A stretch of 38,319 nucleotides of DNA, from positions 1-38,319 of IMG/VR virus record IMGVR_UViG_3300037234_000305. One strand, given 5' to 3'. Under the pieces are notes generated by a model. That model was not told the DNA's origin, ran no database searches, and was given only the letters and a program-made list of their open reading frames with translations. Source of the DNA: a virus. Both the position numbers and the translations under genes were made by a program. Below, in pieces: positions 1-38,319 of the stretch; the stretch's first letter is position 1, and every line of letters starts with the position of its first letter.

Positions 1-47
1 GGTGGATTTCAAGTCCCAAGTTTTCGCACTGACACGGTTTTTTAACA

Positions 48-105
48 GGTTAACACGGGCTTGACAATATGGTTAACAAGGGTTAATATTTCTCATAGGT
101 TAACA
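48..105 (+). repeat. Three direct GGTTAACA repeats over the left promoter
   Basis: GGTTAACA occurs exactly at 48-55, 71-78 and 98-105. The first lies upstream of the -35 box, the second in the spacer, and the third just after the predicted start site. GTTAAC is itself a palindrome, so each copy could bind a dimer. An imperfect copy, GGTTAATA, at 81-88 overlaps the -10 box. The layout fits an operator bound by a phage regulator, perhaps the HTH protein encoded directly downstream. Iterons of an origin are an alternative. Confidence 0.6.
61..89 (+). promoter_or_regulatory. Sigma70-type promoter of the left operon
   Basis: A perfect -35 box TTGACA (61-66), a 17-bp spacer and a -10 box TAATAT (84-89). 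The predicted start near 96 leaves a short leader with AAGGAG (108-113) before the GTG at 121. It drives the HTH gene and probably the terminase operon behind it. Confidence 0.75.
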
Positions 106-120
106 AAAAGGAGTTTACAA

Positions 121-507
121 GTGGACGTTGTAAATTATTCAGAAGCTGCCAGAGTTGCGGGAGTTTCCAGAGTCATGATTTCTAAAATAAAAAAAGCGCA
201 TAATAATGAAGAGTCGATAAAATCCTACTTTGTTTTTGATCCATTGACCCGAGAACCAGGAGTTAATATTGAAGATAAAACTTGGATAAATTACGTTAAC
301 AAGCGCAATAAGCAAAGATCCAACCAAAAAAAGCCCAGTGTTAAAACCAAGGTACAACCTACGGAGCCAGAACAACTTGATACTGTAAACAAAAACGCAT
401 TCGCAAAAGCCGTAATAGATGCAGCCCGTGAACAATTAGGTATGAGTAATAAGGATTTGAAGCGGTTTATGGGATTGATTGAGGTTAAGTATGAGGGAAT
501 GGGATGA
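121..507 (+). CDS. Helix-turn-helix DNA-binding protein
   Basis: A 128-aa protein. The GTG at 121 is chosen as start because AAGGAG lies 7 nt upstream and the longer frame would run through the promoter. Residues about 7-25 (SEAARVAGVSRVMISKIKK) form a helix-turn-helix of the kind found in phage terminase small subunits and small regulators. A basic linker with Lys, Arg, Asn and Gln follows, then a helical C-terminus. It is the first gene of a run of overlapping genes leading to the terminase. It could be the site-recognition part of the packaging machinery or an autoregulator binding the GGTTAACA repeats. The HTH is seen in the sequence; the specific role is inference. Confidence 0.6.
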   Translation: MDVVNYSEAARVAGVSRVMISKIKKAHNNEESIKSYFVFDPLTREPGVNIEDKTWINYVNKRNKQRSNQKKPSVKTKVQPTEPEQLDTVNKNAFAKAVIDAAREQLGMSNKDLKRFMGLIEVKYEGMG

Positions 508-827
508 AAGAAATAATAGTAGAGGGATATATTTTTGAAGTAAATGATTGTGTCGTTTACAATATTGCAGAAACTAAGGTAATTAAAATAACCATACCAA
601 CAGGCACTGATTCACTAATGTTTAATTTTTTTAAAGATGTTCAAGATCAAGAAACCACTAAATATATGGTTGGTTTTGATATGAGGATTTTTAGTATTGT
701 TTTGGATGATGTAGCCTATATGAGTACTTTTTTGAATTACGATGAAGGTTGTGATACTATCGCTATTATTGACTTTAGAGTTGTTCAGATTATTAACAAT
801 AACCAAATAAGGAGAATCGGGGAATGA
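504..827 (+). CDS. Hypothetical protein, 107 aa
   Basis: Not recognised. The ATG overlaps the previous stop (ATGA) and GAGGGAATG lies just upstream, so it is probably translationally coupled. The protein is acidic, with alternating hydrophobic and polar residues that suggest mostly beta strands. It has no signal peptide, membrane segment or Cys motif. Its position in the left operon suggests an early or packaging-associated accessory role, which is inference only. Confidence 0.65.
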   Translation: MKEIIVEGYIFEVNDCVVYNIAETKVIKITIPTGTDSLMFNFFKDVQDQETTKYMVGFDMRIFSIVLDDVAYMSTFLNYDEGCDTIAIIDFRVVQIINNNQIRRIGE

Positions 828-1078
828 AGAAAATATTAGTAACAAGAAAAGAATTAGGCGGTGAATATCCTTTTACTGTTGATCCTGTATTTTTAGAAAA
901 AGATAAAATTGGTGGATTGTATGTAGTTCATAAAAAACAGAAATATAATCTTAATGGAGTTGCCAGAAAAGGAATTGATATTGATTCTATATGGTCAGAT
1001 AGTCCGATAATCTTAGGAACTAAAAAACCATTAGGAGTTATATTTAATATTTGCAGAGAGAGAGGATTATTAAAATGA
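824..1078 (+). CDS. Small protein resembling DUF2511
   Basis: An 84-aa protein overlapping the previous stop by 4 nt. Residues about 12-17 (GEYPFTV) and about 43-46 (LNGV), with a following I-D-x-I-W, resemble the conserved W/Y-PFTV and Y-x-LNG-x-A signatures of the DUF2511 family (YebY-like), whose function is unknown to me. There is no signal peptide, so a phage version would act in the cytoplasm. The family match is from memory of the motif only. Confidence 0.5.
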   Translation: MKKILVTRKELGGEYPFTVDPVFLEKDKIGGLYVVHKKQKYNLNGVARKGIDIDSIWSDSPIILGTKKPLGVIFNICRERGLLK

Positions 1079-1278
1079 CAGACCCAATAAAACTAACCCT
1101 TAAAAAACAAAACTTATACGGATATTCTTGCTATATGGCGGAGTGCCCAGAATGTTCTGAAGAGATTGAGGATGAACTGGGGATTATTGAATGTGAAGGT
1201 TGCGGTGTTATGCTGGATTGTGGTTATGAGATACAGCTACCGGATAGTGACGGGAATTATGAGGGGAGAATAAAATGA
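1075..1278 (+). CDS. Small zinc-ribbon protein
   Basis: A 67-aa protein. The ATG at 1075 overlaps the previous TGA (ATGA), with AGAGGA about 9 nt upstream, which favours it over an in-frame codon at 1051. It has CPEC near residue 23 and CEGC near residue 42, two CxxC knuckles about 20 residues apart, a classic zinc-ribbon spacing. The C-terminus is acidic. Such small ribbons in phages bind nucleic acid or host proteins; the partner here is unknown. Confidence 0.65.
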   Translation: MTDPIKLTLKKQNLYGYSCYMAECPECSEEIEDELGIIECEGCGVMLDCGYEIQLPDSDGNYEGRIK

Positions 1279-1568
1279 AACTTTGCTACAACGGACATTC
1301 AAGAATAGTCCACGAAAATGAACACTGTCCGCTATGTCAATTAACCAAACATAATTTAATAGTTCATCAGTTTATTGAATCTAAAGAAATCAATCTTGTT
1401 GAAAAACTTATTGAGTATCAGGAAATGCGGAGAATGGAAGATCCTAAAAAATGCACAAACGATACATGTAACAATGGGTATGATTATGCTTTTGCTACTT
1501 TTAAAAATGGTGAATGGAAAAATATTTCAATATGTGGCGTATGTGCAGGTAAAGGAGTGATCAAATGA
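1275..1568 (+). CDS. Cys-rich protein with DnaJ-like zinc-finger motifs
   Basis: A 97-aa protein whose start overlaps the upstream stop. The N-terminus has a C-N-G-H and a CPLC group. The C-terminal half holds CxxxxCNNGYD and CGVCAGKGV, which look like degenerate CxxCxGxG repeats of the DnaJ zinc-finger type. It is probably a metal-binding adaptor; no catalytic residues are apparent. It is one of several tiny Cys-rich proteins in this genome. Confidence 0.6.
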   Translation: MKLCYNGHSRIVHENEHCPLCQLTKHNLIVHQFIESKEINLVEKLIEYQEMRRMEDPKKCTNDTCNNGYDYAFATFKNGEWKNISICGVCAGKGVIK

Positions 1569-1816
1569 ACATCCCAAGAAAAAACACCGAAACAGTAAAA
1601 GAGATCCTAGAATCAAACCAAACAAATTCAGAGAAAGCAATAAAAATCTGGACTTTCCATAATATGTGTTTACAGCGGGAGAGTGATGGGGTAGTAAAAA
1701 ATAATTATACCCCTATTGGGATTGAGAAGGAATTGAACTCTTCACTGATAGACCAAGGAACTAATCTGGGAGATGTAGAATTCTCTTCTGTAAAGGTAGT
1801 TAATGAAGCTATTTGA
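1565..1816 (+). CDS. Hypothetical protein, 83 aa
   Basis: Not recognised. The start overlaps the upstream stop (ATGA) and AAAGGAG precedes it at a good distance. The N-terminal half is predicted helical (residues about 8-35); the rest is polar. It overlaps the start of the next gene by 14 nt. Its place just before the terminase pair suggests a packaging or early function, without direct evidence. Confidence 0.6.
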   Translation: MNIPRKNTETVKEILESNQTNSEKAIKIWTFHNMCLQRESDGVVKNNYTPIGIEKELNSSLIDQGTNLGDVEFSSVKVVNEAI

Positions 1817-2219
1817 TGGAATTGATCTTGGGGATGATGATGAAAAGCTATATGTAAAGCCTCCGGTTAATAAAGAGTATGATGATCCTGGCGGGGATTA
1901 TCATGATGATAAATATAAGAGTCTTGATGATGAGAAGCTTGAAGAGCAGATCAGAAAGCTTAAGATTGGAAACGAAAAGGATCTTAAAAATCTCATTGAA
2001 AAACCTCTTATGATTGCCGTAATGGGTGAAATTGGACAGAGTATTCAAAACAATTTTGTAGACCTTGCAAAAAGAAATGCTAATACATGGGCTAATCTTT
2101 TAGGTTGTCCTGAACGAGAGAGAGAAATTGAACAAATGATTGGCAATATGATTGAGGGTGGAATTAGTGGTGTTATTGATGATATTGAACGACTTAGTGA
2201 TGAAGGAATATTTGAATAG
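1803..2219 (+). CDS. Candidate terminase small subunit
   Basis: A 138-aa protein immediately upstream of the GpA-type large terminase and overlapping it by one base. Residues 1-45 are highly acidic (runs of Asp and Glu). From about 43 onward it is helical, with a stretch L-E-E-Q-I-R-K-L-K reminiscent of the central helix of Nu1-type small subunits, followed by a helical C-terminal domain. Unlike Nu1 it has no N-terminal helix-turn-helix; the only HTH in this operon is in the gene at 121-507. DNA recognition and large-subunit contact may therefore be split between two proteins. The assignment rests mainly on position. Confidence 0.45.
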   Translation: MKLFDGIDLGDDDEKLYVKPPVNKEYDDPGGDYHDDKYKSLDDEKLEEQIRKLKIGNEKDLKNLIEKPLMIAVMGEIGQSIQNNFVDLAKRNANTWANLLGCPEREREIEQMIGNMIEGGISGVIDDIERLSDEGIFE

Positions 2220-4195
2220 TGTCAAGAAATCCTGAAAAGATAGATGTTGTAACTCCGAAAATTAGAAAAAAAATGTTATCTCTTATTGTTGGAATTGTTA
2301 TGAGTTTTCCAAAGACAAATGTTGCTGAAGATCTAGTTACATTTACTGAGAGAAAAAGAGTTCTTGTTTCTGGTAGTTCCGCACGTCCTGGGAAATATCG
2401 TTACGCAAATGCACCGATATGGCGTGAGGTTGCTTATGAAATGTCTGAAAGTTCTAAAACTACAGAGGGTGTGGTTATGGCTGCAACCCAGACAGGTAAA
2501 AGTGAAAACATGCTTAATCATGAGCTTTATTGTGTAGAATACGGTATCGGTCCCGTATGTTATGTTAGTAGTGATGAGGGTTTATCATTAAAACATTCTG
2601 AGACTAGATTTAAACCAATGCTGAAAGCTGCTAATATGTTGAAATATATTCAGGCAGCGGTAGAAAGTAAATCAAATAAATCTGACGGCGATAAAATAGG
2701 CTTAAAGTTTTACAAAGGAACTTTCATTCAATTTATTGGTGCAAGGTCGGAAAGTAAAGCCAGTTCAACACCTATTCGGGTACTTCATATAGATGAGATC
2801 GACAAATTTAAATTACAGCTTGCTGGTGGTGGTAATCCAGTAATAAAGCTTTTAAGACGTACTGACTCATATGAAAATCTAAAAAAAATATTATATGTAT
2901 CAACTCCAAAACGAAAAGCAACATCCCAAATAGAACCATTATTTAAACAAGGTGATATGAGATATTACCATGTGGAATGTCAGAATCCTGAATGCGGGGA
3001 ACTTCATAGATTAGAATGGAGCCGGATAAAATGGGATAAAGATGAAAAAGGAAATGTGTTACTTGAATACGACGACGAAAACAACTTAATTAACGATCCT
3101 GTATGGCATGAATGCCCGCATTGTGGTTATCATATGAAATGTCATGAGAAAGTTAAAGCTATGGCTGAAGAGGGTTACGGTGGACACGCAAAATGGATAC
3201 CTACTAAAAAACCAGACCGACCAGGGCTTAAAAGCTGGACAGCTTCAGGTTTATATGGTTTTAGAAATTGGATATCAATAGCACTCGAATTTCAAGCAGC
3301 CAAAGACGATGTAATATTATTAGAGGACTTCATTTGTGATACATTAGCTGAAACTTGGAGTGCAAAAATTGACAAGCCTGATGAACACTACCTACAATCA
3401 AGGGTAGAAACAGACTGGGAGAGAACCCAAATTCCGGACGATGTAAAAATATTGTCTATTGGTGCAGATGTCCATCCTGACCGGATAGAGTGGCATCTCC
3501 TCGGTTTTGGAAGGGGCAAGCAAGCTTGGAGTTGTAATTATGATTCTGAGCATGGGGATATATATGAACCTAACGATCCAGCATGGGATAGAATGGAGGA
3601 TATATTAAGAGATAATTACTATAGAATTGACGGATCTTCTATTCCTCTTCATATAGCTCTTTTTGATGCATCTGGTAAAGCTGCAGAAGTAGTAAAAAAC
3701 TTTTGTGAAAGGTTCCCATATACTGAAGGGTCAATTAATGGTGTTTATCCCTGCTTAGGAAAGGCAACATTGACCGGAGTAGTTAAAGAGCATGAATCAA
3801 CTATTGCAACCCCAGAGATATTATTAAACGATCAGAAGTTAAAATTCGAAATATATAACAATCTGAAAAAGAAAAAACCCGCTGTTGGTGAAAGATATCC
3901 TAATGGTTATGTTCATTTTCATGGAGATTATCACGCTGACTTTTTTAAACAATTAGTTTCAGAAGAGGTTGAAGAAATTTCCAATACAAAGGGAACTCAT
4001 ACAGAATTTTTTATAACTAATAAAGCCCAGAGAAGAAATGAAACACTAGATACTTTCAAGATGTCATTAGGGGGTTTATACTATATGTATACTCAGTATT
4101 TTAAGATGCTGAATAAAAGACAGAAATCCAGGAAGAAAAAAGAGATACCACCTTCATGGGATGTATTCTGGAATCTCTTTGAGGATAAGGAATAA
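2219..4195 (+). CDS. terL: Terminase large subunit, GpA family
   Basis: A 658-aa ATPase-nuclease that cuts concatemeric DNA and pumps it into proheads. The Walker A region is AATQTGKSE at residues 88-96, and Walker B is VLHIDE at 188-193. A zinc-ribbon-like insert has C254/C259 and C299/C302. The nuclease half has acidic motifs at D417 (SIGADVHPD) and D483 (LFDASG) and a later His-Asp stretch (GDYHADFF). Length and motif order match the lambda gpA family. The GTG start overlaps the small-subunit stop, with GAAGGA upstream. The portal gene lies about 9 kb away, whereas in lambda-like phages it follows closely. Confidence 0.95.
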   Translation: MSRNPEKIDVVTPKIRKKMLSLIVGIVMSFPKTNVAEDLVTFTERKRVLVSGSSARPGKYRYANAPIWREVAYEMSESSKTTEGVVMAATQTGKSENMLNHELYCVEYGIGPVCYVSSDEGLSLKHSETRFKPMLKAANMLKYIQAAVESKSNKSDGDKIGLKFYKGTFIQFIGARSESKASSTPIRVLHIDEIDKFKLQLAGGGNPVIKLLRRTDSYENLKKILYVSTPKRKATSQIEPLFKQGDMRYYHVECQNPECGELHRLEWSRIKWDKDEKGNVLLEYDDENNLINDPVWHECPHCGYHMKCHEKVKAMAEEGYGGHAKWIPTKKPDRPGLKSWTASGLYGFRNWISIALEFQAAKDDVILLEDFICDTLAETWSAKIDKPDEHYLQSRVETDWERTQIPDDVKILSIGADVHPDRIEWHLLGFGRGKQAWSCNYDSEHGDIYEPNDPAWDRMEDILRDNYYRIDGSSIPLHIALFDASGKAAEVVKNFCERFPYTEGSINGVYPCLGKATLTGVVKEHESTIATPEILLNDQKLKFEIYNNLKKKKPAVGERYPNGYVHFHGDYHADFFKQLVSEEVEEISNTKGTHTEFFITNKAQRRNETLDTFKMSLGGLYYMYTQYFKMLNKRQKSRKKKEIPPSWDVFWNLFEDKE

Positions 4196-4249
4196 CATGG
4201 CAAAAATAGGATTAAAAGTACAATCACAGCATAGTAAGGGGTGGATTAT

Positions 4250-5041
4250 ATGGGTATAAGCTTTAAAGCAAATACAAAAGACTTTGTTTCAGTATTAGGG
4301 AAAACAACTAATAAACTCCAAATCGCAGGTGCTGAAACCGTAAATGAAGTAACCACAGAAATGCGGGAAGATTACAATAGGAGATTAAAGAAAAACACGG
4401 AAGTTAGAACCAAGTTTACCACTAATGCAAGTCGTACTTTTAAATCAAACCCAATAAGTAAATCTGGAAAACCAAGGCAGTTAAATAGGATTAATTCTAA
4501 ATTAGTTGTAAGGAACATGAAGGGTGGCAAGGAGCATTATTTATCTAAGCTTGAAACTGGACATACTCAAAAAGGTAATTCAATGACAATGGGTAAAGTT
4601 CCTGTTCCTCTTGGTTCTGCAAGAATTGGTAAAAGCTATAGTAGGTCAATTGCTGGTGGTAATAGATTATCTAAAGGGAAAACTCAAACATTAAGACTTG
4701 GAAAGAGCGGAGACAAAATAGGGGTTAGGGGTGATAGATATCGTTCTACTAGTCAGAGATGGTTTGTTTTATATGAATACCTTAAGGCAAGAAATAGTGC
4801 ATCAATAATACAAGGAGACCCAAAGAAGCCATTCTTTATGATTGACAATAAAAACAAATTAGGAATTTTTAGACTTATAGGTAAAAGGGTTCGTAAAATA
4901 AGAAAGTTAGAAGAGAATACAAAAAAATTCAAAGCAGAACCACATTTTGAAAATACAGTAAAGGCTGTCAAGAAGGAAGATGTTCAAGAAATATTTATCA
5001 AGAATGCAAAAAAAACAATAAAGGAAATTAATATATTTTAA
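4250..5041 (+). CDS. Candidate tail-completion / minor tail protein (gpZ-like)
   Basis: A 263-aa basic protein. The ATG at 4250 has AAGGGG 8 nt upstream; the in-frame GTG at 4241 would lie on that ribosome-binding site, so it is rejected. An N-terminal helix is followed by a long basic, Ser/Gly-rich section. The C-terminus, with G-I-F-R-L-I-G-K-R then E-P-H-F-E-N-T-V-K, resembles the end of gpZ/HK97gp10-type proteins that join tails to heads. Such proteins normally sit between head and tail genes, so its place behind the terminase is unusual. Moderate certainty only. Confidence 0.45.
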   Translation: MGISFKANTKDFVSVLGKTTNKLQIAGAETVNEVTTEMREDYNRRLKKNTEVRTKFTTNASRTFKSNPISKSGKPRQLNRINSKLVVRNMKGGKEHYLSKLETGHTQKGNSMTMGKVPVPLGSARIGKSYSRSIAGGNRLSKGKTQTLRLGKSGDKIGVRGDRYRSTSQRWFVLYEYLKARNSASIIQGDPKKPFFMIDNKNKLGIFRLIGKRVRKIRKLEENTKKFKAEPHFENTVKAVKKEDVQEIFIKNAKKTIKEINIF

Positions 5042-5078
5042 GTATTGAATCCCCAGTATTGACAAATACGTATTGACA
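5042..5078 (+). repeat. Three GTATTGA direct repeats with 14-bp period
   Basis: GTATTGA starts at 5042, 5056 and 5070, and the last two copies extend to GTATTGACA. The middle copy contains the -35 box of the promoter at 5059-5087. Evenly spaced direct repeats over a promoter are a typical operator for ribbon-helix-helix repressors, and the downstream gene encodes a protein with such a domain. Autoregulation is therefore a reasonable inference. Confidence 0.6.
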
Positions 5079-5087
5079 GATTAAAAT
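5059..5087 (+). promoter_or_regulatory. Consensus promoter, 6 nt before the start codon
   Basis: TTGACA (5059-5064), a 17-bp spacer and TAAAAT (5082-5087). The ATG of the NUMOD4-RHH gene begins at 5094, exactly where transcription is expected to start, and no Shine-Dalgarno sequence lies between. This predicts a leaderless mRNA. The same geometry is seen before 12870 and 16231. Confidence 0.7.
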
Positions 5088-5093
5088 AAAACC

Positions 5094-5312
5094 ATGAATG
5101 AAAAATGGAAAGATATGAAGGGATACGAGGGGCTTTATCAAGTCTCTAACTCTGGGAAAGTCAAAAGAAAAAAGAAGGATCAGCAACTCCAGGTAAAAAT
5201 GACTCCTGAATTTAAGGATAAGCTTAGAAAGGCTAGTGAAAAGATGGGGATTAGTATGACTGGTTTTGTTGAGGATGCTATTGATGAGAAGATTGCCAAT
5301 GGCTCCAAGTAG
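5094..5312 (+). CDS. NUMOD4 motif fused to a ribbon-helix-helix domain
   Basis: A 72-aa protein. Residues about 3-23, with WKDMKGYEGLYQVSNSG, match the NUMOD4 motif, a small DNA-contacting module normally found at the N-terminus of HNH homing endonucleases. No HNH nuclease follows. After a basic KRKKK linker, residues about 31-68 (LQVKMTPEFKDKLRKASEKM then FVEDAIDEKI) form a strand and two helices typical of Arc/CopG ribbon-helix-helix proteins. It is probably a DNA-binding regulator that reused a homing-endonuclease DNA-reading module. It sits under the triple GTATTGA repeat and overlaps the nuclease gene. Confidence 0.7.
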   Translation: MNEKWKDMKGYEGLYQVSNSGKVKRKKKDQQLQVKMTPEFKDKLRKASEKMGISMTGFVEDAIDEKIANGSK

Positions 5313-5712
5313 AAAACCAGTACCCCTGAAAGAAGATAAGATCCAACAACAGATTATTAGTTATTTGTCTTTTCATGCTCAGAAGTATAATTTTATATTT
5401 TTCTCAGTACCAAACGAAACACTTATGACAGTTTTAACAGCTTTCAGAATAGATAAAAATACTTGTTTCCGGTTACTATCTCACTTTAAAAAAATGGGCA
5501 TGACTCCCGGTGTTAGTGATCTTATTATTATGAAAGATGGAAAATCCTATTGCATGGAATTAAAACGACCCGATACCGCAACTAAAAAATATACTCAAAG
5601 TAAGAATCAAATTATATTTGAACAGAAGTGTATAAAAACGGGTGTTCCTTATGAGGTTGTCAGGAGTCTTGATATGGCTGTGAATTGTTTGCATTTATGG
5701 GGTGTCCTTTGA
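5299..5712 (+). CDS. VRR-NUC domain nuclease
   Basis: A 137-aa single-domain nuclease of the PD-(D/E)XK superfamily, VRR-NUC type, which cleaves DNA and is often encoded beside a phage SF2 helicase. The core is PGVSD with D74, MELK with E87 and K89, and a Q in SKNQ near 104; the end (VPYEVVRSLDMAV) is the usual final strand and helix. The ATG at 5299 overlaps the previous gene; the frame is open further upstream, but that part translates to a run of Met and Leu and is not family-like. It overlaps the helicase start by 4 nt. Likely involved in processing replication or recombination intermediates. Confidence 0.85.
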   Translation: MAPSRKPVPLKEDKIQQQIISYLSFHAQKYNFIFFSVPNETLMTVLTAFRIDKNTCFRLLSHFKKMGMTPGVSDLIIMKDGKSYCMELKRPDTATKKYTQSKNQIIFEQKCIKTGVPYEVVRSLDMAVNCLHLWGVL

Positions 5713-7268
5713 TTGATTTACCATTCACACTAAGACCCTACCAAGAAAGAACCAGACATAAAGTAAATGCCATATTAAACAGAGGTGGAAACCCTTTAAT
5801 AGTTATGGATACTGGAACCGGAAAAACAAAGACAGATGTTGCTATAATTTCAGATAGAATTGCATTAGGAAAAAGAATATATGTAATTTGCCCTAACAAA
5901 GAAGTATTTGACCAATGGCTAAATGAATTAGCTTTTTTAAATCCAGGGTATATCAACAAAGAGGGATTACGCGGGAAAGATAGATCTATTTATGTGTGCA
6001 TGATGAAGTCTTTGAATAATAACTTAAACCTTATACCAGAATCTTTATATCCGGACGAAATCCACACGGACGAAGCTCATTCATCGGCATGTATAACAGA
6101 TGTTGAAATATATGAACACTTTCATAAGGCTAGACGTTTGGGAATGACAGCAACCCCTTTAAGGTTGGATAATAAACCATTGGGAAATCATTATACTGAG
6201 ATAATTTCAGAGATAAATATAAAAGAAGCTTTTAAAAATAAATTCCTAACACAATATTTTTATATCGGCGCTAAAGATAGACTTGATTTAATACCTTCCG
6301 ATGATGATGAAATAAATGTTAAAGAACAAGCTGAATTATTAGGAACACCGCAAATTATAGGGCAAGCCATAGATATTTATGAACAATATGGAGATGGGAA
6401 GCCTTGGATAATTCCGTGTTGTACTTATGAACATGCAAAAACTATTAGAAATGAATTTAGAAGTGCAGGGTGGATATCTGAACACCTTCATGGAAAACTT
6501 GGAGATTATGACAGGGATAGCATAATAAAGAGAACCAGAAACATGGAGATAAATATTATTACTACCGTTTTAGTTGGTGTTGTTGGTGTCGATATTCCAA
6601 GTTTAGCGGGTATAATTTGGTTAAGACTGACAGGTTCATTAACTATCTGGAAACAGTTTAACGGTAGAGTAATAAGATTGTTTGGTGGTAAAAAATGGTC
6701 ATTCATCGCGGATCTTGCTGGTAATGCTGTACTTCATGGACTTCCTGATAAAATATATCACTGGGATATTAATGAGGGCGTGTTGAAGGATGAAGAAGAG
6801 GATAAAACACCTTTTCAAATCTGTCCGGACTGTGATACTCCCAATAGTATTGATAATATCGAGTGTCATTGGTGTGGGGCAATTTTAGGGGATCTTGGGA
6901 AAAAAGAGGGAACATGTAGGCGATGCTGTCAATGGGATAAGGGTGAATGTAGTTTTTCTGATTCTATTTTTAAACCTTGCCCGATATGGTTACAGTTTGA
7001 AGGTTGTCCAAGTTTTACCAGAAAAAGTAGAAAACTTATGGGAGTTGTTGACGGTGAACTGATAACACTTGCAGACGGACAAGTACACGAACTAAAAAAA
7101 CAATCTGATATTAAAAAACAGGAGATAAAAACAAAAATGGATGAGGAAGAAAAACAGAGAACAGAGTGCGAGAGTATTGATAGTTTTGAGAAGATGAAAA
7201 TTATTAGAAAGGGATTGTTTATGGATGAGAATAGACGGTCTTTGTTTGCTGAGGCTCTTGAGGGGTAG
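5709..7268 (+). CDS. SF2 DNA helicase (DEAH, RadD/UvsW-like)
   Basis: About 519 aa from the TTG at 5709, which overlaps the previous stop (TTGA) and has GGGGTG nearby; an ATG at 5697 is also possible. Motifs: LRPYQ near 8-12, Walker A DTGTGKT at 34-40, DEAH at 121-124, TATP at 147-150, and a C-terminal helicase lobe with G-V-D-I-P-S and Q-F-N-G-R-V-I-R. After the motor comes a paired CxxC zinc ribbon (CPDC and CHWC) and then a second Cys cluster (CRRCC to CPIW and GCP). The protein is an ATP-driven DNA translocase. With the adjacent VRR-NUC and downstream YqaJ genes it suggests replication restart or recombination. Confidence 0.9.
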   Translation: MIDLPFTLRPYQERTRHKVNAILNRGGNPLIVMDTGTGKTKTDVAIISDRIALGKRIYVICPNKEVFDQWLNELAFLNPGYINKEGLRGKDRSIYVCMMKSLNNNLNLIPESLYPDEIHTDEAHSSACITDVEIYEHFHKARRLGMTATPLRLDNKPLGNHYTEIISEINIKEAFKNKFLTQYFYIGAKDRLDLIPSDDDEINVKEQAELLGTPQIIGQAIDIYEQYGDGKPWIIPCCTYEHAKTIRNEFRSAGWISEHLHGKLGDYDRDSIIKRTRNMEINIITTVLVGVVGVDIPSLAGIIWLRLTGSLTIWKQFNGRVIRLFGGKKWSFIADLAGNAVLHGLPDKIYHWDINEGVLKDEEEDKTPFQICPDCDTPNSIDNIECHWCGAILGDLGKKEGTCRRCCQWDKGECSFSDSIFKPCPIWLQFEGCPSFTRKSRKLMGVVDGELITLADGQVHELKKQSDIKKQEIKTKMDEEEKQRTECESIDSFEKMKIIRKGLFMDENRRSLFAEALEG

Positions 7269-7270
7269 GA

Positions 7271-7342
7271 ATGGGAAACTATTGTGAAAAATGTAGAAGT
7301 AAATATTGTAAATGCAAAAAAAAGGAGAAAATAAATGATTAA
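7271..7342 (+). CDS. 23-aa Cys-rich microprotein
   Basis: A tiny frame, MGNYCEKCRSKYCKC followed by a Lys-rich tail, fills the gap between helicase and the next gene and overlaps that gene by 8 nt. GAGG in the end of the helicase gene lies about 8 nt before its ATG. CxxC plus CxC could bind one zinc ion. Its good ribosome-binding site and its resemblance to the 48-aa protein at 11750 support it as a real gene. Confidence 0.5.
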   Translation: MGNYCEKCRSKYCKCKKKEKIND

Positions 7343-7802
7343 ATCAACAAAAATAGTAGCAGTAGATAGTAAGGGTGGAAGAAGAAGCAGAACAGGGTCT
7401 TTTGTATCAATGGGAGTAACAGATAGAGAAGCGATAGACTGTCAGGATTATTTTCTTGATCTTGCAGACGGTGAGGAACCGGCCGGAAAAGTTAAGAAGA
7501 TTGAGTTGGTTATTTATTATGAGGATGATATGAAGATCCACGATGAAGAGGCAGAAATTGAAGAAACCATTGTTGACGGTGTGAAAACTCTTGAAGATGT
7601 TATTATTGATCAGGATGAAGAGATGCAAGGACATAGGCATGATATTGAAATGACAGGGACATCGGAACCATCGATACAGGTAGAAGGCACGGGGTTTCCT
7701 AAAGAAAACGAACATCTCCCACCAAATCAAAGAGATCTTCCTTTATATGGGAAAAAGTATGATGACGATGGGAATCTTATTCCTAAGAGTCAGATTTTAT
7801 GA
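7335..7802 (+). CDS. Hypothetical acidic protein, 155 aa
   Basis: AAAGGAG precedes the ATG at 7335. Residues 1-60 look like a beta-rich domain containing a GGRRSRTGS stretch. The middle (about 70-105) is strongly acidic, and the C-terminus is Pro/Gly-rich and probably flexible. Not recognised. Such acidic proteins beside recombination genes sometimes mimic DNA or act as single-strand-binding partners, but nothing here proves that. Confidence 0.6.
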   Translation: MIKSTKIVAVDSKGGRRSRTGSFVSMGVTDREAIDCQDYFLDLADGEEPAGKVKKIELVIYYEDDMKIHDEEAEIEETIVDGVKTLEDVIIDQDEEMQGHRHDIEMTGTSEPSIQVEGTGFPKENEHLPPNQRDLPLYGKKYDDDGNLIPKSQIL

Positions 7803-8071
7803 GAACAGAAATGACAGAAAAAGGGTGGAAAGAAACGACGGTTAAATATTTTAATATAGTTTCTTTTCATAAACATCTCCCCGACATGACAACTAAAGAT
7901 TGGTTGGAGTGTTCAAGGAAATTAAGGCTAACAAAAGGAATGAGGTCACATTGTCCATGCTGTAAAATTAAATGGGAAAATATATCTGGGAAAATAAACA
8001 GTATAATGACTGACAAAGGTAATCAATGTGTTTGTGATATTTGTTTTAATGAATTAGGTGGTAACGTATGA
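7799..8071 (+). CDS. Small zinc-finger protein, 90 aa
   Basis: The start overlaps the upstream stop (ATGA). Residues about 51-55 (HCPCC) and about 79-82 (CDIC) give two Cys pairs about 25 residues apart, consistent with one treble-clef or ribbon zinc site. The N-terminal half contains an amphipathic helix (DWLECSRKLRL). The gene directly precedes and overlaps the exonuclease gene, so it may be coupled to recombination. Not assigned to a family. Confidence 0.6.
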   Translation: MRTEMTEKGWKETTVKYFNIVSFHKHLPDMTTKDWLECSRKLRLTKGMRSHCPCCKIKWENISGKINSIMTDKGNQCVCDICFNELGGNV

Positions 8072-9318
8072 TTAATAACTTCTGGTACATAGGCCAAAAG
8101 GGATCATTCAAAGAAACCAGAGGGGCAAGGATAGGAGCGAGCGATTGCCCTTATTTATTTCCTGACCCAGAAAGACCAACGGAATCATTAGCAGCCTTTA
8201 CGGATATAAACGGTAAAAAACAACCAAATACAGCTCTTGATTTGTGGAAGAAAAAAACAGGTGAAGAAAAAAAGTTTACAAATAGTTATCCTGCTAGAAT
8301 CGGGCATACCTTGGAAGATAAAGCACTGGAGTTTTTTATTGAAAGATTTTTTGATAAAAAGTCAGCAACTATTTTAAGAATAAGAAAGCAGAGATATGAA
8401 AATGATTTGCTGCTATCTGAAATCACAGAAGCAGAAGCACCAAATCCAGAACACTATCAGTATGGATTATTTCGACACAATACAGAATACTATTTCGACG
8501 GAATGATTGTTCATCCAGACCTTATTTATTTAGGGAATCCAGATCTATTAAAAGCACCGAAAAAAGGAAGATATATTACTGTTGAGGGAATCACCGTTGA
8601 CCTTGCAAAACCATTCTACCTAGAAGCAAAGAGCGCCCGTAAAGAAGCCACAAAACGACGAAACGAATCTTTTGTAAAAGGTTATGACTTCGATCTTACA
8701 AACTGGCAAGGGATACCCTTAAAGCATTACGTCCAGATGCAATTTCAATCAGCAGTCTTTCAAATTGATACTGGATATTTACCACTATTACACAATACAT
8801 CTGAGTTTCAAGTTTGGAGAGTAGACAAAGATAAAAAGTGGCAGGCTAGGATTATTAATACGGTTGGAAAGATGTTAAAATATATTGAAATGAAAGTTCC
8901 ACCTAAAGAGATGGCTATTAATCTTGCTGATATTATTTCTTTATATCCAAATTTACGGAATGACTTCATAACTGTAACTGGGGATAAAGCCGAGAAGATT
9001 AAGGAGATTTGTAAGGAAGCGAAAAAAGCCGTTAAACAGATTAAAAACTGGGAAGCTGTAAAGAAAGATTGCGGTGATGCCTTAAGTGTTTATATGACCG
9101 ACTACGACGAAATTAAAGATGGTTCTGATACTCTGGTTAAGTGGAAGAAAACTAAGGGGCGTGAATCTATTGGAGTTAGTAAAGAGATAACCGGAAAATT
9201 ATCATTCCTGAAATATTTGAAACTTAATGATAAGACTGGATATAATTATCTTTTTAGGAAGGGGTGGTTGAAGACTGGGAAGGATAGTAGGAGTGTTGAT
9301 ATTAAGTGGAAGGGCTAA
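8068..9318 (+). CDS. YqaJ-type (lambda exonuclease-like) recombinase nuclease
   Basis: A 416-aa nuclease of the YqaJ viral recombinase family, which resects DNA ends to give single strands for annealing. Motifs in order: RIGASDCPYLF at 21-31, GHTLEDKALEFF at 79-90 (E83), the metal-binding Asp in GNPDLL (D159), LEAKSA (E186, K188), and HYVQMQFQ near 220-227. A C-terminal extension of about 180 residues follows, with a helical section. Its natural partner would be a RecT-like annealing protein; the only candidate lies about 28 kb away on the opposite strand (35830-37116). A terminator overlaps its stop codon. Confidence 0.85.
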   Translation: MINNFWYIGQKGSFKETRGARIGASDCPYLFPDPERPTESLAAFTDINGKKQPNTALDLWKKKTGEEKKFTNSYPARIGHTLEDKALEFFIERFFDKKSATILRIRKQRYENDLLLSEITEAEAPNPEHYQYGLFRHNTEYYFDGMIVHPDLIYLGNPDLLKAPKKGRYITVEGITVDLAKPFYLEAKSARKEATKRRNESFVKGYDFDLTNWQGIPLKHYVQMQFQSAVFQIDTGYLPLLHNTSEFQVWRVDKDKKWQARIINTVGKMLKYIEMKVPPKEMAINLADIISLYPNLRNDFITVTGDKAEKIKEICKEAKKAVKQIKNWEAVKKDCGDALSVYMTDYDEIKDGSDTLVKWKKTKGRESIGVSKEITGKLSFLKYLKLNDKTGYNYLFRKGWLKTGKDSRSVDIKWKG

Positions 9319-9330
9319 CAACCCTTTTTT
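9309..9330 (+). terminator. Intrinsic terminator after the exonuclease gene
   Basis: AAGGG (9310-9314), a 7-nt loop and CCCTT (9322-9326), with an additional G-T pair, run straight into a T tract (9325-9330). The hairpin overlaps the stop codon of the exonuclease gene. It separates the replication module from the moron-type promoter at 9361. Confidence 0.7.
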
Positions 9331-9360
9331 ATTTATAACTCACTTTTCTATTTATTGGTG

Positions 9361-9389
9361 TTGACTGTTGGTGTATTGTGGTGTAGATT
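9361..9389 (+). promoter_or_regulatory. Moron-type promoter, copy 1
   Basis: TTGACT, a 17-bp spacer and TAGATT. The spacer and flank contain TGGTGTA at 9369-9375 and again at 9379-9385, exactly one helical turn apart, and another TTGGTGT at 9355-9361. The same 29-bp design recurs at 26862-26890 and 33447-33475 (minus strand) in front of unrelated accessory genes. The shared spacer implies a common regulator, not just a core promoter. Confidence 0.75.
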
Positions 9390-9411
9390 GTAGGTATAGG
9401 AGATTTTGAAG

Positions 9412-9606
9412 ATGAATGAGAAATACCAAGCAAAGCCAGATTTAGTAAATGGCAAGTGGAGAATATTAGTGCATGTTGACGGTGATGTATTACATTTAGG
9501 GAAAATGATTGACCCGCCATTAATGAGATATACTGAATATGACAAAGAAGAATTAGCCGTCCAGCATATAAAAGGTTCTGATGGTTTAGAGTTAATGAAG
9601 TACTAA
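9412..9606 (+). CDS. Hypothetical moron protein, 64 aa
   Basis: AGGAG at 9398-9402 sets the ATG at 9412; an in-frame TTG at 9406 is less well placed. The protein is beta-rich with no membrane segment or known motif. It is the first gene after the promoter shared with two other accessory genes, so it is probably expressed independently of the surrounding operons. Function unknown. Confidence 0.65.
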   Translation: MNEKYQAKPDLVNGKWRILVHVDGDVLHLGKMIDPPLMRYTEYDKEELAVQHIKGSDGLELMKY

Positions 9607-9636
9607 ACCAGCCCTACGGGGCAAAGGATTTAAAAA

Positions 9637-9876
9637 ATGACCACTGAATTAAAAAACTGGATAGAAGAAAGAAAAGACAATCCTGATGACCTGGACGTTA
9701 TGGAAATATTAAAAGAAATAGATGCTGAAGTATCAATGGATTCCAGAATTGCCGGAACTTTATTGACTGTTTTGTTGTGTGAGGATATACCTGAACCAGT
9801 GGAGACAGAATGTCTTGGAGCTGTTTATGAGGATAGGTATGGGACACCACATCAAATACATAAGGGGAAATCATGA
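9637..9876 (+). CDS. Hypothetical acidic helical protein, 79 aa
   Basis: AAAGGA lies 8 nt before the ATG. The protein is acidic and mostly helical in its first 50 residues (WIEERKDNPDDLDVMEILKE), with one Cys pair of no obvious motif. It follows the 64-aa protein after 30 nt that contain a short GCCC/GGGC hairpin, and overlaps the next start (ATGA). Not recognised. Confidence 0.6.
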   Translation: MTTELKNWIEERKDNPDDLDVMEILKEIDAEVSMDSRIAGTLLTVLLCEDIPEPVETECLGAVYEDRYGTPHQIHKGKS

Positions 9877-9968
9877 GTATAATAGCAGGAATAATTTTAG
9901 TAGTGGTTATGTATAAGTTTGCATATGTATCATTCTGTGAAGCACATTTGACAGGAGGTAAAGAATAA
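9873..9968 (+). CDS. 31-aa single-helix membrane microprotein
   Basis: AAGGGG precedes the ATG at 9873, which overlaps the previous stop. Residues about 3-19 (IIAGIILVVVMYKFAYV) form one membrane helix; the tail is short and polar. The end of this gene carries the -35 and spacer of the promoter at 9948-9977. Likely an inner-membrane accessory peptide of unknown target. Confidence 0.55.
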   Translation: MSIIAGIILVVVMYKFAYVSFCEAHLTGGKE

Positions 9969-9977
9969 TTGTATACT
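9948..9977 (+). promoter_or_regulatory. Strong promoter of the non-coding region
   Basis: TTGACA (9948-9953), an 18-bp spacer and TATACT (9972-9977), both close to consensus. The predicted start, near 9984, coincides with the first base of a 6-bp hairpin. No protein start follows for more than 400 nt, so this looks like a dedicated RNA promoter. Confidence 0.7.
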
Positions 9978-9983
9978 ATCTGT

Positions 9984-10120
9984 ATTAGGTTTGAACCCCT
10001 AATTTGACATAACGTGCATTACCGATAGAGCTTATTTTCAAAACAGTGCTATCATTTAGACTTATATGCACGTGGTCTATTTGGTTGGTTCAACGCTGTT
10101 TTGGATGTAAGCTTTTTTTT
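9984..10120 (+). ncRNA. Predicted pseudoknotted non-coding RNA ending in a T8 terminator
   Basis: No credible reading frame. Paired elements found by eye: ATTAGG/CCTAAT (9984-9989 with 9998-10003); a long stem 10027-10046 with 10096-10115 (20 positions, one mismatch, a few G-T pairs) that runs into T8 at 10113-10120; inside it TAGAC/GTCTA (10057-10061 with 10075-10079) and GTTG/CAAC (10084-10087 with 10091-10094). The 13-nt loop of the TAGAC hairpin contains ATGCACGT (10066-10073), a perfect 8-bp match to ACGTGCAT (10012-10019) upstream, which makes a pseudoknot. With its own promoter this looks like a compact structured RNA of about 137 nt. The family is not recognised. Confidence 0.6.
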
Positions 10121-10413
10121 GTTTCCTTTCAGTTTCCTAGTCGGTGTTTTGTAAGGGTAGACCGTAAATCTAACAAGCTGGTGAGAATGAAGCAATGAGC
10201 CAACTGCGATTGTGGGAATTAGATTGAAAGAGTATGTCAGAGGTGCATCCCTTAAGAATCAAACTTGTTATGGAATAGTAAATCTAATAACAAATAGTTA
10301 AGAGTGAAGTGATTCAGGTTAGTAGCTCTTTATAGTCTAAATACTTAAATAGTATAGAATATGTCTAGTAGTGACAGGTTCTGTTTTAGGTATCTTTAAA
10401 AAAGTTAAGGAGA
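10121..10413 (+). other. Non-coding stretch with further hairpins, upstream of the methylase
   Basis: No gene is seen. GTTTCCT repeats at 10121 and 10132. Possible helices: AATCTAA/TTAGATT (10167-10173 with 10219-10225), TTGTTAT/ATAACAA (10265-10271 with 10287-10293) and CGGT/ACCG (10142-10145 with 10161-10164). GTAAATCTAA occurs twice (near 10164 and 10278), so TTAGATT has two possible partners, as in a switching leader. It may be a second part of the RNA or a long leader of the methylase gene. I see none of the conserved core elements of a group I intron. Confidence 0.4.
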
Positions 10414-10419
10414 ATGGGT

Positions 10420-11163
10420 TTGAAATACATGGGAAGTAAGGCACGAATAGCCGATGAAATATTACCTATAATCCTGAAGGATAGAAAGCCAGATCAATGT
10501 TATACCGAGACTATGGTAGGCGGTGGAAATCTTATCGATAAAGTAGATGGATGGAGAATAGGTGCAGACTTTAATCATAATGTAATTTTAGCACTTGAAG
10601 AAATTAGAGATAATATTCACAGGATACCTAAGAACAACAAAGAGTTTACAGAATTGCAATATAACAAATTAAAGCAAGATAGTAAGATATGTAATAGACA
10701 TGATATAGCTTTTTGTGGTTTCGCTTATTCTTATGGCGGTAAATGGTTCGGAGGTTGGTGTCGAGATGGTGAAGATTTTAGAGATTATGTAAAAGAAGCT
10801 TATTGCAATGCTTTCTATCAATATGAACACCTGCAGGATGTAGAATTGATTCATAGCTCATATTTAGATTTAAACATCCCTAAAGGATCTATAATTTATT
10901 GTGATCCTCCATATAAAGATACTACTAAATACAGTAACGCTTTTGATCATGAAGAATTTTGGGATTGGGTGAGGGTTAAAGAATCAGAGGGATATCAAGT
11001 TTTTATTTCTGAATATCAAGCACCTACAGATTTTACTTGTATATGGGAGAAAGAAATAGTTTCAAGTTTAACTCAGGATACAGGATCTAAAAAAGCAATA
11101 GAAAGATTGTTTACACTTAATCCAAGAATTAAACCAATACCAAAACAACCATTATTATTCTAA
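10420..11163 (+). CDS. D12-class DNA adenine N6-methyltransferase (Dam-like)
   Basis: A 247-aa enzyme that transfers methyl from S-adenosylmethionine to adenine N6 in DNA. The TTG at 10420 is chosen: AAGGAG (10407-10412) is 7 nt upstream, while the ATG at 10414 would be only 1 nt from it, and the resulting start MKYMGSKARI is the usual beginning of this family. MVGGGNL (about 32-38) is the cofactor loop and CDPPY (DPPY 162-165) the catalytic motif. It is shorter than typical Dam and its target sequence cannot be read from the protein. It may protect phage DNA from restriction or change late-gene control. Confidence 0.85.
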   Translation: MKYMGSKARIADEILPIILKDRKPDQCYTETMVGGGNLIDKVDGWRIGADFNHNVILALEEIRDNIHRIPKNNKEFTELQYNKLKQDSKICNRHDIAFCGFAYSYGGKWFGGWCRDGEDFRDYVKEAYCNAFYQYEHLQDVELIHSSYLDLNIPKGSIIYCDPPYKDTTKYSNAFDHEEFWDWVRVKESEGYQVFISEYQAPTDFTCIWEKEIVSSLTQDTGSKKAIERLFTLNPRIKPIPKQPLLF

Positions 11164-11184
11164 AAAACAGAGGGGAATGAAAGT

Positions 11185-11598
11185 ATGAAGAATTACAAGT
11201 TAGTTAATAGTAGAGAGGTTCAGGAGAAAGCGTTTAGATTGGGGTATAGTTGGAATCTTGCAAGAAACTTAGATTTGCAATTCATGAATGATAATTTTAT
11301 TACTGTCAATTCTGATGGATATCTTTATCGTTGTGAAAGTAGAACAAATTTTATTGATGAAGATCTTCCAGAAATAACCCAAAAAGATTTCTTAGCATTA
11401 CCTGAGCCATTGAAGGTTGGTGATTGGGTGAAAGTTAAGGTTGGCGGTTTAAAGTATGCTCCTTTTATTGCTAAAATTTCATCATTTGTAGAAAAGTATA
11501 ATGTTTCGTTTGATGGTGTTACAGACAGTACATTTAATATTGATCATTGCACAAAACTAACCCCAGAACAAATAAAAATACTAGAGTTGGACTCATGA
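11185..11598 (+). CDS. Hypothetical protein, 137 aa
   Basis: AGAGGGG lies about 8 nt before the ATG. The N-terminal half (about 1-65) is mixed helix and strand. From about 73 a segment V-G-D-W-V-K-V-K followed by a beta-rich section resembles a small KOW/SH3-like barrel that could bind nucleic acid or protein; that is inference. Similar proteins with an N-terminal fold followed by a GDWVKV stretch occur in many phage accessory regions. Overlaps the next start. Confidence 0.6.
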   Translation: MKNYKLVNSREVQEKAFRLGYSWNLARNLDLQFMNDNFITVNSDGYLYRCESRTNFIDEDLPEITQKDFLALPEPLKVGDWVKVKVGGLKYAPFIAKISSFVEKYNVSFDGVTDSTFNIDHCTKLTPEQIKILELDS

Positions 11599-11753
11599 AA
11601 CAAAAAATATCAAAAATCCTACAACTAATTCTAATAATAATAGGACTCCCATTCTACATAGTAGATTTTTTCAGAAAGAATAAGGTTTGTGAATATGTGA
11701 TTAGTAAGATTAATAAATGGGAAGATGGGCTTAATTGGTGGGGGAATAGGTGA
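11595..11753 (+). CDS. 52-aa membrane protein
   Basis: The ATG at 11595 overlaps the previous stop (ATGA). A basic N-terminus (MKQKISK) is followed by a hydrophobic helix at about 8-27 (ILQLILIIIGLPFYIVDFF), then a short polar tail with two Trp pairs. One inner-membrane helix with the tail probably in the cytoplasm. No lysis gene motif can be assigned; unknown function. Confidence 0.55.
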   Translation: MKQKISKILQLILIIIGLPFYIVDFFRKNKVCEYVISKINKWEDGLNWWGNR

Positions 11754-11896
11754 GCGAGAAATGCATCTGTGGTAAATGTAAAAAGAAGTGTTACCCTTAT
11801 ACAGAAGATATAAAATTTTTATGGTTAACAATAAAAAAAGGGGAAAGACTGTACCCTGATTTCTGTAGTGATTTTAAAAGGAAAGGTAAGAAGTGA
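11750..11896 (+). CDS. 48-aa Cys-rich zinc-binding-type protein
   Basis: The GTG at 11750 overlaps the previous stop, and GGGGAATAG precedes it. The N-terminus CICGKCKKKC packs four Cys in ten residues, and another Cys follows near residue 39 in PDFC. The rest is basic. Layout and composition resemble the 23-aa peptide at 7271. Probably a small metal-binding nucleic-acid or protein adaptor. Stop and next GTG overlap by 4 nt, supporting co-translation. Confidence 0.55.
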   Translation: MSEKCICGKCKKKCYPYTEDIKFLWLTIKKGERLYPDFCSDFKRKGKK

Positions 11897-12222
11897 ATAT
11901 AAGAAAATACATAGAAAGGAAATATCCTAAAAGCTATAATAAGTTATTTGAATTATTTAGCGACCAGTGTTTATCAGATTATGTTAGAGGTAGAAAATAT
12001 TTTCCTGTCTTTTTAGAAAAAGAGATGCAGGGCTATTCTGTAGGAACCTTATGTTTAATGAAAAGATACAAGGATCGAGATAGTGAAGGTGTTTGGACTA
12101 GTCAATTTACGGTTGAGTTTGTTTCTAATTGTGATAGCAATAAAGATAAAATAAATACATACAGTGGTTATCATTCTTGGGGTGGATATTATTATGTTGA
12201 GCATACAAGAATAGAGGAGTAA
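11893..12222 (+). CDS. Hypothetical protein, 109 aa
   Basis: The GTG start has AAGGAAAGG upstream and overlaps the previous stop. It begins with basic helices (residues about 1-25). The C-terminal half is rich in Tyr, Trp, Gly and Ser (YSGYHSWGGYYYVEH), suggesting an aromatic beta surface. No family recognised. Part of the small-gene string between methylase and MazG-like gene. Confidence 0.6.
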   Translation: MNIRKYIERKYPKSYNKLFELFSDQCLSDYVRGRKYFPVFLEKEMQGYSVGTLCLMKRYKDRDSEGVWTSQFTVEFVSNCDSNKDKINTYSGYHSWGGYYYVEHTRIEE

Positions 12223-12226
12223 AGAA

Positions 12227-12481
12227 ATGAAAACAAACGAATTAATAAAAACATTAAAAGATCATATTTCTAATTGTGAAACTCTTGGGAATGCAACAAC
12301 TCGTATATGGAAGAAAGAGTTAGTTTCTATTGTTGATGTTTTGGAGTTGATGAAATGTTGCGGTAATTGTCATTTGGAGGATCTTAGTTATGGTGGTAAT
12401 GAATGCCCTCATTATCATGATTGTAAAAGAGTTATGATTAAACCTGACGGGTTTATTGATTATTGGCAGGAGATTAAATGA
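12227..12481 (+). CDS. Small Cys/His protein, 84 aa
   Basis: An N-terminal helix (about 1-42) is followed by a compact Cys/His cluster: CCGNC at about 44-48, then CPHYHDC at about 61-67, and a closing hydrophobic segment with W. This pattern is common in small phage proteins that bind one zinc ion. Its stop overlaps the start of the MazG-like gene (ATGA). Function unknown. Confidence 0.6.
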   Translation: MKTNELIKTLKDHISNCETLGNATTRIWKKELVSIVDVLELMKCCGNCHLEDLSYGGNECPHYHDCKRVMIKPDGFIDYWQEIK

Positions 12482-12759
12482 ACGAAAAACAAACATACAA
12501 CGAAATAATAATCCACTCCATAGAAAATAGTGAGGTTCCAATAGTTGATCATCTTATTGAAGAATTATCAGAATTGATATCAGAGTTATGTAAAAAAAAG
12601 AGGGATAGACCGCATTCAGTAAATGGAGAAATGGCAGATGTTTTATTCCAGATGGATAAATATTTAAAAACGTATAATACTACTATTGAAGATCTGAGAA
12701 GTTTATCTATAGCAAAATCGTGTGTTAAGTATCCTGAGTTTATGGAGACACTATCTTGA
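12478..12759 (+). CDS. MazG-like NTP pyrophosphohydrolase
   Basis: A 93-aa all-helical protein. HLIEELSELISELCKKK at about 25-41 carries the E-E-x-x-E metal-binding motif, and NGEMADVLFQMD at about 49-60 the paired E-x-x-D helix of the MazG/dUTPase-like NTP pyrophosphatase fold. These enzymes hydrolyse nucleoside triphosphates, and in phages are thought to adjust nucleotide pools or alarmone levels during infection. Single-domain length fits phage versions. The substrate cannot be deduced. Confidence 0.7.
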   Translation: MNEKQTYNEIIIHSIENSEVPIVDHLIEELSELISELCKKKRDRPHSVNGEMADVLFQMDKYLKTYNTTIEDLRSLSIAKSCVKYPEFMETLS

Positions 12760-12854
12760 ACTGCTCAAATATAGACTGCCCGAATAACTCGGGTGGTTGC
12801 TGTATAGCCGATGAGTGCCTATTAAATAGAGAAATTGACAATAACAAAAAATAG
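12756..12854 (+). CDS. 32-aa Cys-rich microprotein
   Basis: The TTG at 12756 overlaps the previous TGA (TTGA), with GGAG about 9 nt upstream. Five Cys in 32 residues: NCSNIDC, a CC pair, and DEC. The regular spacing and overlap suggest a real gene and a metal-bound fold. The promoter of the head operon (12835-12863) begins inside its 3' end. It resembles short Cys-rich peptides often seen at phage module borders. Confidence 0.45.
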   Translation: MNCSNIDCPNNSGGCCIADECLLNREIDNNKK

Positions 12855-12863
12855 TAATAAACT
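12835..12863 (+). promoter_or_regulatory. Head-operon promoter, 6 nt before the start codon
   Basis: TTGACA (12835-12840), a 17-bp spacer and TAAACT (12858-12863). The ATG of the gpW-like gene is at 12870. Transcription should start on or next to that A, leaving no room for a ribosome-binding site, although AAGGG lies in the 6-nt gap. Predicted leaderless mRNA. Confidence 0.65.
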
Positions 12864-12869
12864 AAGGGC

Positions 12870-13136
12870 ATGGCTAAACTCAACTATCAAACGTTATGTA
12901 ATATTTATACATTAGAACAGATTCAAGAGAAGGTAACTTTCTATATGGATGCTCTTGAAGGCGCTGTTGTTCGTGAATATTCAAAAGATACTTCGCAAGG
13001 ACGGCAACAAGTAGAGTCTGAAGAGATGAAAAATATAGAATCAGTGTTGGCAGTATGGATGAAAGCCTTAGAATGCAAGAAAGGTCTTGGCGGTGTTAAT
13101 ATCGTGTCTCACAGCTTCGGCAGAGGGCGGTGCTAA
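12870..13136 (+). CDS. gpW / DUF6148-like head-tail joining candidate
   Basis: An 88-aa helical protein directly before the portal gene, overlapping it by one base (TAATG). Y-T-L-E-Q-I-Q-E-K near residues 13-21 begins a long helix, a central S-Q-G-R-Q-Q-V segment follows, then a second helix; this is the layout of the gpW/DUF6148 group of small head-tail joining proteins encoded upstream of lambda-type portals. It would bind at the portal vertex after packaging. Supported mainly by size, helix pattern and position. Confidence 0.5.
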   Translation: MAKLNYQTLCNIYTLEQIQEKVTFYMDALEGAVVREYSKDTSQGRQQVESEEMKNIESVLAVWMKALECKKGLGGVNIVSHSFGRGRC

Positions 13137-14722
13137 TGGGTGTATTCAATAGAAAACCAAAAGTAGACCAAAATAAAATCAATCTACAAATCAAAAATCA
13201 CAAACTACAACAAGAAATTCAGAAAACAAATACAGTTAATAGATTGATGAAAAATATGGATGCTCAAATGTCTGGACATCAATCATTTCCACCAGAGTTT
13301 TATACTACAGGAATTAAACAGGGTCTACTTGGTGGTAGGTTATCAGGAAATAATAGAATTGCCCGTGATAGATCACGACAGGCCGTTAATATATCCCCAG
13401 TTGCAGAATCAACAGTTAACACAATATCAACTCTATCAGTCGGTACAGGGCTACAACTCGAAGCAGCACCGGCATGGATATTATTAGAGCAAGTAAAAAA
13501 CTGGACTCCTGAACAAAGATCCCAATGGATGAAGAAAACTGAAGCACGATACAAGCCTTGGTGTAAAAGAAAATCAACCGTATACGATGAATCTATGAAC
13601 CGATATCAACAGGAACAACAGGAATTTCTTGATAAACTAATTGATGGTGAATACTTTCATATTTATAGATATTCTTCAAACTCTAAACTTAATCCAATGA
13701 CTATCCAATTAATCAGACCAGAGGACGTTAGAAACCCAATAGGCTCTATGGTTCTACAGGGAAACTCGGAAGAGGATGGAATTGAATATAATTCTAAAGG
13801 TCAACCCGTAGCATATCACATATATAATCATGCGACTTCTAAAACTGTAAGAGTTCCAAAGAAGGGCGCAAGATCTGGAAGGGTCTTTGTTAATCATGTA
13901 AAACTTGGTAAAAATCGAAGAGGTGTTGGAATAATTGCTAACATGATTGCGGAATTAATGAAACTTGGTGATTATCAATTATTAGAAATTCAGGCTGCAG
14001 TCGTTAATGCTCTTTATGCCGTATGGGTGGAAACTCCTGAAGGTGAAGATGGAATTGCTACAGTTAATCAGGGTATCGGATCAGCAGCGCAAGCATCAAC
14101 AACAGAGATCACAAATGGACAATGGAACAACGACAGACAGGATTTAAACTACTCAGAGGGTGGAATTGTTGTTGATAGTCTCCCTGGTGGATATAAAATT
14201 CAATCTCATAACACATCAAGACCGAATGTCAATTTTGGTGGTTTCGTAGATGCAGTTAAAAAAGATCTATCAGCTTCCAAAGGTATTCCGATTTCAGTAT
14301 TAGATAAAAAGTTTGAAAATAATTATTCAGCTTCCCGTGGTGAGTTAATCCTTGCATGGTACGAAATAGAAAAATATAGATTCAATCAATCATTTACTGA
14401 TGATACTATTTATACAATGTGGTTATGGGGTGAAGTTTTACAAGATAAGATTATTGCACCCGGTTTTCTATCTGATGAAGAGACTAGAGAAGCATGGAGC
14501 GGTGCAAAGTGGATAGGTAATCAAAGACCTGACATTGATCCTCTTAAGTCTGTTAAGGCTCATATACTAGAACATAATAGAGGATATAAGACAGCGGTTC
14601 AGATTACTAAAGAGCGTGATGGTGGAGACTGGAATGATAATCAACCACGTGTAAAAGATGAACTTGATAAAATTGCAGAAATGCAGAAAGTATTTGCTGA
14701 ATTGAATTTGGCAGATCAATAG
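13136..14722 (+). CDS. Portal protein, lambda gpB family
   Basis: A 528-aa protein forming the dodecameric ring through which DNA enters the head. AGAGGG (13122-13127) lies 8 nt before the ATG at 13136. The N-terminal region has R-D-R-S-R-Q-A-V-N-I followed by T-x-S-V-G-T-G-L near 103-108. The centre contains IRPEDVRNP, and a later stretch HVKLGKNRRGVGIIANMI corresponds to the conserved R-x-G-Q-x-R-G-V-P segment of the family. Length matches gpB-type portals. It begins the head operon with its gpW-like neighbour, unusually far from the terminase. Confidence 0.9.
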   Translation: MGVFNRKPKVDQNKINLQIKNHKLQQEIQKTNTVNRLMKNMDAQMSGHQSFPPEFYTTGIKQGLLGGRLSGNNRIARDRSRQAVNISPVAESTVNTISTLSVGTGLQLEAAPAWILLEQVKNWTPEQRSQWMKKTEARYKPWCKRKSTVYDESMNRYQQEQQEFLDKLIDGEYFHIYRYSSNSKLNPMTIQLIRPEDVRNPIGSMVLQGNSEEDGIEYNSKGQPVAYHIYNHATSKTVRVPKKGARSGRVFVNHVKLGKNRRGVGIIANMIAELMKLGDYQLLEIQAAVVNALYAVWVETPEGEDGIATVNQGIGSAAQASTTEITNGQWNNDRQDLNYSEGGIVVDSLPGGYKIQSHNTSRPNVNFGGFVDAVKKDLSASKGIPISVLDKKFENNYSASRGELILAWYEIEKYRFNQSFTDDTIYTMWLWGEVLQDKIIAPGFLSDEETREAWSGAKWIGNQRPDIDPLKSVKAHILEHNRGYKTAVQITKERDGGDWNDNQPRVKDELDKIAEMQKVFAELNLADQ

Positions 14723-14759
14723 ATAAACTAGAGTCGGACAAAGCTTTAGGAGGTAGAGT

Positions 14760-15062
14760 ATGGCGGAACCAGTAATAGTTAATTTAAACGAATGGGTGTG
14801 GACAAACGTGGCAACTAATGTTTCAACGGGAAGTATTCATCTTAAAGATTCTAGTGTGTCTTATTATCAAACATTCAGATTGACCGGAGAGGCAGCACCA
14901 CCAGCACCTACACTCGGGACTATTCCAGAGGAAGCGGTTAAAATATTTGCTCATTCAAATCAAGTGCCAATTTCATCCGGTGATTATATCGATGTATATA
15001 TTATGTGTGCAAACAGTGATAATGATTCTGATGATGGCGGAAAAATAAGAGTAGACATATGA
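14760..15062 (+). CDS. Hypothetical virion protein, 100 aa
   Basis: TAGGAGG lies close before the ATG at 14760. A beta-rich protein with a Pro/Ala-rich linker (about 42-52) and an acidic DNDSDDGG loop near the end. Its position between portal and protease, and its composition, suggest a capsid accessory or fibre component. Overlaps the next gene (ATGA). No named family. Confidence 0.55.
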   Translation: MAEPVIVNLNEWVWTNVATNVSTGSIHLKDSSVSYYQTFRLTGEAAPPAPTLGTIPEEAVKIFAHSNQVPISSGDYIDVYIMCANSDNDSDDGGKIRVDI

Positions 15063-15622
15063 GTGACTTTATAGGAAATGGCCCCGAAGGTGGTTTAGAT
15101 TTTGGGAATCTCGCTGGAATAAGATGGACTGACAAGTCTTTCCCTGCAACAGCTTCAAAATTAGGGATACAAGATAAGCCGGATTTTAATTATACGGAAC
15201 TCGGGCTATTATTTCCTTTTGACGATACCGCAGAAAAAATATATATATTAGATCAAATGTGGCATACTAAGAAATTAGATACACCACTAAGGTTGCATAT
15301 TCATTTTCTTCAAGACTCTGTTAATCTTCCTAATTTTGTATGTGAATATAGATTCTATAATAACGGTGCTACTATTCCAGGATGGACAACTATAAAAACA
15401 GATGATGGAGCAGGGGCAGTATTTACATTTGTGGCTACTCCCTTTGTTAACTTAATTCAATTCCCAGAGATACCAGCACCTGTAAATGAAAAAATTAGCG
15501 CAATATTAGATATGAAAATATGGAGAGATGATACTAACATTGCAGGAGATGTATTAACAAAATACATTGATTATCATTTTCAAGTTGATTCTTCGGGCAG
15601 CAGACAGGAGTTTACAAAATGA
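15059..15622 (+). CDS. Beta-rich structural protein with MSDFIG start
   Basis: A 187-aa beta-rich protein. A strand rich in His (L-R-L-H-I-H-F), W-T-T, a central F-P-E-I-P region and a closing Y-H-F-Q-V-D-S-S-G-S-R-Q-E segment resemble a group of phage virion proteins often encoded with head-appendage genes; the exact role is uncertain. It shares its first six residues (MSDFIG) with the next protein, as if both use the same docking peptide or arose by copying of the gene start. Confidence 0.55.
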   Translation: MSDFIGNGPEGGLDFGNLAGIRWTDKSFPATASKLGIQDKPDFNYTELGLLFPFDDTAEKIYILDQMWHTKKLDTPLRLHIHFLQDSVNLPNFVCEYRFYNNGATIPGWTTIKTDDGAGAVFTFVATPFVNLIQFPEIPAPVNEKISAILDMKIWRDDTNIAGDVLTKYIDYHFQVDSSGSRQEFTK

Positions 15623-16185
15623 GTGATTTTATAGGCAGTAATTTAAGCGATAAACCTTCTATAGTTTCTGGTTCAAATGTAGTATCAAACATAACTGTAG
15701 AGCTAGTTAAAAAAGGCTATATGTATACTCTTCAAACTGTAATTGAAGGTTTAGATGACGGAGCAGTAACAGATATATTAATTGACCCGTCTGCATTTAC
15801 TGGTAAGTTTGGTGTATTATATTCATTCGGATTTGCAGTAACCCAAGGAAAGGCAATAGGGCAATTTTTCGCAGGTGGTACTTATTCCGGAGGAACTCCA
15901 CTTTTAGTTTTAAATAGAAATGAGAATTCTTCCAATACTCCAGCAACAACAATAACACAGGCTCCTACCGTTACAGTTTTAGGAAATGGTGGTTTTAAAT
16001 ATATAGCAGGTGGAGAAATTCAGGGGAACAATTTGGCAGGCGGAACAACATCAGGAGAAGATAGCAATTTCCCAACTGAGATAAATCTTTCTGTACCTCG
16101 ATTATTAAGAATCACCCATACGGGAGTTGAAGGGACTTTTGATTTAGAATTAAGACTTGTATTCGCAGAGATATTAGAGACATAA
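15619..16185 (+). CDS. Second beta-rich structural protein with MSDFIG start
   Basis: A 188-aa protein overlapping the previous stop (ATGA). It begins MSDFIG like its neighbour but then differs. It is Gly/Thr/Ser-rich with repeating short strands (F-F-A-G-G-T-Y-S-G-G-T) and looks like a virion surface protein. No catalytic residues. It is the last gene before the promoter of the protease gene. Likely head decoration or fibre; not certain. Confidence 0.55.
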   Translation: MSDFIGSNLSDKPSIVSGSNVVSNITVELVKKGYMYTLQTVIEGLDDGAVTDILIDPSAFTGKFGVLYSFGFAVTQGKAIGQFFAGGTYSGGTPLLVLNRNENSSNTPATTITQAPTVTVLGNGGFKYIAGGEIQGNNLAGGTTSGEDSNFPTEINLSVPRLLRITHTGVEGTFDLELRLVFAEILET

Positions 16186-16194
16186 AGCGTTAAA

Positions 16195-16224
16195 TTGACA
16201 AAACATAAACAATAGAGGTATTAT
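16195..16224 (+). promoter_or_regulatory. Promoter 6 nt before the protease gene
   Basis: TTGACA (16195-16200), an 18-bp spacer and TATTAT (16219-16224). The ATG at 16231 lies at the expected transcription start; TAGAGG would be largely upstream of the RNA. This is the third example of this architecture in the window. It would boost protease-scaffold, decoration and capsid expression. Confidence 0.65.
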
Positions 16225-16230
16225 AGAGGC

Positions 16231-17316
16231 ATGATAATTTTAGAATGGAATGGCGAAATAGGTTACTGGGAATTAGATTCAGATATAGTTTCTAGAGATT
16301 TAAAAAACGCAGGTGGTGATGATATAACTGCAAGGTTTTCATCTCCCGGTGGATCTCTTGGAATTGGTGGTGATATTTATTTAGCACTAATCAATTATAG
16401 AAGAACATATCCCAACGCTCAAATGATATTAGAAATCGGCTCAATGGCTGCTTCATACGGATCATTGATTGCTGCTTCACCTGTTTGGAATAAGGTTAAA
16501 GTTTCTGATATCTCTATGGCTATGTATCATAATCCTGCTAATTTTGTTTATGGTGATTATCAGGCAATGAAAGATAATGCCACAATGTTAGAAGATGCTA
16601 GAGATATGTATTTGAATATATATTCTACTAAATCAGGAAAGAGCGATTCAGATACAATTGCTATGATGGATAAAACTACTTGGTTAATGGGTGGTCAAGC
16701 TATCATTGACGCAGGGTTTGCAGACGAATTAATAACTACAGAAGGTAGTGATGATTCAGACATGTCTATGATTGCAGAAAAGGCAAAAATGGCATATAAA
16801 ACAACTATGGCAAAAATGGCAACAGATTCACAAAATAGCGAAAAGCCTTTTGATTATTCTGGAGCTATGGCAAATATGAGTGCTATTAAAACAACAATGA
16901 ACACAAATACATCGACTCCGGTCGTTGATAATAAACCTACTCCGGTAGGAAAATCTAAAATGGAGGTTCCTATGACGGAAGAGGAATTAGCAAAGTTTAA
17001 AAAAGATAATCCTGAAGCGTACAAAGCCATGATGAAAGATGGTGCGGATCAGGAAAAAACAAAGAACAGTGAAAGAGTAAAATCTCTTACTGAAATGAAA
17101 GATAATGAACGGTATAAAAAAGTACCTGAAATGATCGCTGTAATTGATGATGCTATTAAAGACGGGAAATCAAAAGATGAATGCATGACAGAAATGAACG
17201 CTGTAATGTTATCTGTTTTTAACAACCCTGCAAGAATGGCAGAGATGGAAAGCCCTGAAGATATCGTTAGTGGTGATTCAGTTGTTGAAGAATCCGAAAA
17301 AATAGGGGAGGTGTAA
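16231..17316 (+). CDS. ClpP-type prohead protease with C-terminal scaffold
   Basis: A 361-aa protein. Residues 1-190 are a ClpP/S49-like serine protease that matures the prohead: SPGG at 38-41, nucleophile region GSMAAS with S75, and His100 in MYHNP. A Met/Thr/Asn-rich linker follows (about 190-245), then a charged helical C-terminus typical of a scaffold. Residue 248 is a Met preceded by GGAGG, so a separate scaffold can be made from the same frame, as for lambda C and Nu3. Residue choices come from motif comparison. Confidence 0.85.
   Translation: MIILEWNGEIGYWELDSDIVSRDLKNAGGDDITARFSSPGGSLGIGGDIYLALINYRRTYPNAQMILEIGSMAASYGSLIAASPVWNKVKVSDISMAMYHNPANFVYGDYQAMKDNATMLEDARDMYLNIYSTKSGKSDSDTIAMMDKTTWLMGGQAIIDAGFADELITTEGSDDSDMSMIAEKAKMAYKTTMAKMATDSQNSEKPFDYSGAMANMSAIKTTMNTNTSTPVVDNKPTPVGKSKMEVPMTEEELAKFKKDNPEAYKAMMKDGADQEKTKNSERVKSLTEMKDNERYKKVPEMIAVIDDAIKDGKSKDECMTEMNAVMLSVFNNPARMAEMESPEDIVSGDSVVEESEKIGEV
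16972..17316 (+). CDS. Scaffold protein from an internal in-frame start
   Basis: The ATG at 16972 is in frame with the protease and has GGAGG at 16962-16966, 5 nt upstream, inside coding sequence. It would give a 114-aa, highly charged helical protein (MTEEELAKFKK onward) equal to the protease C-terminus. This is the lambda Nu3 arrangement, where scaffold is translated in excess from within the protease gene. No separate scaffold gene is seen elsewhere, which supports it. Confidence 0.6.
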   Translation: MTEEELAKFKKDNPEAYKAMMKDGADQEKTKNSERVKSLTEMKDNERYKKVPEMIAVIDDAIKDGKSKDECMTEMNAVMLSVFNNPARMAEMESPEDIVSGDSVVEESEKIGEV

Positions 17317-17317
17317 A

Positions 17318-17767
17318 ATGTCAGTATTAGATAACGAAGTTAAGCCTAACGATTATAATTTTACTGAGAAAAAACTTCTTAGTGCAAAAATGGCTGTTGA
17401 AATGTCAGTTACAAACAATACTACCAGAACAATGAAGTTTGGTGAAACTGTTTTCTTGAATGGTTACGTTGGTGAAGTTATGGAACAGGATGGAATAATT
17501 GCAACGGCTACAGGTTTAATAAATATTAATCCAGATCGTCACATTTCAATGAATCAGGTTGATGTTGCAGATACATTTGCAGCACAAAAGAATCCTATTT
17601 ACTTTTTACCACAAACAAATAGTGATCCAGGTGAATGGAAAGATACTGATACTACCGGACTTGTAGTATTTAAAGCGGAAGTTGTAGAGTCTGGACCAGC
17701 GGAAACACCTGCATATATCGTATTTAAACCACCATACCAAAATGGTGATTTAGCGTTAACAACATAG
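17318..17767 (+). CDS. Head decoration protein candidate (gpD-like)
   Basis: A 149-aa protein between protease and major capsid, the place of lambda gpD, which binds capsid three-fold sites and stabilises the expanded head. It is beta-rich and lacks Cys. GGGGAGG precedes the start. The N-terminal L-L-S-A-K-M stretch may be the arm that contacts the capsid. Longer than lambda gpD (about 110 aa) by an N-terminal extension. Family membership inferred from position and fold pattern. Confidence 0.55.
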   Translation: MSVLDNEVKPNDYNFTEKKLLSAKMAVEMSVTNNTTRTMKFGETVFLNGYVGEVMEQDGIIATATGLININPDRHISMNQVDVADTFAAQKNPIYFLPQTNSDPGEWKDTDTTGLVVFKAEVVESGPAETPAYIVFKPPYQNGDLALTT

Positions 17768-17781
17768 GAGGGCTTTGAAAA

Positions 17782-19017
17782 ATGAGTACTAAGTTTACGT
17801 CAAGAATGACACTTGCTGAAGAGGCAAGAGAAAAAAGAGACTCTGGTAAGATGAGATTAAAGCCAGTTGTTTTCTCTAATCCTGTATTGTCTGGAACATT
17901 TGACAATATGAGTTCGCAACAAAAATTTGATGCAATTGCAGGTATGACAGCTTCAAGTCTGACTCCTTCTAATCTTGCAACTTCCTTGAAGATTACAGAG
18001 CAGTTTGATAGTGGTTTTGAAGTTCCAATGATGTGGAGCGATAAAAAGAAAGGAACAGTTTCAGAGAAATTGACAGCCGGAACTTTTATGAGTTCAAACA
18101 CTCTTCCTGCAGATTGGCAGAACCTTTGGGATGCAATAAGAATTGATGTAACTGTTAAGAAAGCAGCAATGCCGACTATCAGACAGTTTATATATAACAT
18201 CAAAACTAATCCTAACTATACCAGAACTCTTAAGCCAACTGAACTTGGTAGAGCTTCAATTTATTTTGAAAAAAATAATGGTCATGGTCAAGCAGTTCCA
18301 CAGGGTGAAATCCTTGGTGGTGGTTATGAGACTTTTGATATTGAAATCTATGGTGCTGGTTTTACATGGGATCTATTAGGTGAACTTTTCGGAATGGCTA
18401 TTACTCCAGATGAAATGACAAATGCCTTAATTATGGGTGAGAACGCTTTAAAAGACGATCTTGCAATTAGTCCTATCATAAACTTCTCTTATGTAGCAGC
18501 AGCTTTAACAGCAGCATCTACAGAGGGTACAGCTAGACAAGAGAAATTATGGAACACTCTTGTTGATGGTAGAGATGATATGAGAGTTAGAAATCATCCG
18601 GCAACAGGTAGACCACTTGATACAAGTAATTTAATTATACTTGCAAGTGCTTTTGATGCTGAGAATATCTTAGATGTTTCTAAAGGTCTTCCATCAGTTC
18701 AGGATAAAACTATCAATTCTCTATCATGGCTTAAGCAGGTTATTGCTTACGAAGGTGAGACAATCGAGCTTAGAGATAGAACTATTGAATATGATGGTGT
18801 TGCCGTAGGTACATGTTTCATGTTGATCCCTGCTTCACAATTACCTGCTTCCGGTTATATGGAAATTGCAGTTAAACGTGATTTAGTTGTTGAGACTGAT
18901 TTAAAGCCTAATGTAAATAACTTATCAAGAGAACAAAAAGCTTGGTGGTTTGCTGAAGGTATCTGGTACAAAGGTATTCAGTACTTCGTACAAAAGATAA
19001 CTTTACCAGCATGGTAA
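17782..19017 (+). CDS. Major capsid protein (HK97-fold candidate)
   Basis: A 411-aa protein preceded by GGAGGG. Its position after the decoration gene, size, and mixed alpha/beta composition fit a HK97-fold capsid subunit. A long N-terminal helical region (about 8-60), a central spine-like helical segment (about 190-230), and a C-terminal segment ending Y-F-V-Q-K-I-T-L-P-A-W are seen. Codon use is clean, and the opposite-strand open frame at 17724-18203 is only a shadow. The exact capsid subfamily is not resolved by eye. Confidence 0.8.
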   Translation: MSTKFTSRMTLAEEAREKRDSGKMRLKPVVFSNPVLSGTFDNMSSQQKFDAIAGMTASSLTPSNLATSLKITEQFDSGFEVPMMWSDKKKGTVSEKLTAGTFMSSNTLPADWQNLWDAIRIDVTVKKAAMPTIRQFIYNIKTNPNYTRTLKPTELGRASIYFEKNNGHGQAVPQGEILGGGYETFDIEIYGAGFTWDLLGELFGMAITPDEMTNALIMGENALKDDLAISPIINFSYVAAALTAASTEGTARQEKLWNTLVDGRDDMRVRNHPATGRPLDTSNLIILASAFDAENILDVSKGLPSVQDKTINSLSWLKQVIAYEGETIELRDRTIEYDGVAVGTCFMLIPASQLPASGYMEIAVKRDLVVETDLKPNVNNLSREQKAWWFAEGIWYKGIQYFVQKITLPAW

Positions 19018-19024
19018 TAGGTGA

Positions 19025-19504
19025 ATGAGAAAAGTTTCTATTGTTGGTGGTGGAGTTGGTTTTAAAAATGCACTTGTCACAGGTTGTGAAATCTGGACAG
19101 TTCAAAGTGTGTTTCCTAAACTGGGGAAAGCTGATAAAGTTTTCCGGCTCCATGACCATGAGTTACTTTTTGATATAATAGATAATACGGAGATTGTCAC
19201 TTTTGATGATCTCCCTGTTATAAAGATGGTTGAGTCATTCGGCAGTTATTTCCATTCATCTATTTCTTGGATGGTTGGATATGCAGTTTTGACAGGTTGC
19301 AAATATATAGAATTCCATGGCATTGATATGTTATTGGAGTCTGAGTATAGTGACCAGAGAGACGGATTATTCCGAATGATTGGAATATCCCAGATGTTAG
19401 GTGTTCGGTTTATTGTTCCTGATTGGTCTGGAGTATTTATGAAAGAAAAATTATATGGATTGGGAGAAATTGAAAATGGCAGAAGCAACAGAAAAAGTAT
19501 ATGA
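19025..19504 (+). CDS. Rossmann-like protein resembling MptE / DUF115
   Basis: A 159-aa protein. The N-terminus (KVSIVGGGVG) is a Gly-rich nucleotide-binding-type loop. FHGIDMLLESEYSDQRDG at about 97-114 and G-V-R-F-I-V-P-D-W-S near 125-134 match conserved parts of a Rossmann-like group related to MptE-like / DUF115 proteins found in many phages. In cells, relatives handle pterin or sugar-nucleotide-type substrates. An enzyme-like protein among head genes is unusual; it may modify a virion or host glycan, which is inference. Confidence 0.55.
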   Translation: MRKVSIVGGGVGFKNALVTGCEIWTVQSVFPKLGKADKVFRLHDHELLFDIIDNTEIVTFDDLPVIKMVESFGSYFHSSISWMVGYAVLTGCKYIEFHGIDMLLESEYSDQRDGLFRMIGISQMLGVRFIVPDWSGVFMKEKLYGLGEIENGRSNRKSI

Positions 19505-19700
19505 GGTTTTACCAGGGAAAAAGTACACTGGTAAACACGGTGTTTATGTTGGGAAGTGTGACAGTAAAATTGTCGGTGATAAATTTAAAGAGTCTGAAAT
19601 AATGGGTGGTGAAGAACATCTTGAAATGGCTTTAAAAGGTAGCGATAAATATAAAGTTAAACCTGTTATTAAAATATCAACGGCTAAGGCTAAAAAATGA
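19476..19700 (+). CDS. Hypothetical protein, 74 aa
   Basis: The ATG at 19476 lies inside the end of the previous gene, with GGGAG about 11 nt upstream; an in-frame ATG at 19455 is possible but has no such site. Strongly basic C-terminus (K-I-S-T-A-K-A-K-K). The centre is beta-like. It lies in the head-to-tail connector region, so a connector or accessory role is plausible. Overlaps the next gene by 4 nt. Confidence 0.5.
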   Translation: MAEATEKVYEVLPGKKYTGKHGVYVGKCDSKIVGDKFKESEIMGGEEHLEMALKGSDKYKVKPVIKISTAKAKK

Positions 19701-19876
19701 TAGCCCTTAAATCTTTTGAAAATAAAACCTTTGGTAAAATCACCAAGGGTCAAACTATCCCGGAAAGAGTTTTAAAATCTATGGATCAGAGAGCTTTGAA
19801 GGCTGCTGGTTTTATTGCTGATGAAGAAAAAAAAGAACCTGTAAAAAAGACTATAAAAAAGGGAACTAAAAAATAA
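19697..19876 (+). CDS. Small basic protein, 59 aa
   Basis: The ATG at 19697 overlaps the previous stop and the TAA touches the ATG of the next gene. An N-terminal strand-rich half with KGQTIPERVLKSM is followed by a helix and a Lys-rich tail (KKTIKKGTKK). Similar short proteins with a flexible basic tail sit between capsid and head-completion genes in other phages. A head-completion accessory is possible; not proven. Confidence 0.55.
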   Translation: MIALKSFENKTFGKITKGQTIPERVLKSMDQRALKAAGFIADEEKKEPVKKTIKKGTKK

Positions 19877-20257
19877 ATGGGAATAGACTTGCAAGCTAGA
19901 TCAGTTTCAGATTCACAGAAGATTCATAATGGTACTCTTGGTACTGGTGGATTTAATGTATCTCTGAAGTTTACAAGTCTGGTTCCTGAAGTTTTGACTA
20001 TCCAGGGATTGTTTAATGATACATCGTTAAATATTAATCCTGAAACTGGAATGTTAATGATTGGTTCTAAGATAGCTATTTCTTTCCATCAATCAGATCT
20101 AACTATATGGGACGGTTTATCAACTTTAGCCAGATGGAAAATTGAGTTCAACAATGGTGCTGGACAAACTGTCATCTGTGAAATTGACCCCGTTATGCCA
20201 GATAGATCTTTTGGGGATATATTAGTTATGTGTAAAATCATATCAGGACATAAATAA
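19877..20257 (+). CDS. Candidate head-tail connector protein, 126 aa
   Basis: It begins directly at the previous stop and overlaps the next start by one base (TAATG). Mostly beta with a W-D-G-L turn and a C-terminal strand pair. In Mu- and lambda-like maps, proteins of this size after the capsid gene are head-completion or stopper proteins, which is the basis for the call. No sequence motif decides it. Confidence 0.4.
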   Translation: MGIDLQARSVSDSQKIHNGTLGTGGFNVSLKFTSLVPEVLTIQGLFNDTSLNINPETGMLMIGSKIAISFHQSDLTIWDGLSTLARWKIEFNNGAGQTVICEIDPVMPDRSFGDILVMCKIISGHK

Positions 20258-20859
20258 TGGCGGGTATAGAATTACCTCCATGGGTACAGTTTAAAACAAA
20301 CGCGGTTGCTATCCTGCAAGTTATAGCAGCAGAAGAAAAAATAGTAGATCCTGAAAGGGATTTTATTGTTAATAAAGACCGTTACAGGCCATGGATTGAA
20401 GCGGAACAAACTAAACCTTTGGTTAACGTTATGATTCAGGGTATGATTCAGGATTCTGCAAGATCAAGTGCAAGAACATGTTCTCTTGATGACGTTGTTG
20501 TAAACTTTGATATGTATGTAATCGGTAAAGCTGGGGAAGTATTGCCAGTAGATGAAGAAGCAGCCCAGAGACTTGATTTGTTAGTAGCGCAAGTCCGAGA
20601 GGGATTAACCCGATTAGATTTAATTGATTTTGGTTTCCCGATAGGTACAATTGACAGAAGTCAAAACTTGACGTTGACTTATTATAGTCAAGAAAACGAA
20701 CAGGCTACAGGGCAGTACGCTCCTGCTAGATTGAGCATGAATGTACAATTCCCATTCGAGCCACAAGATAAAACAGAATATTTAGATTTAACGGAACTCA
20801 ATGTTGATGTTTCTGACGATCTTGCAGAATTATATAAATTGAAATTTAATTATCCATAG
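20257..20859 (+). CDS. Candidate tail terminator (Mu gp37-like)
   Basis: A 200-aa protein immediately before the sheath gene, the place of Mu gp37. An N-terminal helix (WVQFKTNAVAILQVIAAEEK), a central beta region and a helix with LDLLVAQVREGL fit the tail-terminator fold, which caps the tail tube and joins it to the head. The C-terminal 30 residues are acidic. Moderate confidence from order and secondary structure. Confidence 0.5.
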   Translation: MAGIELPPWVQFKTNAVAILQVIAAEEKIVDPERDFIVNKDRYRPWIEAEQTKPLVNVMIQGMIQDSARSSARTCSLDDVVVNFDMYVIGKAGEVLPVDEEAAQRLDLLVAQVREGLTRLDLIDFGFPIGTIDRSQNLTLTYYSQENEQATGQYAPARLSMNVQFPFEPQDKTEYLDLTELNVDVSDDLAELYKLKFNYP

Positions 20860-20869
20860 GAGGATTAAA

Positions 20870-22357
20870 ATGGAAATAGACCCGAATGTAAGAGCATCTA
20901 ATGTTTTTGTTGAGATGCAGGGTGTAAAAAGGGGAGTAGGTTCAAACTTTTTACCTCCTACAGGTTTAATTTTAGGACAGTATGATCAAGCGAGTGTAGG
21001 GGTTATTGATTACACCCCTATCCAGTTACTAGGTGCTGATGCAGTTGGTTCAAAGTTTGGTTTTGGTTCAGAGATTCACAGACAGGCACTTTGGGTGTTT
21101 GGTCTACTCGGTGGGTTTTCTGATAAATTATGGTTTTCTCCAATTCCAGAACCAGGGGGAGGAGTAGTAGGAACAGGTGATATAGCTTTTGCTGTAAATG
21201 CCTCAACTTCTGGAACTTACTATTTTTCTATTGGTGGAGATGTAGTTAACTTTGGTGTTAATAAAGATGCTACACCTACGGAAATCGGGGATAGTTTTGT
21301 TACTGCAATTACAGCAAACCTTAATGGTATGGTAACAGCTGCAAATGTAGCAGGGACAGTAACACTAACATCTAAAAACAAAGGTGTTAATGCTAACGAA
21401 ATTAAGTTAGTTCTTAATCCATCCGGTGTAAGTCAAGAAGATCAAAACCCAGGAGCAACAACCGTTGCAGTTGGTGAATATTTAACTGGTGGTAGTGGTG
21501 CAACTGATATCCATGATACATTCTTCAATTCATCTGAAGAGGATATCTTAGGGGATAGATTTTATACAATGATTTCTTGTCCTTATTCTGATGCAACTAA
21601 TCTTGGTTATGTAGATGATTCTTGGAATGCTCGAAAAGATCCAGGAGTTAAAAGACCATTTGGTGCAGTAGTTGGATATGCTAAAGAAACATTGACTCAG
21701 GCTTTAGCATTACCGGCAACAATTAACAGTGAAGGTATTTGTCCGGTTTGGGAATCAAGATCTTATGCACCAGCTTTTGAATTATCGGCTGCAGTAATGG
21801 GAATAGTTATGGAATCTTGTAAACTTGATCCAGGTAGACCATTCAAAACTCTTGCAACTGGAATCCCAATGGATACAGGTTTATCAGATTTATCCTATGC
21901 AAAAAACGATGCATTGTTTAAAGCTGGTATGAGTTACTTTAAAACCGTTGGATCTGAAATGGTTACAGGTGATTTAGCATTATCATACAGACTTAACGGT
22001 GTAGCTGCTGCAGATGATTCATGGTTTGACCTTGTTGCTCTAACTCTTAGACAACAGAAGGTTTATGATATCGAACAGGTGTTCATTTCCGCTCCTTACG
22101 AACGGGGGATTTTAGCAGATGATACGAATATTTCTATTAAGCCTTATGTTATTAAGCCTAAAAAAGTTATCGCTGATATCTCAGCACTGGTTAATTCGTG
22201 GGATTTTGAAGGGTGGACAAAGAACGCTGCAGAAGTTAAAGCAAGTATTACAGCAATAATCAATGTTAGTAATAATAGCCGAATAGATGCGACAGTAACA
22301 GACGATGAGGCGAAAGCTCTTAGAATTGTTTCAGTACTGTATAACTTTTTATTTTAA
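20870..22357 (+). CDS. Contractile tail sheath protein (Mu gp39/gpL-like)
   Basis: A 495-aa protein with TAGGAGG before its ATG. Sheath features: an N-terminal segment V-R-A-S-N-V-F-V-E-M-Q-G, a central beta-rich insertion (about 105-210), a GYAKETLTQALALPATINSE stretch mid-protein and a C-terminus ending in a conserved L-Y-N-F-L-F strand used to link subunits. The size is close to Mu gpL. It makes the tail contractile and therefore the phage a myovirus. Confidence 0.85.
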   Translation: MEIDPNVRASNVFVEMQGVKRGVGSNFLPPTGLILGQYDQASVGVIDYTPIQLLGADAVGSKFGFGSEIHRQALWVFGLLGGFSDKLWFSPIPEPGGGVVGTGDIAFAVNASTSGTYYFSIGGDVVNFGVNKDATPTEIGDSFVTAITANLNGMVTAANVAGTVTLTSKNKGVNANEIKLVLNPSGVSQEDQNPGATTVAVGEYLTGGSGATDIHDTFFNSSEEDILGDRFYTMISCPYSDATNLGYVDDSWNARKDPGVKRPFGAVVGYAKETLTQALALPATINSEGICPVWESRSYAPAFELSAAVMGIVMESCKLDPGRPFKTLATGIPMDTGLSDLSYAKNDALFKAGMSYFKTVGSEMVTGDLALSYRLNGVAAADDSWFDLVALTLRQQKVYDIEQVFISAPYERGILADDTNISIKPYVIKPKKVIADISALVNSWDFEGWTKNAAEVKASITAIINVSNNSRIDATVTDDEAKALRIVSVLYNFLF

Positions 22358-22367
22358 GGGGGATTAA

Positions 22368-22742
22368 ATGAGTAATTTTATTCGTGGGGGAGTTCCCCGA
22401 GATATCAATTTAGGTGGTTTTACTTTCCAGGCAGCAGAGGGAGAAACTTCTGTCCTTAGGTTAAGTGGTCGAGGTGGTACAGTTAAGCTATCCGGTAGCA
22501 GTCTACCATATAAAGAATCTAATCCGCAGATAGGAGCCTTTAATCAGACTCTTACTGTAGATGAGGATGATTTTGCAAACCTTAGAACTTTGCAGGATTC
22601 AAACGAAGTAATTACTGGGTATGTAACAATGCCTAGTGGTAAAACTTACAACCTGTTTGTGTCAATTTCCAACGACGATGCTTTAGAGCTAGACAACGGA
22701 ACGGTATCACTTGAAACAATGGGTAATGTTGAGTTACAATAG
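22368..22742 (+). CDS. Tail tube protein (Mu gp40-like)
   Basis: A 124-aa beta-rich protein straight after the sheath with GGGGG before the ATG. The IRGGVPRDINLGGFTFQAAE start and the paired strands to residue 120 fit a tail tube subunit, which stacks in hexameric rings under the sheath. A strong terminator follows, as is usual for a highly expressed tube gene. Confidence 0.75.
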   Translation: MSNFIRGGVPRDINLGGFTFQAAEGETSVLRLSGRGGTVKLSGSSLPYKESNPQIGAFNQTLTVDEDDFANLRTLQDSNEVITGYVTMPSGKTYNLFVSISNDDALELDNGTVSLETMGNVELQ

Positions 22743-22752
22743 ATGAACAAAG

Positions 22753-22777
22753 CCCCTAGGAATAGGGGTGTTTTTTA
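22753..22777 (+). terminator. Strong intrinsic terminator after the tube gene
   Basis: GCCCCTA (22753-22759) pairs with TAGGGGT (22764-22770) around a GGAA tetraloop (GNRA type) and is followed by T6 (22772-22777). It separates the abundant sheath and tube from the chaperone and tape-measure genes. Confidence 0.85.
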
Positions 22778-22787
22778 GGAGAAACGG

Positions 22788-23210
22788 ATGGAGAAATTAA
22801 GTAAAGATGAGGCAGAGGAACTATTAACAAATTGGGCTGATTGTATGGAATTGGATACAGATTCAGAATTATTTGAAGATGCAAAAGATGAATTATCAAA
22901 CCCGGTTAAGTTACAGAAATTAACATTTGATCCAGAGACAGAGATCTTTTCTTTACAGTTAATTAAACCTGTTACTTACAATGATGGGAAAGAAATTCAT
23001 ATTATAGAAATAAAAGAATGTGACTTTGAAAGTAAAAGAGTACTGCAGAAATATAAAGAGAATGAAAGCATTGCAAGTGCATGCGCTGTAATATCTTCAT
23101 ATATTAGCCAGCCTATTTCTATTGTAAACAAATTAAAAGATAGAGATATTAACAGAATCAACGCTGTTATTATGTGTTTTATTACACAGACACAAGTTAA
23201 AAAAAAATAG
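22788..23210 (+). CDS. Tail assembly chaperone (Mu gp41-like)
   Basis: A 140-aa protein between tube and tape measure, the conserved position of tail assembly chaperones. The region FSLQLIKPVTYNDGKEIHII at about 64-83 matches the beta start of Mu gp41/P2 gpE-type proteins, followed by helices. The gene ends with GTT and nine A before TAG. Slippage there joins it to the downstream frame, giving the longer product normally required for loading the tape measure. Confidence 0.7.
   Translation: MEKLSKDEAEELLTNWADCMELDTDSELFEDAKDELSNPVKLQKLTFDPETEIFSLQLIKPVTYNDGKEIHIIEIKECDFESKRVLQKYKENESIASACAVISSYISQPISIVNKLKDRDINRINAVIMCFITQTQVKKK
23199..23207 (+). other. A9 slippery site for a -1 ribosomal frameshift
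   Basis: Nine A (23199-23207) precede the TAG at 23208. In the zero frame they are three Lys codons, so the A-AAA-AAA heptamer is satisfied. A -1 shift reads ATA at 23207 and stays open to 23488. Polymerase slippage could do the same. No strong downstream hairpin was seen. Confidence 0.7.
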
Positions 23211-23488
23211 GTTATCCAAATATAAGAATCCCTGATTACTCAAATGAGTTTGAAATGATTGGGGTTTTAGGGGAACACTTTAAGGGTGGTTTACCTATAC
23301 CATACCAGATGAAAATGGTTTCAAGTGAATTGCGAATGTGGTATGAAATATATGAAAAGCAGATGGCACAAAAAGCCGTGATAAATGAATATGCAAATAA
23401 GGGCAAAGATGTTCCGAAAGGAATAGCCTTTTTAAATAAAGTTAAGAGTAAAATTAAAGAGTGGAATACTGTTAATGTGGAGGAATAA
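23207..23488 (+). CDS. Frameshift extension of the tail chaperone
   Basis: In the -1 frame reading continues without a stop from 23207 through an internal ATG at 23255 to 23488. The fusion would total about 233 aa. The extension (EHFKGGLPIPYQMKMVSSEL and a helical remainder ending EEWNTVN-like) resembles the T or E' part of chaperone pairs that binds the tape measure. A separate start at 23255 lacks a convincing ribosome-binding site, which favours frameshifting. Confidence 0.65.
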   Translation: MGYPNIRIPDYSNEFEMIGVLGEHFKGGLPIPYQMKMVSSELRMWYEIYEKQMAQKAVINEYANKGKDVPKGIAFLNKVKSKIKEWNTVNVEE

Positions 23489-23491
23489 ATC

Positions 23492-25525
23492 ATGAGTAAG
23501 TTTTCTTTAGAAGCGATCCTATCATTAACAGATAACTTGACTAAACCGTATAAAAACACTACTAATAAAATCACAGCATTAAATAAGGGGCTTACAGGCT
23601 CATTCGGTCTATTAAATACAGGAATCAATAAAACTATTGCTTTTGCTGGGAAAGGTCTTTTACGGGCTGGACAGGTAGGGCTTGGAGCAATTGCAGTTGG
23701 TACAGGTATAGCTGTCAGAGAATTTATTGCTCTTGATGAATCTATAACTCAAGCCGGGGCAAAGTTTAAAGATTTAACTATAGGTACTCAGGAATATGAG
23801 CAAACATTAATAGCACTTTCTCAGGCAGCACGGGACGTTGGAAGAGATACAGAATTTTCCGCAGTAGATGCAGCCGGAGCTTTAGACAAAATGGCTATGG
23901 CCGGACTTCGATCCGATCAATCAATGGCCTTGTTAAGAGGAACAACCAACCTAGCAACCGCAGCAAATACAGACTTAACAACAGCCGTAGATATTGCAAC
24001 CGATTCATTGGGAGCCTTTAACCTAATGGTTGATGATACTGCACAGCTACAAGAGAACTTAACAAGAGTATCAGATGTAATGGCAAAAACCACCACTACT
24101 TCTAATACCTCATTACTAGATATGTTTGAAGCAGTTAAAAAGGGAGCGCCAGCATTCACAGCAGCAGGCCAAGAGATTGAAGATTTTGCAGCACTTACCG
24201 GAGTTATGGCGAATTCAGGTGTTAAAGGATCAGAAGCAGGAACAATTTTAAGAAACGTTATGTTAAGACTTGCAAAGCCAACAGGTGAAGCCATGGATGT
24301 GATTAAGGATCTTGGTGTTACTACCCAGGATGCAAATGGTGACTTCAGAAATATAATTGATATACTTAGAGACTTTGAAAAAGGTCTTGAAGGAATGGGA
24401 ACAGCCCAAAGAACCGCAGCACTTTCAACAGTATTCGGAGCAAGAGCGGTAACAGGTGTAAATGTTCTATTAGCTGAAGGATCAAGAGAGCTTGTAAAAT
24501 ATAGAGATAGTCTTATTGAAAGTGGTGGAGCTTCACGAACAATGGCAGAAGCTATGCGGTCATCAATAGGGAACAGGTTAAAAGTATTAAAATCTGGTCT
24601 AACAGAATTAGGACTACAGTTTATTGATGCTTTTGATGATAAAGGAAGAAAGGCACTTGATAGAATTATAGAATCTATTCAGGGTTTTGATATGAATATA
24701 ATAATCGATGGAATAAATAACACTATAGAAGGTTTTAAAAAACTAGGGAATTTTATCACAGAACACCGAGGACTTATAGAAGGTCTAGTTATAGCTCTAG
24801 GATCATTTAAACTTGCAGTTATTGCAGTTAATGCAGTACAGGCCATACAGATGGGAATGATGGCAACAGCCCCAATTCTCAGCATGATAAAAGTATTTAT
24901 GTCTTTAGCGAAAACCGAGGGTATTCTTGCAACGGCTCAACTTGCATTAAATGTTGCAATGACAGCAAACCCAGTAGGATTAATAATAGTTGGTGTAGCT
25001 GCCTTGATAGCTGGACTGGTTGCACTAGGAATAGTTATATACAGGAATAGAGATGCAATTGCAGCTTTCTTTATAGCAATAAAAGATCTAGTAGTAAAAG
25101 GGTTCCAGAAAATTGCACCTGTATTGGAAGTAATCGGCCGTGGATTCATGACCTACTTATTAACACCTATAAATCTAGTTATTATGGCTATTAAAGGATT
25201 GTTAACATTATTATCTAAAATACCGGGTGTCGGTGATAAATTACAACCAGCTCTTGATTCACTCCAAGCATTTCAAGATAAAATGAATACAGTTACTTTG
25301 ATTGGTGGAAATAAACAAGAGTCAACAACTCCTGAACAAAACAGCATAGACAATCCAAGCACAGCAACAAGTATAGAATCACATCTTGCAATACAGAAAG
25401 AAAAAGCTGAAAAAGAACGTGAGACGAAACAGAGATTTGATATAAATCTAAATGCACCAAGTGGATTTGGAATGGCTTTTGACGGTCAAGCCCCTTCTAC
25501 ATCTGTTCAATTAGGAGTTCAATAA
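23492..25525 (+). CDS. Tape measure protein
   Basis: A 677-aa protein that sets tail length and is ejected with DNA. The core (about 75-330) matches the TP901 tape-measure domain, with REFIALDESITQAGAKF and KFSAVDAAGALDKMAMAG-type stretches and N-L-A-T-A-A-N-T-D-L. Two hydrophobic sections at about 430-470 and 485-515 could cross the host membrane during injection. At about 0.15 nm per residue the tail would be near 100 nm, an estimate. GGAGG precedes the start. Confidence 0.9.
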   Translation: MSKFSLEAILSLTDNLTKPYKNTTNKITALNKGLTGSFGLLNTGINKTIAFAGKGLLRAGQVGLGAIAVGTGIAVREFIALDESITQAGAKFKDLTIGTQEYEQTLIALSQAARDVGRDTEFSAVDAAGALDKMAMAGLRSDQSMALLRGTTNLATAANTDLTTAVDIATDSLGAFNLMVDDTAQLQENLTRVSDVMAKTTTTSNTSLLDMFEAVKKGAPAFTAAGQEIEDFAALTGVMANSGVKGSEAGTILRNVMLRLAKPTGEAMDVIKDLGVTTQDANGDFRNIIDILRDFEKGLEGMGTAQRTAALSTVFGARAVTGVNVLLAEGSRELVKYRDSLIESGGASRTMAEAMRSSIGNRLKVLKSGLTELGLQFIDAFDDKGRKALDRIIESIQGFDMNIIIDGINNTIEGFKKLGNFITEHRGLIEGLVIALGSFKLAVIAVNAVQAIQMGMMATAPILSMIKVFMSLAKTEGILATAQLALNVAMTANPVGLIIVGVAALIAGLVALGIVIYRNRDAIAAFFIAIKDLVVKGFQKIAPVLEVIGRGFMTYLLTPINLVIMAIKGLLTLLSKIPGVGDKLQPALDSLQAFQDKMNTVTLIGGNKQESTTPEQNSIDNPSTATSIESHLAIQKEKAEKERETKQRFDINLNAPSGFGMAFDGQAPSTSVQLGVQ

Positions 25526-26848
25526 ATGCCAGTACCAGAATGGGTAAATAGACTAAGAACAGGATCATATGTATCACCAAAAGGTGTAGAAAGCTTTTTT
25601 AAGTTTGATATAGTATCCCGGACAGGTGGGAAGAAAGCCTCTATTCATGAAATACTAAATTCAGATGATGCAATAATTCAGGATCAAGGAAACCGGGTTA
25701 AATCATACCCGATGAATATTTATTTTGTAGGAGATATCGGAGATCAGGAATCAGATAATTTTATACAATCATTAGAGGAAGAATATTCAGCAGAAAACCC
25801 AGGTACTTTAAAACATCCGAGATGGGGAGACATATCAGTAATTCCATTTTCTTTTCAACAAAATGAGAACTATGTCAAAGGGGCTGGCATCTTCAGGTGC
25901 CAAGTTGAGTTTAAAGAATCGATAGCCTTAACATTCCCCGGTATAGCTGGACTCAATGAATCTGAAATAGTAAGTAACATAAACACCCTTGAAGATAATA
26001 TTGATATTGCAAACGAAGCTGTTGATATTGATCTTGCTGCCAGATATGCAGAGTTTAGAGCGACTATTGATGATGTTGTTGATATTGTTGTTAACGGTAT
26101 AGGCTCGGTGGCTGCTTTGGTTAAAGAAGTGGATGATGAATTCAGATCTATTCAAGATGATATTGACAGGGCTTTGTCAGTAGGTGCGACAGCTCTTGAG
26201 ATATTAGGCCAAGTAAACAAGCTGATTAGACTACCGGCACAGATAGCGAGTAATACGATAACAAAGATTCAAGGCTATGGTTCAATGCTTGCGGTTTCAG
26301 ATCCAGAAAATCCAACAAGCTCACCTTTAACAGATGCCTTTTTAAATAATGTTAATCCACAAACTAACAGAGTTGCACAGATTAATAATGCTGTAATGAT
26401 GCAAAGTATAACAAGTATGGTAACATCTCAGGTTATAGAAGCTGCTTTATTTACAGATTTAGAAACACGAGATACAGCAGGGGAAGTAATAGATTTTATC
26501 AATCAATCTTCTGATGTTGTGGAGGAAGCAGTTTCAACAACTTATCAGACTTTAGCAGATCCAGAACAAACCAATGTAAATATAACTAACATTTTTACCC
26601 CGGATCATAATACAGGATCATCGTTAAAAGAGGTAGTTTCACAGGCTAATTCATTATTGATATCCAGATCTTTTGATTTAAAAGCTAAGAAAACAACTAT
26701 TTTGAAGGCTCCTATTGATGCATTGTCGTTGACGTATGAATTGTATGGGACTATAGATGAATTGGAATTTTTGATTAATACTAATAAATTGACTGATGTT
26801 GAGATTATTGAAATGCCTGTTGGGAAGTCGGTGATTTCTTATGTATAA
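25526..26848 (+). CDS. DNA-circularisation-domain baseplate protein (Mu gp43-like)
   Basis: A 440-aa protein starting directly after the tape-measure stop. Residues 1-135 carry the DNA circularisation N-terminal domain: V-N-R-L-R-T-G-S-Y, a FFKFDIVSRTGGKKASIHE stretch, N-I-Y-F-V-G-D and H-P-R-W-G-D. The rest is a long helical region. In Mu the homologue (gpN) is a baseplate-tail hub connector, so the domain name is historical. Its codon use becomes TTG-rich in the last 120 nt. Confidence 0.8.
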   Translation: MPVPEWVNRLRTGSYVSPKGVESFFKFDIVSRTGGKKASIHEILNSDDAIIQDQGNRVKSYPMNIYFVGDIGDQESDNFIQSLEEEYSAENPGTLKHPRWGDISVIPFSFQQNENYVKGAGIFRCQVEFKESIALTFPGIAGLNESEIVSNINTLEDNIDIANEAVDIDLAARYAEFRATIDDVVDIVVNGIGSVAALVKEVDDEFRSIQDDIDRALSVGATALEILGQVNKLIRLPAQIASNTITKIQGYGSMLAVSDPENPTSSPLTDAFLNNVNPQTNRVAQINNAVMMQSITSMVTSQVIEAALFTDLETRDTAGEVIDFINQSSDVVEEAVSTTYQTLADPEQTNVNITNIFTPDHNTGSSLKEVVSQANSLLISRSFDLKAKKTTILKAPIDALSLTYELYGTIDELEFLINTNKLTDVEIIEMPVGKSVISYV

Positions 26849-26861
26849 TTCAAAACAAGTA

Positions 26862-26890
26862 TTGACGTTTGGTGTAATATGGTGTAGCCT
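26862..26890 (+). promoter_or_regulatory. Moron-type promoter, copy 2
   Basis: TTGACG, a 17-bp spacer and TAGCCT. The spacer reads TTTGGTGTAATATGGTG, two mismatches from the spacer at 33453-33469 and three from that at 9367-9383. The -10 box is weak, so a bound activator may be needed. It stands immediately before the inserted coiled-coil gene. Confidence 0.7.
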
Positions 26891-26914
26891 CTAATTAAGT
26901 CAAGGAGATTAGAG

Positions 26915-27382
26915 ATGAAATTAGATGAAAAGATTTTAGAAGCAATTAAGCAGGGTTTACCTGAAGCAACAGTTGGTGCATTCAAAGAAAGAATGGAAGA
27001 GTTGGAACATTTAGCAAATCAGGTTGAACCGTTAAAAGGGAAACTAGAAGATAAATGTTCAGAAATTAAAAATCTTACATTTGAAAGAAACAATCTAAAA
27101 GGTTATAAAAACAGATTAGAGGAAATTGAAAGAGCTGAGTATAAACTCATTCTTGATCAGACAGAATTAAGAATTAAATCAGAGGTTCTTGAAGTCAGAA
27201 CAGAGCTTATGGATACTAGAGTTACAGACCATAAAGAAATGTTTAATGTTGTTTTTAGAAACACCACTCTTAGAAACGAAATACATTCTAATTCTTTTGG
27301 TGGAGAAAATGACTATAATAACAATATTAACAAGTCAAACAATGAAACCAGAGATGTTACAACTAAAAAAACTGAAGAATAA
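26915..27382 (+). CDS. Coiled-coil moron inserted in the tail operon
   Basis: A 155-aa protein with AAGGAG 7 nt before its ATG. Residues about 20-115 form a long heptad-rich coiled coil (MEELEHLANQVEPLKGKLE then further Leu/Ile repeats). The last 35 residues are Asn/Lys/Thr-rich and probably disordered. It interrupts the conserved gp43-gp44 order and has its own promoter, so it looks like a moron, an inserted gene expressed apart from phage late genes. The basic-acidic coiled coil suggests a protein-binding role. Confidence 0.65.
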   Translation: MKLDEKILEAIKQGLPEATVGAFKERMEELEHLANQVEPLKGKLEDKCSEIKNLTFERNNLKGYKNRLEEIERAEYKLILDQTELRIKSEVLEVRTELMDTRVTDHKEMFNVVFRNTTLRNEIHSNSFGGENDYNNNINKSNNETRDVTTKKTEE

Positions 27383-27388
27383 CCAAAA

Positions 27389-27417
27389 GTTGAATTATTC
27401 CCAATTTAGGTATATGC
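27389..27417 (+). promoter_or_regulatory. Promoter before the baseplate hub gene
   Basis: TTGAAT (27389-27394), a 17-bp spacer and TATGCT (27412-27417). It would restart transcription of the baseplate genes downstream of the inserted moron. Only a weak ribosome-binding site (GAGAAT) precedes the ATG at 27438. Confidence 0.5.
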
Positions 27418-27437
27418 TAAACATATGAGAATTAATT

Positions 27438-28700
27438 ATGCCTAAAGCGGGAACATTCCACCTAGTTATACCGGGTGACAAAATAAGATCATTAGCCAGA
27501 AAAGTATATGGTTATGATAGAAGCGCAGATATTACCAACGCTAACACCGACCTACTAAAAGGCCGTGAAATATCCCTAGAAGGATTACCAACAATTTTTC
27601 CCGGTGATAGATTATGGCTTCCTGCAGTAAAAGAAAGATTTAGCGATAAAATATTAGCAACAACAAACGATGAAATAACCATAAGACTTGATGGTGTTCT
27701 ATTTTCCGGTTGGACTGCAGCAAATATTCAGAGAAATATTAATACTGTTGCCGATGCTTTTACTTTCTCTCTTCCATACGACTCATCTAATGAACAACTC
27801 AAACAATTAACAAAACCATACTCCTATAAAAAATGCGATCTCTTTATAGGCGGTGAATTATATATTGCTGGACAGACTATAAAATGGAGTACTGCAAGCC
27901 GTAGTAATCAAACAGTTAAAACTATTGATGCCAGAACCAAAGCAGGTCACACGGTCGAATGTATGGCACAAAAAGAGGCTGTTGAATATAGGGATCAAAC
28001 ACTCTCACAAATAGCAGTCGATATAATGGCAAGTTACGGAGACGATTTAAAACCGTTATTCTTTGCAGGGGATTCTGATAAATTTACCAGAGTTAGAAAA
28101 GAAGTTACAGATACAGATTTTGATTTCCTTTCCGGTTTAGCAGCTCAAAAAGGATTTATGATTACCTCCTCAGATGATGGAAGATTTGCATTTATCAGGG
28201 CAGCGGTTAATGGATTACCTGTATTTAGATTCATTGAAGGTGAAACAGCAATTGAACATATAAGTGTTTCCAGTGATGGAACTAAACGGTTCAGTAGTAT
28301 GCAGGCAGTAACAGAAACAGCCGGAGGATCTGGGGTTAGTAGTGCATTATCAGATGATACTATTGATACTTATAGGCCTCTTGTTTTCAGTGCTGATGAT
28401 TTAGAAGCCGGAAATTTAGAAACAGCTTTAAAGTGGAGAAGGTCAAAAGCCCTTGCAGATAGTTATTCTGTATCGATCACCGTAACCGGATGGAGAAATG
28501 AACACAACCAGTTATGGCGGGAAAATATGAAAGGCTCAGTAAAAGCCCCTTCAGTTGATATATTCACAGAATCGGATTATATTATTAGTGGGGTTACTTT
28601 AACTAAAGATGAGAATGGTGGGAATATAGCTATATTGCAGATGGTTATTCCTCAGGCTTATAGTTTAGAGTTTCCTATTCGGTTTCCTTGGGAGGGTTGA
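27438..28700 (+). CDS. Baseplate hub protein with LysM-like start (Mu gp44/P2 gpD-like)
   Basis: A 420-aa protein. Residues about 1-65 (FHLVIPGDKIRSLARKVYGY and a later PGDRLWLP) form a LysM-like peptidoglycan-binding segment. From about 75 it matches the late-control gpD/gp44 hub, with paired beta domains and G-F-M-I-T-S-S-D-D-G-R-F near 245. The hub binds the spike and closes the tube. A LysM-like segment on a hub is seen in other phages and probably helps contact the cell wall. Next ATG overlaps the stop. Confidence 0.8.
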   Translation: MPKAGTFHLVIPGDKIRSLARKVYGYDRSADITNANTDLLKGREISLEGLPTIFPGDRLWLPAVKERFSDKILATTNDEITIRLDGVLFSGWTAANIQRNINTVADAFTFSLPYDSSNEQLKQLTKPYSYKKCDLFIGGELYIAGQTIKWSTASRSNQTVKTIDARTKAGHTVECMAQKEAVEYRDQTLSQIAVDIMASYGDDLKPLFFAGDSDKFTRVRKEVTDTDFDFLSGLAAQKGFMITSSDDGRFAFIRAAVNGLPVFRFIEGETAIEHISVSSDGTKRFSSMQAVTETAGGSGVSSALSDDTIDTYRPLVFSADDLEAGNLETALKWRRSKALADSYSVSITVTGWRNEHNQLWRENMKGSVKAPSVDIFTESDYIISGVTLTKDENGGNIAILQMVIPQAYSLEFPIRFPWEG

Positions 28701-29299
28701 TGTCAACAAAACAAGTCAAAGCGAACCTATTAACAATGAAATCAACCGTAATAGATCAATTTCCAGGAGATGTAACCGGTGATTCGATAATCGTTACAGC
28801 AACAGGAAGTGCAGAAAAAGGGGAAACATCGCAACTATTTTATTCTGATGGTCTAATCTCTAATCCTGCAAGTGGAACAGTGGGTTTCAGAATATCTAAA
28901 GGTTCACTTGATATTGTAGTTGGATCTATGAATTATCAAATACCTATTCCAGAAAATCCAGGTGAAAAATTATTATATTCTACGGATGCAGATGGTGTTA
29001 TCCAGTGTAAATTATTTCTTGATGCAGAGGGGAATTTTATTTTTAATGATGGGAGTGATTTTGCAGTTAGGTATTCGGCTCTTGAAACGGCTTATAATCA
29101 GTTAAAAACAGACTTTGCATCACTCGTTACGGTTGTTAATGATAATGCAGCACTTCAAGGAACACATTCTCATGCGGTTACGGTTGACCCGGGAACTCAT
29201 CAAGGTACAGCAGCAGCAACATCAACCCCCGGAGATACAGGTAGTAATTCAACCGGAGATATAACCCCATCTAAAATAGAGGAGATAAAAGTTCCATGA
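28700..29299 (+). CDS. Baseplate spike protein (gpV / Mu gp45-like)
   Basis: A 199-aa protein. The ATG at 28700 overlaps the hub stop and follows GGAGGG; an earlier in-frame TTG at 28688 would lie on that site. An N-terminal OB-like region with Q-L-F-Y-S-D-G and a Gly/Thr-rich beta helix is followed by H-S-H (THSHAVTVDPGTHQG near 155-170), the His-x-His type metal-binding tip seen in central spikes. It pierces the outer membrane. Also overlaps the next gene. Confidence 0.75.
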   Translation: MSTKQVKANLLTMKSTVIDQFPGDVTGDSIIVTATGSAEKGETSQLFYSDGLISNPASGTVGFRISKGSLDIVVGSMNYQIPIPENPGEKLLYSTDADGVIQCKLFLDAEGNFIFNDGSDFAVRYSALETAYNQLKTDFASLVTVVNDNAALQGTHSHAVTVDPGTHQGTAAATSTPGDTGSNSTGDITPSKIEEIKVP

Positions 29300-29739
29300 C
29301 AGAAACAACATACACAGGTGATTTAGACCTACAAATTAATGGCGAAGGTGATTGGGATATTGTCTATGAAAATGGACAGCCTAAAATGACCGATGGATTT
29401 AGTACTTGTGTTACTCTTGCAATTTTTGGAGATCCTGATTTTTGGCAGAATGAACTTACTAACGATCCAGCAGAAAAATATATATCTGAATTTCCTGAAG
29501 TTGTAAGGGTTGGACGGGTTAATAATGCCACTATTAATAATGGTGTGGCAGCTATAAAAAAAGCACTTCAATTTATGATCGATTCAGGCATGGCGAAAAC
29601 CATAAATGTCACAGGTAGTCTTTTGACGGTTTATGCTATACAATGGACTATAGATATTCAGAGAGATGAAACCAGTGTTAGATACCGGGTGAACTGGGAT
29701 AAGGGGTTGATAAGTGCTACCACAAATACCAACAGCTAA
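29296..29739 (+). CDS. Baseplate protein, Mu gp46-like
   Basis: A 147-aa protein. Near the start, D-L-D-L-Q-I-N-G-E-G-D-W-D-I-V fits the GPW/gp25/gp46 wedge fold. The order spike-gp46-gp47-gp48 is conserved in Mu-like phages. The ATGA overlap couples it to the spike. It acts as a baseplate wedge component; no lysozyme catalytic motif is seen despite the related gene-25 name. Confidence 0.75.
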   Translation: MTETTYTGDLDLQINGEGDWDIVYENGQPKMTDGFSTCVTLAIFGDPDFWQNELTNDPAEKYISEFPEVVRVGRVNNATINNGVAAIKKALQFMIDSGMAKTINVTGSLLTVYAIQWTIDIQRDETSVRYRVNWDKGLISATTNTNS

Positions 29740-30850
29740 AGAAATTAAAGATAGGATTGTCAGTGATCTTGAAAATAAATTAAATCAAACAACGCCACTA
29801 TTACCAAAGGCATTCAATAGAGTTTTAGCAGGTGCATTATCTGGATTAATTCTATTACTTTATCAGGTGATCCTCTGGACTTATTCTCAAATATTTCCTG
29901 ACACGGCAGACCTAACAGCCCTTAAACTATTAGGTGCCTTAGTAGACGTCGAACAACTACCCGCAACATTCACAGTCTTAGAAACTACAGTCCCAGGAAC
30001 AGAATCAGCCCCGGTAACAGTTGGAACCCTATTTCGTGGTGCCAATAATATGGTATATAAAGTTACTCTAGGTGGATTCGTAACGGGTGGAATTGCTACG
30101 GTCAATGTAACAGCCCAAGAATCTGGAGAGATTGGTAATCTTCCAAATGGATCAGTTCTTGATATTGTTTCACCAGATCCGGCATTAATTGGAACCGCTA
30201 CAGTTACCGCAAGTATTATAGATGGTGACGATGCAGAGAGTGACGATTCCTATAGAACAAGAGTTTCAGCAGCATATAAGAAAAGAAAAACAGGTGGTTC
30301 CCCTGTAGACTATGAAGCATGGGGATTAGAAACACCAAATTTTGATTGGATTTCCCCTCTTGATAATCCTATCCTGCCGGGCGATATAATTGTATATGGA
30401 AAGGTTGATAATCAAACCGATGGAATACCAACGCAAAACCAACTTGACCAGATGTTAGAATATCTCTTGGTTGATCCAGTTTCAGGACTCAGAGACAGAC
30501 ATCCAATTGCACCGACTCCAATACCTACACCAATAACCAGAAAAGAATTTGATGTTGTGATATTTATTCAGGATGGAACCCCATCTATTGAAACAGACAT
30601 AACCGCAGCAGTAACGGATTATCTTGAAAATAGACAACCCTTTAATGTTGCTACAACCCTTATTAGAATAGATACAATTTCCCGTGGTGGGATATCCGAT
30701 GTAGCAAATGACATTGCAAACCCTCAAGGCTCAACCGTTATTAGTGCAAACTTAACAGAAGTAGACCCAGAAACAGAGATACAATCATATCAATTATTTG
30801 GTGGAGAGTTTGGTAAACTTAGAAACCTAACATTTACGGTGGTTAGTTAA
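29714..30850 (+). CDS. Baseplate J-like wedge protein (Mu gp47)
   Basis: A 378-aa protein. The GTG at 29714 has AAGGGG upstream and lies 26 nt inside the previous gene. N-terminal helices with a LILLLYQVILWTYSQIFPDTA stretch split over two lines of the fold, then D-D-A-E-S-D-D-S-Y-R-T-R, the characteristic baseplate-J segment, near 180. A C-terminal beta domain follows. It is the main wedge that triggers sheath contraction. Confidence 0.85.
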   Translation: MLPQIPTAKEIKDRIVSDLENKLNQTTPLLPKAFNRVLAGALSGLILLLYQVILWTYSQIFPDTADLTALKLLGALVDVEQLPATFTVLETTVPGTESAPVTVGTLFRGANNMVYKVTLGGFVTGGIATVNVTAQESGEIGNLPNGSVLDIVSPDPALIGTATVTASIIDGDDAESDDSYRTRVSAAYKKRKTGGSPVDYEAWGLETPNFDWISPLDNPILPGDIIVYGKVDNQTDGIPTQNQLDQMLEYLLVDPVSGLRDRHPIAPTPIPTPITRKEFDVVIFIQDGTPSIETDITAAVTDYLENRQPFNVATTLIRIDTISRGGISDVANDIANPQGSTVISANLTEVDPETEIQSYQLFGGEFGKLRNLTFTVVS

Positions 30851-31695
30851 TGAGAGAAGCTATTGCAAGGGCTATAAAACGTTTAAACCTTCAATCTGTA
30901 GTTATGAACCTTCCGGTGTTTGGACAGGCTCTCTATGATGGCTTATCAGAGGAATTCAACAGGGTTAATGACTATAAAGATATAATTAAACACTCTGTAG
31001 TAGCTAATGACAATATGAGTATAGAAACTCTTGATGATTATGAGAAGAAATACGGACTTAGAACAGATCCTTTATTTTCTGATGCTGAGAGAGTTAATAA
31101 AATTATAGAGCGAGCAAGTCGGAATGGTAATGGCGGTGCTGAGTGGTTACAGAAACAAATCCGGTTAGCAGGTTTTGATTTATATGTAATTGTTAATACT
31201 GTATCATCTACAACCGGGGCGCAATTTGGTGACTTTCAATTTGGAAGTGAGCAATTCGGGGGGATAACTTCATATATAGATCCCCGTGGAGTTCCAGGAG
31301 AAATAGTTGCATCGAGTAGTAACGGTAACAACGGTGGTCAATTTATATCCTTTGGTGATTTTCAATTTGGGTCACAGGTTCAGTTTGGAACACTTCAGGA
31401 AAATAGTGTTTATCCTGCTCCTAAACCTTTTGTAGTTCCATTTAATCCCGATTCATGGGCTTATGTGTTTTTTGTTTCACCGTTTCCAGATAGATTAGCA
31501 ACAGAGATTGAGCTACAAGCATTATCAGATTCACAATTACAGACTTTAAAGAAGATAATTATAGAATTAAAACATGCAATGACTTGGGCAATAGTTCAGG
31601 TTACTACAGCGACATTACAGAAGAAAATAACATCTGACGGATTGTATAAATTAACATCCGATGAATTAACAGGAAATGTATTAAGTGATTTATAG
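30850..31695 (+). CDS. Tail protein I / Mu gp48-like baseplate protein
   Basis: A 281-aa protein whose ATG overlaps the gp47 stop. N-terminal helices and A-E-R-V-N-K-I-I-E-R-A near 75 fit Mu gp48 (DUF2313). It is longer than Mu gp48 because of an insert with a repeated F-G-D-F-Q-F-G-S segment (about 125-180) separated by a Gly/Asn-rich loop. It anchors tail fibres to the baseplate, so the insert may be a fibre-binding adaptation. Confidence 0.75.
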   Translation: MREAIARAIKRLNLQSVVMNLPVFGQALYDGLSEEFNRVNDYKDIIKHSVVANDNMSIETLDDYEKKYGLRTDPLFSDAERVNKIIERASRNGNGGAEWLQKQIRLAGFDLYVIVNTVSSTTGAQFGDFQFGSEQFGGITSYIDPRGVPGEIVASSSNGNNGGQFISFGDFQFGSQVQFGTLQENSVYPAPKPFVVPFNPDSWAYVFFVSPFPDRLATEIELQALSDSQLQTLKKIIIELKHAMTWAIVQVTTATLQKKITSDGLYKLTSDELTGNVLSDL

Positions 31696-31704
31696 GAGGA
31701 TATT

Positions 31705-32976
31705 ATGAGCGATATATTAACACCCCAAGGTTTAGAACCTGCAGGAGCTATACAGGATACGGATACTCAAGAAATTTTCCAAGCTGGAAGCGGTGGAGAC
31801 AGGGATAATAAACAAACCACGATGGCAGCTCAAAAAATATACCATCAGAAACTAACAACCTTCACTCCTAATAATATCATGGAATCTGATGGTTCTGGTA
31901 ATCCACGAACAACATCTATTGCTACTACAGCGATGCAACAAGCTATAAATGATACGAATACAAATAGCAACACTATTGCCACATGGTTAAATCAATCAGT
32001 AAGGACAGATGCAAGCCCTATTTTTGATGGTGCTACAATAGATGGTCATGATGTCGGGGCTGAGTTATCAACACTTAATAATAGAGTCAATCAAGGTGTT
32101 AAAACTACAGATTCCCCAACTTTCAACAATGCTACTATCGGCGGTCATAATATTGATAGTGAATTAGATACTTTAAATTCAAGAGTTAATCAGGGTGTCA
32201 AGACTACAGATAATCCAACATTTTCTAATGCTCAGATCGGTGGAAGAAATATAAACACAACTCTTGATGATATAGAAACTGTTTTAGATCAAGACTTGAC
32301 TACTACAGCAACACCTACGTTTGCAGATGTTATCTTGACAGGATTGGGAGCAATAAAAGCATCTATTATAACTTTAAATTCTAGGGTTAACCAGGCGGTG
32401 TTAACGACTAGTACGCCGACTTTTAACAATGCGAATATTGGTGGGCATGATATTGATGCTGAATTGGACACTCTTAATTCCAGAGTGGATCAAGGTGTTA
32501 ATATTGCAGATACGCCAACATTTGAAGATGTTAATATAAGCGGATTAAGTGGAACTGTTGAGAATAGAATTGAAGGGAATACTTCTGATATTGGGACACT
32601 TGAAACAAAAACACCTCAGTCGTATAAGACTAGTGATGCAGTAACATTTGCAACTGTCAATACTGGTCAGGGTGCTAATGAGTTGTATCCTATGAGCCAG
32701 GGAGTGCGGACTACTGATGCAGTTGAATTCCAAGGAGGAGTTAAAACAGATGGTACATTTCTTAGAAACAAAGCAGATAGTACGACCGCAAATGGATCAG
32801 GACAGTTAGGGTGGAATCATGGACTTTCAAGTAAAATAATTTTAAGAGCTAATTTTACAGCTAGCAATGGAACACAACTTCCTATCAATTGGATAAGTAT
32901 AGGAGCCACAGCTATAACCGCAACTGGGGCTATAGCGGGAGCACCATATACGGTTATTATTGATTATATAGCTTAA
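31705..32976 (+). CDS. Tail fibre protein with 33-aa repeats
   Basis: A 423-aa protein with TAGGAGG before its ATG. Residues about 1-85 are the baseplate-binding head. The middle is built of repeated 33-residue units of the form L-N-S-R-V-N-Q-G-V-K-T-T-D-S-P-T-F followed by N-N-A-T-I-G-G-H-D-I-D, which should form a trimeric rod. The end (about 355-423) is a beta-rich tip. Repeat DNA is near-identical, so length can change by recombination. Convergent with, and overlapping by 3 nt, the outer-membrane candidate gene. Confidence 0.85.
   Translation: MSDILTPQGLEPAGAIQDTDTQEIFQAGSGGDRDNKQTTMAAQKIYHQKLTTFTPNNIMESDGSGNPRTTSIATTAMQQAINDTNTNSNTIATWLNQSVRTDASPIFDGATIDGHDVGAELSTLNNRVNQGVKTTDSPTFNNATIGGHNIDSELDTLNSRVNQGVKTTDNPTFSNAQIGGRNINTTLDDIETVLDQDLTTTATPTFADVILTGLGAIKASIITLNSRVNQAVLTTSTPTFNNANIGGHDIDAELDTLNSRVDQGVNIADTPTFEDVNISGLSGTVENRIEGNTSDIGTLETKTPQSYKTSDAVTFATVNTGQGANELYPMSQGVRTTDAVEFQGGVKTDGTFLRNKADSTTANGSGQLGWNHGLSSKIILRANFTASNGTQLPINWISIGATAITATGAIAGAPYTVIIDYIA
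32071..32568 (+). repeat. 99-bp repeat units inside the tail fibre gene
   Basis: Units beginning with the codons for T-L-N-[N/S]-R-V start at 32071, 32170, 32371 and 32470; a diverged unit fills 32269-32370. The 99-bp phase keeps the reading frame. Such in-frame repeats allow fibre length changes by unequal crossing-over. Confidence 0.7.
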
Positions 32977-33428
32977 AACTCTTTCTTGTAAGAAATATAA
33001 ATTGATCGCTGACCAGAGTTTGAAAATATATCCCTCTGGTCATTTTGAGATATTGCTGAATGATCGCACCATGTGAAAGCTCCTATTTTGAAATTCATAA
33101 ATGTATAATTTATATCAACCCTAAACCTATCTTGTAATGGTCTATAATTATCCCATTTTATTTGATTAAAAACGCTTGTATATGTACCTATAATTCTAAG
33201 ATTTTCTAATCTATAACCTGTTTTTAATTGTATATAGATGCTGTCTTTGCTGTCTTCTTCAAAGGTAATAGAGCCTAAACTTAAGTTATCTATTTCAATG
33301 TTTTTGTGTTCCATTATATTCATTTTATCAATATTCCAACCAACCTCAAACCCAGAAATCAACCCATGATCAATCCCAAAAACACTAATTCCCAAACCCA
33401 TCATAACAACTATCAATATTTTCTTCAT
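32973..33428 (-). CDS. Candidate outer-membrane beta-barrel protein (moron)
   Basis: A 151-aa protein. Residues 1-18 (MKKILIVVMMGLGISVFG) are a signal peptide. The mature part has repeated amphipathic strands, for example SIYIQLKTGY, LRIIGTYTS, FMNFKIGAF and SIYISYKKEF, and ends in Phe, the usual recognition signal for beta-barrel insertion in diderms. GGAGGGG precedes the ATG. It has the third copy of the moron promoter, between two fibre genes on the opposite strand. Likely expressed in the infected cell to alter its surface, e.g. to block further infection; that is inference. Confidence 0.65.
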   Translation of the reverse strand: MKKILIVVMMGLGISVFGIDHGLISGFEVGWNIDKMNIMEHKNIEIDNLSLGSITFEEDSKDSIYIQLKTGYRLENLRIIGTYTSVFNQIKWDNYRPLQDRFRVDINYTFMNFKIGAFTWCDHSAISQNDQRDIFSNSGQRSIYISYKKEF

Positions 33429-33446
33429 CTAATCCCCTCCATAACC

Positions 33447-33475
33447 AACTTACACCACAATACACCAAACGTCAA
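33447..33475 (-). promoter_or_regulatory. Moron-type promoter, copy 3
   Basis: On the minus strand: TTGACG, a 17-bp spacer TTTGGTGTATTGTGGTG and TAAGTT. TGGTGTA occurs twice, one helical turn apart. It drives the outer-membrane candidate with a roughly 12-nt leader carrying GGAGGGG. Confidence 0.75.
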
Positions 33476-33502
33476 TACCGCAACCCGCATATAAGCCAAA
33501 TA

Positions 33503-33531
33503 TTGAAAAAATACAAAACATATGATAAACT
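33503..33531 (+). promoter_or_regulatory. Promoter of the fibre/collar gene
   Basis: TTGAAA (33503-33508), a 17-bp spacer and TAAACT (33526-33531). Together with AGGAG at 33541-33545 it gives a normal leader for the ATG at 33554. Divergent from the minus-strand promoter 28 bp away. Confidence 0.6.
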
Positions 33532-33553
33532 GAACAGAATAGGAGATTTACAA

Positions 33554-34531
33554 ATGAAAATAGCCACTGGTTTTTTAACAAATACAACTACACCAGCAGG
33601 AAGGGCGCAGGGTGCTGCTAAAAATAACCCTGGAGATAATACAGGGACAGGGGCAGATAAGGAGACATTTAATGAAACTTACTATGGCCATGTTGGTGTT
33701 ATAGAGTCATATAAAGAGAATGGTTTATCTGATGCAGATGAAACAACCACAGACTGCGACATGAGAGATGCAATAGAAGAATTAGTTGCAAAGAAAGTTG
33801 ATGGTGTCGCTGATTGGGCTTCTGGGACTTTATATACTACCCCTGACACCCTTGTTATGAGATATGGGTTCCAATTTCTTGCGTATAATCTTACTGGTAA
33901 TCAGGCCAAAGAACCACTTGCAAATCCTGGTTATTGGTATAAATCACCGCAACCTGAAATATTACTTGATATGTTTTTTAAAGGGATGCCTGAGTCATTC
34001 GGTCTTAACGGAATAGCAAACCGAGCGGGGGCAAATTATGCTCAATCTGCATTGATTGGTAATTATCGACTTGGTGGAAATGGTGACGATTTCTATAACT
34101 TTTTTATGGTTGCACTTGATGGAACCGTAGTAACTGGGAATGCACCTCTTGAAGCGATATTTGACGTAGGTGGCGGAAATGAGTATTTTAATCTCGACCT
34201 AATAGCCCCAGACAACCTAGGAACAAGAACCCTAATTGATATGAGTTCAAGACATTTGGCTCCTCAGTCGAGTGGTGGGGATAATGATGTTTTGGGTGAG
34301 GTTTTGGCGGATCGGTTTCAGGGGCATTATCATACATTTGACAGAAAAGAAGGTTTGCAAGCTGACCCCGGAGCAGGAAGAGATACGTTTTCTGACCCAA
34401 CCGATTCAAACGATAATGTTTTGGCTCCAATAACTGACGGAGTAAACGGAACTCCAAGAACAGGAACAACAACAAGACCAAAAGAATTCACAGTAGGTTC
34501 ATCATACATAATAGTTATGATTCCTGCATAG
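33554..34531 (+). CDS. Tail fibre tip / collar protein with CBM-like segment
   Basis: A 325-aa protein; AGGAG lies 8 nt before the ATG at 33554. At about 102-142 W-A-S-G-T-L-Y, then V-M-R-Y-G-F-Q-F-L-A-Y and P-G-Y-W, follow the pattern of CBM5/12 sugar-binding modules. The C-terminus, R-F-Q-G-H-Y-H then T-T-R-P-K-E-F-T-V-G-S-S-Y-I-I-V-M-I-P-A, is the usual end of phage tail-collar proteins, with a GxHxH-like metal site. It is likely a receptor-binding tip. It stands apart from the main fibre gene, with its own promoter. Confidence 0.75.
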   Translation: MKIATGFLTNTTTPAGRAQGAAKNNPGDNTGTGADKETFNETYYGHVGVIESYKENGLSDADETTTDCDMRDAIEELVAKKVDGVADWASGTLYTTPDTLVMRYGFQFLAYNLTGNQAKEPLANPGYWYKSPQPEILLDMFFKGMPESFGLNGIANRAGANYAQSALIGNYRLGGNGDDFYNFFMVALDGTVVTGNAPLEAIFDVGGGNEYFNLDLIAPDNLGTRTLIDMSSRHLAPQSSGGDNDVLGEVLADRFQGHYHTFDRKEGLQADPGAGRDTFSDPTDSNDNVLAPITDGVNGTPRTGTTTRPKEFTVGSSYIIVMIPA

Positions 34532-34534
34532 AGT

Positions 34535-34561
34535 AAAAAACGGGGAGCCTAAAAACTCCCC
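34535..34561 (-). terminator. Intrinsic terminator of the minus-strand operon
   Basis: GGGGAG (34542-34547) pairs with CTCCCC (34556-34561) over an 8-nt loop. Read on the minus strand it is followed by T6 (34540 down to 34535). On the plus strand the downstream sequence is only weakly T-rich, so its main role is to end the lipoprotein transcript; it may also slow the fibre transcript. Confidence 0.75.
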
Positions 34562-34568
34562 TCTATAT

Positions 34569-35546
34569 TTACCAGATCCTACCTTCACCTAAAACAGTCT
34601 GCAATTGTGGATTACCATTAACAGTCCAGAGATAAATACCAGACGGAGTAGTCCCATAGCTAATCGATACTGAATATATTAAATCAGATCCACGTAAACA
34701 AGCGCCATCAACTTGCATATAAGCAACATTTGACGTGCCGTTATATACTTTACTGATTGGTGTTTCGTTATACATTGCCTTTTGAACTTTAAAAACTCCA
34801 CTCTCAAACTCTATATGTTCAGATCTTGGAACTTCTGGGAACTCACTCTCTTCAATTTCTGTGATAGTTCCGTTTTCCTGACTGTAGAATAATTCATCGA
34901 TAGTAAAGAATAGAGTCTCCCCTATTTTAAACAGCCCCTTAATCAAGGGGATTTCTTCAAATCCACCTGCAACTACTCCACGAACTTTATTCTCCGTTGT
35001 TATATAGTTGTCATATTCCTTAATTGGCTCGATAACCACTTCTTGTTCTTCCATAATAAAAATCTCCTTTGTAAAATACACGATAGTTTCCGTGTTTACG
35101 ATATTATCAATAATAACATCTTTCTCTACTATTTGCACTATTGGGTCAGATTCCACCTCTATATACTCTATAATGGTTTCGATTTTATCTACATATTCTG
35201 TTATCGTTTCAGTCCTGTCTACATATTCGATCACGGTTTCTGTAATTACGGTTTCAACTTCTACATCAACATACTCTATAACCTCGACTTCGGTAATAAC
35301 TTCCTTATCAATATATTCTATTACATCAATATACTTAGTAATAACAACTTCCACTTCTTCAATAACAATCACTTCCTTAGTGACTTCTATTTCCTCGGTG
35401 ACAGTCTCTACAATGATAACTTCTTCCAATACGGTTTCAGTAACCAGAACCTCTTTCTCTATCTCTATGTATTCTATTGCCGGTTCACAACTTGATAAAA
35501 ACAGAATTGCGATATATACTATTAATGATTTCAATGATTTATACAT
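34569..35546 (-). CDS. Repeat-rich lipoprotein
   Basis: A 325-aa protein with a basic start, hydrophobic helix and lipobox LSSC (C20), so it should be lipid-anchored after signal peptidase II cleavage. Residues about 24-175 are built almost only of Val, Ile, Glu, Thr, Tyr and Asp in alternating pattern (for example VITETVIEYVDRTETITEYV), predicting an extended beta rod with degenerate repeats. Residues 190-325 look globular. AGGAG precedes the ATG. Last gene of the minus operon. It could be a surface stalk or exclusion protein; its actual role is unknown. Confidence 0.7.
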   Translation of the reverse strand: MYKSLKSLIVYIAILFLSSCEPAIEYIEIEKEVLVTETVLEEVIIVETVTEEIEVTKEVIVIEEVEVVITKYIDVIEYIDKEVITEVEVIEYVDVEVETVITETVIEYVDRTETITEYVDKIETIIEYIEVESDPIVQIVEKDVIIDNIVNTETIVYFTKEIFIMEEQEVVIEPIKEYDNYITTENKVRGVVAGGFEEIPLIKGLFKIGETLFFTIDELFYSQENGTITEIEESEFPEVPRSEHIEFESGVFKVQKAMYNETPISKVYNGTSNVAYMQVDGACLRGSDLIYSVSISYGTTPSGIYLWTVNGNPQLQTVLGEGRIW

Positions 35547-35586
35547 GATGTCTCCTGACTGCTTTTGTGTTTTCTTTGATTTTCAT
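35539..35586 (-). CDS. Possible 15-aa leader peptide before the lipoprotein
   Basis: MKIKENTKAVRRHHV, with AAGGAG 7 nt upstream, overlaps the lipoprotein start by 8 nt. A good ribosome-binding site on such a short frame suggests either a coupling peptide or a chance event. It is basic with no hydrophobic segment. Confidence 0.3.
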   Translation of the reverse strand: MKIKENTKAVRRHHV

Positions 35587-35600
35587 CTATTTACTCCTTT

Positions 35601-35624
35601 CCCCAGTTTGCGCTGGGGATTTTT
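35601..35624 (+). terminator. Hairpin with T5 on the plus strand
   Basis: CCCCAG (35601-35606) pairs with CTGGGG (35613-35618) around TTTGCG, and T5 follows at 35620-35624 on the plus strand. On the minus strand the hairpin lies just before the lipoprotein ribosome-binding site and has no T tract. It may stop plus-strand readthrough from the fibre gene, or protect the processed minus mRNA. Confidence 0.35.
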
Positions 35625-35626
35625 AG

Positions 35627-35833
35627 TTAATCATCTTCTATTTCTATCCATCCAACAAATACACCTAATCCACACAATGCAGCTCCAGTATAAATAATCT
35701 CTGCTTTACCTATAGGCTCCCAGTTACATTTAACAGCTTTATAGATACATTTTATTTCTCCAACCAACAAAATTAAAATAAAAACTGCAGGTAGTATTGC
35801 TCTTAATAGATATATTGGGTTTTTTATCATCAA
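35627..35833 (-). CDS. Two-helix membrane protein, holin-like size
   Basis: A 68-aa protein. Hydrophobic segments at about 8-25 (LLRAILPAVFILILLVGE) and about 47-63 (IIYTGAALCGLGVFVGW) are linked by a basic loop with two Cys, and the C-terminus is acidic (IEIEDD). The size and two-helix layout fit class II holins, but holin sequences are too diverse for a firm call, and no endolysin gene is seen nearby. GGGGAGG precedes the start, which overlaps the RecT-like stop. Confidence 0.55.
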   Translation of the reverse strand: MMIKNPIYLLRAILPAVFILILLVGEIKCIYKAVKCNWEPIGKAEIIYTGAALCGLGVFVGWIEIEDD

Positions 35834-37116
35834 TCCACCTCCCCATCAATAACATCATCAGAAAATTGACTATCAGCAAAATCAGCACTTTGTTTCATAG
35901 CACCTTTAGAACTTTTAACCTCTTCCATGGCAGCACCTGTATTTCTAACTTTTTTATATTTCCTTAGAAAACTTTTACCAGCAGTTTTAATTAATAATTC
36001 TGGTTGGTCTGCTCCAGCATATGGATTTTTTAAAGTGTCCAGAAAGATAGTTGTTTCAGTTTCACCACCTTCGATATAATCACGATAAATCTTTTTTGTG
36101 AACGTTGGGCTAATCACTTGTTTTGCATATTCTCTATTGCCTTCTTTGAATAGTTGGTTGTTTGATTCAGCATTTCTGAAAAAATCAACAGATCTATCAA
36201 AATACTTATCATCATCTGAACCTGCAACTTCATAATACTTAAAAAACTCTCTACCATTTTTATCTCTACTAACATTACCTTCCGACTTTTGATATTCGTA
36301 GGCTTTGATTTTCTTCATATAGTTTGCATATGGTTGTGAATGTTCTTCAGCTTTTTCCAGTAGTCTTTCGGCATCGTACATTTCACCGATAATAAAACCA
36401 GATTCTCTAACTTCTCCGTAAACCGCAACTTTTACAACCTTCTTTCTACTTTTTGCAAATTTATGGAAGTCAATAAAAAATCCATCTTTTCTTGTCCTAC
36501 CATCGCTATAATCGTCACCTTCATAAACACATTCGATATTTACATACACAAAAGGGGCATTTTTACCATGAGTCAAAATAAAGATGAAACTCTCTACAGA
36601 TGGGATTAATACACAAACTTTCCCGAACGGAACCAGATCCCCAGTAACACCTAATTCAACGCAATCAATAAAAGAATCCTCTATACCTTTATTGATGGAT
36701 GCTTGCCCTTCAGGAGTAGCCCATATCTTGTCCCACTGAGCGCCTTTAAGAGCTAACGGGTATCTTTCTATGTTATTATTCACAAACCTAGCCATAGCCG
36801 TTGTATCGCCCGTTAAAATAGGACTTGATATGATTGCCATCTCTGCTTTTTTAGATTCAAATATTTTTGGCATATTCTTTGGACTAATTACCAGCCCCCT
36901 ACTATTATTATTCACTACCTTATTTCCTCCATTATTACTTTCCTGTTTCCGTGCATTAACCGAAAAATCCCGAATGACAGATTCCCGATCCTCTCCAAAT
37001 ATTCCATACTCATGATCCGTACTACAGAATATTCCAAAACCTTTTTTCCCATTCTGTTCTGCTGGTTCTATGCTTGCAGGTTGTCCACAACATAATGTTT
37101 CTTTTAGTTTTTCCAT
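35830..37116 (-). CDS. RecT-like single-strand annealing protein with Lar-like N-terminus
   Basis: A 428-aa protein. Residues about 9-50 (TLCCGQPASI to DRESVIRDF) resemble a degenerate Lar-type zinc segment. From about 120, L-A-L-K-G-A-Q-W and TPEGQASINKGI are followed by E-L-G-V-T-G-D-L-V-P-F-G-K, which matches the RecT core (G-L-x-P and L-V-P-x-x-x). V-N-I-E-C-V-Y-E-G-D-D near 193-203 fits the next RecT motif. The C-terminus is helical. RecT proteins anneal strands made by YqaJ-type exonucleases; that partner is encoded on the other strand at 8068-9318. AAGGAG precedes the ATG. Confidence 0.55.
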   Translation of the reverse strand: MEKLKETLCCGQPASIEPAEQNGKKGFGIFCSTDHEYGIFGEDRESVIRDFSVNARKQESNNGGNKVVNNNSRGLVISPKNMPKIFESKKAEMAIISSPILTGDTTAMARFVNNNIERYPLALKGAQWDKIWATPEGQASINKGIEDSFIDCVELGVTGDLVPFGKVCVLIPSVESFIFILTHGKNAPFVYVNIECVYEGDDYSDGRTRKDGFFIDFHKFAKSRKKVVKVAVYGEVRESGFIIGEMYDAERLLEKAEEHSQPYANYMKKIKAYEYQKSEGNVSRDKNGREFFKYYEVAGSDDDKYFDRSVDFFRNAESNNQLFKEGNREYAKQVISPTFTKKIYRDYIEGGETETTIFLDTLKNPYAGADQPELLIKTAGKSFLRKYKKVRNTGAAMEEVKSSKGAMKQSADFADSQFSDDVIDGEVD

Positions 37117-37118
37117 TA

Positions 37119-37358
37119 TTACTCCTTGTATTTATATATGTAGGTGTATTCTTGAGAATATCCAGCCTGCCAATTTACACGCTTAATAATATCTCCATCC
37201 CTATCTTTTATTGTTAAATCCCCACCGTAATTCAGCAGCTTCATTTCTCCACCTTCAGGGATTAAAAAACTTCTATCACCTACAATTTCACCCGTTTTTT
37301 CTTCAATGATTGAAACATCAACTCTCTCTAACTCTTTCTTTACCTTTCTAAACGCCAT
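37119..37358 (-). CDS. Hypothetical protein, first gene of the minus operon, 79 aa
   Basis: The ATG at 37358 has AGGGAGAG upstream; that site follows a terminator hairpin by only a few bases, so translation and transcription control are linked. The protein is beta-rich with a basic N-terminus and G-G-D-L-T-I-K-D-R-D-G-D. Two nt separate it from the RecT-like gene. Not recognised; possibly an accessory of the annealing protein. Confidence 0.6.
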   Translation of the reverse strand: MAFRKVKKELERVDVSIIEEKTGEIVGDRSFLIPEGGEMKLLNYGGDLTIKDRDGDIIKRVNWQAGYSQEYTYIYKYKE

Positions 37359-37369
37359 AATCTCTCCCT

Positions 37370-37396
37370 AAAAAAATAGCCCCTAAACAGGAGCCA
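37370..37396 (-). terminator. Attenuator-like terminator just before the first minus-operon RBS
   Basis: On the minus strand TGGCTCCT pairs with AGGGGCTA (two G-T pairs) over a GTTT loop and is followed by T7 (37376 down to 37370). The ribosome-binding site of the gene at 37358 begins directly after it. No other promoter is seen between hairpin and gene, so the operon may depend on readthrough. Confidence 0.65.
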
Positions 37397-37405
37397 ATTG
37401 ACAAA

Positions 37406-37424
37406 ATACAGCCAAATACTGTAT
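37406..37424. promoter_or_regulatory. Palindrome ATACAG-N7-CTGTAT
   Basis: Perfect 6-bp half-sites (37406-37411 and 37419-37424) with a 7-bp centre. As DNA it could be an operator for a phage repressor; as RNA on either strand it is a hairpin, placed just before the attenuator and possibly competing with it. A plus-strand TTGACA at 37398-37403 lies beside it without a clear -10. Confidence 0.45.
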
Positions 37425-37514
37425 CACTTTAAATTAAAATATCGTGGCTAACTACTTCCACAATAATGCTATTCATATCATAACTGATTTTTACCAACCC
37501 ATACGGGACATGGT

Positions 37515-37586
37515 GTATATCTACCAAGGGAGTTGAACCCCTGCCGACAATAAGGTCTAAGTTATTATCCAGGCCGGTATAGATAC
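37515..37586 (-). ncRNA. Three-way-junction, tRNA-like structure in the operon leader
   Basis: Plus coordinates: outer stem 37515-37525 with 37576-37586 (9-11 pairs with single-base bulges), hairpin AAGGG/CCCCT (37526-37530 with 37538-37542) whose minus-strand loop TTCAACT looks like a T-loop, and hairpin 37546-37553 with 37562-37569 (8 pairs, 8-nt loop). Length is 72 nt, as for a tRNA, but there is no D-arm, anticodon arm of standard size or CCA, so it is not called a tRNA gene. It lies in the predicted leader RNA between promoter 37661-37689 and the attenuator. Confidence 0.45.
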
Positions 37587-37660
37587 TCTTGTCTTTCCAA
37601 GATGTCTTTTGCAACAAAAAAGGATGTGATCAGAAGCTTTATACTACTAATCACTTAATT

Positions 37661-37689
37661 ACAATAATCCGAAAAACTACTTATGTCAA
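37661..37689 (-). promoter_or_regulatory. Promoter of the minus-strand leader and RecT operon
   Basis: On the minus strand: TTGACA (37689 to 37684), a 17-bp spacer and TATTGT (37666 to 37661). The predicted start near 37654 coincides with a hairpin GTGATTAG/CTGATCAC. The RNA would run about 280 nt before reaching the attenuator at 37370-37396. Confidence 0.6.
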
Positions 37690-37756
37690 TAAAAAAGTAA
37701 TAAAATTATTGCAAAAGTATTAAAAAGGGTGTAGGTTTATTGTGAGAGGTGATTCT

Positions 37757-37879
37757 ATGAACACGGAAATATTTAGAAGAAGAGTTGAAGCAAGAAGAAA
37801 AAATAAAGAAATTAAATTTGAAATGATGATAGATAAAATAATGGAGGAGTTGACAGAATGCAAACAAACATACAAATAA
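37757..37879 (+). CDS. Small charged protein, 40 aa
   Basis: GAGAGG lies 7 nt before the ATG. A single charged helix, very rich in Arg, Lys and Glu (FRRRVEARRKNKEIKFEM), with one Cys near the end. It overlaps the next gene by 22 nt. It begins the rightward group of small genes. Possibly a DNA- or protein-binding peptide. Confidence 0.5.
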   Translation: MNTEIFRRRVEARRKNKEIKFEMMIDKIMEELTECKQTYK

Positions 37880-37995
37880 AAGATAAAGAAGAATCTGAAA
37901 AGATTAGAAAATTTTGGGTAAAGAACTATAGATACATTTCTTTACCTAAGTTTTTTATTCATGCTGTTAATGAGTTGATGAAGAGGGAGAAATAA
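37858..37995 (+). CDS. Small protein with possible ribbon-helix-helix fold, 45 aa
   Basis: GGAGGAG lies 8 nt before the ATG. A first strand (TNIQIKDKEE) and two helices (ESEKIRKFWVKN and LPKFFIHAVNELMKRE) could form a ribbon-helix-helix DNA-binding dimer, but the region between is longer than usual. No other motif. Overlaps its upstream neighbour and touches the next start. Confidence 0.5.
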   Translation: MQTNIQIKDKEESEKIRKFWVKNYRYISLPKFFIHAVNELMKREK

Positions 37996-38082
37996 ATGAA
38001 AAATATAAAATTTGATTCGTTTTTTGGTGGATTTTTAACGGCTGTATTATTGCAGTTAATTATGATAGCGGTGTTCTTATGA
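37996..38082 (+). CDS. 28-aa membrane microprotein
   Basis: The ATG follows the previous TAA directly, with AGGGAG upstream. Residues about 9-28 (FFGGFLTAVLLQLIMIAVFL) form one membrane helix reaching the C-terminus, after a short basic start. ATGA overlap with the next gene. A tiny inner-membrane peptide of unknown function. Confidence 0.5.
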   Translation: MKNIKFDSFFGGFLTAVLLQLIMIAVFL

Positions 38083-38273
38083 AAGACAGACCAACATTTG
38101 ACGATTTCTTAGAAGAGGAAGGAATTACTAGTGAAGTGGAATATATAGCCAGACAAGAAATGATTAGAATACAGGATGAGAAAAAAGATAAGGCTGTTTT
38201 AATTGTTGGGATTATTGTTAGTGTTATGATGTTGGCTTTGGCTAGTTATATACTTGCGGTGTGGATTGGATGA
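38079..38273 (+). CDS. Small protein with one C-terminal membrane helix, 64 aa
   Basis: A cytoplasmic part (about 1-37), starting PTFDDFLEEEG, resembles the end of some small antitoxin-type regulators. It is followed by a membrane helix (about 39-62, VLIVGIIVSVMMLALASYILAVWI). It overlaps both neighbours by 4 nt. Could be a membrane-tethered regulator or exclusion peptide; function not assigned. Confidence 0.55.
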   Translation: MKDRPTFDDFLEEEGITSEVEYIARQEMIRIQDEKKDKAVLIVGIIVSVMMLALASYILAVWIG

Positions 38274-38319
38274 CAACGGAAAAAGTAAAGAAGCTAAGAA
38301 AATTAACGGCAAAAATAAC
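38270..38319 (+). CDS. Partial small basic protein at the window end
   Basis: The ATG overlaps the previous stop (ATGA). The visible part is MTTEKVKKLRKLTAKI, a basic helix. If the window is circular, the frame continues into position 1 and stops at TGA 62-64, giving 37 aa and ending within the -35 box of the left promoter. As a linear end it is simply truncated. Confidence 0.45.
   Translation, partial: MTTEKVKKLRKLTAKI

Follow-up and report, generated by a model that had tools for sequence, protein, structure and literature searches.

Genomic context

The window analysed here, 38,319 bases with a GC content of about 35%, is a single virus record (IMGVR_UViG_3300037234_000305). Its head and tail genes are Mu-like and lambda-like (large terminase, lambda-family portal, head protease, tail sheath, tape measure, GpP and baseplate J), and sigma-70-type promoters and AGGAG-type ribosome sites are evident. 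By sequence comparison the phage is an orphan, unclassified and without close relatives in the collections searched. The best terminase identities are 25–32% in IMG/VR, searched with a terminase profile, and 26–29% among named phages; no close relative was found through the RecE-like, 79-aa, terminase and 137-aa proteins, and no terminase at E 1e-60 is present in a sample of about 700 genomes from two phyla.

Helicase and RecE-like genes, together with three small ORFs, lie 5' of the region of interest, and a gene for a D12-class DNA adenine methylase (10414–11163, + strand) lies 3' of it; all the surrounding genes point in the same direction. Between positions 9969 and 10413 the + strand contains no ORF longer than 50 aa and no recognisable product, and this stretch, together with a 31-aa ORF at 9873–9968, falls within the widest gap between genes in the window. 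The 31-aa ORF (+ strand), which is hydrophobic and is a possible membrane microprotein, has a start that overlaps the stop of the preceding gene (ATGA).

Two features at the ends of the window were also recorded. Positions 1–110 carry a promoter-like TTGACA and three GGTTAAC boxes (48, 71 and 98) 5' of a gene with weak HTH similarity, and look like an autoregulated early promoter. On the minus strand, 37515–37600 resembles the T-arm half of a tRNA (GGGGTTCAACTCCC); ARAGORN and Rfam find no tRNA there, and the segment is possibly a tRNA relic or an attachment site.

A predicted non-coding transcription unit

The + strand promoter of the unit is of the sigma-70 type and matches the consensus at 11 of 12 positions, with TTGACA at 9948–9953, a spacer of 18 and TATACT at 9972–9977; the 31-aa ORF immediately upstream overlaps its –35 box. 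A reading of the sequence alone (hereafter the sequence-only reading) had described a near-consensus promoter directed into a geneless stretch, which is borne out by these matches and by the lack of a reading frame in 9984–10120. Five sites with at least 11 of 12 matches occur on the + strand and none on the – strand, against an expectation of 1.05 (s.d. 1.1) per strand, and three of the perfect TTGACA sites (5059, 9948 and 16195) are situated within or at the edge of gene gaps. Other candidate promoters of the TTGACA type stand in gene gaps at 12835–12863, 5' of the portal gene, and at 16195–16224, 5' of the head protease gene; taken with the sites at 5059 and 9948, they point to a series of short operons. 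The near-consensus promoter in the gap at 5059–5312 precedes a 72-aa ORF, for which an HNH endonuclease match extends over only about 30 residues.

Seven nucleotides past the –10 box begins a hairpin of 6 bp (9984–10003, + strand; ATTAGG/CCTAAT, loop TTTGAACC), in agreement with the earlier proposal that the predicted start is the first base of a hairpin. Counted from this position to the end of the T-run, the putative small RNA would be about 137 nt long (9984–10120, + strand), and no ORF of note is present in the unit, as judged from this single sequence. At its 3' end the predicted fold places a terminator stem, with the 5' arm at 10027–10046 and the 3' arm at 10096–10115 (+ strand), leading into T8 at 10113–10120, and in this conformer an apical hairpin, TAGAC/GTCTA, is predicted at 10057–10079 (+ strand). 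The stem and the T8 proposed from the sequence are real; pairing extends to 19 of the 20 positions, and the stem takes in the first three T's of the run. The T8 is the only one on the + strand, the stem is worth about –33 kcal/mol, compared with –19 or weaker at every other T-rich + strand site tested, and the fold of 10027–10115 has a z-score of –6.0 relative to shuffles. The element at 10027–10120 is the strongest terminator-like element in the window. By sequence, the unit has two features of an independent sRNA gene, its own promoter and a 3' intrinsic terminator, and the dedicated non-coding unit that had been proposed, whose coordinates are all correct, is supported.

Alternative folds of the RNA

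In the minimum-energy fold of the full unit (140 nt; –37.4 kcal/mol, z –3.6), an open linker joins the 5' hairpin to the long hairpin of the terminator. Transcripts ending between about 10075 and 10110 prefer a different structure, a nested rod spanning 9991–10093 (about –27 kcal/mol, z –3.2). From its base the rod consists of helix A1, CUAA:UUGG, GAC:GUC, helix A2 and GAUAG:CUAUC, the last forming the upper hairpin predicted at 10024–10053 (+ strand; GATAG/CTATC), whose apical loop takes in a large part of the terminator's 5' arm. Helix A2 (10012–10019, ACGTGCAT, with 10066–10073, ATGCACGT; both + strand) is the complementarity of 8 bp on which the sequence-only reading had based a pseudoknot, and the match is exact. 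A second exact match of 7 bp, overlooked in that reading, constitutes helix A1, in which TTGAACC, a loop segment of the 5' hairpin (9991–9997, + strand), pairs with GGTTCAA (10087–10093, + strand). The pseudoknot itself is not established, A1 and A2 being equally well accommodated in a single nested rod in competition with the terminator.

Since the 5' arm of the terminator (10027–10046) overlaps the upper hairpin of the rod and lies partly inside its apical loop, the two structures either exclude each other, as in a switch, or interlock, as in a pseudoknot. In the modelled folds the rod is favoured in the nascent RNA until the 3' arm of the terminator has been synthesised. The interlocked form may be compatible with the stacking energies, which amount to –15.5 for A2, –11.8 for A1 and –27.1 for the terminator when loop costs are left out of the sum. 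We estimate that, provided the internal loops bend, the seven-base connection at 10020–10026 allows A2 to sit next to the base of the terminator stem.

How often such pairing arises by chance depends on what is counted. The 8-bp match is reached by 3.3% of shuffles if the match may lie anywhere in the two flanking segments (P about 0.03) and by 0.5% if the loops are fixed beforehand, whereas the nested pair of 8 and 7 bp (A2 and A1) is found in 0.05% of shuffles (P about 0.0005); with the loops fixed by the terminator fold, both helices occur in 2 of 100,000, a value conditional on a fold picked after looking. The 8-bp match alone is therefore weak evidence, and the nested helix pair is better evidence. 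When the bases of the terminator are removed, the remainder of the unit folds at –22.0, compared with –13.5 for shuffles (P 0.008), and the duplex between the flanking segments (–25.2) is matched by 0.8% of shuffles and by 0.4% of genomic segments of the same geometry. In fixed windows of 140 nt across the genome the folding energy at this locus is not extreme and alone would not single out the site. Elsewhere on the + strand, the coding region 19251–19390 has a strong fold (z –4.5) that is rarer within the genome than that of the RNA described here.

Search for relatives

The family of the RNA had not been recognised from the sequence, and a scan of Rfam 15 gave no family at or above the gathering cut-off. 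Relatives of the RNA were likewise absent from blastn searches of phages, plasmids and E. coli genomes, from pattern searches in IMG/VR, and from searches with a covariance model over about 1.2 Mb of related loci and, with strict filters, over about 700 genomes sampled from two phyla. In 43 genome contigs, most of them from Winogradskyella, the methylase loci also gave no match to the RNA. As the phage is an orphan, this negative outcome says little.

Several candidate matches were considered and rejected. A relaxed Rfam scan returned mir-590 at E 3.4, a chance match. A similarity of 26–27 nt to Listeria phage P35 (E 2) coincides, by our own reading, with a promoter (TTGCTT-17-TATTAT in P35); the P35 region folds differently (z –1.15), and a pattern scan returned P35 alone. 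Six IMG/VR sequences match the pattern of three helix strands, but five of the six lie in apparent phage tRNA clusters, where they resemble an acceptor stem, and the covariance model ignores all six. For ACGTGCA...TGCACGT, which could be read as tRNA-like, ARAGORN finds no tRNA, and under its model the RNA is neither a tRNA nor a tmRNA. Finally, a resemblance of TTCAAAACAG to the Cas9 repeat/anti-repeat concerns a 10-base word in AT-rich DNA and, having no support, was dropped.

The downstream stretch and the methylase gene

The terminator is separated from the methylase gene by a non-coding stretch (10124–10413, + strand) with weak folding (z –1.25) and no convincing database match, a nucleotide search of plasmids, phages and E. 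coli genomes having given nothing significant. Its interpretation as an insertion-sequence, intron or gene relic was rejected, as there is no Rfam match and all six frames are broken. Regulation of the methylase had been suggested as one possible role of the RNA. In phiV208 and Shewanella phage 1/41, which carry the nearest known phage homologues of the methylase, just a few bases precede the gene and an RNA of this type is absent, so the element is not a conserved methylase leader. Control of the methylase in cis at this locus could nevertheless occur, since no + strand promoter with at least 9 of 12 matches was found between the T8 and the gene. Relatives of the phage methylase, mostly at 45–49% identity, are encoded in dozens of Winogradskyella species, as if this were a core gene of that genus.

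Proposed function and alternatives

The RNA at 9984–10120 is probably a small regulatory RNA or a leader. We tentatively prefer, on the strength of its sequence features, an independently transcribed, structured phage sRNA whose terminator would also limit transcription toward the methylase. The course of transcription, the order of folding and the mode of action that we infer from the observed features and statistics would be as follows. Host RNA polymerase would start at about 9984 from the sigma-70-type promoter and stop at the T8 near 10120, and the product would be a stable RNA about 137 nt long. As synthesis proceeds, its 5' part would fold first as the long nested rod (9991–10093), until the emerging 3' arm pairs with the apical region of the rod and forms the terminator stem; the rod would then either be displaced, leaving a single-stranded linker of 23 nt (10004–10026) between the 5' hairpin and the U-tailed terminator, or be kept as a pseudoknot. 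The released RNA would most likely act in trans, with the linker as its pairing region, and the terminator would limit transcription into the methylase segment, incidentally or deliberately.

A free sRNA is favoured by the near-consensus promoter, drawn from an excess confined to the + strand, by a terminator that is the strongest in the window and carries the sole + strand T8, and by the complete promoter-to-terminator unit without an ORF in the largest gene gap. The rod (z –3.2) and the terminator (z –6.0) also surpass shuffles, as does the non-terminator part (P 0.008), and the arrangement of 5' hairpin, open linker and U-tailed terminator is the usual build of trans-acting bacterial sRNAs. 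Against it, no homologue was found and there is consequently no covariation, and pairing with the 53 translation starts of the phage is not significant (best P 0.19); the best pairing place for the 5' hairpin and linker, before the – strand gene at 32973–33428, is not beyond chance. The T8 terminator may, moreover, merely end the upstream operon (genes 9406–9968).

Alternatively, the element could be a cis-acting leader or attenuator, in which transcripts from 9948 and from upstream stop at the T8 unless the rod, stabilised by a protein, a ligand or a ribosome, keeps the terminator open; read-through would then express the methylase and the small genes as far as about 12759, and termination would yield the short RNA, as in lambda pR'-tR'. 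Competition of rod and terminator for common bases, the lack of a + strand promoter of at least 9 of 12 from the T8 to the methylase and the uniform direction of the genes agree with such a role, for which phage late promoters that precede a terminator overridden by Q (PMC6606751) and RCd22-abiF, where promoter and terminator precede a gene expressed by read-through (PMC12373285), provide precedents. We nonetheless regard a leader as rather unlikely, given the 290 nt between T8 and methylase, the absence of the element before the methylase relatives, the candidate promoters that the portal (12835) and protease (16195) genes have of their own, and the lack of a recognised antiterminator gene. 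It is doubtful that the locus holds only an ordinary promoter and an ordinary, if unusually long, terminator, with extra helices due to chance and a functionless RNA: the 8-bp match by itself occurs in 3% of shuffles, the folding energy of a fixed 140-nt window is not extreme genome-wide and conservation could not be demonstrated, but the nested 8 and 7 bp appear in only 0.05% of shuffles, and 445 geneless nucleotides would be costly for a compact phage genome.

More elaborate roles can be imagined. The RNA could be a protein-binding partner or mimic, for instance a type III-like antitoxin RNA or a decoy directed at a host toxin or RNA-guided system, and its compact interlocked fold and its promoter-RNA-terminator layout, like that of AbiF/RCd22 (PMC12373285), would suit this, as would the reported evasion of ToxIN by a phage through RNA-based mimicry (PMC3475682). 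With no Rfam match (AbiF, RF03085, included), no adjacent toxin-like gene recognised and no tandem repeats of the ToxI kind, we consider it very improbable. A bolder reading is speculative, and we hold it to be improbable: a new class of RNA in an unclassified lineage of Mu-tailed phages, in which the terminator strand would thread the nascent rod to give a doubly interlocked RNA, coupling folding and termination with the exposure of the pairing region, and regulating both in cis, on the methylase segment, and in trans.

Comparison with known systems

Trans-acting sRNAs of phages have their own promoter, a length of about 100–200 nt, a 5' hairpin, an open linker and a U-tailed terminator. The candidate described here is alike in layout in each of these respects. 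Anti-sRNAs of EHEC prophages are one example of phage-encoded trans-acting sRNAs (PMC4104026); the comparison with them is one of layout, as there is no sequence relation and the phage RNA has an interlocked alternative rod. The lambdoid pR'-tR' region (PMC6606751) is similar in that a promoter is soon followed by a strong intrinsic terminator 5' of genes on the same strand. Here, no convincing –10-like pause element is visible by eye at the RNA start, and the later genes have other candidate promoters; no Q gene was found among the scanned proteins, most proteins of the phage being without any match.

The put RNA of HK022, of about 70 nt with two stem-loops, suppresses downstream termination and has no terminator of its own (PMC9378689). 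In both cases a phage transcript begins with a structured RNA, but here a terminator is built into the RNA, which sets it apart from put RNA. Another parallel in arrangement is the RCd22-AbiF unit found in a C. difficile phage, in which an RNA of 132 nt with its promoter and terminator is followed by a gene expressed by read-through (PMC12373285): promoter, an RNA of about 130 nt, a terminator and a downstream gene without its own promoter are found in both. The resemblance does not extend to the AbiF RNA family (RF03085), since the abiF motif is absent and the adjacent gene downstream encodes a DNA methylase and not AbiF.

In layout the RNA matches known kinds, and we describe it as a putative phage small RNA or leader. 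If there is only a promoter and a terminator, the locus is ordinary. Should the RNA be produced and have a function, a structured regulatory RNA would be added for phages lacking close relatives in the searched collections, and the locus would offer a testable case of a terminator strand competing with, or threading, an upstream fold.
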